From NCBI GenBank assembly GCA_017538795.1, contig JAFYIE010000030.1, forward strand, positions 1 through 64,000: 64,000 nt of DNA. Direction: 5' to 3'. How positions within the stretch are numbered: position 1 is the first letter of the stretch; each line of letters opens with the position of its first letter. The position numbers and the translations under genes are program-made. The DNA comes from Bacteroidales bacterium. Its GTDB lineage: Bacteria; Bacteroidota; Bacteroidia; Bacteroidales; F082. Positions 1 to 64,000 of this stretch are shown piece after piece. The notes under the pieces are model-generated. The model searched no databases and was not told where the DNA came from. It saw only the letters and a list, made by a program, of their open reading frames with translations.

Positions 1-180
1 CTATGCGATCACGATGGTTCACGGGTCACGGTTCAGGGTTCATGGGTCACGAAAACCAAAACGAAACCGAAAACAGAAAACACGATTGATTTGCAATATA
101 ATTGGCGAAAATTCGTTGTCTTTATAAGTTAAGACCTTTAGCGCTACGCGTTATTGTTTACTTTTAACGGGTTTAAGTTT
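1..180. other. Gene-free leader with short degenerate repeats
   Basis: No convincing gene is visible before the ATG at 181. Bases 15-52 hold several degenerate copies of a GGTTCACGG / GGGTCACGG type unit, a low-complexity pattern like those found in other intergenic gaps of this window. A TTG at 154 is in frame with the methyltransferase gene but adds only nine residues with no recognisable similarity. Confidence 0.5.
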
Positions 181-3171
181 ATGAAAATAGAAGACGTATA
201 TAAAATATTGGATTTTGAGGGCAAGGGCGGTTTTGTGTCGTTGGCAGAACCAGACTGGGACACGAAGACAGAAATGCCGGAGAGGGTTCAAAACCTTTTG
301 AAGGATAAGGAAAGCCCTGTGTCCGAAGCCTCGGCTCTGTTTTGCTTCGGTGGAAAGCCATTGATACTCTTCTTTGAAAATCCAACTGATAACACTAACT
401 TGTTCAAAGCTGTATGGAACTTGAACGAGGTGCCCATCATCATAGTGGTAAGCAATGACAGTGTGCGCGTGTTTAATGGCTTCGCTTATGAAAAAGAGTT
501 GGATTCGCTCAGGTTGATGGGCGATGAGAAGATCTTGGGGCAGTTCTCTTATTTCAAGTTGGTAACGGGTAGAAGTTGGGAGGATTTTCAGGAAGAATTG
601 TCACATCACAACCGGGTGGACTACTACCTGCTTAAAAACATCCAATTTGCCCAAAAGCATATCCAAGATACTGGCGTATCGCACAACCTTGCCAACCGTT
701 TGATAGGTAAGATTATATTCTTGCGCTATCTGACCGACCGCCATGTAGTGCTTAATTTTGAAGGGCAACGTCGTTCGCTGACGAATAACGATCTGATAGC
801 CTTGCTTCAAGACAAGCAGCGGCTATCAGTGCTTTTCGAGACACTTCAGGACAAAGAAAAAGGTTTTAATGGAGATCTGTTCCAGATTTCTCACGAAGAA
901 CTTGACAGTGTGCCGGAGCTTGCATTGGATGTACTTGTGCGACTTTTGCGTAGCGACAATCTTGAAGACGGGAATCTCTCGTTATTCGATGTGTATGATT
1001 TCTCCATTCTTCCGGTAGAGTTTATCAGCAATGTGTATGAGCGCTTCATCGGTAAGGAGAACCAAGAGAGAGAGGGTGCCTATTATACCCCACGCTTCTT
1101 GGTGGACTATGTGGTAGAAAACACTGTTGGGCGGCATTTGGCCACCTCACAAGAAAGTACCTGCCGTGTGCTTGACCCCGCGTGTGGTTCGGGAATCTTC
1201 CTTGTGGAGTCACTGCGACGAATTATCGACCACTATATCCATCACGGTGGGGGAGTAGATGTGCGGGGGGCTGCTTTCCAGAAAAAGTTGCGTGAACTGG
1301 TGGTCGATAATATTTATGGAATAGATAGTGACGAAAGTGCCATACAGGTGGCCGCTTTCTCTATTTACCTCACCTTGCTCGATTATCAGAAACCGGCAGA
1401 TATATCCACCTTCCGTTTCCCGAACCTGATAGGCTCTAACTTGAGGTGTCAGGATGCCTTCTGCCATGCAAGTTTTGAGGGCGTGGAGTTTGACTATATT
1501 ATTGGCAACCCACCATGGAATCGTGGTCGTAAGGAGTTGGATGAAGAGGGGAATGTGATTGTTCCCAAATACCAACAGTATGTGGCACGCCGTGAGAAGG
1601 ACGAGGCCAAACGCATCGTGGGCAACAAAGAGATTGCTCAGGCTTTTGTGCTGCGTTCTATGGACTTTATGAACGAGCGAACACAAACAGCATTGGTGCT
1701 TACGAGCAAAGTGCTATACAACGGACAGAGTAAATCGTTCAGAGAATACTTGTTGGATAAGGTGCAAGTGAACACCGTGCTTGAACTTTCATCCGTGAGA
1801 AGGGAAGTGTTCTCGCAGTCGAGTGACCCCGCCATAGCACCAGCATGTGTTCTGTTCTATCAAAATAAGAGGGAAGGTGGCAGTGGCGTTCATACATTGA
1901 CACATGCAGCGGTGAAGCCCAGCGTGTTCTTCACTCTTTTTAAGGTGTTGACTATTGAGAAGGCTGACATACAGCATGTTCGTCAAGACTTGCTGAGGGA
2001 ACACGACGAGTTGTGGAAGATTCTACTCTATGGATCATATCTGGACTTTCTCTTTGTAAACCGCTTGCGAGGGATGAGAACTATCCAGCAGGAAATCATG
2101 GAAAGGGGTTATGAAACGGGTAACGGAGTAACATGTGGAAAAGAGCATACCCGACATTATGACATTAGTTCATACGTTGGTAAGAGGGAAATTGTATATG
2201 GGCAAATAGAGCCTTACCACATTCTGCCTTCAAATAAGCACTGGACGCATCCTCGCGCGCAGTGGGGGCGTCGCCCCATACTGTTCAAGGGCCCATTATT
2301 GTTGACGAGGAAAGGCATCGATAGCACGGACTTCTCTTGTCGCTCTTCGGTTTATGAAGGTGATGCTATTTATAAAGATGCCATTACCGGTGTACATGGT
2401 GAGGACATCAACGTATTGCGCAATATGGTGGGCGTACTCAATAGCAGTCTTTTCAGCTACTTTGCCTTGATGTGCATGAGTTCCGCTGGTGTAGAGCGCG
2501 AACAGGGTCTGAAAAATGAGAAATTCTCTATGCCATACGTCAGCGGAGCCATTGCAAGTCATGTGGAGGCGATAGAACGCAAGTATGTTGAATTAGAAAA
2601 CGATCCACTCCAGCCACGAGATGTGGCGGAAATTTTCATTGCAAAAAAGAGGGAAAAGATAGACAGCATCATAGCAGAGGAACTGCATCTGACGACTGTG
2701 GAGTCTGCACTTGTTGACTATGCCATCCATTATTCAATACCTTTGGCTACTGGACGTGCTACTGCTACATCAGTGACCAATAATACCAAAGGCAGGAAAA
2801 TTTTGGAGGAATACGCTGGGGTATTCATGGAACGCTTTAATGGACAATTGGGCGAAGGAAACTGTCTCAACTGTCAGTGTGAGATAGCAACGGACTATGT
2901 GTCTGTGCGTTTTAAGGTGGAAAAAGAGGAAAAGTCTATGTCATTTACGAAAAGCAAGGCCAGTGGCTTGACGGCACTCTTGCTTGCATTGTCAGCAGAG
3001 AACCTTTCAGACCAACTGTATCTACGCAAAGACATACGGGGCTTTGAGAAGGACGGATTCTACGTTGTTAAGCCTTGCGACCAGCGCCTGTGGCACAAGG
3101 CTGTCGCATACGTGGACGTTCAGGAATTTGTGGATGCCATACTGTCGAACCAAATAAGAACAGCAAAATGA
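181..3171 (+). CDS. N6-adenine DNA methyltransferase, type IIG / Eco57I-like
   Basis: A 996-residue DNA methyltransferase expected to transfer a methyl group from S-adenosylmethionine to adenine. The AdoMet-binding motif VLDPACGSGIFL lies at residues 330-341 and the catalytic NPPW motif at 443-446. About 500 residues follow and would hold the target-recognition part. The first 100 residues resemble the HsdR-N nuclease fold in layout, but the usual ExK is replaced by FFENP around Glu66, so this domain looks catalytically dead. The gene overlaps the next one by four bases (ATGA at 3168), which implies co-translation with a separate nuclease-like protein. No Shine-Dalgarno sequence is seen. The methyltransferase call is firm; the system type is inferred. 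Confidence 0.9.
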   Translation: MKIEDVYKILDFEGKGGFVSLAEPDWDTKTEMPERVQNLLKDKESPVSEASALFCFGGKPLILFFENPTDNTNLFKAVWNLNEVPIIIVVSNDSVRVFNGFAYEKELDSLRLMGDEKILGQFSYFKLVTGRSWEDFQEELSHHNRVDYYLLKNIQFAQKHIQDTGVSHNLANRLIGKIIFLRYLTDRHVVLNFEGQRRSLTNNDLIALLQDKQRLSVLFETLQDKEKGFNGDLFQISHEELDSVPELALDVLVRLLRSDNLEDGNLSLFDVYDFSILPVEFISNVYERFIGKENQEREGAYYTPRFLVDYVVENTVGRHLATSQESTCRVLDPACGSGIFLVESLRRIIDHYIHHGGGVDVRGAAFQKKLRELVVDNIYGIDSDESAIQVAAFSIYLTLLDYQKPADISTFRFPNLIGSNLRCQDAFCHASFEGVEFDYIIGNPPWNRGRKELDEEGNVIVPKYQQYVARREKDEAKRIVGNKEIAQAFVLRSMDFMNERTQTALVLTSKVLYNGQSKSFREYLLDKVQVNTVLELSSVRREVFSQSSDPAIAPACVLFYQNKREGGSGVHTLTHAAVKPSVFFTLFKVLTIEKADIQHVRQDLLREHDELWKILLYGSYLDFLFVNRLRGMRTIQQEIMERGYETGNGVTCGKEHTRHYDISSYVGKREIVYGQIEPYHILPSNKHWTHPRAQWGRRPILFKGPLLLTRKGIDSTDFSCRSSVYEGDAIYKDAITGVHGEDINVLRNMVGVLNSSLFSYFALMCMSSAGVEREQGLKNEKFSMPYVSGAIASHVEAIERKYVELENDPLQPRDVAEIFIAKKREKIDSIIAEELHLTTVESALVDYAIHYSIPLATGRATATSVTNNTKGRKILEEYAGVFMERFNGQLGEGNCLNCQCEIATDYVSVRFKVEKEEKSMSFTKSKASGLTALLLALSAENLSDQLYLRKDIRGFEKDGFYVVKPCDQRLWHKAVAYVDVQEFVDAILSNQIRTAK

Positions 3172-3794
3172 TGAACGTGGCGTTATTTGGTTACAGCGAG
3201 GTTTACTATCAGTCGCAGTTGAAAGGTTTGCTTCATGACATAGTCGTGGTCTATGAACGAATCCTACAAAGTGGAGTCAAGCTACCAAACAACGAGAACA
3301 CTATCCGTAATGAGTTTGGAAAGTACTTCTCCGATCAGAGTTACAAAGTTACCTGTACAACGGCGAAAGACTACTATTACGATTTCGAAGTCAGCCTGCA
3401 GAAAACCGCAGGGAGAGTGGACATGCGTTTTCTTTCGCCAAACTGTTTGTGCGTTCAGGACTATTTCTTTGGCATAGAATGTAAGCGACTTGACGGGACA
3501 AGACATCTTTCCAAGGAATATGTGGTGAATGGTATCAGACGGTTTACTACGGGTAAATATCCATCGTATCTTGGCTGTAATGCCATGCTGGGATTTGTCG
3601 TATGTCCTATAGACTTAGATGAAACTGTGGGATATGTGAACAATAACCTGACTGTCGATGAGTACCTTCAGCAAGTAGGAACTACAGCAAGGACTGTGGG
3701 ATTTGAATCCCATCATACCAGTCCACATCATTTGGTATTATACCATTTGTGGATGAACTTTGTGGGATTGATTATTAAAGAAACTGAAAATTAA
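3168..3794 (+). CDS. Probable PD-(D/E)XK-type restriction nuclease subunit
   Basis: A 208-residue protein of no family I can name. Asp85 (in GRVDMRF) followed by Glu104-Cys-Lys106 (in FGIECKRLDG) has the spacing and strand-like surroundings of a PD-(D/E)XK nuclease core. The start is the ATG at 3168, or the adjacent ATG at 3171; the frame stays open upstream to 3075, but that part lies inside the methyltransferase gene and reads as a shadow. The overlapping start and the next gene 15 bases downstream place it in the same operon as the methyltransferase, DUF262 and ATPase genes. I infer it supplies the DNA-cutting activity that the degenerate N-terminus of the methyltransferase lacks. Confidence 0.65.
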   Translation: MMNVALFGYSEVYYQSQLKGLLHDIVVVYERILQSGVKLPNNENTIRNEFGKYFSDQSYKVTCTTAKDYYYDFEVSLQKTAGRVDMRFLSPNCLCVQDYFFGIECKRLDGTRHLSKEYVVNGIRRFTTGKYPSYLGCNAMLGFVVCPIDLDETVGYVNNNLTVDEYLQQVGTTARTVGFESHHTSPHHLVLYHLWMNFVGLIIKETEN

Positions 3795-3809
3795 AGACAA
3801 GAAAAGAAT

Positions 3810-5471
3810 ATGGCATTATATCTTTCCGCTGCTCAAAAGAGTTTGAAGTTGTTGTTTGCTAACGATAGCAGATATGTAATACCAACATATCAGCGGCCAT
3901 ACTCATGGTCGTTGGAACAATGCAGACAGCTTTTTGATGATGTACGCGATGCGTACCTCAGTGGGCGCGATTCTTATTTTTTAGGTAATATAGTACTGGC
4001 AGAAGACGATAGCGAAGAGATGCCAGAAGTAGTGGACGGACAACAAAGACTTATTACACTTTGGCTTTTTTTGAAGGCACTATATGTGCTTTTACCCACA
4101 TATAGCAAGCTTAAAAGGATGATTTTTCTTGAAACGGAAGATAACAATGGCCAGGAGATACGTGTGAGCAAAGTGCTATCGAATGTCTTTGAGGTAGTGG
4201 ATCAAAAGCAAATAGATGATGTAAAAAACTACGATAAGACGAGATACGACAAACAACTCCGTGAATACTTGACAATAGGAGAGGACAGATACTTCAAGAC
4301 TCATTTCGACCACGTTTATGATAATGCTGTTGCCATTTACTCTATTCTCAACGATTATTTCTGTAATCTGAGTCAGGATGAGCAGCGTAGTTTTACTGAG
4401 TTCTTTATAAGTAGGATTTATTTATTGCCTATCATCCTTAAAGATGAGGATATTAACAAGGCTCGTTCCAATGCATTGATGGTGTTTGAGACCATTAATA
4501 ATCGTGGTATGGATTTGCAAGATGCAGACATATTCAAAGCCAGACTTTATGAAATGGCTTTGCGTGCAGAAAAAGGTGAAGAGTTTATTCTGCAATGGAA
4601 GGGCATTAATCAGCAGTGTACCGACCTGGGTATTACTATAGATGACTTGTTTAGGTATTACTACCATATTGTTAGAGGTGGGATGGGGATTGTTACAGCA
4701 GAGAAGGGGCTTCGTGATTTCTTCCAAAACGACTCGAAATCGCCATTCAAAAAGGGTGATTATGCGAAGATATTAACTGCGCTTACAGATGTCCTTGCCG
4801 TTCTTTCTGTTTGTGAAGACAAGAAGACGGAAAATACACGTACAGCAGCATGGATGCAAGTATTATATGCTTACACTAATCAATATCCAGTGTATGCTCT
4901 CGTATGCTATATGTATTTTAACAAGAATCATAGTGATTCTGACTTGCTCGACATTTTGATGAAACTGGTGCGCTACTGTTATTGGAAAGGGTCAACGACA
5001 ACAGTAAAGTTTGAAATATACAACATTATCTATAATGTGGCTCATCAGGAGAGGATTGCGGACTATATGTGCAAGGAGATAGCTTCGGATATGTGGATGA
5101 AGCCAGGCAAACTGACCAAGGGCCTTTGTCTTTTGTCGTTCTATATGAACAATCCAGACATAGGTGCTATTCAGAATGTGAATGTCGATAAAATCATCAA
5201 ACCTGTGGACGTGACTATGCTCGGAAAGGATTGGGATATGGTTGACAAGGATGAGAGTTTGAACAGTCTGGGAAACTACATAGTTCTGGATGTACCCAAG
5301 AGAAGTGCTCCGTTCAATAGACGTTATTCCTCATATTTAACATCTTCACTTCCGGAGGTTAGAGATTTGACCAATATAAGTGTTGGTTTATCTTATGACT
5401 ACCATCAAGGTAGGGTAAAGAAGATATTCGAAGCGCTACAGGATTTCTTTGTGTTTGGAAAAGGCGTATGA
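3810..5471 (+). CDS. DUF262 (GmrSD/SspE-like) protein with altered C-terminal domain
   Basis: A 553-residue DUF262 protein. The family signatures are clear: IPTYQRPYSW at residues 24-33 and DGQQR at 76-80. These mark the ParB/sulfiredoxin-like nucleotide-using domain found in GmrSD type IV restriction enzymes and in SspE. The C-terminal third keeps a trace of DUF1524 (LGN at 487-489 and an Asn near 504), but the segment that normally reads E-H-I-x-P is D460-K-I-I-K-P, so the HNH histidine appears to be lost. It ends in a four-base overlap with the ATPase gene (5468-5471). Its role is inferred to be sensing or regulation in the defence module rather than cleavage. Confidence 0.85.
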   Translation: MALYLSAAQKSLKLLFANDSRYVIPTYQRPYSWSLEQCRQLFDDVRDAYLSGRDSYFLGNIVLAEDDSEEMPEVVDGQQRLITLWLFLKALYVLLPTYSKLKRMIFLETEDNNGQEIRVSKVLSNVFEVVDQKQIDDVKNYDKTRYDKQLREYLTIGEDRYFKTHFDHVYDNAVAIYSILNDYFCNLSQDEQRSFTEFFISRIYLLPIILKDEDINKARSNALMVFETINNRGMDLQDADIFKARLYEMALRAEKGEEFILQWKGINQQCTDLGITIDDLFRYYYHIVRGGMGIVTAEKGLRDFFQNDSKSPFKKGDYAKILTALTDVLAVLSVCEDKKTENTRTAAWMQVLYAYTNQYPVYALVCYMYFNKNHSDSDLLDILMKLVRYCYWKGSTTTVKFEIYNIIYNVAHQERIADYMCKEIASDMWMKPGKLTKGLCLLSFYMNNPDIGAIQNVNVDKIIKPVDVTMLGKDWDMVDKDESLNSLGNYIVLDVPKRSAPFNRRYSSYLTSSLPEVRDLTNISVGLSYDYHQGRVKKIFEALQDFFVFGKGV

Positions 5472-6892
5472 AGAATATTGTAATAAAGAACTTCAAGGCA
5501 TTCGGTGACGACCCTGTAATGATTGGTGGTACAACAAAACAAGGAGTACCGCTGAATGTGTTGTGCTACGGCGAAAACGGGTCTGGTAAGAGTTCCATTT
5601 TTGAGGCCATGAAGTTCGTCTTTCACTATGAACGCATAAAGAGAGAGCGAAATCTGCATCATCTGACGGGAGAGGAATTGGCAAACGCCTTTCGTCAAAT
5701 ACAGTTGGATTTTGGGCATAAGAATGCTGGTGTTGACTTTGAAATTTCCGTCAATAATACATCCTATGCTGATTTTAATATAGCACATTATCATGTCTAT
5801 ATGATTAGTGGTGACGATCTGGAATCCCGAAACCAGATAAACGTTAAGGAAATATTGAAAAAAGCATGGATAGGACCCCATGACATAGATACTGAATTCA
5901 CAGATGCCCACATGGATGTTGTTGTGGATGATGTGAATCAGTTTCTTAGTGAATTCTTCTTTGAGACAATAAGGGTGAGCCGGTCCCAGAATGGTACATT
6001 TCTGTTAAAGATTGTAGATACTGCAAAAGGGCTTGACCAAGATGATGACTTGAAAATGTGGTTCAACGAGGCCAAGATACACCTCGTTACACTGCTCTCG
6101 ATGCTGGGGTCGATATTATTGATGGCACCAAAAGGTGAAAACGAAAAGCGGATATTAGTGCTGGATGACTTTATCACGAGCCTTGATATGGCTAACAGGA
6201 CATTTCTTTATCAATGTATTGTGTCGAGGTTTAAGGATTTCCAAGTCTTGTTATTCACTCATAACACTAGTTTTTACAACCTTTGCGACCACTTTATTGA
6301 CGAGGACAAAGAACAGAAAGACAAATGGCTTAGACAAGGTGTCTTTGAGTATAACAACAAGCATGTGGTTTATAACCTGGATAAGGCTGACACTATCAAG
6401 AAATTGGAGCAACGGTTACATGATCATCCGAATGAGGTACATGATATTGGCAATGATGTGAGGCAGTACTTCGAGGTGCTACTACATCGGCTGGCCATGC
6501 TCTTGATGGCTGGTGCCAAGGAAGAAACAACAGGCATTTTGGCTGAGATTTCAAAGAAATTAAACCGGAGAGTGTTCAAGGTGGACGGGGACAAAGTTTA
6601 TTATATGCATGACTTGGTAAACAGTTTGATGAATGTGGTGGCTAATGCACCTTCGGACAGACAACTGGAGGTTATTAAGAAGAAACTGAAAGATTTTAAT
6701 GATGCAAAGGATACCGACAAATTGTCGGATAATCTACATGCTATGGTTATCTACCAGAAAGTGGCACTTCATCAGTCATCGCACGGTCATGCTGGATTGC
6801 CTGATTTGTCTGCGAAAGAAATCAAGGCATCGCTTACGGTGATGAAGAAAATGGAGGCGACAATAGAAAAATTGAAAATTGAAAGAATATAA
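5468..6892 (+). CDS. RecF/SMC-like AAA ATPase of the defence module
   Basis: A 474-residue ATP-binding protein that starts inside the stop of the DUF262 gene (ATGA). Walker A is GENGSGKS at residues 35-42, preceded by an N-terminal strand pattern (IVIKNFKAFG) typical of RecF, SMC and OLD-type ATPases. Walker B is ILVLDD near 228-234 and a switch-like THN follows. Only about 180 residues separate the two Walker motifs, so there is no long coiled coil, and the ABC signature is poor. It is the last gene of the module and lies 12 bases before the sugar aminotransferase gene. An energy-consuming sensor or loader role is plausible but not shown. Confidence 0.8.
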   Translation: MKNIVIKNFKAFGDDPVMIGGTTKQGVPLNVLCYGENGSGKSSIFEAMKFVFHYERIKRERNLHHLTGEELANAFRQIQLDFGHKNAGVDFEISVNNTSYADFNIAHYHVYMISGDDLESRNQINVKEILKKAWIGPHDIDTEFTDAHMDVVVDDVNQFLSEFFFETIRVSRSQNGTFLLKIVDTAKGLDQDDDLKMWFNEAKIHLVTLLSMLGSILLMAPKGENEKRILVLDDFITSLDMANRTFLYQCIVSRFKDFQVLLFTHNTSFYNLCDHFIDEDKEQKDKWLRQGVFEYNNKHVVYNLDKADTIKKLEQRLHDHPNEVHDIGNDVRQYFEVLLHRLAMLLMAGAKEETTGILAEISKKLNRRVFKVDGDKVYYMHDLVNSLMNVVANAPSDRQLEVIKKKLKDFNDAKDTDKLSDNLHAMVIYQKVALHQSSHGHAGLPDLSAKEIKASLTVMKKMEATIEKLKIERI

Positions 6893-6904
6893 AAAATAAT
6901 TGTT

Positions 6905-8014
6905 ATGATACCCTTTTTATCATTAAAAGACATAACAGCTCTTCATGGAGCTGAAATTAACGAGGCCGTCACCCGTGTGGTGAATGGCGGCTGGTATCTC
7001 CAAGGCGAGGAAAACAAACGCTTTGAGGAGAACTATTCCAAGTTTATCGGCACCAAACACACCATTGGCTGCGCCAACGGCCTGGATGCCCTAATATGGA
7101 TATTCCGAGCCTATATCGAACTGGGCGTGATGCAGCCTGGCGACGAGGTGATTGTTCCGGCCAACACCTATATTGCCACCATCCTCTCCATCACCGAGAA
7201 TGGCTTGAAGCCCGTCTTGGTGGAACCCAAGTTGAACACCTTGGAGATAGATGATGACCTGATTGAAAAGGCCAACACCCCCAAGACCAAGGCTATCTGC
7301 ATCGTCCACCTCTATGGCCGCAATGCTTACACTGACAAGATTGGTGCCTTGTGCAAGAAGTACAACCTGAAGCTCATCGAAGATAACGCCCAAGCCCACG
7401 GCTGTAAGCACACCGATGGCCGCACCACAGGTTCTATTGGCGATGCAGCGGGTCATTCATTCTATCCGGGAAAAAACCTTGGTGCATTGGGTGATGGAGG
7501 TGCTGTCACTACCAATGACGATGCTCTGGCCGAAGCAGTGCGCACCCTTGCCAACTATGGCTCGCAAAAGAAGTATGTGTTCAAATACACAGGTCGCAAC
7601 AGCCGTTTGGATGAGATTCAGGCTGCCGTGTTGGATGTGAAGCTGAAATACTTGGTTGAGGACAATGCCCACCGCAAACAGGTGGCCAACTATTACTACG
7701 ACCATATCAACAACCCACTAATTACCTTGCCCGACCGTCTGCCCGATGAGCAGAACGCTTACCACCTGTTCCCGATATTGGTGGCCAATGGCAAACGCGA
7801 TGCTTTGCACGACTATTTGGATCAGAATGGCGTGGGCACGGTCATCCATTATCCCATTGCCCCACACAAGCAGGAATGCTACAAAGAGTGGAACGGCATG
7901 AGCTTCCCCGTCACCGAGCGCATTGCAAACGAGGAATTGAGTTTACCCATTGGCCCTGCCATTAAAATGGACGAGGTTGCCGAAGTAGTACGCCTTATCA
8001 ACCATTTTAAATAA
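6905..8014 (+). CDS. fdtB: DegT-family sugar aminotransferase, FdtB/QdtB-like
   Basis: A 369-residue PLP-dependent aminotransferase of the DegT/DnrJ/EryC1/StrS family. The PLP lysine is Lys190 in [16 protein letters not shown], a context typical of FdtB and QdtB, which aminate C3 of dTDP-3-keto-6-deoxyhexoses. Length is normal for the family. A partner 3,4-ketoisomerase (FdtA-like, 31483) and RmlA (30553) occur in the same locus, which supports dTDP-Fuc3N or dTDP-Qui3N synthesis; the two products cannot be told apart from sequence alone. It is the first sugar gene after the defence module and has higher GC than the genes before it. Confidence 0.85.
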
Positions 8015-8048
8015 CAATTAAGCTAATAAGCATCTAAGCTACTAAGCT

Positions 8049-9266
8049 ATGAAGATTTGGATTGTCAATTATTATACAAAACCTGACTGCACTAACCCCA
8101 GATATAATGAGTTTGCCAAACATTTCCAGGCTGCCGGTCATGAAGTGCTTACATTTTATGCTAATTATAAAGGTGATGGAAACTCTCCACTTTTTAATAG
8201 GAAAGAGGTGGGCGGTCTCGACTTTGTTGAGGTGAAGGCTCCACACTATGTTGGGAATGGTGTAGCAAGAATGAAATCCATTTTTAGTTTCGCCTGGGCA
8301 ATCAAGAAGCATTGCAAGGAGTTTGAACGCCCGGATGTTATTCTTCACAATGTCCATGCCCCTTTTGATGCACCAATAGTTTTGGCTGCCAGAAAGCTCA
8401 AGTGTAAGTATGTGTCGGAAGTTTGGGATTTGTGGCCTGATAATTTCGCCAATTTCGGGATGATTTCGCGCAAGAACCCAGCGATGAAGCTGTTTTATCG
8501 CATTGAGAGATGGATATATGAACATGCAGATGAGCGGGTGTTTACTTTGGCTGGTGCAACAGCCTATTTGAAAGGCAAAGGCTGGACAACCGAAACGGGC
8601 GGCAAGATAGACCTTTCTAAAGTGCATTACATCAATAATGGCCTTGACTTGGACCAATTCGACAAGGATAAATTGACACATCCCCGTGAAGATGCAGATA
8701 TGAACGACCCGAATTTGACTAAAATAGTTTATCTGGGTGCGATTAATAAGGCAAACAATGTGAAAACTTTGATAGACGCTGCAGTATTATTACAAGATAT
8801 GCCAAATTATCGTTTCATTATCTACGGTAATGGTGTATATCGACCGGAATTGGAACAGTATGTAAAGGAAAACCATATTGACAATGTGGTGTTCAAGGAA
8901 ACGCGCATCCCTTTGGAAGAATGTGCATGGGTGGTGAGTCAAGCCACGGTCAATATCATGAACTACGAAAAGGGCTTCGGTTATATGGGAGTGTCTTCAG
9001 GAAAGATGTTTCAATACTTGGCTGCTGGTAAGCCCATTGTCTGTAATGTTGACATAGCTTACGATAATGTGATAAAAGATAATAATCTTGGTGTCTGCCG
9101 TGACATTGAAACTTCAGAGGAATTTGCGATGGCGATTCGTAGCCTTGCTGAGCAACCACGTGCAAGTTACGATGCCATGTGTGAACGAGTGAGGGAGGTG
9201 GCAAAGAGGTTTGATTATAAGGTGCTCGCGCAGAGAGAACTTGAAATCATTGAGTCTCTTAAATAG
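8049..9266 (+). CDS. Glycosyltransferase family 4 (WbuB-like)
   Basis: A 405-residue GT-B fold glycosyltransferase. The N-terminal half begins with MKIWIVNYYT, and YVSEVWDLWPDNF near 118-130 is typical of WbuB-like enzymes that add a sugar to a lipid-linked acceptor. The C-terminal half has the nucleotide-sugar-binding segment GKMFQYLAAGKPIV near 318-331. It should use an activated sugar, probably at the cytoplasmic face of the inner membrane, during repeat-unit assembly. The donor cannot be told. It follows fdtB by 34 bases; this gap holds short repeats of a TAAGCT unit. Confidence 0.85.
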   Translation: MKIWIVNYYTKPDCTNPRYNEFAKHFQAAGHEVLTFYANYKGDGNSPLFNRKEVGGLDFVEVKAPHYVGNGVARMKSIFSFAWAIKKHCKEFERPDVILHNVHAPFDAPIVLAARKLKCKYVSEVWDLWPDNFANFGMISRKNPAMKLFYRIERWIYEHADERVFTLAGATAYLKGKGWTTETGGKIDLSKVHYINNGLDLDQFDKDKLTHPREDADMNDPNLTKIVYLGAINKANNVKTLIDAAVLLQDMPNYRFIIYGNGVYRPELEQYVKENHIDNVVFKETRIPLEECAWVVSQATVNIMNYEKGFGYMGVSSGKMFQYLAAGKPIVCNVDIAYDNVIKDNNLGVCRDIETSEEFAMAIRSLAEQPRASYDAMCERVREVAKRFDYKVLAQRELEIIESLK

Positions 9267-9716
9267 TCACACAGAAAACACAGATAACACAGAAATAATA
9301 TAAACGTGTAATTACCATTAATTTGACCATTAATTATCGACCACGGATTTAGCGGATATGACGGATAGCTGGTTTGAACACGAATCTGACGAACTGAACG
9401 AATGGGGTTGTTTCATATAGATGATGATTTTACTCATTTAGAGTGTGTTGAAAACAGGTTTTCACAAGCACTCCGAATGAATAAAACTTTTGCATACAGC
9501 AAAGCAGACCAACTGGTCTGTCATCTATATGAAAGTAGTTGGGGAGAATATCTGTGGTATCTGTGATATCTGTGAGAAGCATGAAAGATATTAACGAGCA
9601 ATTATACGGCCAATTAACGTTGAAGAAAAAGATCTGTTAGATTAGTGTCATCCGTGTTCCAAAAGAAAATATCTGTGATTTCTGAGCTATCTGTGTGAAA
9701 CAAAAAATGAATATCT
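9267..9716. other. 450-base intergenic stretch, low-complexity with one structured element
   Basis: No coding potential is evident. Both ends are built from degenerate repeats of phrases such as ATCTGTG and CACAGA (9270-9295, 9545-9580, 9670-9700), an intergenic pattern common in this organism. The middle (9411-9534) is a nested palindrome listed separately. Confidence 0.6.
9411..9534. repeat. Nested palindromic element
   Basis: The outer arms TTTCATATAGATGA (9411-9424) and TCATCTATATGAAA (9521-9534) are perfect 14-base inverted repeats. Inside lies a second, imperfect hairpin of about 23 base pairs (roughly 9433-9480), and then a short perfect hairpin CAGACC-AACT-GGTCTG (9505-9520). No transposase is encoded. 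It may be a REP-like or MITE-like element, or a structured RNA. Confidence 0.6.
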
Positions 9717-10793
9717 GTGAGCAAATTATTGATAGAACTCATAAATGCTACTCTTTGCAAGAGGCCTTTGAACGAGAAGGTCTTTGAAAGGGCGATAGAA
9801 GCAGACTGGCAACGGTGTTTTGACATGGCCTTGCAGCAGAATGTCTTAGCTATGACGTTTCCAGCCATGTCTTCGCTGCCAAAGGAGTTGAGACCTTCAT
9901 TCACGTTGTGGTCGAAGTGGATGGCATATTCGCAGAGCATTGCTGAGCAGTCGCAGTATAAGCGGCAGGTGGTTGAGAAGATGGGCGCATGGTTGGCTGA
10001 GGAAAAGCTTACAACTACAATTCTCAAGGGGTTCTCTTTGTCGGCACTCTACCCTAATCCAAACCTTCGTGAGTTTAGCGACATAGATATCTTCTCAGGC
10101 AGCGATTATGAAGCAGTAAACGCTTGCTTTTCCAAACATGGAGTGAAGGTGGATAGTGTAGATGGCCATCATGCCTACTTGAAAGTGGATGGTATTTCGG
10201 TGGAACACCACTTTGCTTTCTCCAATACCAAGGTCAAAGATGGTTTGGGTGGACCGGAAGAAGAGTTGCAACGATTGGTAGTATCTGACCCACAACCAAC
10301 ATCAATTCCAGGAATCAACTTTCCTAACTCTGTTTTCACTGCTTTATTTGTCGGCTGGCACGCATACGAGCATTTCTTGCAGGAAAAGATAGAATTACGA
10401 CACGTTATTGACTGGGCTTTGTCATTAAGGCAGTTGACAGAATTAGAGGCAGAGACGCTGAATGAAATAAAACGCAATACTGGCTGGGGCAACTTTTGTG
10501 ACACTCTGACGGCAATTGCTATACGTCAATTAGGCTTGCCTCAAGATTGGTTCCACGAAACTGAACAAGTCGCAGTTGAACAAGAACAACAAGTATGGAA
10601 TGACATAATCAAAGCCTCACGTACTGCTAAAAGCAAGTCTTCCAACCTTCGTCGTATTTACATCGCTAAACGAATGCTGAAAAACAGCTGGAAATTCAAG
10701 GATTATTCAAACATAAGCGCGACTCAGTTGCTTATTAAAGAAACAATCGGTCACTTCAAAACTATAAACTTGAAAACTGACTATAAACAATAA
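9717..10793 (+). CDS. Nucleotidyltransferase-fold protein (NTP_transf_5 type)
   Basis: A 358-residue protein of the uncharacterised nucleotidyltransferase group that often sits in exopolysaccharide loci. The pol-beta-like motif is SDIDIF with aspartates at 122 and 124, preceded by an ILKGFSLSALYP segment typical of the group. The start is a GTG at 9717, chosen because the following residues (SKLLIELINATL) match the usual family N-terminus; the nearby ATG at 9707 is out of frame. The 3' end runs into a low-complexity repeat (ACTATAAAC units, about 10760-10812), so the last ten residues may be variable. Its substrate is unknown. Confidence 0.7.
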   Translation: MSKLLIELINATLCKRPLNEKVFERAIEADWQRCFDMALQQNVLAMTFPAMSSLPKELRPSFTLWSKWMAYSQSIAEQSQYKRQVVEKMGAWLAEEKLTTTILKGFSLSALYPNPNLREFSDIDIFSGSDYEAVNACFSKHGVKVDSVDGHHAYLKVDGISVEHHFAFSNTKVKDGLGGPEEELQRLVVSDPQPTSIPGINFPNSVFTALFVGWHAYEHFLQEKIELRHVIDWALSLRQLTELEAETLNEIKRNTGWGNFCDTLTAIAIRQLGLPQDWFHETEQVAVEQEQQVWNDIIKASRTAKSKSSNLRRIYIAKRMLKNSWKFKDYSNISATQLLIKETIGHFKTINLKTDYKQ

Positions 10794-10821
10794 ACTATAA
10801 ACGATAAACTTTATAGAAATC

Positions 10822-11475
10822 ATGTATAAACATTTTTTTAAAAGACTATTTGATTTCCTAATAGCATTGATAGCCTTGTTGCTCATTGGATGGTTTATCT
10901 TGCTTGTGGCAATATTCCTGCATTTTGCCAATAAGGGTGCCGGTGCTTTCTTCACCCAAGAACGTCCAGGTAAAGACGGCAAAATATTCAAGGTTATCAA
11001 GTTTAAGACCATGACTGATGAGCGTGACGAGAACGGAAAACTATTGCCTGATGCTCAACGCCTGACAAAGGTGGGGAAAATTGTGCGCTCTTTGTCTATC
11101 GATGAGTTACCTCAATTGATTAATGTGTTCAAGGGTGATATGTCATTGATTGGACCGCGTCCACTCTTAGTGAAATACTTATTGGTGTATGATGATGAGC
11201 AAAAGCGTCGTCATGAAGTTCGTCCGGGCATTACGGGTTGGGCACAGGTGCATGGGCGTAACCACTGCAAACTGAGCGAGAAATTTAAACTTGACGTATG
11301 GTATGTGGATCATTGCACTCTTTGGACGGATATTCGTATCATTTGGATGACCGTGATGAATGTACTGAAACGTTCTGATATTGGAGAGGGAGCAAGTGAT
11401 ATGCAGGAGGTTGATGATTTGCATTTTGTAGAAAGATTGCGTGAATTGCGTGAAAAAGGAATGTTGAATGACTGA
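10822..11475 (+). CDS. Initiating phosphoglycosyl transferase (PglC-like sugar transferase)
   Basis: A 217-residue monotopic phosphoglycosyl transferase of the bacterial sugar transferase family. A single N-terminal hydrophobic segment lies near residues 10-35, followed by conserved blocks FKVIKFKTM, SIDELPQLINVFKGDMSLIGPRP and RPGITGWAQVHGRN. The enzyme transfers a sugar phosphate from a UDP-sugar to undecaprenyl phosphate and so starts the glycan. Its size matches the small PglC type, without the long multi-membrane N-terminus of WbaP or WcaJ. The next gene encodes a PglD-like acetyltransferase, a pairing known from diNAcBac pathways. Confidence 0.92.
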   Translation: MYKHFFKRLFDFLIALIALLLIGWFILLVAIFLHFANKGAGAFFTQERPGKDGKIFKVIKFKTMTDERDENGKLLPDAQRLTKVGKIVRSLSIDELPQLINVFKGDMSLIGPRPLLVKYLLVYDDEQKRRHEVRPGITGWAQVHGRNHCKLSEKFKLDVWYVDHCTLWTDIRIIWMTVMNVLKRSDIGEGASDMQEVDDLHFVERLRELREKGMLND

Positions 11476-11487
11476 TAAATAACAGAT

Positions 11488-12099
11488 ATGAAAGATTTAA
11501 TAATTGTTTGTGCCGGTGGTTTTGGTCGTGAAGTCTATTATATGGCCAAGGAAATCGGAAAGTGGAATATAAAAGGTTTTATTGACGACAACCTTCATGC
11601 ACTTGATGGTGTGAATATTGCTTTACCTATCATTGGCACTATAAAAGACTGGGTTCCGTCAGAGAATGAGGTGTTTGCTCTTGGTGTTTCAGCTCCTAAA
11701 ACCAAAGAAGTAATTGTTAATATTATGAAAGCAAAAGGAGCTATGTTTGAAACACTGATTTCTCCTCGCTCTCATATCATAGAAACAGCCACAATGGGTG
11801 AAGGTTGTATCGTTAGCGGTACGCTTGGTGATTGCGTAAAATTGGGCAATTTTGTTAATATTATGGGATCCATGATAGGCCAAGACTCAATAATAGATGA
11901 CTATTCAACGACAACTGGTTATACCAATATTGCAGCAGCTCACTTGGGGAAACGAGTGTTTGCTGGCAGTCATTCTGCGGTGCTTAATGGCTTGACAGTG
12001 GGCGATGATGCCTATATTTGCGCAGGAAGTATAGTGTTTACAAAAGTCAAGGCTGGTACCAAAGTGTTCGGCAATCCTGCTAAGAGAATGGATTTTTAA
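11488..12099 (+). CDS. PglD/NeuD-family sugar O- or N-acetyltransferase
   Basis: A 203-residue acyltransferase with an N-terminal Rossmann-like part (LIIVCAGGFGREVYYMAKEI) and a C-terminal left-handed beta-helix of hexapeptide repeats (about residues 95-195). The family transfers acetyl from acetyl-CoA to an amino or hydroxyl group of a nucleotide sugar. It lies 12 bases after the phosphoglycosyl transferase gene, as pglD does beside pglC. It could equally use the unusual acyl group made by the operon that follows; sequence alone does not settle this. Confidence 0.85.
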   Translation: MKDLIIVCAGGFGREVYYMAKEIGKWNIKGFIDDNLHALDGVNIALPIIGTIKDWVPSENEVFALGVSAPKTKEVIVNIMKAKGAMFETLISPRSHIIETATMGEGCIVSGTLGDCVKLGNFVNIMGSMIGQDSIIDDYSTTTGYTNIAAAHLGKRVFAGSHSAVLNGLTVGDDAYICAGSIVFTKVKAGTKVFGNPAKRMDF

Positions 12100-12109
12100 T
12101 AGATAGACT

Positions 12110-13222
12110 ATGGCATTTTTCAAATTCAATAACATCAGGGTAGCTGGCGTGGCTTGCGCAGTGCCCAAGAATGAAGTAAAGACAGAGACTTACAAATCAC
12201 TGTTCGGTGACGAGGAGGTGGAGAAATTCATGGAGATGACCGGTGTACGTGCCTCACATCGCACCTTGGAGCATCAAACCTGTAGTGACCTTGGCTTCCG
12301 TGCTGCACAGGAACTGCTGGCTCATAAGGGGGTGAAACCCGAAGAAATCGGTGCCGTTATCTTCTCATCGCATAGTCCCGACTATCGCCGTCCGGCCACG
12401 GCTTTTGTGCTGCAATACCGCTTGGGCATCCCCAAGGAGGCGGTGTGTTACGACATCAGCTTAGGCTGCTCGTCACTTGTGGTGGGAATGCAGACGGTGG
12501 CCAGTATCATGAACACGGGCGATATTCAGAAGGCCCTGCTCTTTGTGGGTGACACGGCTGGCAAGTCGGTCTATCCCGACGACCGCAGTTCGGCCATGCT
12601 CTTTGGCGAGGCTGGTGCCGTGATGTTGTTGGAGAAGACGGATGACCCAAAAGATGAAATCGACGCTCTGGTTCGTAGCGACGGCAGCGGCTATCGTTAT
12701 ATGATTGTGCCGGGTGGCGGCTATCGCAACCTTCACGCTTCGGAAGAGGTGGTGATGTGCGAGGACGGCAACCCACGTACCTTGATGAACAGCTTCATTC
12801 AAGGCACTTCGGTGTTCACTTTCACCATCTTCGATGTGCCGCGCCTCATCAAGGACTTCTTCGCCCAGACCGAGACCACGCCCGACCAGTACGACTGCTT
12901 CGCTTTCCATCAGGCCAACCTATATATCCTCAAGCAGATTGCCAAGAAAACCAAGATTGACTTTGAACGGATGCCCATCACCCTCGACCGCTATGGCAAC
13001 ACTTCTGGTGCCTCAGCAATCGTGTCGCTGTGCGATAAATACGGCAACTCTAACGAAAACAAGACCATCAAGGTGATGGCCTGTGGCTTCGGCATTGGCA
13101 TATCGCTGGGTGCCACATCTTTTGAAATCAATACGGCCGATATTTTGCCCATCTTCGAGGATGATGCCATCTTTGAAGACGGCCTGATTACCGACCCTAA
13201 CCAATTATACGAGAAGAAATAA
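12110..13222 (+). CDS. 3-oxoacyl-ACP synthase III-like enzyme (first copy)
   Basis: A 370-residue thiolase-fold KASIII (FabH-like) enzyme. The catalytic triad is intact: Cys120 in SLGCSSLV, His267 in FHQAN and Asn297 in GNTSG. KASIII enzymes condense an acyl-CoA with malonyl-ACP. Its length and position in a sugar locus set it apart from housekeeping FabH. The stop overlaps the start of the adenylation gene (TAATG at 13220), so the two are translated together. It is one of two KASIII paralogues in this operon (the other is at 17305), which suggests either two condensations or two different starter units. Confidence 0.88.
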   Translation: MAFFKFNNIRVAGVACAVPKNEVKTETYKSLFGDEEVEKFMEMTGVRASHRTLEHQTCSDLGFRAAQELLAHKGVKPEEIGAVIFSSHSPDYRRPATAFVLQYRLGIPKEAVCYDISLGCSSLVVGMQTVASIMNTGDIQKALLFVGDTAGKSVYPDDRSSAMLFGEAGAVMLLEKTDDPKDEIDALVRSDGSGYRYMIVPGGGYRNLHASEEVVMCEDGNPRTLMNSFIQGTSVFTFTIFDVPRLIKDFFAQTETTPDQYDCFAFHQANLYILKQIAKKTKIDFERMPITLDRYGNTSGASAIVSLCDKYGNSNENKTIKVMACGFGIGISLGATSFEINTADILPIFEDDAIFEDGLITDPNQLYEKK

Positions 13223-14751
13223 TGATTACAAATATCCTTGAATACTTAGAACAGACCACACAGCGTCTGCCTGATAAAACGGCTCTGGCTGACGATAAGC
13301 TGAGTCTCACCTTCAGCCAATGGCAACAGCAAGCGGAAAATATTGGAACTGCCATTGCCCAAGCTGCCAACGGCACTATGCGCCATGCGGTGCTGGTGTT
13401 TGTTGACCGCCGTATTGAGGGGCTTGTGGAGGCTATGGGTGCTGTAGAGAGCGGCAACTTCTATGTGCCAATCGACTGCAAGATGCCTTTCGAGCGTGTG
13501 CGCCTCATTGCCGATGTGTGCAAGCCCATTGCTGCGGTGGCCACCACCGAGGCCGACCTCAAAACGCTCGACCAGATTGAGTTTGCTGGGCCAAGATTTA
13601 TTTACAACGAGGTTAAAGAGCATCCTGCCGACAAGCAGCTGTTGTCCACCATCCGTGAACAGATTATCGACCTTGACCCTGTCTATAGCATCTTTACCAG
13701 TGGTTCCACTGGCGTGCCGAAGGGTGTGGTCATCAGCCATCGCGGCATGATTGATTTGGCGGATTGGTTGGTGGATACGTTCCAGTTCACCGAAGCTGAT
13801 GCCCTGGGCAACCAGACTCCGTTCTATTTCGATGGTTCGGTCAAGGATATTTGCATCTGCATAAAGAGCGGTGCCACGCTGAATGTGATTGGCAAGAAAT
13901 ATTTCACCTTCACCAAGCAGCTGATGCCGTTCCTCAACGACCGCCATATCACGGCCATCCTGTGGGCTACCTCGGCCATCGTGTTGGTGGGCAACAGCGA
14001 CATCCTCAGTGTGGCATTGCCTGAGCATCTGCGATTGGTCACCTTTGCTGGCGAAGCCATGCCGGCCAAGCAGCTCCGCACCTGGCAGGAGAAACTACCC
14101 AACGTGCGCTTCGTGAACCTCTATGGCCCTACTGAAATCACGGTGGACTGTACCTATTTTGACGTGACCCGTCATTATGCCGACGATGAGTATATCCCCA
14201 TCGGCAAGGCTTGCCGCAATATGCAGGTGCTGGTGCTGAAGGACGATGACACCGAAGTTGCCGTGGGTGAGGTGGGAGAGCTTTGCGTACGAGGCAGTGG
14301 AGTGGCTTTAGGCTACTATGGCAACCGTGCCAAGACCGACGAGGTATTTGTGCAGAACCCCTTGAATCCGCTATACAACGACATCATCTATCGCACAGGC
14401 GACTTGGTAAAGCCCGAAGCCGATGGCAACTTGGTGTTTGTGTCGCGCAAGGACTTCCAGGTGAAGCACAAGGGTAACCGCATCGAGTTGGGTGAGATTG
14501 AGGTTGCGGTGAATGCCGTCAATGGTGTGACCAATGCTGCCTGTATCTTCGACCATGAACAGGACAAGCTGGTGCTGTATTACACCACTACTGACGGTCA
14601 GCCTATGGACATCATCAACCTTGTGAAGGAGCGTATTCCTGTGTATATGTTCCCTGAGGTGATTGTCCACCTGAAAGCGATGCCGTTCAATATGAACGGG
14701 AAGATTGACAGAATTGAGCTAAAGAAACAGTATGAAGCAAACAAAAAATGA
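13222..14751 (+). CDS. Acyl/amino-acid adenylating enzyme (DltA-like)
   Basis: A 509-residue ANL-superfamily enzyme that activates a carboxylic acid with ATP and should load it on a carrier protein. The P-loop-like core FTSGSTGVPKG lies near residues 157-167, followed by LYGPTEITVDC and YRTGDLV; the C-terminal catalytic lysine is in NMNGKIDR. This layout resembles free-standing amino-acid ligases such as DltA more than acyl-CoA ligases. It overlaps the KASIII gene before it and the formyltransferase gene after it. The likely acceptor is one of the two carrier proteins in the operon. The substrate is not predictable by eye. Confidence 0.85.
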   Translation: MITNILEYLEQTTQRLPDKTALADDKLSLTFSQWQQQAENIGTAIAQAANGTMRHAVLVFVDRRIEGLVEAMGAVESGNFYVPIDCKMPFERVRLIADVCKPIAAVATTEADLKTLDQIEFAGPRFIYNEVKEHPADKQLLSTIREQIIDLDPVYSIFTSGSTGVPKGVVISHRGMIDLADWLVDTFQFTEADALGNQTPFYFDGSVKDICICIKSGATLNVIGKKYFTFTKQLMPFLNDRHITAILWATSAIVLVGNSDILSVALPEHLRLVTFAGEAMPAKQLRTWQEKLPNVRFVNLYGPTEITVDCTYFDVTRHYADDEYIPIGKACRNMQVLVLKDDDTEVAVGEVGELCVRGSGVALGYYGNRAKTDEVFVQNPLNPLYNDIIYRTGDLVKPEADGNLVFVSRKDFQVKHKGNRIELGEIEVAVNAVNGVTNAACIFDHEQDKLVLYYTTTDGQPMDIINLVKERIPVYMFPEVIVHLKAMPFNMNGKIDRIELKKQYEANKK

Positions 14752-15596
14752 GCAAGTTTGAGAAATATTTCGTTATAGGCACTGGTAGTGTTGCCCTCGC
14801 GTGTGCTGATACATTAAAGGGTCTGAACCTGAATCCTACACTTATTGAGAGTAGAAAGTCGGGGCTGTCATCTTTGCGTGCTTCATGTGATAAGAAAGGA
14901 ATAGTTTATCTCTCATTACAAGGTGGGGATTTGAAAGCTTTTCTTAGTGCAATAGAAGAATCGTCCCTGATAGTGAGTGCGGCTAATAGGTATTTGTTCC
15001 CTGCAGAAGTTGTTGCTAAACCTAACCTCGCTATTATCAATTATCATGGTGCATTGCTTCCCAAACATCCAGGCCGCAATGCGGAGGCATGGGCTATTTA
15101 CGAAGGCGATAAAGAAGCAGGGATAACGTGGCATTTTGTGTCATCAGGGATTGATACTGGCGCAATTATTGACCAACGCAGTGTGCCTATTTCAGACAAG
15201 ACCACGTCAATGTTATTGCTCAAACAGTATGGACAGTTGGCTGTTGCATCGTTCAATGATTTTGTTGGAGATTTGTTGAATAATAACATAAGCTCAAGAA
15301 AGCAGACCGAACAACACCCTCTTCATTTATCATCGCATAAGCCCAATGACGGTTTTCTGGATTTAAATTGGAGTGGTGAACAAATGTCTCGTTTTCTTCG
15401 TTCAATGGATTACGGCCCTCTGCAAACACTCGGTATTCCACAGGTGGTTTTCTTTGGCGACACATATTTAATTGAAAAATATAAAATACAGTCGAAGGAA
15501 GGTCTATCGGAGATGAGGCGTTTTAACCCTGAAACAGACGTTATGACACTTCAAAAAGATAGTTTAGAAATAATAATGCAATTAAAAAAAGTATAA
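14748..15596 (+). CDS. Formyltransferase-family protein
   Basis: A 282-residue protein related to methionyl-tRNA formyltransferase and to sugar N-formyltransferases. The formyl-transfer residues are visible as Asn and His in IINYHGALLPKHPGRN (near 97-112) and Asp in GIDTG. It would move a formyl group from 10-formyl-tetrahydrofolate to an amine. The gene starts in a four-base overlap with the adenylation gene, and a carrier-protein gene follows two bases after its stop, so the amine may be carrier-bound or on the nucleotide sugar. Housekeeping Fmt would be expected beside def, which is not here. Confidence 0.8.
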   Translation: MSKFEKYFVIGTGSVALACADTLKGLNLNPTLIESRKSGLSSLRASCDKKGIVYLSLQGGDLKAFLSAIEESSLIVSAANRYLFPAEVVAKPNLAIINYHGALLPKHPGRNAEAWAIYEGDKEAGITWHFVSSGIDTGAIIDQRSVPISDKTTSMLLLKQYGQLAVASFNDFVGDLLNNNISSRKQTEQHPLHLSSHKPNDGFLDLNWSGEQMSRFLRSMDYGPLQTLGIPQVVFFGDTYLIEKYKIQSKEGLSEMRRFNPETDVMTLQKDSLEIIMQLKKV

Positions 15597-15598
15597 AA

Positions 15599-15832
15599 AT
15601 GGAAAAACTGCTTGAAATTTTAAAGGGCGTTCGCCCTGATGTTGATTTTGAAAACGAAACTGCATTGATTGATGATGGAATATTGGATTCGTTTGATGTG
15701 GTTAGCATAATTAGTGAGCTTGATGACCAATTTGGAGTTCAAGTGCGAATCACAGAACTTGATCCGGAAAATTTCAATTCCGTAGAAGCTATCTGGCAGT
15801 TGGTTCAATCATTGAAAGAAAAGAGTAATTAA
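15599..15832 (+). CDS. Acyl carrier protein (first copy)
   Basis: A 77-residue acidic protein of the ACP/PCP family. The phosphopantetheine attachment site is Ser31 in GILDSFDVV. Its length and acidity are normal. It lies between the formyltransferase-like gene and the SDR genes; the next gene begins at its stop codon (TAATG). It probably holds the acid activated by the adenylating enzyme, or the growing chain. Confidence 0.85.
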   Translation: MEKLLEILKGVRPDVDFENETALIDDGILDSFDVVSIISELDDQFGVQVRITELDPENFNSVEAIWQLVQSLKEKSN

Positions 15833-16533
15833 TGAATAAATACGACTTATCCCAAAAACACATATTGTTCGTTGGAGGCCAAACGGGTCTTGATAAGGCC
15901 ATTCTCGCGCTCTTACATGAATGTATGTCAGTCAACCCTGAGAGGCATCTTGTTGTTTATGAGAACTTAACCATTGGTGAAATTGAAGCCGATATTAAGG
16001 ATATTGTAAAGCGAGAAGGTGCCTTCGATGGAGTGGTGTTCAATGTAGTACACAGCGATTTCCGTCCATTGCAATTTGTAAAGCCAGAGTTGGTTAATCA
16101 GATTACTAACGATAATTATGCTGTTTTCATAGAAGTGGTTCGTGCATTAAAGAAAAGCAAAGGCTTAAATGACGGTGCGAGCATTGTGGCTATGAGCAGT
16201 ATCAGCAGTTCAAGAGCCATGAAAGCCAAGATGGCCTTCTGTGCATCGAAAGCGGCTCTTGATGCGGCTGTTCGTTGTTTGGCGGTGGAATTGGCTGATA
16301 GAGATATTCGCGTCAATTCGATTCAGAAAGGTTCAGTGGATGCAGATGCGGAAAAGTCTCATATCCAAGATGTAATGGCGGTAAGGAGTGATGCCGCAAC
16401 ACAAGATAACACTGCCCCATTAGGCATAGTGAAAGCTAATGAGATAGCACAAATGGTAGCTTTCCTTTTAAGTGATGCGGTTAAAACAATTACAGGTACT
16501 TCAATTGTAATAGATGGAGGGTATTTAGCATGA
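15832..16533 (+). CDS. SDR-family protein with Tyr-to-Phe active site
   Basis: A 233-residue short-chain dehydrogenase/reductase of the FabG type. The family YxxxK motif is altered: the tyrosine position is Phe136 (AFCASKAAL) while Lys140 is kept, and the N-terminal glycine motif is weak (VGGQTGLDKAI). The fold should be intact because the C-terminal ITGTSIVIDGGY is normal. The neighbouring SDR genes at 16530 and 18341 keep the tyrosine. It overlaps the next SDR by four bases, so it may form a hetero-oligomer as a non-catalytic partner. Alternatively it acts by a different chemistry. Confidence 0.8.
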   Translation: MNKYDLSQKHILFVGGQTGLDKAILALLHECMSVNPERHLVVYENLTIGEIEADIKDIVKREGAFDGVVFNVVHSDFRPLQFVKPELVNQITNDNYAVFIEVVRALKKSKGLNDGASIVAMSSISSSRAMKAKMAFCASKAALDAAVRCLAVELADRDIRVNSIQKGSVDADAEKSHIQDVMAVRSDAATQDNTAPLGIVKANEIAQMVAFLLSDAVKTITGTSIVIDGGYLA

Positions 16534-17288
16534 AAAGCGTAATGGATTTCTCAGGAAAGACGATAGTGCTGGCTGGTGCTGGCGGTATTGGTTCTGCCAC
16601 AGCTGAACTTTTGGCATCGCTGGGTGCGAAAATGATTCTGCTGGATGTGGTTGAGGATAAAATGAAAGAAGTTGTTGAGAAACTTCCGGGAGCAGGTCAT
16701 TCATATTATGTGTGTGATTTCTCCACAATAGAGAGTATTGAGCCTGTAATTGCTCAACTAACGCAGGAACACGGTGCGGTTGACGGTTATGTGCATTGCA
16801 CAGGGGTGGGGGCAGTTAGACCACTGAAAATGTCGAAATATGACTTTATGCTACGTGTGATGAACATCAATTTCTTCTCTTTTATTGAAGTTGTACGTTG
16901 TCTAACCAAGAAAGGTGCTTTTAATGAAGGAATGAATGTTGTTGGTGTTTCAGCAGTGGGTGCATATCTTGGTAATGCAACCAAAACGGCTTATTGCGCT
17001 TCGAAGGCTGCAATGAATAGTGCAGTTCGTTGCTTGGCAAAAGAATTGGCAACCAAAGGAATCCGTCTAAATACAGTGGCACCTGGTTCAACTGACACCC
17101 CAATGGCAAGAGAGGCAGCTGACTATCGTGAAGGATCAGATGATTATCGTTTGAACGAAATGCGCCAATATCTTGGCACGTGTCAACCTCAAGATATTGC
17201 TGATTCTATAGTGTTCCTTCTGAGTGAAATGAGTCAAAAGATAACAGGAACATGCTTGCCGGTTGATGGTGGAAAATTGACATCTTAA
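16530..17288 (+). CDS. SDR oxidoreductase (3-oxoacyl-ACP reductase-like)
   Basis: A 252-residue classical SDR. The cofactor-binding motif AGAGGIGSATAELL lies at about 15-28, the catalytic pair is Tyr155 and Lys159 (AYCASKAAM), and the C-terminus has ITGTCLPVDGG. By context it should reduce a 3-oxoacyl group on the carrier protein with NAD(P)H. It overlaps the inactive-looking SDR before it by four bases (ATGA), which favours a paired complex. Confidence 0.85.
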   Translation: MKSVMDFSGKTIVLAGAGGIGSATAELLASLGAKMILLDVVEDKMKEVVEKLPGAGHSYYVCDFSTIESIEPVIAQLTQEHGAVDGYVHCTGVGAVRPLKMSKYDFMLRVMNINFFSFIEVVRCLTKKGAFNEGMNVVGVSAVGAYLGNATKTAYCASKAAMNSAVRCLAKELATKGIRLNTVAPGSTDTPMAREAADYREGSDDYRLNEMRQYLGTCQPQDIADSIVFLLSEMSQKITGTCLPVDGGKLTS

Positions 17289-17304
17289 AAATAATAAACT
17301 AGTA

Positions 17305-18348
17305 ATGGATATGATAAAGAACAGTTTTAAGAATATTGGAATCAAGGGTATGGCTTGTGCTGTATCTACCAGATGGATTTCAGTTGAATCTTTAAAGGAT
17401 GGCTCAAATGATGAAATGCTCAATCGTTTTGTGAAAAATACAAGTGTGACCGGACATTACGAATGTGGTCCGAGACAGTCGGCTGCCGATTTGGCTTGTG
17501 TGGCCGCAAGACGCATCATTGAGGAGAAAGCGATTGATAAAAGCGAGGTAGGTGTTGTGGTCTTTGCAACCCAATATCCCGACTATAAGACCCCATCAAC
17601 AGCTTGTGTCCTTCAGAGCCGTTTGGGATTGTCGATAGATTGTCTCGCTTTCGATGTGAACCTTGGTTGTTCGGGTTTTGTCTATGGGTTGAATATTGTG
17701 GCTTCTCTTATGCAAAGCAGCAATGCCAAGTATGGTTTGTTGCTTGCCGGTGACACACCATCCAAAGGTGTACGAAGTGACAATAGCCGTAACTTGTTTG
17801 GTGATGCCAGTTCTGCCACACTTCTTGGAAAGAACAACAATGGCGATTCAATGGTTTTTGCCTCTCGCACCGATGGTTCGGGATACAAAGCGATACTTCG
17901 CCCATACGGTTATGCTAAACATCCGGACCGACCTGATACGGAGGGCGTTTTTGATGAAATTGGAGTTTTTAATTTTGCAATTAACCAAGCCCCGATGCTT
18001 ATCAATGAACTTATTGAGCAGGAAGGAACATCTCCTGAAGCTTTTGATTGTCTTGCGCTGCACCAGGCCAACATGATGATTATGAAGCAAATCACAAAGC
18101 GCACCAAGTTTGACAAAGAGAAATTGTTGGTGTCTATTGATAGGTATGCCAATACCAGTGCAGCCTCTATACCTTTGAGTTTTGTACAAAAGTATGGTGA
18201 GCTAAAAGCCGGCAACAATCTTCACTCCCTCATTTGTGGCTATGGTGTCGGTCTTTCTTGGGCCGCTGGTATCATCGACGTAAATGTCAATGACATCTTA
18301 CCTTTAATTGAAACTGACGAATATTTTGACGATGGACTTTATGAATAA
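17305..18348 (+). CDS. 3-oxoacyl-ACP synthase III-like enzyme (second copy)
   Basis: A 347-residue KASIII-like enzyme with a full triad: Cys122 in NLGCSGFV, His253 in LHQAN and Asn283 in ANTSA. It is clearly paralogous to the enzyme at 12110 but diverged, and the DNA is more AT-rich. The end overlaps the beginning of the third SDR gene. Two KASIII enzymes and no KASI/II suggest short chains built from one or two condensations. Confidence 0.87.
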   Translation: MDMIKNSFKNIGIKGMACAVSTRWISVESLKDGSNDEMLNRFVKNTSVTGHYECGPRQSAADLACVAARRIIEEKAIDKSEVGVVVFATQYPDYKTPSTACVLQSRLGLSIDCLAFDVNLGCSGFVYGLNIVASLMQSSNAKYGLLLAGDTPSKGVRSDNSRNLFGDASSATLLGKNNNGDSMVFASRTDGSGYKAILRPYGYAKHPDRPDTEGVFDEIGVFNFAINQAPMLINELIEQEGTSPEAFDCLALHQANMMIMKQITKRTKFDKEKLLVSIDRYANTSAASIPLSFVQKYGELKAGNNLHSLICGYGVGLSWAAGIIDVNVNDILPLIETDEYFDDGLYE

Positions 18349-19084
18349 TCCTTTTTCCCTAACCAGGAAGCGCATACTTGTCACTGGGGCATCCTCTGGA
18401 ATAGGCCGAACCACGGCCATCGAATGTAGTCGGCTTGGAGCCACTATGGTGTTGACAGGTCGAGATGAGACGCGTTTGCAGGAAACGATGGGAGCGTTAA
18501 TGGGTGACGGCCATTCGGCTATTGCCGCCGACCTTACGGATAGTCAATCGTTGGCACAACTTATTGAGCGTGTTGGAAATCTTGACGGTTTGGTGGTATG
18601 TGCTGGCCAAGGTGGTGTAGTGCCGTTAAAGCTGGCATCGCGCCAAAGGCTGGATCCCGTATTTGAGATTAATTATTTCGCTCCCGTCGAACTAATGCGA
18701 CTGTTATTGAAGAAAAAATGCATCAACGACGGTGCTTCCATTGTTTTCGTAGCAAGCATTGGAGGAATTGATTCCATTACTATAGGCAATGGCGTATATG
18801 GTGCTTCTAAAGCCGCCATAAACAGTGCGATGAAGTTTTATGCAATTGAATTGGCACCCAAGAAGATTCGTTCAAATAGTGTGTGTCCTGGCATGGTGAA
18901 TACTGGGATGATTAAAGGAGGTGCAGTTAGTGAAGAACAACATAAGACAGACATGGAGAAATATCCGTTGAAGCGATACGGTGAGCCGGAAGACGTGGCT
19001 TATGGTATTATTTATTTGCTTTCTGACGCATCATCATGGGTTACAGGTCATTCGCTGGTGATAGACGGTGGTGTGACGATATAA
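18341..19084 (+). CDS. SDR oxidoreductase (third in the operon)
   Basis: A 247-residue classical SDR with TGASSGIGRTTAIECSRLGA near the N-terminus, catalytic Tyr153 and Lys157 (VYGASKAAI) and a C-terminal VTGHSLVIDGG. I choose the ATG at 18341 because NPFSL followed by the Rossmann strand is the usual family start; in-frame upstream starts at 18308 (TTG) and 18332 (ATG) lie inside the KASIII gene. The probable role is ketoreduction of a carrier-bound intermediate. Confidence 0.85.
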   Translation: MNNPFSLTRKRILVTGASSGIGRTTAIECSRLGATMVLTGRDETRLQETMGALMGDGHSAIAADLTDSQSLAQLIERVGNLDGLVVCAGQGGVVPLKLASRQRLDPVFEINYFAPVELMRLLLKKKCINDGASIVFVASIGGIDSITIGNGVYGASKAAINSAMKFYAIELAPKKIRSNSVCPGMVNTGMIKGGAVSEEQHKTDMEKYPLKRYGEPEDVAYGIIYLLSDASSWVTGHSLVIDGGVTI

Positions 19085-19131
19085 CAAAAAACATTTTTTA
19101 AATCTATTTATAACAATTAAAATCAAGAAAA

Positions 19132-19350
19132 ATGACAAACGAAGAAAAAATTGCAATGCTTGAGGATATGCTTGAGCTGGATGGTGGTTCACTGAAACCC
19201 GAAATGGAACTTGAAAGCATCGAAGAATACGATTCGATGGCAAAACTGTCGCTCATTGTTATGATGGACGATGAGTTCGGTAAAAAACTCTCAGGCGAAC
19301 AGATTCGCAAGTTCAAGACCGTTCAGGATATCCTTGACTTCATGGGTTAA
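19132..19350 (+). CDS. Acyl carrier protein (second copy)
   Basis: A 72-residue ACP-like protein. The likely phosphopantetheine site is Ser35 in EEYDSMAKL, and the third helix (FKTVQDILDFM) is typical. It follows the third SDR gene after a 47-base AT-rich gap, and the MBL gene starts in its stop codon (TAATG). Having two distinct carrier proteins suggests one for the starter acid and one for the extender. Confidence 0.82.
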   Translation: MTNEEKIAMLEDMLELDGGSLKPEMELESIEEYDSMAKLSLIVMMDDEFGKKLSGEQIRKFKTVQDILDFMG

Positions 19351-19934
19351 TGCTTCAAGTTAAGCAAATTGTTAACAACATATTCACGTCAAATACATAT
19401 CTCCTGTTTGACGATGATTATGATTACTGCTGGTTGATAGACATTGGCGATTTTGAAAAAGTCGCCAATGCTATCCCATCAGGAGTTGAGGTAAGGGGTG
19501 TGTTCCTTACCCATACCCATTTCGATCACACATACGGCATTAATGTCTTACATAAGGCGTACCCTAATTGCTGTGTTTATACGGCAGAATATGGTAAAGT
19601 TGCACTTTATGACGAAAAGAAAAACTTCTCAAGATACCATGAAGCACCCTTTGTTTATGAAGGAACGGATGTGGCGGTGCTTCAAGACAACGAAAAAGTT
19701 GAAATATATCCAGGTTTGTTCATTACGGCAATTGCAACTCCAGGCCATTGTCCAAGTTGCTTGACATACGTTTTGAATGATTGGATTTTTACAGGGGATT
19801 CGTATATCCCCAATGTGAAGGTGGTTACAAAACTGCCAAATGGTGATAGGAAACAAGCGAAACAATCAAGAGATATAATACTCCAAATGGCTCTTGGTAA
19901 GAATATTTGCCCTGGGCATGGAGAGATAGTATAG
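19350..19934 (+). CDS. Metallo-beta-lactamase-fold hydrolase
   Basis: A 194-residue MBL-fold enzyme. The metal motif is H55-T-H57-F-D59-H60, with further ligands in TPGHC and a late CPGHGE. The family hydrolyses thioesters among other substrates, so in this operon a thioesterase releasing or editing a carrier-bound acyl group is the simplest idea; a glyoxalase-II-like activity is the alternative. It overlaps the ACP gene upstream by one base and lies six bases before fabD. Confidence 0.8.
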   Translation: MLQVKQIVNNIFTSNTYLLFDDDYDYCWLIDIGDFEKVANAIPSGVEVRGVFLTHTHFDHTYGINVLHKAYPNCCVYTAEYGKVALYDEKKNFSRYHEAPFVYEGTDVAVLQDNEKVEIYPGLFITAIATPGHCPSCLTYVLNDWIFTGDSYIPNVKVVTKLPNGDRKQAKQSRDIILQMALGKNICPGHGEIV

Positions 19935-19940
19935 AAAATA

Positions 19941-20813
19941 ATGGCAATAGCATACGTGTTCCCTGGTCAGGGTGCCCAGTTTGTAGGCATGGGCAAAGAC
20001 TTATACGAAATCGATCCTAAAGCAAAAGAACTTTTCGATAAAGCCAACGAAATCCTGGGCTACCGAATCACCGACATCATGTTCAACGGTACCGATGAGG
20101 ATTTGAAGCAAACCAAGGTGACCCAACCTGCCGTCTTCCTGCATTCAGTTATCTCGGCACTGTGCATGGAAGATTTTCACCCAGACATGGTGGCTGGTCA
20201 CTCCCTTGGTGAGTTCTCCGCTTTGGTTGCTGCAGGTGCCTTGACTTTTGAAGATGGTCTTAAACTAGTTTATGCCCGTGCAATGGCCATGCAGAAGGCT
20301 TGTGAGGCAGCACCTTCCACTATGGCCGCCATTATCAACCTGCCTGATGAGACCATCGAGAAGGTGTGTGCCGAGTTGAATAAGGATGGCCAAGTGGTAG
20401 TCTCGGCCAACTACAACAGCCCTGGTCAGGTGGTTATCTCAGGCAATGTGGAAGCCATCAAAGAGGCTTGCGCCAAGCTGAAAGAAGCTGGTGCCAAGCG
20501 TGCCTTGCCGTTGGCCGTGGGTGGCGCATTCCATTCACCGCTGATGGAGCCCGCCCGCATCGAGTTGGCTGCCGCCATCGAAAAAGCCCCCGTGAGCAAA
20601 CCCATCTGCCCCGTGTATCAGAATGTGGATGCCCTGCCGCATACCGACCCTGTGGAAATCAAGGACAACCTGCTGAAGCAGTTGACAGCTCCCGTCCGCT
20701 GGACGCAAAGTGTCATCAATATGATTAACGACGGCATGACTGAGTTTGTGGAGTGTGGCCCAGGTCAGGTGCTGACGGGATTGATTGGAAGGATTCAGAA
20801 GAGTTTGGAATAA
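19941..20813 (+). CDS. fabD: Malonyl-CoA:ACP transacylase
   Basis: A 290-residue FabD. The catalytic serine is Ser88 in GHSLGEFSALVAAG and the catalytic histidine is His198 in GGAFHSPLM; the N-terminal VFPGQGAQFVGMG is also diagnostic. It loads malonyl groups on an acyl carrier protein. Its location in the KAS/ACP operon, away from other fab genes, suggests a dedicated copy for the sugar acyl group, though it could be the only genomic copy. GC is higher than in the SDR genes before it. Confidence 0.92.
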   Translation: MAIAYVFPGQGAQFVGMGKDLYEIDPKAKELFDKANEILGYRITDIMFNGTDEDLKQTKVTQPAVFLHSVISALCMEDFHPDMVAGHSLGEFSALVAAGALTFEDGLKLVYARAMAMQKACEAAPSTMAAIINLPDETIEKVCAELNKDGQVVVSANYNSPGQVVISGNVEAIKEACAKLKEAGAKRALPLAVGGAFHSPLMEPARIELAAAIEKAPVSKPICPVYQNVDALPHTDPVEIKDNLLKQLTAPVRWTQSVINMINDGMTEFVECGPGQVLTGLIGRIQKSLE

Positions 20814-20824
20814 CGTTCTTTTTT

Positions 20825-21874
20825 ATGAGAGAATTCGGTTCAGACTTCCATTATATTAACGACTTTCAGTGCATAGGTAATACTTTGCACGACTTTTACC
20901 AGAAAGCTAACTATTATGCTGACGGTCGGCAAGCATTGATACACCTGTATCATTCGCAAGGCTGGCAGCGGCTATGGATGCCTGAGTATTTCTGCTACGA
21001 TGTGATTGCATCGCTGAATGAGGCGGGGCTGAACTTGATGTTTTATCAAGACTGGCCAGATGACCGTGGTGACAGCGAAACATTGGAGAACATCCAGCGC
21101 AAAGGACGTTTTCTGCCAACGGATGCCATATTGCGGGTGAACTATTATGGAACTCGCAAATTCCGAAACACTGAAAAGTTATCTGTAGCAGCATTGGTGG
21201 AAGATCATACCCATGACCTGATAGGTGATTGGCCTATACACAGTACAGCAGACTGGTGCATTGCCTCGTTACGGAAAACCCTGCCTATTCCTGAAGGGGG
21301 AGTGCTGTGGTCGCCAATGAGACTGAAATTGCCTGCGGCACCAGAGGTGTCAGAAGAAAACGAGCAGATTGCCACTATCCGATGGGAGGCAATGAAACTC
21401 AAAGCCCGCTATCTGGCAGGGGAAGCGGTTGAGAAAGCCGAGTTCCGCAAAGGATATGTTGACACAGAGGAATACTTCGATCACGCATCGGTGAGTGCAT
21501 TGGACAAGAAGAGCCAAGATTATTTGAAGACTTTTGATATACGTAGTTGGTATAATAAGAAGCGTGAGAATTGGGAATTGTTAAAGGACATCAAAAAAGA
21601 AGGTGTAAAGGTGATAGTCCCTGAAATTATGGGCTGTTATCCGTTCTCGTTGGTGCTGCTGTTTGACAACTCTGATGAGCGTGATCGAGTTAGAAAAGCA
21701 TTGATAGAACATCAAATCTACCCAGCCGTTCTATGGAACGTACCTGACACAGCAAGCGATGAAGTAAAGAGTTTTTCCAAACGAATGCTCTCCATCCACT
21801 GCGATGCCCGATATTCGACTGACGACATAATACAGATGAAGAGATTGATGGAATCAATCCTCATTAACCTTTAA
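20825..21874 (+). CDS. PLP fold-type I aminotransferase-like protein
   Basis: A 349-residue protein with the layout of a fold-type I PLP enzyme. An aspartate in ALVEDHTHDLIG could bind the pyridine nitrogen and a lysine in IASLRKTLPIPEGG is the probable Schiff-base residue. The start is the ATG at 20825, since the longer frame back to 20753 lies inside fabD. It is not a typical DegT sugar aminotransferase. It may aminate or otherwise process the precursor acid, or act on a sugar. The family assignment is by pattern only. Confidence 0.65.
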   Translation: MREFGSDFHYINDFQCIGNTLHDFYQKANYYADGRQALIHLYHSQGWQRLWMPEYFCYDVIASLNEAGLNLMFYQDWPDDRGDSETLENIQRKGRFLPTDAILRVNYYGTRKFRNTEKLSVAALVEDHTHDLIGDWPIHSTADWCIASLRKTLPIPEGGVLWSPMRLKLPAAPEVSEENEQIATIRWEAMKLKARYLAGEAVEKAEFRKGYVDTEEYFDHASVSALDKKSQDYLKTFDIRSWYNKKRENWELLKDIKKEGVKVIVPEIMGCYPFSLVLLFDNSDERDRVRKALIEHQIYPAVLWNVPDTASDEVKSFSKRMLSIHCDARYSTDDIIQMKRLMESILINL

Positions 21875-21952
21875 CCCTTCTGCCTCTCTGAGGCTTTGAA
21901 CACCTCTGAAATAAATCAGATATAGTGAAAAACCTTTAACCTTTACAAGATT

Positions 21953-22984
21953 GTGATAAAATTATTTGACTTAAACCATTCTGCGGAGTGGGATGAAACA
22001 GTGAAGACATTCACTGATTATGATATTTACTACCTTAGTGGCTATGTGAAGGCTTTCCATATCCACGGTGATGGTGACCCCTACCTGTTGTATTACGAAG
22101 ACAACGGGTTGAGGGCTATCTATGTTTATATGCGTCGTCCGACAGCCATTGAGGGTATATATGATTCTGTTACGCCTTACGGCTATGGCGGTGTGCTGTT
22201 CGAGGGTGATGCGTCCGAAATTAACACACAAGCCTTTTGGAAAGCCTATTTGGCCGAAATGGAAAAGGAACATATAGTGGACAACTTTGTGCGATATCAT
22301 CCTGTGCTGAAGAATGCCGAGCCGATGAAACCAATTAGTAACGTGATAGACCTCGGCAAGACCATTGCCATGGACTTGACTTCGCCCGAACTGATTTGGG
22401 AGAACATCCACAGCAAGAATCGCAACATGATCCGCAAGGCCGAAAAGAACGGTATTGTGATAGAGCACGGTCAAGGCATGGATTTGTTCGATAAGTTCAT
22501 CGATATTTACAACGCCACTATGGATAAAGACCATGCCGAGGTGTATTATTACTTCAAACGCCCGTTCTACGAGTCCATCCACAACGACCTGCGTGACAAT
22601 TACGAGTTGTTCTACGCCAAGTTGGAGGATAAAACCATAGCCATGTCCATTATGATTTACGCCAATGGTCGCTTGAACTACCACCTAAGCGGTTCTGATA
22701 TTGAATACCGCAACTTGGCACCATCCAACTTGTTGCTTTACAAAGCAGCCTTATGGGGCTGTGAAAAGGGTATGAAAACGTTCCATCTAGGTGGTGGTGT
22801 CGGCAGTGGCGAAGACAACCTCTATAAGTTCAAAGCAGCTTTCAATAAGGTTTCGGACTACCAGTTCTCGATAGGGAAGCAGGTGTTTGACCAAGAGATA
22901 TACGATAAGTTGGTTAAGATTCGTAGAGAGTCCGATCCAGGCTTTGACGAAAGTTCTCATTATTTTCCGTTGTATCGTGCTTGA
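21953..22984 (+). CDS. FemAB/GNAT-like acyl or aminoacyl transferase
   Basis: A 343-residue protein of the FemAB/BioF2-like GNAT group. Two GNAT-like halves can be seen, the second around residues 155-300 with FHLGGGVGSGEDNLYKFK near its end. Such enzymes transfer an aminoacyl or acyl group to an amine. As the last gene of the acyl-assembly operon it is the best candidate for attaching the finished group to a sugar amine. The start is a GTG at 21953; no ATG fits the N-terminus. A short low-complexity gap (21875-21952) precedes it. Confidence 0.7.
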   Translation: MIKLFDLNHSAEWDETVKTFTDYDIYYLSGYVKAFHIHGDGDPYLLYYEDNGLRAIYVYMRRPTAIEGIYDSVTPYGYGGVLFEGDASEINTQAFWKAYLAEMEKEHIVDNFVRYHPVLKNAEPMKPISNVIDLGKTIAMDLTSPELIWENIHSKNRNMIRKAEKNGIVIEHGQGMDLFDKFIDIYNATMDKDHAEVYYYFKRPFYESIHNDLRDNYELFYAKLEDKTIAMSIMIYANGRLNYHLSGSDIEYRNLAPSNLLLYKAALWGCEKGMKTFHLGGGVGSGEDNLYKFKAAFNKVSDYQFSIGKQVFDQEIYDKLVKIRRESDPGFDESSHYFPLYRA

Positions 22985-23046
22985 CAAACCAACTTATGAA
23001 AAATAATACACAGTAAAGTATGATAATTATTAATTCAGATAAATAT

Positions 23047-24306
23047 ATGGAAAAAAGAAGAAAAGACAGAATCCTTCTTTGCCTTTGCCACCTTTCGGGC
23101 AATGAGCAGAAATTTGTTCAGGAAGCTTTTGATACCAACTGGGTTGTGCCGTTGGGTCCAAATGTGAATGGTTTTGAAAAAGACCTCGAAGAGTTCGTGG
23201 GTCAAAACAAGCGTGTGGTGGCTCTCTCTGCAGGAACCGCAGCCGTACACTTGGCGTTGATTAACTGTGGCGTGAAGGCTGGCGATGAGGTGTGCGTGCA
23301 GAGCTTCACCTTCTGTGCTTCCTCACACCCAATCACATACCTTGGTGCTACTCCTGTTTTTATTGATAGCGAACGCGACACATGGAATATGGATCCCGAC
23401 TTGTTGGAAGAGGCAATCAAGGATAGAATTGCAAAGACTGGCAAGAAGCCGAAAGCAATCGTTCCAGTTGCCTTGTATGGTATGCCATACAAGATGGATC
23501 GCATCATGGAGATTGCCAACCGCTATGACATCCCTTTGATTGAGGATGCCGCTGAAGGTTTCGGTTCAAAGTACAAAGGTCAGGTTTTAGGTACGTTTGG
23601 TAAATACGGTGTGTTGAGTTTCAATGGTAACAAGATGATTACCACCAGTGGTGGTGGCGCTTTGGTGACGGCCAATGATGATGAGTGGCGCGAAATTATG
23701 ATGTACGCTACGCAGTATCGTGAAAGTTACCCTTATTACCAGCACGAAAAGATTGGTTTCAACTACCGCATGAGTAATATTTGTGCAGGTATTGGTCGTG
23801 GTCAAATGACCATCGTCAATGAACATATTGCTCATCACAAACATGTACAGAAACTCTATGAAGAGTTGCTGAAAGACGTTCCTGGCATCAAGGTACACTC
23901 CCAGCCAACAACAGGAGAGTACGACTCTAACTACTGGCTTTGTACCATGACCATTGACCCATCCGTAAAAGTGAAAGGTCAGGAGAATGCTTACAAGCAG
24001 GTCATTACTGGAGCTGTAGGAGGTGCCGCTGGCGTTATCCACGCAGCATCTTCTGCAGTTACCGATTGTCAGCCTAATGACAATGTTGAAGCCATGCGTA
24101 TCGGTTTAGATGCACTTAATATTGAATCCCGCCCTTTGTGGAAGCCTATGCACAAACAGCCGGTCTATAAAGAATGCCCTGCTTATCTGAATGGTGTTTC
24201 AGAAGAGTTGTTCAAGGTTGGTATGTGTTTGCCGGCAGGCCCGTATGTAACAGATGATGATGTCAAATTCATCGTTGATGCTATCAAAGAATTAATAATC
24301 AAATAA
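23047..24306 (+). CDS. legC: LegC-like DegT-family aminotransferase (first copy)
   Basis: A 419-residue PLP-dependent aminotransferase. The PLP lysine sits in LSFNGNKMITTSGGGAL, a sequence typical of LegC and related enzymes that aminate C4 of a UDP-4-keto-6-deoxyhexose. The ATG at 23047 matches the N-terminus of the paralogue at 44462; an ATG at 23020 would add nine residues. It opens a gene order LegC, NeuD, NeuB, NeuC, NeuA, PtmE that fits CMP-legionaminic acid synthesis. Confidence 0.85.
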   Translation: MEKRRKDRILLCLCHLSGNEQKFVQEAFDTNWVVPLGPNVNGFEKDLEEFVGQNKRVVALSAGTAAVHLALINCGVKAGDEVCVQSFTFCASSHPITYLGATPVFIDSERDTWNMDPDLLEEAIKDRIAKTGKKPKAIVPVALYGMPYKMDRIMEIANRYDIPLIEDAAEGFGSKYKGQVLGTFGKYGVLSFNGNKMITTSGGGALVTANDDEWREIMMYATQYRESYPYYQHEKIGFNYRMSNICAGIGRGQMTIVNEHIAHHKHVQKLYEELLKDVPGIKVHSQPTTGEYDSNYWLCTMTIDPSVKVKGQENAYKQVITGAVGGAAGVIHAASSAVTDCQPNDNVEAMRIGLDALNIESRPLWKPMHKQPVYKECPAYLNGVSEELFKVGMCLPAGPYVTDDDVKFIVDAIKELIIK

Positions 24307-24314
24307 CTGAAGAA

Positions 24315-24959
24315 ATGGAGAAAATAGTTATTGCCGGCGGTGGTGGATTTGTAAAATGCATCATCAATTACATTGAAAACAATCCTGAGTTTGAGATTGT
24401 CGGTTATACCGATCTTGAAGACCATGGTGAAATTCTTGGCTACAAATATCTTGGTACAGATGATGTATTGCCAGCACTTAAGGAACAAGGCGTTGAGAAT
24501 GCTGTGGTTGGTGTAGGTCTTCGCTTAAATGACGCTTCGCTTAAGATGAAAATCACAAATAAGCTTAAAGAGATGGGATTCAAACTACCAGCTTTGTATG
24601 GTAGGAATGTTGTGGTTCATCGAGGTGCTGTTATTGAAGAAGGCGTTGTCTTGCGTGACGGCTGCATCGTCCAAGCAGGAACAACAATAAAGGCTCACTC
24701 AATGATTGGTGACAATTGTTTTATCGGGCATGATTCGATTATTAAAGAATACACACATATAGTAGCAGGTTCGAATGTGGGACGCGATTGCCAGATTGGA
24801 CCTTGTACGATGGTTGCCAATAATGTCACGGTAATGAATGGTGTGACTATAGGTGCCAATGTGCTAATAGGAACAAAAAGTTTGGTAAAACATGACTGTA
24901 TTGAACCTGGAGTTTATTTCGGAACACCTTGTAAATTCGTTAAAAGTAATGAAAAATAG
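24315..24959 (+). CDS. NeuD-family sugar acetyltransferase (LegH-like role)
   Basis: A 214-residue NeuD/PglD-type acyltransferase: an N-terminal VIAGGGGFVKCIINYI nucleotide-sugar domain and a hexapeptide beta-helix from about residue 95. In the legionaminic pathway an acetyltransferase is needed for the 4-amino group made by LegC, and this gene sits right behind legC. It overlaps the synthase gene by 11 bases. Confidence 0.85.
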   Translation: MEKIVIAGGGGFVKCIINYIENNPEFEIVGYTDLEDHGEILGYKYLGTDDVLPALKEQGVENAVVGVGLRLNDASLKMKITNKLKEMGFKLPALYGRNVVVHRGAVIEEGVVLRDGCIVQAGTTIKAHSMIGDNCFIGHDSIIKEYTHIVAGSNVGRDCQIGPCTMVANNVTVMNGVTIGANVLIGTKSLVKHDCIEPGVYFGTPCKFVKSNEK

Positions 24960-25965
24960 ACATGTTTACATTATTGCAGAGGTAGGTCCAAACCATAATG
25001 GTAGTTTGGAACGAGCCCTCGAAATGATTGACAAAATTGCCGCTACTGGCGTTGATTGCGTCAAATTTCAAATGACAGACCCTTATATGCTTTATAGTGA
25101 TGACTCGTTTAAAGCAAACTATCAGAAGCAAAACGACAAAGCAAAAGGCGCAAGGGAAATGTCGCTTAGCTATCAGTTGAAGAGAGAAGACCATATTGCC
25201 CTTTACAATCGCTGTAAGGAACGTGGTGTTGACTACGAATGTACGGCCTTTGATATGGAAAGCCTTCTCTTCCTCGACCAACATTTCGATATGAAGCATT
25301 ACAAGATTGCTTCAGGCGAAATCTTCTCGATGGATATGATAGATTATATGTCGGAGCAGCATAAGCATATCATTCTCTCAACGGGTATGGCCACATACGA
25401 TGAGATTGAATTGGCGGTAAATCTTCTGAACAGAAACTTTAAGAAGGATATCACTATTCTTCACTGCATCTCCAATTATCCCGCAAAGTATGAGGAAGTG
25501 AATCTGCTCAATATGCTGGAGATTAAGAAACGTTTTGGCTATGAGGTGGGCTTCTCTGACCACACCATAGGAAACGAATGTGCCATCGCTGCAGTTGCAA
25601 TGGGTGCGAGTATCATTGAAAAACATGTAACGTTGGATAAGTCGCTTCCAGGTCCCGACCACAAGGCTTCCATTGATATTGCTGAGCTGGCTTCGCTGGT
25701 TAGTTCCATTCGTCATATCGAACAAGCCATTGGTGTGCCTGAACGTGAATTTAGTGAAGCACAACGTGAGATTTCCAGAGTGGCTCGTAAGAGTATTATC
25801 AGCAAACACTCCATCAAGAAAGGTGATGTCATAACTAAAGATGATATCTGCTTCAAGCGTCCTGGAACTGGATTCTTACCCATCGAAACTGACAAGGTGA
25901 TTGGAAAGACAGCGCTTTGTGATATAGAAGCCGACCGAGTAATCAAAGCAGAGTTTATAGGATGA
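24949..25965 (+). CDS. legI: N-acetylneuraminate/legionaminate synthase
   Basis: A 338-residue NeuB-family synthase that condenses an N-acylated mannosamine-type sugar with phosphoenolpyruvate. AEVGPNHNGSLERALEMID starts the TIM barrel, GFSDHTIGNECAIAA is the conserved mid-block, and a C-terminal SAF (antifreeze-like) domain begins near 282 (KKGDVITKDDICFKRPGTG). I choose the ATG at 24949; an upstream start at 24892 lies within the NeuD gene. The legionaminate rather than sialate role rests on the neighbouring LegC and PtmE genes. Confidence 0.9.
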   Translation: MKNRHVYIIAEVGPNHNGSLERALEMIDKIAATGVDCVKFQMTDPYMLYSDDSFKANYQKQNDKAKGAREMSLSYQLKREDHIALYNRCKERGVDYECTAFDMESLLFLDQHFDMKHYKIASGEIFSMDMIDYMSEQHKHIILSTGMATYDEIELAVNLLNRNFKKDITILHCISNYPAKYEEVNLLNMLEIKKRFGYEVGFSDHTIGNECAIAAVAMGASIIEKHVTLDKSLPGPDHKASIDIAELASLVSSIRHIEQAIGVPEREFSEAQREISRVARKSIISKHSIKKGDVITKDDICFKRPGTGFLPIETDKVIGKTALCDIEADRVIKAEFIG

Positions 25966-27077
25966 TCAAAATAGGATTTGTAACAGGCGCACGGTCGGAG
26001 TATGGTGTGATGAAACGGGTTATCCGTGACATTGCAGCTGACGACCGTTTTGAAGTTAGCATCGTGACGACAGGAATGCACTACCAGCATAAGTATGGCG
26101 ACACCATCAATGAAATACGTCGCGATGCATTGGCTCCCATTATTGATGCACCGTGCTATGTTGAAGAAGAACGTGACAAGGAACAGGACTTTGTGTTGCT
26201 GATAGACACATTGTATAAGACTTTTCAGGCACATCCTTTTGATGTGGTTTACATCATTGGTGACCGCCTGGAAGCATACGGTGCGGCTTTGGCTGCCCAT
26301 TTCTTGAAGATACCAGTGGCTCATTTTGCTGGTGGTCAATTAACGAATGGTGCTGTTGACAATATCTACAGGTATAATATATCGAATATTGCCACTGTCC
26401 ATTTTGTGACCAACACCTTTGCCAAACAACGCCTGTTGCAATGTCCGATTATTGATGGTAATAATGTATTCCACGTGGGCTCTTCAGCTATCGATTCCAT
26501 CAAGGAATACTTAAAGCAACCTAAAGAAGCCAGTGAGATTGATGAGCGATTAAGTCGTGGCAACTATGCTTTAATGACTTTCCATTCAGAGACTAAAGGG
26601 GTATTGGCGAAGAATACGATTCCCGAGGTGATGGATACTTCAATTGCCACCATATTGGGCAGGGGAGTCAAATTGCTAATTACTTATCCTAATAATGATG
26701 ACGGTAGCGAAGCCATAATCAAGATAATTGAAAAGTGGCAGGATAAAACCAATGTTGTGGTGAGGAAAAATTTGGGGTCAGAGTATTATTACACTGCTGT
26801 TGACAATGCATTGTTTGTAATAGGTAATTCCAGTAGTGGAATCATTGAAATACCCTATTTCCAGAAATTTACTGTCAATATAGGTGAACGTCAGGCCGGT
26901 CGAAACGCACCTGCTTCGGTTATCAGTTTGCCTGATGATTGCAAACAAGTCGAGAAGGCACTGAATAAGTTGCTTGACAATCCTATTTGTACTTTGCCGC
27001 AGGAATACATTTATGGGAAAGGTGACAGTGTTGCGAGAATACATCAGATACTAATTGATAAATTCCAGAATAGATGA
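25962..27077 (+). CDS. legG: Hydrolysing nucleotide-sugar 2-epimerase (NeuC/LegG)
   Basis: A 371-residue GT-B-fold 2-epimerase. The N-terminal FVTGARSEYGVMKRVI and the FVIGNSSSGIIE block near 285-297 are characteristic of NeuC and LegG, which release a 2-epimerised sugar from UDP or GDP. It overlaps the synthase upstream and the cytidylyltransferase downstream by four bases each. The substrate is inferred to be the GDP-linked legionaminate precursor. Confidence 0.9.
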   Translation: MIKIGFVTGARSEYGVMKRVIRDIAADDRFEVSIVTTGMHYQHKYGDTINEIRRDALAPIIDAPCYVEEERDKEQDFVLLIDTLYKTFQAHPFDVVYIIGDRLEAYGAALAAHFLKIPVAHFAGGQLTNGAVDNIYRYNISNIATVHFVTNTFAKQRLLQCPIIDGNNVFHVGSSAIDSIKEYLKQPKEASEIDERLSRGNYALMTFHSETKGVLAKNTIPEVMDTSIATILGRGVKLLITYPNNDDGSEAIIKIIEKWQDKTNVVVRKNLGSEYYYTAVDNALFVIGNSSSGIIEIPYFQKFTVNIGERQAGRNAPASVISLPDDCKQVEKALNKLLDNPICTLPQEYIYGKGDSVARIHQILIDKFQNR

Positions 27078-27775
27078 AAAAGATTCTATTTGTAATACCA
27101 GCCCGTGGTGGTAGCAAAGGCATTCCGGGCAAGAATATCAAGCCGATGGGAGGCATCCCACTGATTTGCCGTTCCATCGACATAGCCCGAAAGTTTGTGG
27201 ACGACAAAGACATTTGTGTGACCACCGACAGCGATGAGATTATTAACGTTGTGCGCCAACATGGAATGGAAGTGCCGTTTAAGCGACCTGATTATCTGGC
27301 CACTGATACGGCATCTTCATACGACGTGCTTATCCATGCGGTAGATTTCTATAAAGGAAATGGGATTGACTACGATTGGATGGTGTTGCTGCAACCCACC
27401 ACGCCTTTTCGCAAGGAAGAGGATATTCAGAAGATGATTGATATGATGTCGGATGATTTGGATATGGTTGTATCGGTAAAGCAAGCAGAAACAAATCCAT
27501 ATTACAACTGTTATGCGGTGAACGAGCAGGGCTATTTGCAGAAGTTCATCAAAACCCCAGGTGCCGGATATGGCCGTCAGGCTGTAAGACCTGTCATATA
27601 TGAGAAAAACGGTTCGGTTTATGTAATCAAAATAGACTCGTTGAGGAAACAAAAAATCAATGAATTTGAGAAGGTCAAATATTATGAGATGGACAAGGTT
27701 TATTCCATTGACTTGGATGAACCATTGGATTGGATTTTTGCGGAAGCAGTGTTAAACAACCATTTAGTAGAATAA
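27074..27775 (+). CDS. legF: CMP-legionaminate/acylneuraminate cytidylyltransferase
   Basis: A 233-residue NeuA-family enzyme that couples a nonulosonic acid to CMP. The nucleotide motif IPARGGSKGIPGKNIKPMGG is at residues 8-27. Length is that of the short, esterase-free type used in legionaminic acid pathways. Followed after five bases by ptmE. Confidence 0.9.
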   Translation: MKKILFVIPARGGSKGIPGKNIKPMGGIPLICRSIDIARKFVDDKDICVTTDSDEIINVVRQHGMEVPFKRPDYLATDTASSYDVLIHAVDFYKGNGIDYDWMVLLQPTTPFRKEEDIQKMIDMMSDDLDMVVSVKQAETNPYYNCYAVNEQGYLQKFIKTPGAGYGRQAVRPVIYEKNGSVYVIKIDSLRKQKINEFEKVKYYEMDKVYSIDLDEPLDWIFAEAVLNNHLVE

Positions 27776-27780
27776 GCGAT

Positions 27781-28824
27781 ATGATGAACAAACGATATAT
27801 ATTGAACCAGAACGCCACGGTGCGGGATGCACTTGTGTCGCTAGATGGCAATACTCATGATTGGCAAACACTGTTTATTGTGGATGACGATGAGCGTATT
27901 GTTGGCACATTGACGGATGGCGATATTCGTCGCGGTCTTATCAAAGGAGCAGCGTTGGACGATGCAGTGAGTACAGTGATGCACACGAATTTCAAGTTTG
28001 TCAGGGAAGGCCAAAACGATGCCCAATTGCTGAAGGAGTTTAGGAACAGACAGGTTTATTTCATTCCCGTATTGGATGAACAAGATCATATTGTAAAGGT
28101 GTTCAACCTCATCAAATACCACAACTTCCTTCCTGTTGATGCGGTGCTGATGGCAGGTGGCAAGGGTGAACGACTGCGCCCGTTGACGGAAAAAACGCCC
28201 AAACCGTTGCTCCCGGTGGGTGGCAAAGCTATAATTGACCATAATATTGACCGCCTCATTTCGTATGGTTTAAAGCATATTAATGTTACGGTTAACTATC
28301 TTGGAGAACAATTAGAAGAGCATTTCCGTGAACCTCGCAACGAAGTGCAGATTCAAACTGTTCGCGAACCTAAATTTCTCGGTACCATTGGCAGCATAAA
28401 GTTTGTGCCGGAGTTCTTTAATGATACAGTGCTGGTGATGAACAGTGACTTGTTTACCAATATCAACTATGAGGATTTCTACCTGCATTTCAAAGAGCAT
28501 GATGCAGATATGAGCGTGGCTGCGGTGCCATATAGTGTTAGCGTGCCATACGGTATTTTGGATATTGAGGGGAAGAGAAACATTAAAGGTCTTATCGAGA
28601 AACCCACATACGACTACTACGCCAACGCTGGAATCTACCTGATAAAACGTTCTGCACTTGACCTTATACCTGCCGATACTATGTTCCACAGCACCGACCT
28701 CTTAGAGGCACTTGTGGCACAAGGTCGAAAAGTAATTCGCTTCCCACTCAATGGAACATGGATTGATATTGGGAACCCACAAGAATACAAGCGTGCGAAT
28801 GATTTGGTGAAGTATATGCAATAG
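27781..28824 (+). CDS. ptmE: CBS-domain sugar-1-phosphate guanylyltransferase (PtmE-like)
   Basis: A 347-residue protein with two N-terminal CBS motifs (about 5-120) and a C-terminal nucleotidyltransferase domain beginning LMAGGKGERLRPLTEKTPKP. This fusion is the hallmark of PtmE, which makes GDP-glucosamine in the GDP-dependent legionaminic acid route of Campylobacter. Its presence beside LegC, LegI, LegG and LegF favours legionaminic acid over sialic acid. The start is the ATG pair at 27781; a longer frame from TTG 27730 lies within legF. Confidence 0.88.
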   Translation: MMNKRYILNQNATVRDALVSLDGNTHDWQTLFIVDDDERIVGTLTDGDIRRGLIKGAALDDAVSTVMHTNFKFVREGQNDAQLLKEFRNRQVYFIPVLDEQDHIVKVFNLIKYHNFLPVDAVLMAGGKGERLRPLTEKTPKPLLPVGGKAIIDHNIDRLISYGLKHINVTVNYLGEQLEEHFREPRNEVQIQTVREPKFLGTIGSIKFVPEFFNDTVLVMNSDLFTNINYEDFYLHFKEHDADMSVAAVPYSVSVPYGILDIEGKRNIKGLIEKPTYDYYANAGIYLIKRSALDLIPADTMFHSTDLLEALVAQGRKVIRFPLNGTWIDIGNPQEYKRANDLVKYMQ

Positions 28825-28832
28825 AGAGTGAT

Positions 28833-28849
28833 AGCTGAAAAGTTCAGCT
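28833..28849. other. Short hairpin after the legionaminate genes
   Basis: AGCTGAA (28833-28839) and TTCAGCT (28843-28849) form a perfect seven-base stem with a three-base loop just after the ptmE stop. It lacks a following T tract, so it may be an RNA-stability element or a weak transcription stop before the AT-rich gene. Confidence 0.35.
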
Positions 28850-28956
28850 TCCACTATACAGAAGGTGGTTATGATTTGAATGATTCCAGAAACGTTTGAT
28901 ATATAAGTCAATTTTATAAAAATAACATAATATCTATATAAATAAAAATCAAGATT

Positions 28957-30441
28957 ATGTGTAACATATATAATATCAAAGGAGACCCATTTTCCAAACT
29001 AAGTGCTGAAGAAGAATTAGAAGCATTGGATTCTCTGTTTTACAAACCGGCTTTTTACAATGAGTTGATGGAATTGGCAAAAAATGGTAATAGTAGATTT
29101 ATTCTCGGGCAACGAGGAGATGGGAAATCTTCAATTATATATAAACTTGAGAAAGATTTAAAAAACCAAAATACTTTGCCCATATTAATCACTCGTTATG
29201 ATGGTTTTCCTGGAACAAATAACGAATGTTATTTTCTATATACCATAATACAGTCGTTAACATTTGAAATAGCAAAACATTTATTTGAAAAACGTAAAGA
29301 TAATAAAAGATTAAATAAAGTACAAAAAGCACAACTGTCTTTATTTATTCAAGCTTTTTATGATTCGCAAAGTGCTCCGCAATTTGTAGAATTGGCCAAA
29401 GTAATTAGAGCTAAGAAAAATAAGAAAATTTTATTTGGGTTTATAAATTCAAACATCAGATTTTTAAATAAATTAATTAATAATGCAATACAATTAACCT
29501 CTAGTTCATTAAATACATATCTTCAATTGAATGGGAATGGTACCCAGTTAGAAAACTTATTGGGAGAGTTTTCGATATCTGATATTAATACAATTAATAA
29601 AGATGATATAATTGGTTGGGGAAAAGATAAACTTGTGAAAATAATCTACAATTTAAAAGAAATAGCTATATCGCTTGGTTATAGGTCCGTCATAATCTTA
29701 TTTGATAAAATAGATGAATGTCAATTGGTCGGAACTGATGTCGAAAAAGTGGCTGAGTTTACTGCAGAAATATTGACAGATACTGATTTTTTATATATGC
29801 AAAATATTTCCATAGTGTTCAGTTTATGGTCGGAAATGAAAAATAGTCTAGGGAGCAAAGGTGTGAGATATGATAAATTTAAGTGTATTGATATAAGATG
29901 GGACACAAATGGATTGGAGAAACTTATTGATAAAAGACTATTATTCTATTCAATAGAAAAAAAGAATCCTGTTTGTTTAAAATCTTTAATTCCAGATGAA
30001 GGCGTGCGTAATGATTTGTTAATTCTTGCAAATAAATCCCCAAGGTCTTTAATTAGCTTATTAGAATATATTAGTTGTGAGGATAATAGAATTGATATAG
30101 TTGACTTTTCATTAACAGCCGTATCAAAAGGAGCGATTAAGTTTTGTAAAGAGTTTGATTATGAATCTTTATTACCTTCACGTCTTGGGAAAAGCACCGA
30201 TTTGATTAATTGGATAGATAAAGTTCTAGCTATTAAAAGAGTAAACTTTAGCCTTAAGGAAGCTAGTTTGGCATTAGGACAAACATTAAACACGACGCAA
30301 CAATATGTCGATTATTTAAAGAAAATATCTATAATTAAAGATAGTCCTCTTCCTGATGAAAGTGGAAAATCTCGTTATGATATAATAGATCCTAAAATTA
30401 AATATCTTGTTTCTCGTGGTGTTACTAGTTTGGATAGGTAA
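28957..30441 (+). CDS. P-loop ATPase with winged-helix end, probable defence cargo
   Basis: A 494-residue AAA/STAND-like ATPase. Walker A is LGQRGDGKSS near residues 50-59, and a Walker B-like IILFDKIDECQ lies near 246-256. The N-terminus (GDPFSKLSAEEELEALDSLF) recalls the Sll1717-type P-loop ATPases. The last 100 residues look like a winged helix (SLKEASLALGQTLNTTQQYV). The gene is far richer in A and T than both neighbours and interrupts a sugar operon between ptmE and rmlA, so it was probably acquired on its own. The function is unknown; single-gene phage defence is a reasonable guess from the context. Confidence 0.7.
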   Translation: MCNIYNIKGDPFSKLSAEEELEALDSLFYKPAFYNELMELAKNGNSRFILGQRGDGKSSIIYKLEKDLKNQNTLPILITRYDGFPGTNNECYFLYTIIQSLTFEIAKHLFEKRKDNKRLNKVQKAQLSLFIQAFYDSQSAPQFVELAKVIRAKKNKKILFGFINSNIRFLNKLINNAIQLTSSSLNTYLQLNGNGTQLENLLGEFSISDINTINKDDIIGWGKDKLVKIIYNLKEIAISLGYRSVIILFDKIDECQLVGTDVEKVAEFTAEILTDTDFLYMQNISIVFSLWSEMKNSLGSKGVRYDKFKCIDIRWDTNGLEKLIDKRLLFYSIEKKNPVCLKSLIPDEGVRNDLLILANKSPRSLISLLEYISCEDNRIDIVDFSLTAVSKGAIKFCKEFDYESLLPSRLGKSTDLINWIDKVLAIKRVNFSLKEASLALGQTLNTTQQYVDYLKKISIIKDSPLPDESGKSRYDIIDPKIKYLVSRGVTSLDR

Positions 30442-30552
30442 TATAAATCATTTAACGGATTACAACCTATATACATATAGCAATTAAATGTCCAATAAAA
30501 CAAGATACTTATTATCCATAATAGTAAACAAAAATAATCAAATCTTGAAAAT

Positions 30553-31470
30553 ATGAAAGGTATAGTATTAGCAGGCGGCTCAGGTACTCGCCTTTATCCG
30601 ATTACAAAGGGTGTTAGCAAACAATTATTACCAATTTATGATAAGCCAATGGTTTATTATCCTATTTCAGTCTTAATGTTGGCGGGAATTCGTGATATTC
30701 TCATTATTTCAACACCTTATGACCTCCCAGGATTCAAGCGTTTGCTTGGTGATGGCAGCGACTATGGTGTGCACTTTGAGTATGCTGAGCAACCTTCACC
30801 CGACGGCCTGGCACAGGCTTTCATCATCGGTGAGAAGTTCATAGGCAACGACAGCGCATGCCTCGTGCTGGGCGATAACATCTTCTACGGTGCCGGCTTT
30901 ACTACATTGCTGCAAAACGCCGTGAAGGATGCCGAAGAAAACAAGAAGGCTACAGTGTTCGGCTATTGGGTGAGTAACCCGGAGCGTTACGGTGTAGCTG
31001 AGTTCGACAAGCAAGGCAACTGCCTCAGCATTGAGGAGAAACCGAAAGAGCCGAAGAGCAACTATGCTGTTGTGGGTTTGTATTTCTATCCAAATAAAGT
31101 TGTTAACGTTGCAAAGACCATTAAACCATCAGCAAGAGGTGAACTAGAAATCACAACAGTTAATCAGCGTTTTCTTGAAGATGGAGAATTGAAGGTTCAA
31201 GTCTTTGGTCGTGGCTTTGCATGGCTGGATACCGGAACACACGATAGTTTGTCGGAAGCATCCACCTTTGTTGAGGTTATCGAAAAACGTCAAGGTTTGA
31301 AAGTGGCTTGCTTGGAAGGTATTGCTTATCGCAATGGCTGGATTACTGAAGAAAAGATGCGCGAATTGGCAAAACCGATGTTGAAGAATCAGTATGGTCA
31401 ATACCTCCTGAAAGTTATTGACGAAAAGAAAGCGGAAATCGATTCCGATTCATTCCGTTACAAAGAATAA
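30553..31470 (+). CDS. rmlA: Glucose-1-phosphate thymidylyltransferase
   Basis: A 305-residue RmlA that joins glucose-1-phosphate and dTTP to give dTDP-glucose. The signature [20 protein letters not shown] is at 6-25, with [18 protein letters not shown] following and DTGTHDSL late in the protein. It provides the start of the dTDP-sugar route used by FdtA and FdtB. The second gene of that route, rmlB (4,6-dehydratase), is not in this window. Confidence 0.95.
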
Positions 31471-31482
31471 TTGTAATTGATT

Positions 31483-32379
31483 ATGGTAACAGTTGAAGAC
31501 GTAAAGATAATTGAACTCCCCAAGTTCCTTGATGCGAGGGGCAACCTCTCTTTTGCCGAACAATTGAACCACATCCCGTTTGAGATTAAGCGGACATATT
31601 GGATTTACGATGTGCCGGGCGGTGAGGAGCGTGGCGGGCATGCTTTCAAGGAAAATCAGGAATTTATTGTGGCTTTGTCGGGGGCATTCGACGTAGTGGT
31701 TGACGATGGAGAAAACAAGAAAACATATACTCTAAATCGTTCCTATTACGGTCTTTATATTCCGCAATGTTTGTGGCGTACAATCGAAAATTTTTCCACC
31801 AATTCGCTGGCCTTGGAGTTTGGCTCGTTGCACTATGATGTGAACGATTATATCTATGAGTATGAGGAGTACCGTCGCTATCGCGAAGATGAAAGAGTTC
31901 AAGAGTTTAAAGACTCAAAAGTCCAAGGGTTTGAACAACTTAAACCACTTGAACCTGTACGCAAATACAACGTCTTCGATTGCACCATGGTCGAATTGGA
32001 TAAGCACCACAGCGATCGTAAGGGCAATTTAACAGTAGTTGAAAATGGCAAAACACTTCCGTTTGATGTAAAACGTGTATATTATCTTTACGATGTGCCT
32101 GGTGGCGAGAATCGAGGCTCTCATGCCCACAAGGAGTTGAGTCAATTAATCATTGCTGCGTCAGGTTCATTTACTGTTACTTTAGATGACGGCAAATGTA
32201 AACGTAGCTTCTTTTTAAACCGTCCATATCAAGGTTTGTATGTGAAGCCTGGGATGTGGCGTGACTTGGAAGACTTCTCATCTGGTGCTGTGTGCATGGT
32301 GCTGGCGAGTGATGTGTATATTAAGGATGATTATATTAGAGATTATCAAGAATTTTTGGAGTTTAGAGCTTCTGAATGA
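31483..32379 (+). CDS. fdtA: Tandem double-domain FdtA/WxcM-like 3,4-ketoisomerase
   Basis: A 298-residue protein made of two FdtA-like cupins (about 1-135 and 160-298), where the known enzyme has one. FdtA isomerises dTDP-4-keto-6-deoxyglucose to a 3-keto sugar for FdtB. The C-terminal unit keeps the active-site pair His214 and His216 (GSHAHKEL), but the N-terminal unit reads His53-Ala-Phe55, losing the second histidine. The link between the units (codons at 31893-31955) is built of GTTCAAG/TTTAAAG-like repeats resembling an intergenic repeat, which suggests two adjacent genes fused. The start is the ATG at 31483; TTG at 31477 is possible. Confidence 0.87.
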   Translation: MVTVEDVKIIELPKFLDARGNLSFAEQLNHIPFEIKRTYWIYDVPGGEERGGHAFKENQEFIVALSGAFDVVVDDGENKKTYTLNRSYYGLYIPQCLWRTIENFSTNSLALEFGSLHYDVNDYIYEYEEYRRYREDERVQEFKDSKVQGFEQLKPLEPVRKYNVFDCTMVELDKHHSDRKGNLTVVENGKTLPFDVKRVYYLYDVPGGENRGSHAHKELSQLIIAASGSFTVTLDDGKCKRSFFLNRPYQGLYVKPGMWRDLEDFSSGAVCMVLASDVYIKDDYIRDYQEFLEFRASE

Positions 32380-32400
32380 CAATTATCAATAGCACATCTT

Positions 32401-32787
32401 ATGATTATAAATAAAGGCATGTTAGATGATTTAACGAGGCAGGCTCAAAGCTCGCCTCGTTTGCGCATGAACCTAGACTTACGCAACTCTGCTGATGATA
32501 ATTCTCAGCGAATGCTCAATGCTATTGAACCAGGCACGGTGTTACCAATTCATCGCCATATGAATAGTTCGGTAACGATAGTGTGTGTGCGTGGTCATTT
32601 TGAGGAATACTACTACGATGATAACGGTAACCTAATAGAAACTATCGATATGCGGCCAGGTATTGTGCTTAACTTGCCCGCAGGTCAATGGCACAGCATC
32701 CAATCACTCGAAAGCGGCACCGTGCTTTTGGAATGCCAAGACGGAAAGTGGGAGCCGCTTCAGGATGTGGACATCCTTTCGCTATAG
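32401..32787 (+). CDS. wbuC: WbuC-family cupin
   Basis: A 128-residue WbuC-type cupin metalloprotein. The metal-binding segment is LPIHRHMNSSVTIVCVRGHF near 52-71, and LPAGQWHSIQSLESGTVLLE closes the barrel. WbuC proteins are widespread in O-antigen loci but their reaction is not established. Two decayed copies of its 3' end occur at 35945-36019 and 37765-37899. The gene is followed by a repeat-rich gap and then a cargo gene. Confidence 0.85.
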   Translation: MIINKGMLDDLTRQAQSSPRLRMNLDLRNSADDNSQRMLNAIEPGTVLPIHRHMNSSVTIVCVRGHFEEYYYDDNGNLIETIDMRPGIVLNLPAGQWHSIQSLESGTVLLECQDGKWEPLQDVDILSL

Positions 32788-32873
32788 TTGAGAGTTTAAG
32801 GTGTTTAAGGGTTCAAAAGTTCAATGGAGATGACACAGGACGAGGCAAGCACAAAAACCAATACATATAATAG
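32788..32873. repeat. Low-complexity intergenic repeat
   Basis: The first 40 bases after wbuC are made of degenerate units such as GAGTTTAAGG, TGTTTAAGGG and TTCAAAAGTTCAA. The same kind of sequence is found as coding linker inside the double FdtA gene (31893-31955). Confidence 0.5.
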
Positions 32874-34676
32874 ATGATGGAAAAACTCGAATTTCCCAAA
32901 TGTGCAGTGTTTTATACCAGAACTTCTGATGGGTTGTTGAAAGCAAGTGATATTCGCAATGCGTTTAATGCCATATCAGCGAAAAGGTATGGTGATTTGT
33001 ATGGTGGAAAGTTTGTTGTTCAACAACAATATCATGGGTTTGAGGAAATTCGATATTCATTCTGTGCTTTTAAGAAAAGAACTAAACCTTCATGCTTTGC
33101 TGAAATGCCAGACTCAGTGTGGCAAGAAGTGAAGTTTGCATACGTGGTTATAGTTGAGTATGATGGTTATGTCGCGATTAGTCGTAAGCTTGTTCCACAA
33201 CTGAAAGAAATAAATGGCTGTCTTAAGGAAATTGACTATCAGAAAATGTCGTCTGCTTTTATTACAGACACAACTCAATACCAAAAGATAGGACTGAAGA
33301 ATCTGGATATGTCTGATACGGCTATTCGGGGAAAAAGTATTGAAGCAATTAATCTAGTTGATAATTTTTCAACTACTGGCGCCAATAACTTTGTGCTAAA
33401 CCAATGCCGTCTCTTGAACAGCGACGGGATTGTATCTTTAGCAATGAATAGCTCAAAGGTGAATAGACTTAGCGACAAAGATGATTTTGGCTCTTTTTTG
33501 ACATGGGTAAAGGGCGTTGTTGGCTGCTTTAAATCCTGTGTGGCAAAGCAATCATTTCTTACGGCCTTCGCTGAGTCTATTGACTATGATAGTGAACGTA
33601 ACAAATTAATCCCAGCGAGTATTCTTTTCTATCCCAACGAACTCTTAACAGCCTTTGATAATGGTCTTTATGATAAGGTGATTGTCAAAGTGGGTGATAT
33701 AGAAAAAAATTGTCCTTTTTCCTTAACAGACATCTTAAAGAAAGTAGATTTATGCAGACCTATCGAGAAGCAAGGAGGCGATTATGTGATAGTAACAAAA
33801 GAGCGAAAGCCCATATACCTCCAAATGGCGAAAGGCAAGATTAAGGTGAAAAGTGAAAAATACAATGCAATCCATCTTGTGAAATCTGACGGAGAAAGTG
33901 AGTCTCTGATTGACTACGTCAACAGCAACACTCCCTATGTAGTGTATTTTGACCAATATGAATACCGCTACACTAATAGAAAACTTTTTAAAGATAATTC
34001 ACTCTTGGGTAATCTTGAACAGTTTACTAGCGTGTTTGACATCAAATCACGTTTAGCAACAGATAGTACAACCAGTGAGAAAGGTAACTTCTCAAACGCC
34101 CACACGGTTTTTGACCCCTCTTCAGAGTTTGCCTTTTTCGAAGATGAGTATATGGGGGAGTATGACGAGTTTATCTGCGACGATTTAGGAAAAGAATGGG
34201 CTGACCATATTGGCATTGCAGATGGTCGCGTTTCATTCTTCCTGTCGAAGTATCATGATAGTCAGTTTTCGGCAACAAGTTTTCAAGATGTGGTTGGACA
34301 AGCTTTGAAAAATCTGGGCAATATGAAACCTGATGCAGTTGTGCTTGAGTCGCGCCATGATGATTGGAACAAAAACTACAATGCAGAGCATGCTAATACG
34401 AAGATTCCCAGATTGAGAAAAGGAACATCGGTCAGGGTTGCAATTGATCGTTGGAAAAAGGCCATATTGAACCCTAATCTGAGAAGAGATATGTATTTGA
34501 TCATTAATTTCATTGCAAAGGATCATTTGGTGAATAATTTGAGTAGAATGCAGGCGGGTGAGATTTTTGGTGAACGAAAGCAGACGGTACAAATCCTATG
34601 GTTGGTGTCATCACTGATATCCCAATGCCATGAACAAGGCGTTGGAATACATATCGTTTGTAAAGAAAAAGATTAG
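32874..34676 (+). CDS. Large protein of unknown family, possible nuclease-like defence protein
   Basis: A 600-residue protein (start ATG 32874, or the adjacent ATG at 32877) that I do not recognise. Its most conserved-looking part is at 430-480: DEFICDDLGKEWADHI, then a strand ending in Lys459 and a FQDVVGQALKNLG helix. An acidic pair followed by a lysine-bearing strand and a glutamine helix resembles the core of some restriction-type nucleases, but no standard motif is complete. There is no signal peptide or membrane segment. It sits as a single gene between wbuC and the CapD-like gene, in a place where the other WbuC tails are also followed by foreign genes. Confidence 0.55.
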   Translation: MMEKLEFPKCAVFYTRTSDGLLKASDIRNAFNAISAKRYGDLYGGKFVVQQQYHGFEEIRYSFCAFKKRTKPSCFAEMPDSVWQEVKFAYVVIVEYDGYVAISRKLVPQLKEINGCLKEIDYQKMSSAFITDTTQYQKIGLKNLDMSDTAIRGKSIEAINLVDNFSTTGANNFVLNQCRLLNSDGIVSLAMNSSKVNRLSDKDDFGSFLTWVKGVVGCFKSCVAKQSFLTAFAESIDYDSERNKLIPASILFYPNELLTAFDNGLYDKVIVKVGDIEKNCPFSLTDILKKVDLCRPIEKQGGDYVIVTKERKPIYLQMAKGKIKVKSEKYNAIHLVKSDGESESLIDYVNSNTPYVVYFDQYEYRYTNRKLFKDNSLLGNLEQFTSVFDIKSRLATDSTTSEKGNFSNAHTVFDPSSEFAFFEDEYMGEYDEFICDDLGKEWADHIGIADGRVSFFLSKYHDSQFSATSFQDVVGQALKNLGNMKPDAVVLESRHDDWNKNYNAEHANTKIPRLRKGTSVRVAIDRWKKAILNPNLRRDMYLIINFIAKDHLVNNLSRMQAGEIFGERKQTVQILWLVSSLISQCHEQGVGIHIVCKEKD

Positions 34677-34735
34677 GTGGCAATATCCTCTTTGAATAAT
34701 TTAAATTATAGTGAAATAAAAATCAAATTACAAAT

Positions 34736-35944
34736 ATGTTCAATTTAGACAAGTTTATCGCTGACTCTGTGACGTTTCGCCCGAGCAGCATGTTTGAAGC
34801 AGATATTCAGGCGAATGCCGCAACTTTGACTCGTGAGATTGAGGGGAAATCGGTATGTGTGATAGGTGGCGCAGGCAGCATTGGCTCATCGTTTATCAAG
34901 GCCGTGCTGAGATTTAAGCCCGGCAAGGTGGTGGTGGTTGACCTCAACGAGAACGGCCTGGCCGAATTGGTGCGCGACGTGCGCTCCACTCATGGTCTCT
35001 ATGTGCCCCACGAGTTCCGCTGCTACACCCTCAACTTTGCCGACCCCATCTTCGAGCGCATCTTCCGTGAGGAGAAGGGATTCGACATCGTGGCCAACTT
35101 CTCGGCCCACAAGCATGTGCGCTCCGAGAAAGACCGCTACAGCGTGCAAGCACTGATAGAAAACAATGACATCAAGGCAAAGAAGTTGATGGATTTGCTC
35201 ACCGTTTATCCTCCGAAGCACTTCTTCTGCGTCTCGACCGACAAGGCCGCCAACCCCGTCAACATCATGGGCGCCTCCAAGCGCATCATGGAAGACCTGG
35301 TGATGGCCTACAACAAGTACTTCAAGGTTACAACCGCCCGCTTCGCCAATGTGGCCTTCTCGAACGGCTCCCTGCCCGACGGCTGGATTCACCGTTTGCA
35401 GAAGAAGCAACCGTTGGTGGCCCCATCGGACGTGAAGCGTTACTTCGTGTCGCCCCAGGAGAGCGGCCAAATCTGCATGCTGGCTTGCATCCTCGGCAAC
35501 GGCGGCGAGGTGTTCTTTCCCAAGCTGGGCGAAGACCAGATGCTCACCTTCTCGGCCATCTGTGATGAATTTGTAAAGGCCGAAGGTTTCGAGAAGAAAC
35601 AATGCGCCAACGATGCGGAGGCAGTTGCGTACGCGGCTAACATGGGATATGAAAGCGCGACCTATCCTGTAGTTTACTTTGGCTCTGACACTACTGGCGA
35701 GAAAGCCTACGAGGAGTTTTACGTCCCCGGCGAGAAGATTGACATGCATCGTTTCCAAGCCCTTGGCGTAGTTGAGCAAACCACCCGTCACGACATGGCC
35801 GAAGTGAACGGCTTCTTCACGAAGCTGGAATCCCTCTTTGCCAATCCCGACTTCACCAAAGCCCAAGTAGTGGAAGCCATCAAGGAGTTCATCCCGAACT
35901 TCGAGCATGAGGAGAAGGGTAAGAATCTGGATCAGAAGATGTAG
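34736..35944 (+). CDS. CapD-like nucleotide-sugar 4,6-dehydratase/epimerase
   Basis: A 402-residue extended SDR of the Polysacc_synt_2 (CapD/FlaA1) group. The NAD-binding motif is VIGGAGSIGSSFIKAVL near 40-56 and the active-site block is STDKAANPVNIMGASKR near 167-183, where Met replaces the usual tyrosine as in that group. It probably acts on UDP-GlcNAc. No LegB dehydratase is otherwise present, so this gene may fill that role for the legionaminic pathway; that is inference. The last 17 bases are repeated at 37724-37740, and a decayed WbuC tail follows at once. Confidence 0.82.
   Translation: MFNLDKFIADSVTFRPSSMFEADIQANAATLTREIEGKSVCVIGGAGSIGSSFIKAVLRFKPGKVVVVDLNENGLAELVRDVRSTHGLYVPHEFRCYTLNFADPIFERIFREEKGFDIVANFSAHKHVRSEKDRYSVQALIENNDIKAKKLMDLLTVYPPKHFFCVSTDKAANPVNIMGASKRIMEDLVMAYNKYFKVTTARFANVAFSNGSLPDGWIHRLQKKQPLVAPSDVKRYFVSPQESGQICMLACILGNGGEVFFPKLGEDQMLTFSAICDEFVKAEGFEKKQCANDAEAVAYAANMGYESATYPVVYFGSDTTGEKAYEEFYVPGEKIDMHRFQALGVVEQTTRHDMAEVNGFFTKLESLFANPDFTKAQVVEAIKEFIPNFEHEEKGKNLDQKM
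35928..35944 (+). repeat. Direct repeat, copy 1 (3' end of the CapD-like gene)
   Basis: TGGATCAGAAGATGTAG covers the final codons of the CapD-like gene. A copy with one mismatch lies at 37724-37740, 1.8 kb downstream. Both copies are followed by a decayed WbuC 3' end, and the DNA between them carries two defence-type genes. Confidence 0.75.
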
Positions 35945-36019
35945 ATCGGCACAATGCTGTTGAAAGTGAAAGACTGAATATGGGAACCGATTAAGGAAGA
36001 GGATATGATGGAATTGTAA
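35945..36019 (+). pseudogene. Decayed WbuC 3' end, copy 1
   Basis: Read in the frame beginning GGC at 35948, this gives G-T-M-L-L-K-V-K-D-stop-I-W-E-P-I-K-E-E-D-M-M-E-L-stop, which lines up without gaps with the C-terminus of the intact WbuC at 32401 and with the remnant at 37825-37899 (54 of 75 bases identical by my count). There is an internal stop and no start, so it is a relic. A defence-type gene begins 34 bases later. Confidence 0.8.
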
Positions 36020-36052
36020 AAGGTTATAGGTTAATAGATATAGAGGCAATAT

Positions 36053-36910
36053 ATGTTCAATTCCGGATTGATGATTCGAATAGGCAGAACCGAAGAAATT
36101 GAAAAACAATACCGTGAGTGTTATATTCGATTCAGTTGTCCTGCTAATTGGATTAATTATGCCAGTAATCATGCTCCTGGAATTGCCTATAAATATGAAG
36201 CAATATTTGCACACGTTGACAAATTTGATCCACGGTTGTGGATGACATGTAGCGACGGCGCTCCTTTATATGGTGCTTTGTGGAGAAGCGAAAACTCGGA
36301 TGGTACAATATATGCGCGTTATCTTTATTCTTGTTTGGTTCCAACGGTTTGTTTTTATTCGCTTGGAATAAGTAAATTAGCCAAACAAATGGGAATTAAA
36401 GACAATCAACCGGGACGTATAACCATAGATTTGCGTAGTTATTACAAAGCAATGAACGTTTGTCCGGAAGAGTTGAGTGTTTTAGTTATTAGATTTCCTG
36501 GGTTATTTATTCCAGAATTACGGCGTGAAATTCCCAATGCAGTAAAAACGGCCAATAATATTGAAAAAGCAGACTTCAATGCAGATAATTCCCTGGCGGT
36601 AAAATACGTGAAATACGATTTTGACATTAACGAAATGTTCTTTAATCTTCATCCCTATGATGAAATTTTTAGGAAGCAACCTGAGTATAAAGAACAACAC
36701 GAAGCACGAATGATTATTCCTAATGTGAGTTTTCTCAGGAATCCGATATATTTCCCATCATTATATCATGATAACGAAATGAATGTCCCTGTTCCAGGAT
36801 TACAAAGTTATTCGTTTATATATCCAGCATCGAGATGCAAAACAATGGCATTTGAAAATTTTACCCAAAACCTCAAACGATACGATATCCTTTGTGGAGA
36901 TAAAGAATAA
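36053..36910 (+). CDS. Protein of unknown function, DUF2971-like
   Basis: A 285-residue soluble protein without signal peptide. The N-terminal YRECYIRFSCPANWINYAS and the later KEQHEARMII recall the two conserved ends of DUF2971 proteins, a family often met in defence islands, but the match is weak. The gene is AT-rich and lies between the two WbuC relics with the AbiGi-like gene. It may be the partner of that gene, 71 bases downstream. Confidence 0.5.
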   Translation: MFNSGLMIRIGRTEEIEKQYRECYIRFSCPANWINYASNHAPGIAYKYEAIFAHVDKFDPRLWMTCSDGAPLYGALWRSENSDGTIYARYLYSCLVPTVCFYSLGISKLAKQMGIKDNQPGRITIDLRSYYKAMNVCPEELSVLVIRFPGLFIPELRREIPNAVKTANNIEKADFNADNSLAVKYVKYDFDINEMFFNLHPYDEIFRKQPEYKEQHEARMIIPNVSFLRNPIYFPSLYHDNEMNVPVPGLQSYSFIYPASRCKTMAFENFTQNLKRYDILCGDKE

Positions 36911-36981
36911 GACTAACCGATACATGAGCAAACACAAAATCAAGTTTGCTTGAACTTATAATACTATAATAAATCTTTATT

Positions 36982-37722
36982 ATGGCCATTAGTGCAAACA
37001 CATTATTGCATTTTACGTCTAGGTATGACACTTTGATAAATATTCTAAAATCAAGATTCTATCCTAGATTGTGTTTGGAAAGGGGGTTATGGCATCCGGG
37101 AAATAAGAGATGGGCGATACCAATGGTTTGTTTTTGCGACATTCCTCTCTCCAATATTGCAGAGTATACACAAAAATATGGCAATTATGCAATAGGCGTA
37201 AAAAAGACGTGGGCGATAGAGCAGGGAATCACTCCAATATTGTATGTACATGATAATTCATCTTTTATTGGGCAAGGATTAGATGCACTTAAATGGTCAT
37301 TGGAATTGAGTGAAAAAGATGCAAAGCATTTGAGTGGACGGCTAGCACAGGTGATGTCGATGTTTTTTATGATGAAACCATATGAGGGTTATCAGGAAAG
37401 AGGTGGAAAAAGAAAAAAAGTCCGTTTCTATGACGAACGAGAATGGCGATATATTCCTCCAATAGATGTCAAGAAGTTTAATTTTCTTACAGAAGAACAG
37501 TTTAACGATAAAGCTCAAAGAGAAAGCATAAATTCTTTCAATGAACAATTTGGAATTAGCTTCAATCCAGATGTGATAAACTATTTAATAGTGGAAAAGG
37601 AGGATGAGATTGTTCCGTTGATGCGCGAGTTACACTCTATAAAGGGTAACTTCTCCTATAATTCAGTTGAGCTATTGTCTTCAAGAATTATATCGATGGA
37701 TAGAATTCGTGAGGATTTCTGA
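36982..37722 (+). CDS. AbiGi-like abortive-infection protein
   Basis: A 246-residue protein. The N-terminus LLHFTSRYDTLINILKSRFYPRLCLE and a CFCDIPLS segment fit the AbiGi family (the antitoxin-type component of a lactococcal abortive-infection system), and a FYDEREWRYIPP block is also typical. Database confirmation is needed because the fold is shared with DUF2971 proteins. It is preceded by an AT-rich 71-base gap and followed directly by the second copy of the CapD 3'-end repeat. Confidence 0.6.
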   Translation: MAISANTLLHFTSRYDTLINILKSRFYPRLCLERGLWHPGNKRWAIPMVCFCDIPLSNIAEYTQKYGNYAIGVKKTWAIEQGITPILYVHDNSSFIGQGLDALKWSLELSEKDAKHLSGRLAQVMSMFFMMKPYEGYQERGGKRKKVRFYDEREWRYIPPIDVKKFNFLTEEQFNDKAQRESINSFNEQFGISFNPDVINYLIVEKEDEIVPLMRELHSIKGNFSYNSVELLSSRIISMDRIREDF

Positions 37723-37723
37723 T

Positions 37724-37740
37724 TGGATCAGAAGATATAG
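37724..37740 (+). repeat. Direct repeat, copy 2 (CapD-like 3' end relic)
   Basis: TGGATCAGAAGATATAG differs by one base from the end of the CapD-like gene at 35928-35944. It follows the AbiGi-like stop codon by one base, so it is out of context here and marks a duplication joint. Confidence 0.75.
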
Positions 37741-37764
37741 CGGGTTCATCAGAGACTTGCCTTT

Positions 37765-37899
37765 GCGTTCGTGGTCATTTCGTCTGTCCCAATTGGTCAA
37801 TGGCACAACTTGAAATCACTTGAAAGCGGCACCGTGCTGTTGGAGGCAAAAGACGGGAAGTGGGAGAAGATGAGGGAAGAGGATGTGAGGGAGGTGTAG
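37765..37899 (+). pseudogene. Decayed WbuC 3' end, copy 2
   Basis: A fragment of a wbuC gene. Bases 37765-37782 match the VRGHF region, an internal stretch is missing, and 37795-37899 encodes QWHNLKSLESGTVLLEAKDG and then the C-terminus and stop, closely matching the intact copy at 32401. It has no start and a frame break. A RES-like gene starts 39 bases after it. Confidence 0.85.
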
Positions 37900-37937
37900 G
37901 AGTTGTTTTGATAATAATCAATAAATTTTACTATGGT

Positions 37938-39023
37938 ATGAATAAGGATAGACTATATGAAAAAATAACCGCAATGGTACCTGTCAAGTCTGACGAACAG
38001 AAAGACTTCAGGGATATCGTTAGTCATAACCTTAAAGAGTATTATGTATCAGTTAAACAACTCGACGTTGATGAGCGCCCATATAATTGGGATGAGGTAA
38101 AAAAGAGACTGAAACAACTTATTGATGGTATTAATCGTGCAATAGAAAGCGAATATAAAGGTACACGTCATTCAGCTTTTGCTTCTATAAAAAATCAACT
38201 TGATGGTTATAGGACTCAAAAGACAAATATAGCAGGGTTGGCAATAAACAAAGCCATTCATACTATCTCTAAAGGAATGATAGCGTATAAAATGCGCAAA
38301 GTATCATTGGAGGAGCAGCGCACATTGAAACGCAAAGATATGTTCCATATCCCGCTTGATAAGAGAGGTTTGGTGCAAACACAACGATATAGTGTGCCTG
38401 GTTATCCATGTCTGTATCTGGCACATAGGGTGTATGGCTGCTGGGAAGAAATGGGAAGACCAGATTTTGGTACAGTAATGGTCTCAAAATTTGAAACGCA
38501 ATTGTCGTTCAAATTATTAGATCTAAGGGTTCCATCAAAACAGACATGGGATAAAAATATGGCAAGATGTTTGCTAATTTTTCCATTGGTTATTGCTTCG
38601 ATGGTACAAGTGAAAAACAGCAAAGATACATATAAGCCCGAATACTTGATCCCTCAACTATTGACAGAATGGGTGATTTCAAAGAATAGAGACAAAAGTG
38701 GTGAAGAAATATTAGGTATAGTTTATACTTCTGCACAAAAGAATGATGATTTCGATTTTCCTGAAGATAGTTACGACAATTATGCTATTCCAGTATTGAA
38801 GCCATTAGGGAGTAACAAGTATTGCAAACGGCTAAAAGATTATTTCAAACTTACTTCGCCAACATATTATGACTTGGAAGTATTGAAACATGTTGATGGT
38901 GTGCCCTGCGGTCATTTAGGCTTAAATGAAGAGCAACAGAAAGAAGAGAATATGATGCTTTCTCATTTCGGTGAGATGGAAGAGTTTTTAAAAAATGCGG
39001 AGTTGGAGCAAATAAAAGAATGA
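37938..39023 (+). CDS. RES-like domain protein
   Basis: A 361-residue protein. The middle part, MFHIPLDKRGLVQTQRYSVP followed by GYPCLYLAHRVYGCWEEMG, is like the RES domain (arginine, tyrosine/leucine and glutamate positions), a NAD-consuming fold known from toxins of the RES-Xre type. No Xre antitoxin gene is adjacent. I choose the ATG at 37938; a GTG at 37860 would run through the WbuC relic. AT-rich and following a WbuC relic, it looks like inserted cargo. Confidence 0.6.
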   Translation: MNKDRLYEKITAMVPVKSDEQKDFRDIVSHNLKEYYVSVKQLDVDERPYNWDEVKKRLKQLIDGINRAIESEYKGTRHSAFASIKNQLDGYRTQKTNIAGLAINKAIHTISKGMIAYKMRKVSLEEQRTLKRKDMFHIPLDKRGLVQTQRYSVPGYPCLYLAHRVYGCWEEMGRPDFGTVMVSKFETQLSFKLLDLRVPSKQTWDKNMARCLLIFPLVIASMVQVKNSKDTYKPEYLIPQLLTEWVISKNRDKSGEEILGIVYTSAQKNDDFDFPEDSYDNYAIPVLKPLGSNKYCKRLKDYFKLTSPTYYDLEVLKHVDGVPCGHLGLNEEQQKEENMMLSHFGEMEEFLKNAELEQIKE

Positions 39024-39475
39024 TTTTAAACACGCAACGAAGAAAAAAGTTTATAACAATTCACAGCCAGCTCTAATATTTGGAGAAAATCTGGCCTTAA
39101 AACAATTTTCAAAACTTCAAAATAAACTTTCACTACAACGTTTTTAATAATATCAGACAATCTCATTATATGATAAATGTTTTTTTATTTATCTATAAAT
39201 AGTGGGTTGATTTGTGAAAAGTTTGAAAAATGAGTAAATCTATATATTACAAAGTGGATTATCTATGCTAACCATTCAGGAAGTAATTCACCATATACAA
39301 CAAGCTGAGCTGAAAAGAGACTTCCGACATGAAAAACGTATTAAGAATAAGAATACTGGATGGCAAAAGATACCTGGATCAATGGAAAACGTTTTCGGAG
39401 ATAGATATCTTGAAGAACAGGATTGGAAAATATAGCGATGGAGTAACAAGAGTGTATTACAAATAATCATTAAAT
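39024..39475. other. AT-rich intergenic stretch with one small open frame
   Basis: Very AT-rich DNA with no recognised promoter or RNA. The only candidate gene is the 56-codon frame at 39265-39435. The stretch separates the RES-like gene from the TPR-FRG operon and probably holds that operon's promoter. Confidence 0.5.
39265..39435 (+). CDS. Small hypothetical protein, 56 residues
   Basis: An open frame of 56 codons from ATG 39265 to TAG 39433, encoding a charged, soluble peptide with many Lys, Arg and Glu residues and no membrane segment. It lies 40 bases before the TPR gene. It may be a small first gene of that operon or a relic of a larger gene. I recognise no family. Confidence 0.35.
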   Translation: MLTIQEVIHHIQQAELKRDFRHEKRIKNKNTGWQKIPGSMENVFGDRYLEEQDWKI

Positions 39476-40198
39476 ATGAATGAAATCATAGAGCTGAATC
39501 CTTTAGAAAAAGAGATTGATAAACTAATTGGTAAATCAAACTTTTACCTTCAAACATATCGCGCCATTGATGCATTAAGTGTATTGCAACAAGCCCGTGA
39601 GATGATGGCCAATAAAGAAGTGAAATGTCAGTTGAAGGCTACGATATACAGAAATTTGGGCCAGGCATATGTCGAAATGGGTAAAAAAGAAGATGGAATA
39701 AAATGTTTTATTCAATCATATGAGTGTATTGAAGATGATAACGATAAAGCTGCGGTAGCAGGAATGATAGCGGGATATTACCTTCGAGAAGGTAATAAAG
39801 AAAAAGCTTTGGAATATGCCAATAATGCTCTAAAAACAGCTAAAGCGCCAGAGTTACTTGCACAGCCATATCAGATACAAGGTGAAGTGGAGATATTGAA
39901 CGGTAATTATGCCAAAGCTATAGAATTGCTGACAAAGGCGGCCGAGCAGGCCGAAAAAGCCCATTGTTTTACGGATGTAGCTATGTTTATTATGGATATA
40001 TCGGCTGTTTTTGTAAAAATGGGGAAACTGGAAACAGCATTAAGCGAGATATATAGGGCGGAACGATATGTTAAAGAGTGTCGCAATCTTGATATATACG
40101 TGCGTTGCGCTATACGAAGAGCAAAAATTTTGTATTTGATGGGCAAGGATGAGGAGGCGAAGAGGTTGGTTATGGCTCTTGATGATCAAAAGAATTAG
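39476..40198 (+). CDS. TPR-repeat protein of the FRG operon
   Basis: A 240-residue soluble protein of helical repeats. At least four tetratricopeptide-like pairs are visible between about 15 and 225, for example IYRNLGQAYVEMGKKEDGIK and GYYLREGNKEKALEYANNAL. TPR proteins bind other proteins. The FRG gene starts three bases after its stop, so they are co-expressed. In the operon it is the likely adaptor or sensor. Confidence 0.75.
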   Translation: MNEIIELNPLEKEIDKLIGKSNFYLQTYRAIDALSVLQQAREMMANKEVKCQLKATIYRNLGQAYVEMGKKEDGIKCFIQSYECIEDDNDKAAVAGMIAGYYLREGNKEKALEYANNALKTAKAPELLAQPYQIQGEVEILNGNYAKAIELLTKAAEQAEKAHCFTDVAMFIMDISAVFVKMGKLETALSEIYRAERYVKECRNLDIYVRCAIRRAKILYLMGKDEEAKRLVMALDDQKN

Positions 40199-40201
40199 AA
40201 A

Positions 40202-41320
40202 ATGAGCTCAAACCTATTTTCGCAAGCAGAGATTGATAGACTGCCTACTATTTTGGATGTGGTGGAACAAATATCGGCAGAGGAGAATAAAATTGCACTT
40301 CATTTTGTTTCACAAATTCCATCACCTGAACATTTGGATGAAGGCAGATACATGTATGTGTCGGAACATAAAGACAGAAATGTAGTTCGTTTGATGCCAA
40401 CATCTCAATCGCCTTTTAAGTACTACCGGGGGCAAAGCAAATACCATACTCCATGTGTTCCTTCGTTGTTTAGGAGTAAAAAAGCAGGAGAATTACCCAC
40501 AACTGAAGATATCGCAGAAAGACTTATCAAAGTTTGTGAGTTCGTACTATTGTTGGTACAGCATCCGGTTTACAGAATTGTTTCACAAAACATAATGGTT
40601 GATTCTGTAGCATTGGCGCAACACTATGGATTGGCGACAGAGTATTTAGACATTACCAATAGCAAATGGGTGGCAGCATTCTTTGCATCAACTCGATATG
40701 ACAGCGAAACAGATACTTATTATCCTGTCGGAAGAGATTATGATGATGGTTTTGGTGTTATGTACATCTCCAAAGATTTTAACAGGGGAGAGTTGCCTAA
40801 AGAGTTTTTCGATAAGAACGGTGTAATAGGCTACCAATATTTTGAACGGCCGACAAAACAGTCATCTTTCGGATACGGGTTGTTAATAGGTGAAGATTTC
40901 AATGAATCTCCCTATTTCAACAAAGTGTTTTTTAGACATGATATTGAAGCATCAACCATTGTTTATAACATGTCATACCGTCAAAATAGATTTATACCCA
41001 AAGATGAGCTGTCCAAATTGGCTAACAAAATTTTAGTTAGTACTATAGTGACACGGCGTGCTGTTGATTTGTGCCGTTGCAATTATTTTTATGATAGGAA
41101 TGAAAGATTTTTAGATGATATATGTATGAAAAAAGGATTGACAATACGCGAGGATAACACTCCGATTGCTGATTTTGAGAAAACAATTCTTGAGTCAGAT
41201 TTGAAACATTGGATGGAATTTGGCAGATATGATCTAGAATCGAGGATATTACCAATCGTTCCTGTTACCACTGTAAATTTAGGGAATCGGAATGATAAAA
41301 ATTCTAAACTCTATGAATAA
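40202..41320 (+). CDS. FRG-domain protein
   Basis: A 372-residue protein with an FRG domain. The name-giving motif appears as YYRGQSKYHTPCVPSLFR near 74-91 and the second conserved block as ALAQHYGLATEYLDITNS near 137-154. FRG domains have no settled biochemical function but recur in defence-associated genes. The gene ends in an overlap with the membrane-protein gene downstream. With the TPR protein before it and two membrane proteins after it, I infer a sensing or effector role. Confidence 0.8.
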   Translation: MSSNLFSQAEIDRLPTILDVVEQISAEENKIALHFVSQIPSPEHLDEGRYMYVSEHKDRNVVRLMPTSQSPFKYYRGQSKYHTPCVPSLFRSKKAGELPTTEDIAERLIKVCEFVLLLVQHPVYRIVSQNIMVDSVALAQHYGLATEYLDITNSKWVAAFFASTRYDSETDTYYPVGRDYDDGFGVMYISKDFNRGELPKEFFDKNGVIGYQYFERPTKQSSFGYGLLIGEDFNESPYFNKVFFRHDIEASTIVYNMSYRQNRFIPKDELSKLANKILVSTIVTRRAVDLCRCNYFYDRNERFLDDICMKKGLTIREDNTPIADFEKTILESDLKHWMEFGRYDLESRILPIVPVTTVNLGNRNDKNSKLYE

Positions 41321-42149
41321 TAACCGATGTGATAACAGTAAGCAAAAAGACAAAAAGAAGGGCGTGTCGGAAGGGATCATGGGACTGATTGCCCTGGCTG
41401 TTATAATTCTTGGTTTATTTATCATGATTTCGTTTGTATGGCTTGGTGGCACTACAAAATGGATGAATACGTTGGGAGCCGTTCTGTTGGCATACATTTT
41501 CATATTGATGGTGGTGTGGATCGTGCTGAGACCTATTGAAAACAAAAGAAAAATAACCAAAGCCTTATATAAATTTGCGGATTGGAACATGCAGGCCTGG
41601 ACTTTGTTAGTGGCTTTGGTTTTGCCCGCATCGTTGCTTCTGTTTGGACTGGTATTTATAGTCGTTGTTCCTTTTGCTTTGATGTTTGGTTTGCTGAAAT
41701 TACTCTCGTTGGTAACGACAATTGATTCGAATGCAATTCTGTTTATAGCTTTAACTATTGGCGGTATAATATCAGCACATTATTCAAAACCTATGTTTTG
41801 GTTTATATCTAAAACTCTCACAATGAATCATCATCGTTATGAGGAGCACTATAAGAGAATGGTGGAATATGTTTACCAACCTGCAAATCTGCAGTTCGTA
41901 GTATATTTTTTATATATTGTTTACCTTGTGGTCTCAACTATATATACATTTCAAACGTGTGGTCAACCATTATGGGGACAGGAGCAGGATTTGGCAGTTT
42001 TAGAGTCATTCCTTGTTTTTATAGCTTTCTCAAATATGAGATCAAAAAGAGAAATGACCAAATTCAAATTATCGGAATTGTTCATAATTATGTGTGCCAT
42101 TTGGACAACACGCGATATCATTGATGAGGATGGAAATGGAACAGAATAA
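41313..42149 (+). CDS. Multi-spanning membrane protein of the FRG operon (first)
   Basis: A 278-residue integral membrane protein with about six hydrophobic segments, including IMGLIALAVIILGLFIMISF and LGAVLLAYIFILMVVWIVL. The ATG at 41313 overlaps the FRG stop codon; an in-frame ATG at 41292 would overlap more. Basic residues precede the first segment. No family is recognised. Its 3' end overlaps the next membrane gene. Confidence 0.7.
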   Translation: MNNNRCDNSKQKDKKKGVSEGIMGLIALAVIILGLFIMISFVWLGGTTKWMNTLGAVLLAYIFILMVVWIVLRPIENKRKITKALYKFADWNMQAWTLLVALVLPASLLLFGLVFIVVVPFALMFGLLKLLSLVTTIDSNAILFIALTIGGIISAHYSKPMFWFISKTLTMNHHRYEEHYKRMVEYVYQPANLQFVVYFLYIVYLVVSTIYTFQTCGQPLWGQEQDLAVLESFLVFIAFSNMRSKREMTKFKLSELFIIMCAIWTTRDIIDEDGNGTE

Positions 42150-43437
42150 TAACAACAAGATAACAAGTCTTTCTGATGCTGAATTTCTCTCATTCCTCTA
42201 TTCGGAAAGAGACAGGGAAAATAATCTCCGGCAATACCAGGGTTGGAATATATGGGCTCTTATTGGATCATTGGTTGCGGTTGGGTGTGCAGCTTATCAA
42301 TTATTGAAAGATAATATCGAAACAATTCTATATGTACAGGTTTGCTATTATTCAAGTGCGCTGTTGGCATTTGCTCTCTGTATCCATCCCATTTTGTCGT
42401 TTTTATTAAAAAAGGAACGGGGTGTTGATATCAGAAAGCTGAAAAGGTTGAAACAGACTACACCCTTCTATTATTTGGGTTGGGGTATTGTGGTGTCAAC
42501 TGCGTTTGCCGTGGCTATACTGTTGATGGATGTTGCTTTCCAATGGAATGTGGTTTCGATTACTTGGATGATTGTTTTAGCATTGTACTTGGCAGGAACT
42601 ATATCAGCCATTATCAATAAAGAAAAAGAAACGAATTCATTTTTCGATGAATTGGTGTTTGCCAATATAAAGTTGAATAGATGCTATGAGGTGATACTTA
42701 CAATTATCCTTTGGAATCTTGCTGTTTTTTCATTCAGTAAAACACCTAAATTTGAGATCGGGAACATCAACCTAGAGATATCGGTTAGTTTGTCTGCATT
42801 TGTTGTTTTGTTTTACTATCTCATCAAAGTGTTTTGCGAGGAGAGAAAGGCAAACGATTTGGATGTGTTGATTGACGAGTATCTGTATAAAGGACTGTCA
42901 AAAGAAAAGGTCTATGAAAATCTTTTGCACGAGCGGATGGGTTATAGGGTGATAGAATCATTCTTCAAAGAAATAGATGACATTGATAAAACAGTTAAAT
43001 CGTATGAGCAAAAAAAGTCGGAACTTGAAGAGGTTGATACATGGCTTAATGATGAAACGATTAGTACTGATAAGATAGGAGAATCTTTAGAAAGATTACA
43101 CAATACATTGTCCTATTTAAGAGAGTGTGATAAGAGAGTGAGAGAGATTAGCAGAAAGTTACTATCTATTGTCAAACAAGTACCATTCATTGTTAATGAT
43201 GAAGAGTTTAAACTTTTGACAAATCTTGCTTCTTCGTTGGTTGGCAGAATAGAAGAACTTACAAACCTAACAGGATTAGCTTCAAAGAAGATTGGACAGT
43301 GGGTAAAGAACAATGTATGTGAAAGGTATGGCGGTTATTGCAAGATAGAATGTGCCAAACGACATAAAAAACTGCCGTTGTTGTTGAGAATCAAACGGTG
43401 GTGGAAGAGGAAGATAGCTAAAGGTTTATGTTATTAA
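42124..43437 (+). CDS. Membrane protein with cytoplasmic coiled-coil tail, FRG operon (second)
   Basis: A 437-residue protein. About six membrane segments occupy residues 35-240 (for example WALIGSLVAVGCAAYQLL and YLGWGIVVSTAFAVAILL). The C-terminal 190 residues are charged and helical, with a likely coiled coil, and end in a very basic stretch (RIKRWWKRKIAKG). The start is ATG 42124, with 42130 and 42136 as alternatives; all overlap the gene before. I recognise no family. A membrane effector controlled by the FRG and TPR proteins is a reasonable inference. Confidence 0.65.
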   Translation: MRMEMEQNNNNKITSLSDAEFLSFLYSERDRENNLRQYQGWNIWALIGSLVAVGCAAYQLLKDNIETILYVQVCYYSSALLAFALCIHPILSFLLKKERGVDIRKLKRLKQTTPFYYLGWGIVVSTAFAVAILLMDVAFQWNVVSITWMIVLALYLAGTISAIINKEKETNSFFDELVFANIKLNRCYEVILTIILWNLAVFSFSKTPKFEIGNINLEISVSLSAFVVLFYYLIKVFCEERKANDLDVLIDEYLYKGLSKEKVYENLLHERMGYRVIESFFKEIDDIDKTVKSYEQKKSELEEVDTWLNDETISTDKIGESLERLHNTLSYLRECDKRVREISRKLLSIVKQVPFIVNDEEFKLLTNLASSLVGRIEELTNLTGLASKKIGQWVKNNVCERYGGYCKIECAKRHKKLPLLLRIKRWWKRKIAKGLCY

Positions 43438-43664
43438 GTAAGTATTTCAAGGCTCAAAATGAAACGCTTTTCACTTAATTTAATCCATTTTATTTTCTCA
43501 AAAGGTTGTCTTATAATTGCCTCATATCTCACTTTTATATTATTCGATTATCACCCAACTCATCTTCGTTTGTTCTTCGTTATTAAATCGAATAACAAAC
43601 GAACAACAGACGAATAAAAATTAAATATAATAAAAGGCTAATATATTGCAAAACCAAGTAAAAT

Positions 43665-44411
43665 ATGAAGAAAAAACAAGCAACAGGACTGTGGATGATT
43701 GGTCGATTTCCACAGTCGGGAGTTACAGTTTATGAAAAACAGGGGAAAAGAATCTCGCGTTCGGCACACAACAAGACGAAACCGAATCACTGCACGCTGA
43801 AACAGTTCGAACAACGGCAGCGTATGAGGCATTCCATTGCGTTGTGGCATGCGCTTTCGTGGTGCAACCCTATGTTTACCGAGCATCAGTCGGCATACAG
43901 CGGATTTGTGGCGCTCGCTAACAGGTTGCCGGCGGTTTTTATAAACGATCGCGATGCGTCGAACAATGCGTCGCTTCTGATGCCTGACATCCCCGTGAGC
44001 GAGGGCACTCTCCTTTCTGTGAAGCAGTATCTTGGTGAGGTTGATGGCGCCACTGCCTTGATTACCAATATGAAAAAGAGCAATATCCGCCAAGGCATGG
44101 AGCTGTATCTCTACACCGCCGAGCAAAAAATTGAACGCGATTGTCCAAAAGTTTATTTTGAAGTCAGAAAAGTGACTAAAGATGAGATGACCGAGACGGA
44201 TAATGGCTTGGCGCTAGTGGGAGATGATTTCGCAAACACCAACAAAGGCTGGGCTTTGGTACTTGTCAAAGGCGAGCGCTGCTCATCACAGGGCATCGTC
44301 ACCCGCTGCACTTTATACCAGCAATACACCACCCCAGAGGCAATGATATCCGCTGCCAAGTCACATAGCAATAGGAAGATGAAGATTGACTTGTCGTCGA
44401 ATGCATTTTAA
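43665..44411 (+). CDS. Hypothetical protein, DUF6266-like
   Basis: A 248-residue soluble protein of a Bacteroidota-restricted type. The segment TLKQFEQRQRMRHSIALWHAL and the two-part layout recall DUF6266 proteins, whose function is unknown. There is no signal peptide. It is single, flanked by a 227-base AT-rich gap before and a good promoter for the next gene after it. GC is higher than in the FRG operon, so this gene marks the return to ordinary sequence. Confidence 0.55.
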   Translation: MKKKQATGLWMIGRFPQSGVTVYEKQGKRISRSAHNKTKPNHCTLKQFEQRQRMRHSIALWHALSWCNPMFTEHQSAYSGFVALANRLPAVFINDRDASNNASLLMPDIPVSEGTLLSVKQYLGEVDGATALITNMKKSNIRQGMELYLYTAEQKIERDCPKVYFEVRKVTKDEMTETDNGLALVGDDFANTNKGWALVLVKGERCSSQGIVTRCTLYQQYTTPEAMISAAKSHSNRKMKIDLSSNAF

Positions 44412-44413
44412 TA

Positions 44414-44444
44414 TTTGTGTTATACAATAAATTTTGTATTTTTG
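44414..44444 (+). promoter_or_regulatory. Bacteroidota promoter for the second legC-like gene
   Basis: TTTG at 44414-44417 and TATTTTTG at 44437-44444 are separated by 19 bases, as in the TTTG-N19-TAnnTTTG consensus of this phylum. The start codon follows at 44462. Confidence 0.75.
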
Positions 44445-44461
44445 CACTTTACACTTGAAAA

Positions 44462-45694
44462 ATGAATATTGATCACCGCATACATCTTTGCTTAGCTAAA
44501 ATGAGCGACACTGGCGCCGAGCAACGCTACATCCAGGAAGCTTTCGCCTCCAACTGGATAGCTCCTCTCGGCCCTAACGTCGATGCTTTTGAAGAGGCAC
44601 TTAAGTGTCATTTCGAGCGCAGCGAAGCGGAGTCGAGAAATCCTCTTGTTCAGATGCATCCGGGAAAAAAGGATTTCTCCACTACGCCTAGCGGCTTCGT
44701 TCGAAATGACGTGTATGTTGCAGCGCTATCGTCATGTACTGCTGCTATTCATATTGCCCTGTTATTATTAGGTGTTGGCAAAGACGACGAAGTTATCTGC
44801 CAGTCATTCTCGTTCTGTGCAAGCTCAAACCCCGTGACATATTGCGGTGCAAAGCCAATTTTTGTTGATTCAGAGGAAGATACCTGGAACATGTCGCCCG
44901 AGCTGCTTGAAGAAGCCATCAAAGACCGCATCGCCAAAACTGGTCGCAAGCCAAAGGCAATTATCGTGGTCGATCTTTATGGTATGCCGGCCAAATGGGA
45001 CGAGATAACCGCCATCAGTAAAAAATACGACATTCCAGTCATCGAAGACGCTGCCAATGCCCTCGGCTCGTATTACAAAGGCCGTCCATGCGGCACTTTC
45101 GGCGATATCGCGACGCTTTCGTTCAACGGTAACAAGATGATAACAACTTCAGGCGGTGGAGCAATCATTTGCAAAGACGAGGCTACCAAGAAACGTGCAA
45201 TTTTTCTTGCGACACAGGCGAAAGAGCCATATCTGCATTACGAACACGAAACCATCGGCTACAACTACCGCATGTCAAACATCTCCGCAGGCATCGGTCG
45301 CGGTCAGATGACGGTTTTGGAAGACCACATCGAGCATCACAAACACGTTCATGACCTGTATCGCGAACTGTTTTTGAACACGAATAACACGAATGCTTTA
45401 GTCCACGATAATCCAAATAGTGGTTTCGATAGCAATTTCTGGCTCACCACAATCCTTTTCAAAAAAGAATTAGACACCGAAGCCTTCTGTCTGAAACTCG
45501 ACAAATCCGGCATCGAAGCCCGTCCTCTCTGGAAACCAATGCATTTGCAGCCAATTTATAAAGATTCTCCAGCATTCACCAATGGCTTTTCAGAGTATCT
45601 CTTCAAACACGGCATCTGCCTGCCAAGCGGCCCGTGGGTGACGGATGAGGATGTGAAATACATAGTAGAAACCATAAAAAAAGGATGTTGCTGA
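44462..45694 (+). CDS. LegC-like aminotransferase carrying an in-frame palindromic repeat
   Basis: A 410-residue DegT-family aminotransferase, paralogous to the enzyme at 23047. The PLP lysine is in LSFNGNKMITTSGGGAI. Between EEALK and VYVAALSS, where the paralogue has a short loop, this protein has about 35 extra residues translated from a palindromic repeat (44607-44710) that also occurs between genes. The frame is kept and the catalytic part is intact, so the protein may still work with a surface loop. It has its own promoter and ends inside a terminator hairpin. Its partner genes are not adjacent; it may serve the same sugar pathway. Confidence 0.85.
   Translation: MNIDHRIHLCLAKMSDTGAEQRYIQEAFASNWIAPLGPNVDAFEEALKCHFERSEAESRNPLVQMHPGKKDFSTTPSGFVRNDVYVAALSSCTAAIHIALLLLGVGKDDEVICQSFSFCASSNPVTYCGAKPIFVDSEEDTWNMSPELLEEAIKDRIAKTGRKPKAIIVVDLYGMPAKWDEITAISKKYDIPVIEDAANALGSYYKGRPCGTFGDIATLSFNGNKMITTSGGGAIICKDEATKKRAIFLATQAKEPYLHYEHETIGYNYRMSNISAGIGRGQMTVLEDHIEHHKHVHDLYRELFLNTNNTNALVHDNPNSGFDSNFWLTTILFKKELDTEAFCLKLDKSGIEARPLWKPMHLQPIYKDSPAFTNGFSEYLFKHGICLPSGPWVTDEDVKYIVETIKKGCC
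44607..44710. repeat. Palindromic repeat element inside a coding region
   Basis: The ends GTCATTTCGA and TCGAAATGAC are perfect inverted repeats, and the arms continue to pair imperfectly inward to GAGAAATCC / GGATTTCTC-like blocks. A related element lies between genes at 48525-48646. It encodes residues of the LegC-like protein without a stop. Confidence 0.85.
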
Positions 45695-45706
45695 CATCCT
45701 TTTTTT
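45676..45706 (+). terminator. Intrinsic terminator of the second legC-like gene
   Basis: AGGATGT (45682-45688) and ACATCCT (45694-45700) pair around a five-base loop; an A run before and a T run after complete a textbook terminator. The stem begins inside the last codons of the gene. Confidence 0.85.
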
Positions 45707-45715
45707 GTATCTTTG
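45688..45715 (+). promoter_or_regulatory. Promoter of rnr, overlapping the upstream terminator
   Basis: TATCTTTG at 45708-45715 is a good TAnnTTTG element. The TTG at 45688-45690 in the terminator stem lies 17 bases upstream and may be the -33 element. The start codon of rnr is at 45730, giving a very short leader. Confidence 0.65.
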
Positions 45716-45729
45716 CAAAAACTATCATT

Positions 45730-47913
45730 ATGTCCAGAAAGAAAACAAACAGCCTCAGCACTTTCGTAAACACGATCCTTCGCATTTACGGCGAGCACCC
45801 TTTTAAGCCAATGAATTACAAGCAGATAGCTAAAGTCATGGGTGTGCGCGACGCTGCAGGCAAAGACGTGATATTTCAGGTGCTCGAAACGCTGAACCGC
45901 GATGGTCAACTCGTTGAGCATCATCCATATAGCTATACTCTGAACCCTGATTTGGTAAACGAATACGGTCCGAAACCGCATTATGTGATCGGAACGGTCG
46001 ATATGAAGAGCACCGGCAAGGCTTACGTGGTGCCCGAAGATGGGGGAGAGGATATCCAAATCGCTTCCAACAACACTGGCAAGGCACTGCACGGCGACAA
46101 GGTCAAGGTGGCGATGTTCCCGAAGCGTAAGTCGAAGAAGACCGAAGGCGAGATCGTGAAGGTTATCCAGCGCGCGCATACCGAGTTTGTCGGAATCTTC
46201 TCAGTATCACACGGTTACGCCTTTGTGGTGCCCGACAAAGACACCATGCCTGTCAACTTCTTCATCCCGCGTGGCAGCTACAAAGGCGCTCGCGACGGAC
46301 AGAAAGTCATCGTTAAACTTGCCGACTGGCCCGAAAACTCCCGTAACCCGTTTGGCGAGATTGTCCGTGTGCTCGGCACTCCGGGCGAGAACAACGTTGA
46401 GATGCAGTCAATCCTTGCGCAGTACGAGTATCCGCTGGAGTTTCCGAAAGAAGTTGAGAAAGAGGCAAGCAAAATCTCAGATAAGATTTCGTCTTCTGAA
46501 ATCAAGAAACGCCGTGACTTCCGTGATGTATTCACCATCACTATTGACCCTCGCGATGCTAAAGACTTCGATGACGCTATCTCTTATCGCAAGCTCCCGA
46601 ACGGCAACCACGAAGTCGGTATCCACATTGCAGATGTCTCATATTACGTGAAACCAGACTCCGCCATCGACCAGGAGGCACAACAGCGTGGAACATCGGT
46701 ATATCTCGTTGACAGGACGATTCCGATGCTTCCCGAGAAGCTCTGCAACATGGTCTGCTCCTTGCGTCCCGATGAGGAAAAGCTGACATTTTCAGCGGTT
46801 TTCGAGATGAATGACAAGGCTGAAATCCTTAATAAATGGATTGGCAAGACCGTCATCAAATCGAACCGCCGTTTTGCTTACGAAGAGGTTCAAGCCATGA
46901 TTGAGGGTGGGGAAGGAGATTATAAAGAAGAAATATTGATCCTCAACGATTTAGCCATCAAACTTCGCGAGAAACGCATGGCTCAGGGCTCAATCAACTT
47001 CCATTCCGAAGAGGTGAAATTCATCCTTGACGAGAAGATGCATCCGATCGACACTTACGTGAAGGTTCAGAACGAGGCGAACATGCTCATCGAGGACTTC
47101 ATGCTGCTCGCGAACCGTACTGTGGCTGAATCTATAGGCAAGAAAGACTCGAAATATCACGGTTACACCTTCGTTTATCGTGTGCACGACGAGCCTAACC
47201 CAGAGAAGCTGTTCAGTTTCATATCGTTAGTGTCGAAACTGGGCTATTCGATGAACATCAGCACCCGCGAGAATCTGGTGAAGTCGTACAACGCCTTGTT
47301 CGATGCCGTTGAAGGCAAGGGCGAGCGCAATCTCGTTGAGACTGTGGCACTTCGCACCATGGCAAAGGCGCTTTACAGCACCGTCAACATTGGTCACTAT
47401 GGCTTGGCGTTCCCGTTCTACACCCATTTTACCTCGCCAATCCGTCGTTATCCCGATTTGATGGTTCATCGTCTGATCGAACGCTATATGATTGAAAATC
47501 AGCCGAGTGTGAGCCAGGAAGAATATGAGGTTTTGTGCCAGCACGCATCAGAGATGGAGCGCAAGGCTGCTGAGATGGAGCGCGAGTCGGTGCGTTACAA
47601 ACAGGCTGAGTATCTGCAGGATAAGATTGGTCATGTGTTCGATGGACTCATCTCTGGCATCAGCAAATGGGGCATCTACGTCGAGCTCAAGGACAGTAAA
47701 TGCGAGGGCATGGTGCGCTTCAGCACCCTCGACGACATGTATTACATCGACGAGGAAAACTTCCGTGTTGTCGGTCAGGAAACCCGCCAAGTTTACCGCC
47801 TCGGTGACGCTGTAAAAGTGCGCGTCGAAGCTGTCGATTTGATTAAAAAGCAAATGGATTTCACTTTGGTATCATCAGCGAATCGGCGCCGATCCTCTCC
47901 ATTTCGCGGTTGA
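45730..47913 (+). CDS. rnr: Ribonuclease R
   Basis: A 727-residue 3'-5' exoribonuclease of the RNB family that degrades structured RNA. N-terminal winged-helix and cold-shock domains occupy about 1-240; the RNB catalytic block begins with RDFRDVFTITIDPRDAKDFD, whose aspartates bind the metal ions; a C-terminal S1 domain (GHVFDGLISGISKWGIYVEL) ends near 710. The start is ATG 45730, since the longer frame to 45685 runs through the terminator and promoter. The 3' end overlaps the convergent gene 47861-48472 by 53 bases. Confidence 0.95.
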   Translation: MSRKKTNSLSTFVNTILRIYGEHPFKPMNYKQIAKVMGVRDAAGKDVIFQVLETLNRDGQLVEHHPYSYTLNPDLVNEYGPKPHYVIGTVDMKSTGKAYVVPEDGGEDIQIASNNTGKALHGDKVKVAMFPKRKSKKTEGEIVKVIQRAHTEFVGIFSVSHGYAFVVPDKDTMPVNFFIPRGSYKGARDGQKVIVKLADWPENSRNPFGEIVRVLGTPGENNVEMQSILAQYEYPLEFPKEVEKEASKISDKISSSEIKKRRDFRDVFTITIDPRDAKDFDDAISYRKLPNGNHEVGIHIADVSYYVKPDSAIDQEAQQRGTSVYLVDRTIPMLPEKLCNMVCSLRPDEEKLTFSAVFEMNDKAEILNKWIGKTVIKSNRRFAYEEVQAMIEGGEGDYKEEILILNDLAIKLREKRMAQGSINFHSEEVKFILDEKMHPIDTYVKVQNEANMLIEDFMLLANRTVAESIGKKDSKYHGYTFVYRVHDEPNPEKLFSFISLVSKLGYSMNISTRENLVKSYNALFDAVEGKGERNLVETVALRTMAKALYSTVNIGHYGLAFPFYTHFTSPIRRYPDLMVHRLIERYMIENQPSVSQEEYEVLCQHASEMERKAAEMERESVRYKQAEYLQDKIGHVFDGLISGISKWGIYVELKDSKCEGMVRFSTLDDMYYIDEENFRVVGQETRQVYRLGDAVKVRVEAVDLIKKQMDFTLVSSANRRRSSPFRG

Positions 47914-48472
47914 ACTTTCTGCGATTTCGCTCAAGCTTCCTTTTTAAGCGTTCTCTTTTGTTGAACCTATTGTAAATCAAACTGATAATACTTCCGCCTG
48001 AAACTTTCGGTTCTATCTCAGGCTTTTTGTGAATCAGTATTTCATCGTTTCTTTTCGATAATCCAGGCACAAAAAACGGTTCTCTAGAAGGCATCGAGAT
48101 AATCATTTGTTTGAATGTTTCGTAGTCTGGATAAGGATATATCTCCACGGAATCAAGCATGATATTACTTCTTATCAGTTTGATAATCAACTCTTTATCG
48201 ACAATACTATCTTTTGCGACTGGCACCCGCTGTCTCTCAAATCCAACACAACTAACCCAAAGAGTATCAATAGTTTTCGAATTAATCAGGAACCATCCAT
48301 CTTGATTTGAAACCGTCCCGTAATGCGATAACTCACTGACAATGTTTACATAAGGAATCGCCGTCAAGCTATCTTCCGAAAAAATCCTTCCTTTTACTAT
48401 GAAACATTCTTCCTGTGCTGTTATTTTTAAAGCACAAAACACCAAAATCAGCAATAGGAAAAAGTTTTTCAT
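47861..48472 (-). CDS. Exported carboxypeptidase-regulatory-like domain protein
   Basis: A 203-residue protein with an N-terminal signal peptide (LLLILVFCALKITAQ) and a CarboxypepD_reg-like beta-sandwich (FIVKGRIFSEDSLTAIPYVN and DGWFLI near 25-75), common at the start of Bacteroidota envelope proteins. The rest is helical and charged and has no TonB receptor, so it is a stand-alone member. The start is the ATG at 48470-48472 on the reverse strand, directly preceded by a T tract and hairpin. Its end lies antisense to the last 53 bases of rnr. Confidence 0.75.
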   Translation of the reverse strand: MKNFFLLLILVFCALKITAQEECFIVKGRIFSEDSLTAIPYVNIVSELSHYGTVSNQDGWFLINSKTIDTLWVSCVGFERQRVPVAKDSIVDKELIIKLIRSNIMLDSVEIYPYPDYETFKQMIISMPSREPFFVPGLSKRNDEILIHKKPEIEPKVSGGSIISLIYNRFNKRERLKRKLERNRRKFNREMERIGADSLMIPK

Positions 48473-48473
48473 G

Positions 48474-48511
48474 AAAAAATAACGATGTAATTATTGAAAT
48501 ATTACACCGTT
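48474..48511 (-). terminator. Hairpin with T tract just before the start codon of the exported protein gene
   Basis: On the reverse strand AACGGTGTAAT and ATTACATCGTT (48481-48511) form an 11-base stem with one mismatch, followed by TTTTTT at 48474-48479 and then the start codon at 48472. It could end transcription from the leucine-rich-repeat gene upstream, or act as an attenuator. Confidence 0.7.
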
Positions 48512-48524
48512 ATTGAATTCTTCT

Positions 48525-48646
48525 GTCATTTCGACTGAAGCGTAATGAAATGGAGCGAAATGGAGAAATCCTTTATTAACGAAAGTATTTGATAGTTTCC
48601 GTTAACAGAGGATTTCTCGACTTCACTTCGTTGCGCTCGAAATGAC
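48525..48646. repeat. Palindromic repeat element, intergenic copy
   Basis: The ends GTCATTTCGA and TCGAAATGAC are the same as in the element at 44607-44710, and the blocks GGAGAAATCC and GGATTTCTCGACTTC match its inner arms. The centre differs in length and sequence. It lies between two reverse-strand genes. Confidence 0.85.
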
Positions 48647-48650
48647 GAGT

Positions 48651-50021
48651 TTAAAGCACCGTCACTCTCTTTGTCTCTACTCCATTAGTAGTTTCCACTT
48701 TAATAAAATAGAGCCCAGCTTCATTATTTCTGAAATCATATTCAAAAGCATCACCGCTTGATGCATTTTCAAATATTATTTGACCTAAACTATTGAAAAT
48801 ACTGACATTTTTAATATTTTCAGCCTCGATTTTCACTACACCTTTAGTCGGATTAGGATAAACCGCTGAAATCACATTTTCAACTTCTGAAACCGCTTGT
48901 GGCTCAACTTCAATAAATTCATAGAAGCCATTCAAGCCTATTGGGTCATACCAATTTGAGTTTTGATATGCTGCGGCGCATCCGTGAGGAACGGTAAGTG
49001 TTTGAGTGCCAAATTGTTCGAAAACGACGCAATTCCATCCTGGCTCATTTCCAAGCTCAGGAGGTACGGTTGCCAATGAGACTGCGTTTGTAAAATGTGA
49101 ACATTGTCTGAAAGCATAGTCGCCGATAAACTTGACGGATTCACCAATGGTCAACGTACCGTCGAAACCTTCGCACTGGAAAAATGCGCCGGCGCCGATG
49201 GTTTCCACTGAATTAGGAATCGTCAAGTCGCCGGTCAGATGGAAGCAGAACGAGAAAGCGCCTGCTCCGATTGAAGTTATAGAATTCGGGATATTGATCG
49301 ATGTCAGACCATCAAGACCGCAAAAAGCGTTTTCACCAATTGAAGTAACAGAAGTAGGAATTACTGTGTTTACGCATCCTGTCACCAACTCGTTGGCGCT
49401 TGTACGGATGATGGCATTGCAGTTGTCTCTCGAGTCGAAAACCGGGTTTGCCGCATCGACATTAATGCCGCTGAACGTGCAATATCTGAAAGCGTCTAAG
49501 CCAATTGTTGTCACGTTGCTCGGGATGTTCAGCACACCGTGCAGGCCTGCACAATCGTCAAAAGCATATTCGCCGATGGTTGTGACAGAGTTGCCAATCA
49601 CCAAATCGCCGTCAAAGGCATAGCAAGTGAAAAATGCGCTTGGTCCGATGGTAACCACAGAATTCGGGATTACCAAATCGCCAGTAAAACCTGAGCAATA
49701 CGCAAAAGCACCATCCTCAATGGTAATCAATGAATTCGGAAGTGACAAGCTTGTCAGATAAAAATAATACAAAAATGCGCTGTTGCCGATGTTTGTCACA
49801 GCATAGTCGTTGCCTTCGTAATTCACCGATTCCGGAATGTTCAATGGTCCGGTAGCGTTGTAACCGTCGACATGTCCGGTCAATGTCACCGAGACGCCGT
49901 CAGCATTAACCTGATAATTCAAATCACCAGCGGTAAAAGTGGTTTGTGCCATTCCAGCAAAACCAAACATCACGAGAAGGACTGCTAAGCAAGCCCTTTT
50001 TAAAAATAAAGAATTTTTCAT
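48651..50021 (-). CDS. Secreted BspA-like leucine-rich-repeat protein with T9SS sorting domain
   Basis: A 456-residue secreted surface protein. A signal peptide (CLAVLLVMFGFAGMAQ) is followed by about ten LRR_5/BspA-type repeats of 23 residues between 60 and 320 (units such as TIGEYAFDDCAGLHG). The last 70 residues form a type A type IX secretion sorting domain: VYPNPTKGVVKIE, then GLYFIKVETTNG. Export is therefore through Sec and then the T9SS. BspA-like proteins bind host or bacterial surfaces. A -7 promoter element (reverse-strand TATTTTTG) lies at 50056-50063. Confidence 0.92.
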   Translation of the reverse strand: MKNSLFLKRACLAVLLVMFGFAGMAQTTFTAGDLNYQVNADGVSVTLTGHVDGYNATGPLNIPESVNYEGNDYAVTNIGNSAFLYYFYLTSLSLPNSLITIEDGAFAYCSGFTGDLVIPNSVVTIGPSAFFTCYAFDGDLVIGNSVTTIGEYAFDDCAGLHGVLNIPSNVTTIGLDAFRYCTFSGINVDAANPVFDSRDNCNAIIRTSANELVTGCVNTVIPTSVTSIGENAFCGLDGLTSINIPNSITSIGAGAFSFCFHLTGDLTIPNSVETIGAGAFFQCEGFDGTLTIGESVKFIGDYAFRQCSHFTNAVSLATVPPELGNEPGWNCVVFEQFGTQTLTVPHGCAAAYQNSNWYDPIGLNGFYEFIEVEPQAVSEVENVISAVYPNPTKGVVKIEAENIKNVSIFNSLGQIIFENASSGDAFEYDFRNNEAGLYFIKVETTNGVETKRVTVL

Positions 50022-50055
50022 TTTATAAATTAAGTTTAAATAAGTTTTTCGGCCG

Positions 50056-50063
50056 CAAAAATA
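50056..50063 (-). promoter_or_regulatory. -7 element for the leucine-rich-repeat gene
   Basis: The reverse strand reads TATTTTTG, 34 bases before the start codon. No clear -33 element is seen. Confidence 0.5.
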
Positions 50064-50069
50064 ATAAAA

Positions 50070-50160
50070 AGTCTTTAGTCGTTAGACATTAGTTGTTAGA
50101 TTTTTTGCCAACTAACAACTAACGACTAAAAACTAAAGACTAAGGTCTAAAATCTAAGAT
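50070..50160. repeat. Inverted low-complexity repeat after fba
   Basis: Bases 50070-50099 and 50112-50141 are imperfect inverted repeats of 30 bases, each made of seven-base units of the type TCTAAAG / GTTAGAC. The repeat units continue to the fba stop codon. The fold could end fba transcription on the reverse strand. Confidence 0.6.
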
Positions 50161-51165
50161 CTAAAGACTTAATTTATCATTGCTACCTAGCACGTTCACA
50201 ATCTTGTGCATATACAACTCTTTCATGTGATCGCGAGCCGGTCCTAAGTATTTACGAGGGTCGAACTCTGCCGGTTTCTCAGCAAATGCCTTGCGCACTG
50301 CCGCTGTCATGGCGAGACGGCTGTCGGAGTCGATGTTGATCTTGCAAACTGCCGATTTCGCTGCCTTGCGGAGCTGCTCCTCTGGGATGCCGACGGCTGC
50401 CTTCAATGCGCCACCGTATTTGTTGATGGTATCGACATCCTCCTGCGGCACCGATGATGAGCCGTGAAGCACGATAGGGAAGCCCGGAAGCTCTTTCTCG
50501 ATGGCCTCGAGTACGTCGAATGCGAGCGGTGGAGGCACCAAGCGGCCTGTCTTCGGGTCGACGGTGCACTGCTCTGGAGTAAATTTGTATGCTCCGTGTG
50601 ATGTTCCAATTGAAATTGCAAGTGAATCGACGCCTGTCTTGGTTACGAAGTCCACGACTTCTTCAGGTTTTGTGTAGTGACTTGCCTCAGCTGAGACCTC
50701 GTCTTCAACGCCTGCCAAAACGCCGAGTTCGCCTTCGACTGTCACGTCGTATTTGTGAGCGTAGTCGACGACTTTGCGGGTCAGAGCCACGTTTTTGTCG
50801 TATGGAAGTGCCGAGCCGTCGATCATCACCGATGAGAATCCCATCTCGATGCAGTTTTTGCAGAGCTCGAACGAATCGCCGTGGTCGAGGTGCAGCACTA
50901 TCTCAGGATGAGCGCAACCGAGTTCCTTGGCGTATGCCACAGCGCCTTCTGCCATGTAACGGAGCAAAGTCTGGTTTGCGTAGTTACGTGCGCCCTTTGA
51001 AATCTGAAGAATCACAGGCGATTTCGTCTCCACTGCCGCCATGATGATGGCCTGAAGCTGTTCCATATTATTGAAATTGAATGCCGGGATGGCATAGCCG
51101 CCATCGACCGCCTTTGCGAACATTTCACGGGTGTTCACCAGCCCTAAATCTTTGTAGTTAACCAT
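50161..51165 (-). CDS. fba: Fructose-bisphosphate aldolase, class II
   Basis: A 334-residue zinc-dependent aldolase that splits fructose-1,6-bisphosphate in glycolysis. IPAFNFNNMEQLQAIIMAA starts the barrel; HLDHGDSFELC holds zinc-binding histidine and catalytic aspartate; VLHGSSSVPQED binds the phosphate. Length and sequence are those of the Bacteroidota type. Monocistronic, with a reverse-strand TAATTTTG element at 51196-51203. Confidence 0.95.
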   Translation of the reverse strand: MVNYKDLGLVNTREMFAKAVDGGYAIPAFNFNNMEQLQAIIMAAVETKSPVILQISKGARNYANQTLLRYMAEGAVAYAKELGCAHPEIVLHLDHGDSFELCKNCIEMGFSSVMIDGSALPYDKNVALTRKVVDYAHKYDVTVEGELGVLAGVEDEVSAEASHYTKPEEVVDFVTKTGVDSLAISIGTSHGAYKFTPEQCTVDPKTGRLVPPPLAFDVLEAIEKELPGFPIVLHGSSSVPQEDVDTINKYGGALKAAVGIPEEQLRKAAKSAVCKINIDSDSRLAMTAAVRKAFAEKPAEFDPRKYLGPARDHMKELYMHKIVNVLGSNDKLSL

Positions 51166-51195
51166 GATATGAAGTTTTTAATAATTTTCTATCTG

Positions 51196-51203
51196 CAAAA
51201 TTA
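51196..51203 (-). promoter_or_regulatory. -7 element for fba
   Basis: The reverse strand reads TAATTTTG about 30 bases before the fba start codon, matching TAnnTTTG. A TTG 20 bases upstream may be the -33 element. Confidence 0.55.
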
Positions 51204-51264
51204 CAACTTTTCATCAAGTTTTACAATTTTTTTATATAATTTATCATTCAATTCAAAAAATTCC

Positions 51265-51272
51265 TAACTTTG
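51265..51272 (+). promoter_or_regulatory. -7 element for the choice-of-anchor lipoprotein gene
   Basis: TAACTTTG fits TAnnTTTG and lies 49 bases before the start codon at 51322. Confidence 0.5.
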
Positions 51273-51321
51273 TCATTACTTTTTTAAAAGTTGTTCACGA
51301 CATGTAAAAGTGATTTGAGTT

Positions 51322-53253
51322 ATGAAAAAGATGTTTATAGCGATGGCTACAGTAATGATGATTATTGCTGTGGCTATGATTTCAGGATGTAAAAAAGATT
51401 CTTCAACGACTGGCTCTATAGAAGGGAAGCCAACCGTAAAAACAAAGAGCTTCGTTTTATTAGAAATTCCAATTACTGCAAAATGTTATGGAGTTGTTGA
51501 GGATGACGGAGGCTCTCCGATTTTAGCAAGAGGTATATGTTGGAATACAAGCGGGAATCCCACAATCAGCGATAATTATAAGAATGATGAGATTGCAGCT
51601 GTAGGCGAATTTCATGTGAAACTAACAGGATTGGAGCCTAACACTAAATATTGTATACGGGCTTATGCCGCAAATGAAAATGGAACCGCTTATGGCGAAC
51701 AAAAACATTTCACCACACCGGATACGGGCGGTATTTCAGGCGAAATACAACGTATTCCTTATTTCCAAAACTTCGATACAGAATTCGGAACATATATCAC
51801 AAAAAATGTTATCGGCGAACAGGAATGGGAAATTAATTATTCGGCAGCAACTATCAAAGGTTATGACAATCTCGATTTATATGAAAATGAAGATTGGCTG
51901 ATTTCATCGCCGGTATCGGTTACAGGAGTCAGTCACGCTAAAATGACTATGAATTATGTGGGTTGTTATTTTCTAGGTATTACTAACTACGTGACAGTTT
52001 GGGCGTCAACAGATTATAATTATGGTGATATGCCATCGACGGCGACATGGACCCGAGTTCCGGCGATTTTATATGAAAGTGATAATTGGTATGATTATAA
52101 GACAGCTGAGGTTGATCTTGACGATTATTTGGGTCAAACTGTTACTTTAGCTGTAAAATATACATCTTACAATGGAAATGCCGGAGGAATCTCAATCAGG
52201 TCGATTTCTATAGAAGAAGGCGAAGTTTATGGTGGCGGCGCGACCCAAAACCTCCCTTATTTCCAAAGCTTTGAAAATGAATTCGGGACATATATCCCCA
52301 AGAGTGTCGTCGGTGACCTGGAATGGAATATCGACTATTCAACAGCTTGGATGCAAGGTTATTTATACAATTACAATAATAGTGGCAATGAATGTTTTGA
52401 TAATGAAGACTGGCTGATATCTTCACCAGTGTCACTTACTGGTGTTCAGCATGTCAAGATGGTCATGACTTATATAGGACGTTATTTTAATAGTTTTGGC
52501 ATAAATAACGGTGTAACTATTTGGGTGTCAACTAATTATCATTATGGCGACATACCATCGATGGCGTCGTGGATCCAAATTCCGGCCAATTTGAAGCAAG
52601 CATCAAATTGGACCGATTTTTTGACAGTAGAATTGAGTCTTGACGATTATATCGGACAAACAGTTACAGTTGCCGTGAAATATATTTCAAACACTGAAAC
52701 AGCTGGCAATATCGAAATCCAGTCGATTTCTGTTGAAGAAGGTGAAGTTTTAATACCATCGGGGACGGTTCTTTTTTCGGAAACATTCATGTCGGGCCAG
52801 GGCTCATTCGAAATTGTTGATATTATCAAGCCTTATGAGTTGAGTTTCGTGTGGGAACATTCCAGCGCATATAGTTGCATGAAAGCAACCGGTCATACTG
52901 GAGGTACTGGCGGTCCGGACTATGAAACCGAGAGCTGGCTTATTTCTCCTAGTATCAGCTTGTCTGGAGTCACTTCTGCGGTTTTAAGCTTCAACCAGGC
53001 TGTCAACTATCTCGCACCTGACGGTTTTTTGTTTGTGATGATTTCAACCGATTATGTCAGCAATGTAGCTACAGCCACATGGCATGAGTTGAATGTCGAC
53101 CAATGGCCTGCCGGTACAAGCTGGAATTACACTAATTCTACCGCCGATTTATCACAGTATGTCGGTCGAAATGTTAATATAGCTTTCAAATATACCAGCG
53201 TTGAAACCGGCACATCAACATGGGAGATTAAAAATGTAGTGGTTAGAAATTAA
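51322..53253 (+). CDS. Surface lipoprotein with Fn3-like and three choice-of-anchor-J domains
   Basis: A 643-residue lipoprotein. The signal peptide ends in a lipobox (MISGCKK, Cys23). A fibronectin-III-like domain follows (about 40-135, GLEPNTKYCIRAYAANENGT), then three related cleaved-adhesin/choice-of-anchor-J beta-sandwiches (about 140-290, 300-475 and 480-643). The first two share an EFGTYI...EDWLISSPVS pattern and clearly arose by duplication. No T9SS tail is present, so the protein is probably held in the outer membrane by lipid. The likely role is binding carbohydrate or protein. Confidence 0.85.
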   Translation: MKKMFIAMATVMMIIAVAMISGCKKDSSTTGSIEGKPTVKTKSFVLLEIPITAKCYGVVEDDGGSPILARGICWNTSGNPTISDNYKNDEIAAVGEFHVKLTGLEPNTKYCIRAYAANENGTAYGEQKHFTTPDTGGISGEIQRIPYFQNFDTEFGTYITKNVIGEQEWEINYSAATIKGYDNLDLYENEDWLISSPVSVTGVSHAKMTMNYVGCYFLGITNYVTVWASTDYNYGDMPSTATWTRVPAILYESDNWYDYKTAEVDLDDYLGQTVTLAVKYTSYNGNAGGISIRSISIEEGEVYGGGATQNLPYFQSFENEFGTYIPKSVVGDLEWNIDYSTAWMQGYLYNYNNSGNECFDNEDWLISSPVSLTGVQHVKMVMTYIGRYFNSFGINNGVTIWVSTNYHYGDIPSMASWIQIPANLKQASNWTDFLTVELSLDDYIGQTVTVAVKYISNTETAGNIEIQSISVEEGEVLIPSGTVLFSETFMSGQGSFEIVDIIKPYELSFVWEHSSAYSCMKATGHTGGTGGPDYETESWLISPSISLSGVTSAVLSFNQAVNYLAPDGFLFVMISTDYVSNVATATWHELNVDQWPAGTSWNYTNSTADLSQYVGRNVNIAFKYTSVETGTSTWEIKNVVVRN

Positions 53254-53467
53254 TATTTTATGTCACAGCGAAACAAACCTGATAATAAAAAGAGGGTTTG
53301 GGTGATGTATATTATAATGAAGAGTTGCCTGTTTTGTTAAAATTTATTAACAATTAAAAAGCCTTAAAACTGTCATTGTTGCTATTGTAACAAATTGACA
53401 ATCAATAATTTACAAAACCATTCAAAAATTAGTCATTTTTCATACGACTAATTCAAATCACCTATTG

Positions 53468-53475
53468 TAATTTTG
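53468..53475 (+). promoter_or_regulatory. -7 element for the ORF6N-domain gene
   Basis: TAATTTTG matches TAnnTTTG. It overlaps a possible upstream TTG start at 53473 and so argues for the ATG at 53491 as the true start. Confidence 0.55.
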
Positions 53476-53490
53476 CCTGAAAAAATAATT

Positions 53491-54108
53491 ATGGATGAAA
53501 TAGAAAAGATACAACAGAAGATTTACGAAGTAAATGGCAAAAAAGTGATGTTTGATGATGATCTGGCTTCGCTTTATGAAATAGAAACAAAACGTCTAAA
53601 AGAAGCTGTGAAAAGAAACATCCGCCGCTTCCCTGATGATTTTATGTTTGAAGTGACTCCGCATGAAAGAAAAACTGTAATTGAAAAACAAAAACTATTA
53701 AAAATATCTGATAATGAAGATGTTATAATCTTGAGGTCGCAATTTGCGACCTCAAGATGGGGCGGAAGTCGCTATAAATCTTTCGCTTTTACTGAACTTG
53801 GAGTGGCGATGTTTAGCTCTGTTCTCAATTCCGACAAGGCAATAGATATCAACATTAAGATTATGCGAGCTTTTGTCGAATTACGAAACTTGGCAAAATA
53901 TGTTTCTGATAATTATGAAGTATTGCATAAAGAAATAAATGATATTAAAATTTATATCGAAGAAATTCTGGAAGACCAAAATGATATAAATGAAGACCAT
54001 CAGGCTCAACTTGATGCCATCAGTATTGCTTTGTCGGAATTACAAAATGATAACAATGCATTGGCTAATAGGAGATTGATAGGATTTAGACGGGAAGAAA
54101 AAAACTAA
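53491..54108 (+). CDS. ORF6N-domain DNA-binding protein
   Basis: A 205-residue protein with an N-terminal ORF6N domain (VMFDDDLASLYEIETKRLKE, then RRFPDDFMFEVT), a KilA-N-related module found in phage and mobile-element proteins. The rest is a helical tail (about 115-205). The start is ATG 53491, because the promoter element lies over the alternative TTG. It stands alone and may be a prophage remnant or a moron. Confidence 0.85.
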   Translation: MDEIEKIQQKIYEVNGKKVMFDDDLASLYEIETKRLKEAVKRNIRRFPDDFMFEVTPHERKTVIEKQKLLKISDNEDVIILRSQFATSRWGGSRYKSFAFTELGVAMFSSVLNSDKAIDINIKIMRAFVELRNLAKYVSDNYEVLHKEINDIKIYIEEILEDQNDINEDHQAQLDAISIALSELQNDNNALANRRLIGFRREEKN

Positions 54109-54135
54109 CGTCTAATGTCTAAAGTCTAAGGTCTT
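54109..54135. repeat. Heptamer repeat
   Basis: Consecutive units such as CGTCTAA, TGTCTAA, AGTCTAA and GGTC, the same type as beside fba and before 55798. Confidence 0.5.
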
Positions 54136-54140
54136 TTTGC

Positions 54141-54148
54141 TATCTTTG
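54141..54148 (+). promoter_or_regulatory. -7 element for the YfcC-type carrier gene
   Basis: TATCTTTG matches TAnnTTTG, 21 bases before the ATG at 54162. No -33 match is clear. Confidence 0.5.
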
Positions 54149-54161
54149 CAAAAAATATTTT

Positions 54162-55748
54162 ATGTCACAGCGAAAAGTACCGCATACCTACGTCATCGTT
54201 TTCTGCATCATAGTGGTCGCCGCCATCATGACCTGGTTTATCAAGCCGGGAATGTACGTCGACGGGCAGTTCTATTATGAAGAGGACTTACCCGCTGAGT
54301 ATCAAGAAGTTTTCCATCCTGAAGCTCAGACGTGGCAGGTGTTTTCGGCGCTTTTCAACGGCTTCGTGCAACAGTCGAAAATCATCATTTTCATCTTGAT
54401 GATTGGCGGCGCGTTCTGGATCATGAACAAAAGCCGCGCCATCGACATGGGTATTTTTTCTTTCCTGAAATTCACGCAACGACTTGAAAATCATAAGTTT
54501 ATAAGCTTTTTAGGCATCGACAACATCATCATCGTGCTGATAATGCTGCTTTTCAGTCTATTTGGTGCGATTTTCGGGATGAGCGAGGAGTGCATCGCCT
54601 TTGTGATAATCATCATACCGCTCGCAATATCAATGGGTTACGACAGCATCGTGGGATTGTGCATGGTGTATGTTGCGGCGCATATCGGCTTTGCGGGAGC
54701 TATTTTGAACCCGTTTACGATAGGCATAGCGCAGGGAATCGCCGACGTGCCGCTGTTTTCGGGCATCGGCTACCGCATCTTCTGCTGGGTGATTATCAAT
54801 ATCTTCGGCATCGCATTCGTGCTGCATTACGCTCACAAAGTGAAGAAAAATCCGAAGATTTCAATCATGTACGACGATGATGCATATTGGCGAAAAAACA
54901 GCGTGGCGCAAGGGCAGGAGTTTGAGCATTATGTGCCTCGTGCAGCATGGTTTGTTTACGCTTTCCTGCTTATCGCAATGGTGATTTTCTCGTATCTGAA
55001 CCCGAAAACAACTCTCGTTATCGGCTCCAGTGCCTTCGTGATGCCGATAATCCCTATTTTGACAGGATTTTTCGCCATTTTGGGCGCGTTTTCGTTAAGA
55101 AAAACAGTTCATAACTTCATTTTGCTGCTGCTTCTTTACACCATCATCTACCTCATCGTCGGCGTGATGGGTTACGGCTGGTATGTGATGGAAATCGCGT
55201 CGCTGTTCCTCGCCATGGGAATATGCAGTGGAGTGGCTATCGGCAAGAGCGCCAGCGACATAGCGAAGTTATTTATAGAGGGAATGAGCGATATTTTATC
55301 GGCTGCGGTTGTCGTCGGATTGGCTGGCGGCATCGTGATAATCCTGCAAAGCGGCGGCATCATTGACACGATTTTGTACGGCTTGTCCAAGTCGATGTCC
55401 GACTTTGGCAAGGTGGCGTCGGTGGAGATAATGTATGGTATTCAGACACTTATAAACATCATTATACCGTCAGGTTCGGCGAAAGCGGCCATCACCATGC
55501 CGATTATGGCGCCGTTCAGCGACCTCATCGGGGTGTGCCGTCAAGCCACCGTGATGGCGTTCCAGTTCGGCGACGGCTTCACCAACATGATAACGCCAAC
55601 GTCAGGAGTCCTCATCGGAGCCCTCGGCGTAGCAAAAATCCCATATCAGAAATGGTTCAAATGGGTTTGGAAGTTCATTTTGATGATGATAATTTTAGGT
55701 GGAATATTGTTGATACCAACAGTTTTAATGAATTTAGAAGGATTTTAA
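54162..55748 (+). CDS. YfcC-family membrane carrier
   Basis: A 528-residue inner-membrane protein of the YfcC/DcuC-type (ion transporter superfamily) with about twelve membrane segments. The N-terminal [20 protein letters not shown] and the later [20 protein letters not shown] are family signatures. Members are thought to move basic amino acids, peptides or C4 acids. The neighbouring peptide ABC ATPase and serine dehydratase suggest an amino-acid use cluster, but the substrate is not known. Confidence 0.85.
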
Positions 55749-55797
55749 AATCTCAACTACTAACTGCTAACTTCTAACTGCTAACTAATAACTGAAC
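55749..55797. repeat. Heptamer repeat before the ABC ATPase gene
   Basis: Units of the form CTAACTG / CTAACTT fill the gap between the carrier and ATPase genes. Confidence 0.45.
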
Positions 55798-57534
55798 ATG
55801 GCACTGTTAACCATAAAAAACTTAAAGGTGAGTTTCCTTCGCGATGGCGAATGGAACGAGGCGGTGCATGGTGTCAGTTTTGAGGTGCCGAAAGGCAAAA
55901 CCCTTGGAATTGTTGGTGAATCAGGTTCTGGAAAGTCGGTGAGTAACCTTGCGGTGATGCGGCTGCTGAACGAGAAACAATCGAAAATCACAGCCGACGA
56001 AATCACCCTCGACGGGAAAGATATCCTCCATCTTTCTGAAAACAAAATGCACGACATCCGCGGCAAGCGCATCGCCATGATATTCCAGGAGCCGATGACG
56101 TCGCTGAATCCCGTGTTCCAGTGCGGTTTCCAGGTTACAGAAGCAATTTTAGCTCACGAAGATGTCACCGAAGAAGAGGCGAAGGCACGCGTCATATCTC
56201 TGTTCAAAAAAGTGATGCTGCCACGCCCTGAGTCCATCTATAAGAGCTACCCTCATGAGCTCTCCGGCGGTCAAAAACAACGCGTGATGATTGCCATGGC
56301 ACTCGCCTGCAACCCTGAATTGCTCATCGCAGATGAGCCTACCACAGCTTTGGATGTTACTGTTCAGAAAGAGATCCTGAAATTGCTGAAAGAGCTGCAA
56401 AGAGGCACAACCCCTAATGCCCTTACAGCCTCTGTGCCCACCCCGCTTTCAATGATCTTCATTTCCCACGATCTTGGTGTCGTCTCCGAAGTCTCCGATT
56501 ACATCCTCGTCATGCACAACGGTCGCGTTGTCGAATTCGGCGAATCCTCTAAAATCCTTAATGACCCTAAAGACCCTTACACCAAAGGTCTTCTCGCTTG
56601 CCGCCCTCCGATGGATTACCGCCTGAAGCGACTTCCAATCGTGAAAGAATTCCTCGACGGCACTTGGAAAGAAGACGCTGATTTTAAGCAGCAACTTGTT
56701 GTCACTCAAGAGGAAAGAAACAAACATCTCGAACAATTATATTCGCAAAAACCGATTTTGAAGGTTGAACATCTGAAGACTTGGTTCCCGCTGAAAAAAG
56801 GTGTCTTCAACCGTGTTTACGATCACGTGAAAGCTGTCGACGACGTGAGTTTTGAGGTTTATCCTGGTGAAACACTCGGTCTCGTGGGTGAATCAGGTTG
56901 CGGAAAAACTACCCTCGGTCGCTCGATTTTACGTCTTGTTGAACCTTCCGAAGGCAAAATCATCTTCGACGGCAAAGATGTTATGTCGCTGAGCGGCAAC
57001 GATTTGCGTGAATATCGCAAGCATGCTCAAATTGTCTTTCAAGACCCTTATTCGTCGCTGAACCCGAAGATGCGCATCGGCGACGCGATAGCGGAGCCGA
57101 TGTTGGTGCATGGACTCGAACCTGACGCGAAAAAACGTCGCGACAAAGTGTGTGAGCTGCTCACCGAGGTTGGACTGCAACCTGAACATTATCAGCGTTA
57201 TCCGCATGAGTTCTCTGGCGGTCAGCGACAAAGAATCTGCATCGCAAGGGCGCTTGCTGTGCATCCGAAACTGATAATCTGCGACGAGTCGGTGTCGGCA
57301 CTCGACGTCTCGGTACAGGCGCAGGTCTTAAATCTGCTGAACCGCCTCAAAAAAGACTTCGGCTTCACCTACATCTTCATCTCTCACGATCTCAGCGTGG
57401 TCCGCTTCATGTCCGACCGCATCCTCGTGATGTACAACGGAAAACCAGTGGAACTCGGCGACGCCGATGAGATTTTCAACAACCCGAAAAATGACTATAC
57501 AAAGAAGTTAATAAACGCAATTCCCAAGATATGA
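55798..57534 (+). CDS. Fused double ATPase of a peptide ABC transporter
   Basis: A 578-residue protein with two ABC ATPase domains, matching DppD joined to DppF. The first has Walker A GESGSGKS (about 40-47) and signature LSGGQKQR; the second has GESGCGKT (about 363-370) and SGGQRQR. Both belong to the oligopeptide/dipeptide importer group. No permease or binding-protein gene is in the window, so the ATPase must work with subunits encoded elsewhere. It overlaps the serine dehydratase gene by four bases. Confidence 0.92.
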
Positions 57535-58739
57535 AAACTATTAAAGAAATTTATCGAATAGGACATGGCCCCTCATCATCTCATACCATGGCTCCTCGCT
57601 TCGCTGCCGAGCAGTTCCTCGAGCGTCATCCTGATGCCGCAGCATTTGAAGTCACGCTTTACGGAAGCCTCGCCGCCACTGGCAAAGGCCACTTCACCGA
57701 TGTCGCTATCCTCGAAGTGCTGCAGCCTCATGCCAAGGTCAATATCGTGTGGCAGCCAAAAATATTCTTGCCATATCATCCTAACGGCATGACATTCAAG
57801 GCTTTAGATAAAAATGAGAAAGTCCTTGAAGAGTGGACTGTTTACAGTGTTGGCGGTGGTGCTCTCGAAGAGGAAGGCAAGCCGTCGCATCTTCCTGACC
57901 TTTATCCGCTGACGAAGATGACCGACATCATGAAATGGTGCGAGCAGAATGGTAAGACATATTGGGAATACGTGCTTGAAAGTGAGAAAGACGACACGCT
58001 TATTCCGCATATAAAAGATGTGTGGGAGACCATGAAAAACGCTGTTGAGCGTGGAATGCGCGCTGAAGGACGTCTGCCGGGACCCCTTAACCTGCCTCGA
58101 AAAGCCGCTCAGTATAACATCAAGGCGATGGGTTATCAGCATACGTTGAGAAGCCGTGGTCTCGTGTTTTCGTGCGCTCTCGCTGTCGCCGAAGAGAATG
58201 CTTCCGGCGGACTCATCGTGACGGCTCCTACATGCGGTTCGTGCGGTGTGCTGCCTGCGGTTTTGTATCATCTTTGGAGAAGTTATAACTTTGATGAGGC
58301 GCGCATCTATCGTGCTTTGATAACAGCAGGTTTAATCGGAAATATCGTCAAGACCAATGCCTCTATCTCTGGTGCCGAAGTGGGTTGCCAGGGCGAGGTT
58401 GGAGTGGCTTGCGCAATGGCTGCCGGAGCTGCTTGCCAGCTGTTCGGAGGCAGTGTGGCGCAAATAGAATATGCTTGCGAGATGGCTCTTGAACATCACC
58501 TCGGCATGACCTGCGATCCTGTCTGCGGCCTTGTCCAGATTCCGTGCATCGAGCGCAACGCCTTCGCCGCCGCCCGCGCCTTCGACTGCAACATCTACTC
58601 GACATTCAGCGATGGCCGCCACCGCGTATCCTTCGACAAAGTGGTCGCCACCATGAACAAAACTGGACGTGACATCCCTTATCTTTACAGGGAAACCTCA
58701 GAAGGAGGCCTTGCCGAAGATTACAAACAAATGGAATAA
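57531..58739 (+). CDS. sdaA: L-serine dehydratase (iron-sulfur type)
   Basis: A 402-residue single-chain L-serine ammonia-lyase converting serine to pyruvate and ammonia. The N-terminal [20 protein letters not shown] and the cysteine motifs [12 protein letters not shown] and [12 protein letters not shown] hold the [4Fe-4S] cluster. The beta and alpha parts are fused in one chain. The gene is coupled to the ABC ATPase upstream and to thpR downstream (ATG at 58739 overlapping the stop). Confidence 0.93.
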
Positions 58740-59335
58740 TGAAACGACTATTTTTAGCAATTCCAATTCAAACTGAAAACAACGGCTTCAAACCGCTGCT
58801 TGATAGCTTACGCCGTAGCTTATCGCACGAAAAAATGATAAACTGGGTGCGTCCGACAAATATACATTTAACTTTGAAATTCATTGGCGAAACTCCACCT
58901 CAAGACGAGCCCAAAATCATCGACGCCGTCACTAAAGTCCTTGAAAATCAAAAGAGTTTCACCATGGACTTCAACCGCACCGGAATCTTCGGCGCCCGCT
59001 ATGCCCCGCGCGTGCTCTGGCTCGGCATGCAGCAAACACCAGAAGAGTTGCTAAATCTCGAAGAATCTGTTTTAACTGCATTCGATAACATTGGTTATCA
59101 ACGAGATAGACAAAATTTCGTTCCTCATCTCACGCTTGGCCGCATCAAAGACCTCTGCGAGAAGCAGTATTTTCAAAAAGTTGTCCAAGCCATCGAGCAG
59201 AAATCCTACATCCACCAGGAAGTGAACGAAATCATCCTCTTCCAGAGCATCTTGCGACCGGAAGGAGCAATGTACAAAGTGGTGAAAAAGTGGTATTTGT
59301 CAGAAAAAATCTCACATCTAACGTCTAACTTCTAA
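58739..59335 (+). CDS. thpR: RNA 2',3'-cyclic phosphodiesterase
   Basis: A 198-residue 2H-phosphoesterase of the ThpR (LigT) family. The two catalytic HxT motifs are HLT in NIHLTLKFIGE (about 41-51) and HLT in FVPHLTLGRI (about 128-137). The enzyme opens 2',3'-cyclic phosphates in RNA. It overlaps the sdaA stop by one base. The end runs into a TCTAACG / TCTAACT type repeat. Confidence 0.92.
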   Translation: MKRLFLAIPIQTENNGFKPLLDSLRRSLSHEKMINWVRPTNIHLTLKFIGETPPQDEPKIIDAVTKVLENQKSFTMDFNRTGIFGARYAPRVLWLGMQQTPEELLNLEESVLTAFDNIGYQRDRQNFVPHLTLGRIKDLCEKQYFQKVVQAIEQKSYIHQEVNEIILFQSILRPEGAMYKVVKKWYLSEKISHLTSNF

Positions 59336-59346
59336 AGTCTTTTTAT

Positions 59347-59354
59347 TATCTTTG
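59347..59354 (+). promoter_or_regulatory. -7 element for the glycosyltransferase operon
   Basis: TATCTTTG matches TAnnTTTG, 22 bases before the ATG at 59369. Confidence 0.55.
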
Positions 59355-59368
59355 CAAAAAATTGTGCG

Positions 59369-60130
59369 ATGCACATCTCTGTCGTCATAATCACTCATAA
59401 CGAGGAGCGTAACATCCTTCGGTGCCTCAACTCAGTGCAAGATGTTGCAGATGAGATAGTTGTGGTCGATTCAGGCTCCACCGATAAGACCGAGGAAATC
59501 TGTAAGTCATTCAACGTGAAGTTTGTGAAACAGTCGTGGTTGGGCTATTCCGGGCAGAAAAATTTCGCCAACAGCCTCGCCTCCAACGACTGGATTCTCA
59601 GCATCGACGCCGACGAGGAACTTTCCGACGATCTGAAACACTCGATTTTAAAATATAAAAATCAGCATATCCCGCACGATATGGTGTTCAGTATGAACCG
59701 ATTAACGAATTATTGCGGTCACTGGATCCATCACTGCGGCTGGTATCCGGATAGGAAAATCCGCATCTGGAACCGCACCGTCGGACAATGGAAGGGCGAG
59801 ATTCACGAAACGATAGAGTTTTCAACGGAGACGAGAGAAAAAGTGCTCAAAGGCGACCTGAACCACTACTCGTATTATTCAATCGAAGACCATATCCGGC
59901 AGGCCGACAAATTCACCACAATCACAGCGACAGAGGCATTCAAGAAAGGCAAGCGCTGCGACAGCATTTGGAAGCTTCGCGTGAAAGCGGCGTGGAAGTT
60001 CATCCACGACTATTTCTTCGCCTTGGGCTTCCTCGACGGCTACTACGGCTACGTGGTCTGTAAGATTTCAGCCTTCGCTACCTTCATGAAATACAGCAAG
60101 TTACACGAAATGACAAAAGGAAAGAAATGA
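59369..60130 (+). CDS. Glycosyltransferase family 2 (WaaE/KdtX-like)
   Basis: A 253-residue GT2 enzyme. The N-terminal ISVVIITHNEERNILRCLNS and IVVVDSGSTDKTEEI form the nucleotide-sugar site, and LSIDADEE near 79-86 holds the DxD metal site. The length and the HHCGWYPDRKIRIW block resemble the LPS-core WaaE/KdtX group. First gene of a four-gene envelope glycan operon. Confidence 0.88.
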   Translation: MHISVVIITHNEERNILRCLNSVQDVADEIVVVDSGSTDKTEEICKSFNVKFVKQSWLGYSGQKNFANSLASNDWILSIDADEELSDDLKHSILKYKNQHIPHDMVFSMNRLTNYCGHWIHHCGWYPDRKIRIWNRTVGQWKGEIHETIEFSTETREKVLKGDLNHYSYYSIEDHIRQADKFTTITATEAFKKGKRCDSIWKLRVKAAWKFIHDYFFALGFLDGYYGYVVCKISAFATFMKYSKLHEMTKGKK

Positions 60131-61125
60131 GCCAGCAGCGTATCATAATAAGTCGTACCGACAGCATTGGCGACGTGATCCTCACATTGCCAATGGCTTC
60201 GTTGCTGAAAAAAGTCATTCCCGACTGCACCGTCATTTTCCTTGGCTCATCTTACACAAGAGATATCGTCGCATGCTGCCCCGACGTGGATGAGTTTTAT
60301 GACTGGAAACAGACCGAACTCGCTGACATTCACGCAGATACGATAATTCATGTGCTTCCGCGACCGGAGATTGCGAAAGTGGCGAAAAAAGCGAAGATAA
60401 AACTCAGAATCGGCACCACAAACCGCCTTTACCACTGGTGGACGTGCAACAAGCTTATCAAGCTTTCGCGAAAGAATTCCGACCTGCACGAAGCGCAGCT
60501 GAACCTTAAGCTTTTAACGGTTTTTGAAGGCGTGAAAGATTTGTATTCGCTAGAAGAAGTTGTCGATTTGATGAATTTCAAGTCGGTGAAAGACTCTTGC
60601 GATGCGGTTCAATATATTGACAATCAAAGATTTAACCTGATTTTACACCCAAAATCGAAGGGAAGTGCGAGAGAGTGGGGACTGGATAATTTCAAGAAAC
60701 TAATCGGTATTTTACCGTCTGAAAAGTTCAAGATTTTTGTTTGCGGCACCGAAAACGAAGGTGCTATGGTGCGCGACACCTTGCTCGCTGAGTCTCGTGA
60801 GAATGTCGTCGACCTCACCGGAAAGCTCTCGCTGGCCGATTATATCGCTTTCATCGACCATGCCGACGGTCTGATTGCCGCAAGCACAGGCCCTCTGCAT
60901 ATCGCTGCATCGTTGGGAAAACACGCCATCGGCATATACCCGCCGATTCGCCCGATGCACCCGGGACGCTGGGCTTGCATTGGCAAAAACGCCAAGGTCT
61001 TCGTCACCGACAAAGAATGCGAGGAATGCCGTAAAACACAGGACTGCCGCTGCATGCGGATGATTGAGCCCGAGATGATAAAATCTTATCTTTTAAACTT
61101 GAAAAACACTGACAAACATATATGA
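60127..61125 (+). CDS. Glycosyltransferase family 9 (heptosyltransferase-like)
   Basis: A 332-residue GT9 enzyme. RTDSIGDVILTLPMASLL near 10-27 is the typical first motif, and ASTGPLHIAASLGKHAIGIY near 254-273 binds the nucleotide sugar. The C-terminus has a cysteine cluster (CEECRKTQDCRCM), a feature seen in some members. It likely adds a sugar to the lipid A core. It overlaps both neighbouring genes by four bases. Confidence 0.88.
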   Translation: MSQQRIIISRTDSIGDVILTLPMASLLKKVIPDCTVIFLGSSYTRDIVACCPDVDEFYDWKQTELADIHADTIIHVLPRPEIAKVAKKAKIKLRIGTTNRLYHWWTCNKLIKLSRKNSDLHEAQLNLKLLTVFEGVKDLYSLEEVVDLMNFKSVKDSCDAVQYIDNQRFNLILHPKSKGSAREWGLDNFKKLIGILPSEKFKIFVCGTENEGAMVRDTLLAESRENVVDLTGKLSLADYIAFIDHADGLIAASTGPLHIAASLGKHAIGIYPPIRPMHPGRWACIGKNAKVFVTDKECEECRKTQDCRCMRMIEPEMIKSYLLNLKNTDKHI

Positions 61126-62024
61126 TAAGTTTCGAAAAACATAAAAACTCGGAAAAGAAGGACTATTGCTTCTCGATAGTCATCCCGACATGGAATAACC
61201 TCAAATATCTTGAGCTTTGCGTCGACAGCATCCGCAAAAATTCGGCTTACGAACATCAGATCGTGCTCGCCGTGAACGAAGGTGTCGACGGAACGCGCGA
61301 ATGGGTTGAAAGTCAAGGATTTGACTATATCTATGCCGAGAAAAACATTGGCGTCTGCTATGCCCTGAACGCTTGCCGCGGCCTCATCGCCACTGATTTT
61401 ATGCTTTACGCCAACGATGACATGTATTTCCTTCCTAACTGGGACGTGCCTATCCTTGAAAAGATCAATGAGCTGACTGACAATCAAAGAGATAAGCAAA
61501 AATATTTTATGATTTCGAGTACGCTTATCGAACCTTACGGAAACAACCCTTGCGTGGTGGTGAAAGATTACGGTCACGACATCGAGACGTTTCGTGAGGC
61601 TGACTTGATAAAAGACCAGCCGAGCCTTCATCATGCCGACTGGCGCGGAAGCACATGGCCGCCAAACATCATGCCTGTGGCCTGCTGGGATCTCGTGGGC
61701 GGAATGAGCATCGAATATCATCCCGGCATGGGCTCCGACCCCGACATCTCACGTAAGCTTTGGGAACTCGGAGTGCGCGATTTTATGGGCGTCGGCAGTA
61801 GCTTGGTGTATCATTTCGGATGCAAATCGACAGGCCGTGTGAAGAAAAACAACGGCAGAAAGACCTTCCTTCTGAAGTGGGGCATCTCTTCAAGGACGTT
61901 CAACGACAAATATATCGTGCGCGGTGCCGACATGTCGACACAGGTGGACGAGGAAAAACTGCCTAAACCTAACGATTTCTCGCAGTTGATAAAACGAATT
62001 TTAGCTTGTTTTGGAAATAAATAA
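61122..62024 (+). CDS. Glycosyltransferase family 2
   Basis: A 300-residue GT2 enzyme: FSIVIPTWNNLKYLELCVDS at about 18-37 and ANDDMYF near 101-107 as the DxD-like metal site. The GMGSDPDISRKLWELG segment near 201-216 suggests a catalytic acid. It lies between the GT9 and GT-C genes of the operon and overlaps the former by four bases. Confidence 0.85.
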   Translation: MISFEKHKNSEKKDYCFSIVIPTWNNLKYLELCVDSIRKNSAYEHQIVLAVNEGVDGTREWVESQGFDYIYAEKNIGVCYALNACRGLIATDFMLYANDDMYFLPNWDVPILEKINELTDNQRDKQKYFMISSTLIEPYGNNPCVVVKDYGHDIETFREADLIKDQPSLHHADWRGSTWPPNIMPVACWDLVGGMSIEYHPGMGSDPDISRKLWELGVRDFMGVGSSLVYHFGCKSTGRVKKNNGRKTFLLKWGISSRTFNDKYIVRGADMSTQVDEEKLPKPNDFSQLIKRILACFGNK

Positions 62025-62025
62025 C

Positions 62026-63561
62026 ATGAGATTAAAAGAAAAAATATTAGGTCTGTATGACAGAAATCCTCTGGGTTTCATCATTTTAGTCGCCTTCGTG
62101 GCGCGACTTTTCGCTGTGCTGTTCTCGAAAGGCTTCGGCATGCACGACGACCATTTCCTCATCATCGAGTCGTCGAAGTCGTGGATCCTCGGTTTCGATT
62201 ATAACGACTGGCTGCCTTGGTCGCAGAACACCGACAACCCTGTCCCGAAAGGCCATAGCCTGTTTTACCCGGGGTTCATGTACGGATTTTTCGCTTTCCT
62301 GCAGTTTTTGGGGATAAAATCGCTCAATGCCCAGATGTATCTCGTACGCCTCATCCACGCCTTGTGGTCGCTGCTCGTTGTCTATTACGGCTACAAAATC
62401 ACCGAGAAATATACCAATCGCAAGATCGCTAACATCGCTGGCTGGACCTTGTCGCTGTTCTTCCTGATGCCTTGGCTGAGCGTTCGTAACCTCGTCGAGA
62501 TGGTGGCGATACCGTTCCTGATGGCGGCTACGTGGCTGTATGTCAAGGACGAAACCCCGAAATGGGGCCGCGTGCTCTGGGTCGGCATCCTGCTGGGCAT
62601 GGCGATGTGCGTGCGCTATCAGGTGGTGTTCTTCATCGGCGGCTTCGGCCTCGCCCTGCTCATAATGAAACGTTGGCGCGACGCCGTGATAATAGCTTTC
62701 GCTGTGATAGTAAGCTTCAGCGTCATCCAATGCATCCCCGATATGTTCTTGTGGCACCGTCCGTTTGCCGAGTTTTGGGAGTATGTGTCGTATAACCTCG
62801 CGAGCGCGACATCGTATTTCAACCAGCCTTGGTATAACTATCTCCTTGTGATACTGGGACTTATGCTGCCGCCAATCAGTGTCTTCATCTTCGGCGGATT
62901 CCTCTATGAATGGAGAAGATGGATTCTCTTCCTGCCGTCGTTCTCATTTTTGTTCTTCCACAGCCTCTTCCCGAACAAACAGGAACGCTTCATCTTCACG
63001 ATTTTCCCGTTCATCATGTTCCTCGGAATCATGGGAATTTATGATTATTGGCAGAGAAATCCTAATAAATTAAAGTTAAAGAAAATCTTCCGCATTTGCC
63101 TTTATATCAGCTTGACAATTAATATTATAGCTCTTATCCCGACAACAGTTCACTATTCGAAGAAGGCGAGGGTAGAGGCGATGGTTTATCTCTCGAATTA
63201 CCCTGAAAGCGAATATTATGTCATCGAAGGAATGCTGTCGTATGGTGTGAGGATGCCTGTCGAGACATACGCCGACCATCATTTCAAAGGTCATGGCGAG
63301 GTGGATAAACAACATTCTTGGGCCGAGGCGATGGATTTAATCAATGAAAATCAAGTGTCGTTTGTGCTTTTCGAAGGCGAGGAACACCTCGATGAACGTG
63401 TTGCCGAAGCCAAAAAATACATCCCGAATCTCGTTTTCGACGTGAAATGTGAGGAAAGTTTCCTCGACGCTCTGGTGCAGGCTATAAACCCGATAAACGA
63501 AAATTACCCGATCATCATCTACAGAAACGCTGATGTGATCCCTGAAAAGAAAACTAAATAA
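62026..63561 (+). CDS. GT-C membrane glycosyltransferase (PMT/ArnT-like)
   Basis: A 511-residue integral membrane protein with about nine membrane segments and a soluble C-terminal part from about 390. The first loop has GMHDDHFLII near 38-47, whose acidic pair is the usual GT-C catalytic site. Such enzymes use lipid-linked sugar donors on the outer face of the inner membrane. I choose the ATG at 62026, just after the stop of the GT2 gene. Confidence 0.85.
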   Translation: MRLKEKILGLYDRNPLGFIILVAFVARLFAVLFSKGFGMHDDHFLIIESSKSWILGFDYNDWLPWSQNTDNPVPKGHSLFYPGFMYGFFAFLQFLGIKSLNAQMYLVRLIHALWSLLVVYYGYKITEKYTNRKIANIAGWTLSLFFLMPWLSVRNLVEMVAIPFLMAATWLYVKDETPKWGRVLWVGILLGMAMCVRYQVVFFIGGFGLALLIMKRWRDAVIIAFAVIVSFSVIQCIPDMFLWHRPFAEFWEYVSYNLASATSYFNQPWYNYLLVILGLMLPPISVFIFGGFLYEWRRWILFLPSFSFLFFHSLFPNKQERFIFTIFPFIMFLGIMGIYDYWQRNPNKLKLKKIFRICLYISLTINIIALIPTTVHYSKKARVEAMVYLSNYPESEYYVIEGMLSYGVRMPVETYADHHFKGHGEVDKQHSWAEAMDLINENQVSFVLFEGEEHLDERVAEAKKYIPNLVFDVKCEESFLDALVQAINPINENYPIIIYRNADVIPEKKTK

Positions 63562-63584
63562 TTCACACATAAAAATTTAATAAT

Positions 63585-64000
63585 ATGACAAACATCGACA
63601 AAGTTAATTTCTCAGGAAAACGCGTTATCGTTCGCGTTGATTTCAATGTTCCGTTGGACGACAATTTTAACATCACCGACGACACCCGTATGCGCGCTGC
63701 AATGCCGACATTGCAGAAAGTGTTGAAAGACAATGGCATGCTTATCATCATGTCGCATCTCGGCCGTCCGAAAAAGAACCCTGATCCGAAGTATTCGGTC
63801 AAACCGCTCGTGAAACATCTCGAGGAACTCATCGGCAAGAAAGTCATCTTCGTTGACGACTGCATGAAGGCCGCTGAACCTATCAAAGCCATGAAAGCTG
63901 GCGAGGTGATGCTTCTCGAAAACCTCCGTTTTTACGCTGAGGAAGAGGGTAAACCACGTGGCGTGGAAAAAGGCGAGCCTGGCTACGACGAGGCAAAGAA
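63585..64000 (+). CDS. pgk: Phosphoglycerate kinase, N-terminal part (runs off the window)
   Basis: The first 138 codons of a phosphoglycerate kinase, cut by the end of the window. [32 protein letters not shown] and MSHLGRPK are diagnostic, and [13 protein letters not shown] follows. The enzyme makes ATP from 1,3-bisphosphoglycerate in glycolysis. It follows the GT-C gene by 23 bases. Confidence 0.96.

Follow-up and report, generated by a model that had tools for sequence, protein, structure and literature searches.

The locus described here raises the question of whether four adjoining genes, encoding a methyltransferase, a small nuclease-like protein, a DUF262 protein and an ATPase, form one system or two neighbouring ones, and what kind of system each might be. 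The window, i.e., the whole stretch of 64,000 nucleotides that was analysed, starts where its contig starts, and the locus is visible only from g1 rightward. All four of the coupled open reading frames reported in an earlier note on this DNA were found, each on the + strand:

g1, 181..3171, + strand: N6-adenine DNA methyltransferase with a presumed C-terminal recognition region, a degenerate nuclease-like N-terminus (approximately residues 1–265) and a conserved C-terminal tail (KP-x5-W...D)
g2, 3168..3794, + strand: PD-(D/E)XK-like protein of 208 aa with invariant E43, D85 and E104-x-K106; proposed restriction subunit of g1
g3, 3810..5471, + strand: DUF262 (GmrSD_N) protein with a DUF1524-like C-terminal region minus the catalytic histidine
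g4, 5468..6892, + strand: SMC/RecF-like ATPase with Walker A (GENGSGKSS), Walker B (ILVLDD) and a conserved C-terminal region with HxxSH

The g1/g2 and g3/g4 junctions are 4-base overlaps, while the gap between g2 and g3 measures 15 bases. The start codon of g1 is the ATG at 181, and that of g2 is the ATG at 3168 or, alternatively, at 3171. We infer the functions of all four genes from their sequences. Our preferred reading, to which we assign a probability of roughly 0.7, is that the locus consists of a split type IIG-like restriction system (g1–g2) and a separate g3–g4 pair.

The methyltransferase and its small partner

The g1 protein was matched by the Pfam families N6_Mtase (5.8e-21) and Eco57I (3.1e-17) and, over residues 3–988 of 996, by the PADLOC family REase_MTase_IIG (PDLC03603; 2e-230). 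It has conserved methylase motifs (around D332-P-A-C-G-S-G and N443-P-P-W), by whose order we take it to be a gamma-class methyltransferase. Conservation is lower at residues 640–940, from which we infer a recognition region of its own on the same chain.

The g1–g2 pair is a conserved unit. A profile scan of genome contigs with g1 alone yielded 391 relatives, and the analysis was continued with the best 80 loci. A g2 gene was present in 77 of these best 80, nearly always directly downstream of g1, in agreement with the proposal of the earlier note that a separate PD-(D/E)XK-like protein goes with g1; the g2 profile had been built from nine sequences, among them L006, apparently the same contig as L097. 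As for the three loci without g2, L122 is a real miss with a lone g1, and L148 and L162 stop at contig ends. Over 75 pairs (the 77 minus L156, in which g2 lies in two frames, and L158, in which g1 is interrupted by an insertion carrying a transposase gene), the median gap was −4 bases, and 61 pairs overlapped. The pairwise distances of g1 and g2 were correlated across 75 loci (r 0.75), and none of 2000 permutations was as high, with host kinship still contained in the figure. The hosts of the best 80 loci came from many phyla, Bacteroidota being the most frequent, and distant pairs with a g1 identity of 25–37% were found at L007, L038 and L040–L044. Plasmid matches of g1 comprised 24 records, all below 60% identity, and a 'hypothetical protein' behind the methylase matched the g2 profile in the two records examined, both alphaproteobacterial plasmids (3.1e-25 and 8e-15). 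The g1 profile had no match among viral contigs, and g2 itself had none among phage and plasmid records at E 1e-3.

The alignments bear out the earlier note in its description of g1 as a type IIG-like protein whose N-terminal nuclease-like region has degenerated. With the canonical PD-x14-E-x-K motif set in ungapped register against the g1 consensus PDAFFCxDNKPLILFFENP, the window's g1 has S51, E66 and P68 at the triad positions. Of the 82 rows with a residue at that position (L137 being cut), three have the nuclease lysine (L107, L173 and L038), and two of 82 have the full D-E-K triad (L107 and L173), both of which also carry g2. Position 66 is still acidic in 65 of 82 rows, so that the change in this region is chiefly a loss of the lysine. 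Judged by these residues, the window's g1 lacks the active N-terminal PD-(D/E)XK domain that is required of a type IIG enzyme. In profile comparisons, the similarity of the g1 N-terminus to the canonical nuclease domain was weak: it fell into a similar register at a probability of 1.1% (P 0.05), and the probability was 0.07% against a subset of canonical domains. Two other descriptions of this region were discarded: F64 as a replacement of the catalytic glutamate was dropped because the ungapped register puts E66 there, with the lysine lost, and a loose D...hhExK pattern was set aside, since an unrelated IFVRYLIDRK stretch fits it too in 31 of 83 rows.

Searches of Pfam, PADLOC and NCBIfam assigned g2 to no family, save for one chance-level Pfam line (E 0.19); in the PDB, neither the g2 sequence nor the g2 profile had a convincing match. 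The D85...E104-x-K106 pattern described in the earlier note proved exact, and together with E43 it is invariant across 82 aligned g2 proteins, so that it goes beyond chance; Y118 and G122 are invariant as well. The alignment comprised the window, 74 of the 77 scan loci (L101, L102 and L156 were excluded) and 7 distant proteins. The AlphaFold2 model of g2 (mean pLDDT 93.2, pTM 0.90) contains a helix at 43–54, strands at 70–76, 83–89 and 100–108, a helix at 112–127 and a strand at 137–144, with E43 at a helix start, D85 on the second strand, and E104 and K106 on the third. The core of PD-(D/E)XK nucleases has the element order alpha-beta-beta-beta-alpha-beta. The E, D and ExK residues of g2 and the order of elements in its model both agree with such a core, and together they make a nuclease function of g2 highly probable.

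In the opposite reading, g2 would be no nuclease and g1 would mark self DNA in a non-cleaving BREX-like system. The resemblance of g1 to the PglX and MAD2 methyltransferases is in keeping with this, as is the putative status of the g2 nuclease; however, the matches lie far under the curated cut-offs (47.9 of 500 bits for BREX-1 PglX, 51.9 of 900 for BREX-6 PglX, and 77.3 of 720 for MAD2 of MADS), and the invariant E...D...ExK residues and nuclease-core element order of g2 also count against it. We consider this reading extremely improbable.

As a control, we used 12 stretches with more distant methyltransferases, ten of which contained a g1-like ORF (L183 and L193 had none). The N-terminal nuclease motif was intact in all ten canonical type IIG relatives (aligned as E46, D94, E109 and K111), and the g2 profile had no match at E 0.1 among the ORFs of at least 60 aa in the 12 stretches; downstream of the ten g1-like genes, the sequence covered 0.7–2.8 kb in nine cases and 77 bases at L188. 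A fused nuclease and a separate g2 thus appear to be largely mutually exclusive among the enzymes examined, a complementarity through which the proposed division of labour could be tested directly. Of 81 near g1 proteins, 79 carried the tail pattern KP-x5-W-x6-8-D, which was defined post hoc after inspection of the sequences (the misses, L158 and L162, are both cut). All 9 distant enzymes with a g2 partner carried it as well, versus 0 of 10 canonical type IIG enzymes.

The earlier note had further suggested that the nuclease moved from g1 into a separate subunit. The degenerate g1 region and the separate g2 gene are in line with this suggestion; its word 'moved' is not borne out, as no similarity between g2 and the canonical fused type IIG nuclease domain was detected by profile comparison, which gave no support to g2 as the excised g1 nuclease. 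Replacement of the g1 nuclease by a different one would fit the sequences as well as a move, and in view of the dissimilar profiles 'replaced' is the safer word.

The g3–g4 pair and its link to g1–g2

The DUF262 protein and RecF-like ATPase named in the earlier note were recovered by Pfam as GmrSD_N (g3, 3.8e-33) and SMC_N/RecF (g4, 1e-15), respectively. With this domain and an intact DGQQR motif, invariant in four members, g3 has the DUF262 part of GmrSD. The histidine-bearing DUF1524 HNH nuclease of GmrSD is missing from it: the catalytic histidine is lost in 4 of 4 g3 proteins, where K or Q is found, whereas all 8 related DUF262 proteins in the comparison have IEH[IV]. The C-terminal region of g3 in L154 was matched by PF07510 at E 0.0073, under the cut-off, and the faint resemblance of this region to the solved DUF262 protein 9jfl was by itself non-significant. 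Judged by these residues, g3 is a GmrSD-like protein with a predicted sensor kept and a nuclease that is predicted to be dead, and g3–g4 would be an added case of such a loss. In the C-terminal region of g4, HxxSH is invariant in four members.

The g3–g4 pair is rarer than g1–g2. Matches to g4 at E 0.001 occurred in 15 of 149 genomes, strong ones being confined to G002, G003 and the genome of the window; among 99 genomes of the genus, strong matches were found in G000, G002 and G003 and weak ones in G031 and G049. Among the matches listed, the window's own genome was the only one with g4 in the sampled genomes of the phylum (n = 395, E 1e-20) and of the order (n = 393, E 1e-25), up to four candidates being scored per genome. 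Plasmids contained no match to g4 at E 1e-8, and the g4 profile found five partial relatives on viral contigs. The g3 gene adjoins g4 in the window's genome, G002 and G003, the last two of which (72 and 71% complete, respectively) had no g1 or g2 match. Their g3–g4 loci are nearly identical to each other and are flanked on one side by a gene pair identified by eye as AbiE-like, and on the other by genes for a VirE-PriCT2 protein and a UG39-class reverse transcriptase. At L091 and L092, g3–g4 stands among other defence genes.

The earlier note had taken the four genes for one system, in which the DUF262 protein and the ATPase would gate the g2 nuclease, and had made this proposal depend on the gene order being found in another genome. 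The order does recur, thanks to one genome: at L094, the pairs are separated by an 11-base gap, and the outer flanks differ from those of the window except for remnants of a DegT-type gene. At L154, g3–g4 lies approximately 0.8 kb upstream of g1–g2, and these two arrangements of adjoining pairs favour some link between the cassettes. A single system would also accord with the compact array in the window and with the dead nuclease domain of g3, owing to which a partner nuclease may be needed. However, L094 and L154 are the only 2 of the best 80 g1 loci with g3–g4, and because both were found by the g1 search, they over-state the link of g3–g4 to g1–g2. The pair was absent from the sequence examined at the other 78 of the best 80 (more than 5 kb was covered on both sides in 43 of the 80). 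L124 has a DUF262 relative (9e-17) approximately 6 kb off without g4, and at L095 and L096, which follow as the closest g1 relatives, g2 is succeeded by other genes (L095 being examined there over 1.9 kb).

Between the window and L094, the identities of g1 and g2 are 82.5 and 74.9%, respectively, versus 55.0 and 53.4% for g3 and g4; the corresponding dN values are 0.10 and 0.16 versus 0.38 and 0.41, with synonymous changes saturated in g3 and g4. This larger divergence, which also weighs against a single system, fits either separate histories or faster evolution of g3–g4, both being compatible with it. Overall, the shared order in L094 stands, while the 78 g1 loci without g3–g4 in the sequence examined, and g3–g4 alone in G002 and G003, speak against the unity of the four genes. 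We regard one four-gene system as unlikely and retain the reading of a split type IIG-like system beside a separate g3–g4 pair.

Nesting in type III operons and a proposed mechanism

In 15 of the best 80 g1 loci, the pair is nested in a type III operon in the order mod-g1-g2-res, and mod lies directly upstream of g1–g2 in 2 further loci. The distance from g2 to res is at most approximately 300 bases in 12 of the 15 nested loci and 0.8, 2.1 and 3.2 kb in L147, L166 and L128, respectively. Among the complete genes examined, mod carried DPPY in 14 of 14 and the FxGxG pattern in 6 of 14, and ETGTGKT was kept in all 13 res genes, of which 6 also matched a narrow nuclease pattern. When the nested loci were set against 46 loci with sufficient flanks but neither gene, a rapidly constructed g1 tree required 11 changes of the nesting label, at least 9 of which were forced by well-supported branches, versus a mean of 15.1 for shuffled labels, only 2 of 500 shuffles being as low as observed. 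As judged from this tree, the type III arrangement is partly inherited, and it has been repeatedly gained or lost.

The nested loci, their changes on the tree and the conserved motifs of mod and res would all suit a role of g1–g2 as an accessory of type III systems, acting with mod and res, with stand-alone copies being remnants or served by a res in trans. Against such a role, no mod or res of the two type III sequence clusters adjoined the pair in the 46 loci whose flanks reach 1.5 kb or more on each side, L094, L095 and L096 among them, and we consider it quite improbable. A wider reading treats g1–g2 as a plug-in module that would act alone as a split type IIG-like system and be steered by the type III helicase or by g3–g4 when embedded. 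This appears distinctly unlikely to us; if it were true, the DUF262 protein and the SMC-like ATPase would decide when g2 cuts in loci where g1–g2 stands beside g3–g4. The repeated placement inside type III operons raises the question of whether the pair is nested there for function or merely for transport.

Under the preferred reading, a split type IIG-like system with a separate g3–g4 pair, g1 would recognise a short site and methylate an adenine within it, as its family suggests, and its N-terminal nuclease-like domain would be dead and probably structural only. The cut would be made by g2, which presumably joins g1 once the latter sits on an unmethylated site, with the conserved C-terminal tail of g1 perhaps serving as the docking site. 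In the other cassette, the DUF262 NTPase g3, whose HNH remnant is dead, would work with the SMC-like ATPase g4 and probably detects some feature of invading DNA; candidates for the effector are the C-terminal region of g4 or a neighbouring nuclease. The two cassettes, standing in an operon-like array, may help each other, and each occurs without the other. The 'single-protein type IIG' family of PADLOC apparently needs a second gene for cutting, and as none of the three family libraries searched recognises g2, the nuclease would go unannotated; if this is true, the annotation of such restriction systems would be corrected.

Comparison with known systems

The g4 protein gave a weak match to PADLOC NsnB (8.2e-7), which we take to be a Menshen component. 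In Menshen, a DUF262 gene occurs with a predicted OLD nuclease, and, as in g3–g4, a DUF262 protein stands beside an ATPase-type protein; unlike the OLD nuclease, g4 had no TOPRIM family among the matches listed for it (PMC10952713). GmrSD, BrxU and SspE, together with GrwAB, resemble g3 in having DUF262 with DGQQR and a DUF1524-like C-terminus, whereas the catalytic histidine is gone from g3; its partner g4 is an SMC-like ATPase, whereas GrwB has an N-terminal DUF262 domain (PMC10952713, PMC12137116). The best PADLOC match of g3 was HEC-06 (1.7e-34, covering residues 18–405 of 553), an Hma-embedded candidate for which antiviral activity is reported (PMC12988326).

Some type III systems have a helicase-like ATPase gene 5' of mod and are thus, like mod-g1-g2-res, type III operons enlarged by extra genes; unlike that ATPase before mod, the additions in 15 of the 80 loci are a methyltransferase and a nuclease placed between mod and res (PMC8259958). 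The mod-g1-g2-res arrangement was undescribed among the matches listed in the open-access literature.

A fused nuclease is the defining feature of type IIG enzymes, of which Eco57I and MmeI are described, like g1, as proteins of approximately 1000 aa with their own recognition region and a nuclease-like N-terminus; in g1, by contrast, the nuclease region is degenerate, and a separate gene apparently supplies the nuclease (PMC3874165, PMC4081073). Among the matches listed in the open-access literature, a g1-type protein with a separate PD-(D/E)XK partner was undescribed, although REBASE may already hold such pairs.

The closest likeness in organisation that we compared is with the type IIG-like systems AchA6III and OspHL35III of Blow 2016, in which the endonuclease is on a separate peptide (PMC4752239). 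As in g1–g2, the methyltransferase/recognition protein of these systems is without PD-ExK and the endonuclease is separate, the endonuclease of g1–g2 being putative. Their nucleases are of the PLD family fused to a translocase, or GIY-YIG with a separate translocase (PMC4752239), whereas the putative nuclease of g1–g2 is a single small PD-(D/E)XK-like protein. The four genes include no translocase, their Pfam matches containing no helicase or translocase family. Type IIG-like systems with a separate nuclease have therefore already been published, and what would be new here is the small PD-(D/E)XK-like nuclease without a translocase.

Type III operons and disrupted g1 genes

The pair g1–g2, which encodes a methyltransferase and a PD-(D/E)XK-like protein, lies within type III restriction operons in the order mod–g1–g2–res at the comparison loci L097, L099, L103, L107, L109, L118, L119, L124, L128, L130, L147, L150, L157, L161, and L166. 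The g1 tree forces at least nine changes of the label marking type III nesting as present or absent. At L039:1496-3256 (genome G075), a type III mod gene adjoins, on a by-eye reading, a truncated g1, the 3' part of which passes into dissimilar sequence (also read by eye). At L158:6805-8517, g1 is interrupted by a transposase-like gene, and g2 is intact.

Flanks of the module

The following features border the g1–g4 modules of the window and of L094:

Window, 6893-8014 region: DegT-type aminotransferase gene (named by eye), 12 bases past the module
L094:9704-9766 and 16722-16904: truncated 5' ends of a gene resembling the window DegT-type gene, either side of the module

For the truncated 5' ends in L094, 53 of 61 bases were identical. 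Because such truncated ends flank the L094 module on both sides, a common integration site is suggested for the two modules. The window DegT-type gene, as named by eye, is part of a polysaccharide-like locus; polysaccharide-type genes (named by eye) also adjoin the related g1–g2 at L095:1-9616.

Other surroundings of the module genes

The genes g3–g4 (DUF262 protein and SMC/RecF-like ATPase) were found in a defence island, and a relative of g4 on a viral contig:

L091:498-8336 and the corresponding part of L092: island in which g3–g4 accompany an AbiE-like pair (by eye), a class UG39 reverse transcriptase, and a VirE-PriCT2 protein
L178:834-10615 and L179: viral contig with helicase-like and large methyltransferase-like genes (both by eye), the g4-related SMC-like ATPase, and then a gene of unknown function

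On this viral contig, the ATPase gene overlaps the preceding large methyltransferase-like gene by four bases. At L041:10252-17165, a large methyltransferase-like and a PLD/SNF2-like gene (by eye) lie on the opposite strand beside a distant g1–g2 pair, and this methyltransferase-like and PLD/SNF2-like arrangement resembles the published AchA6III layout.
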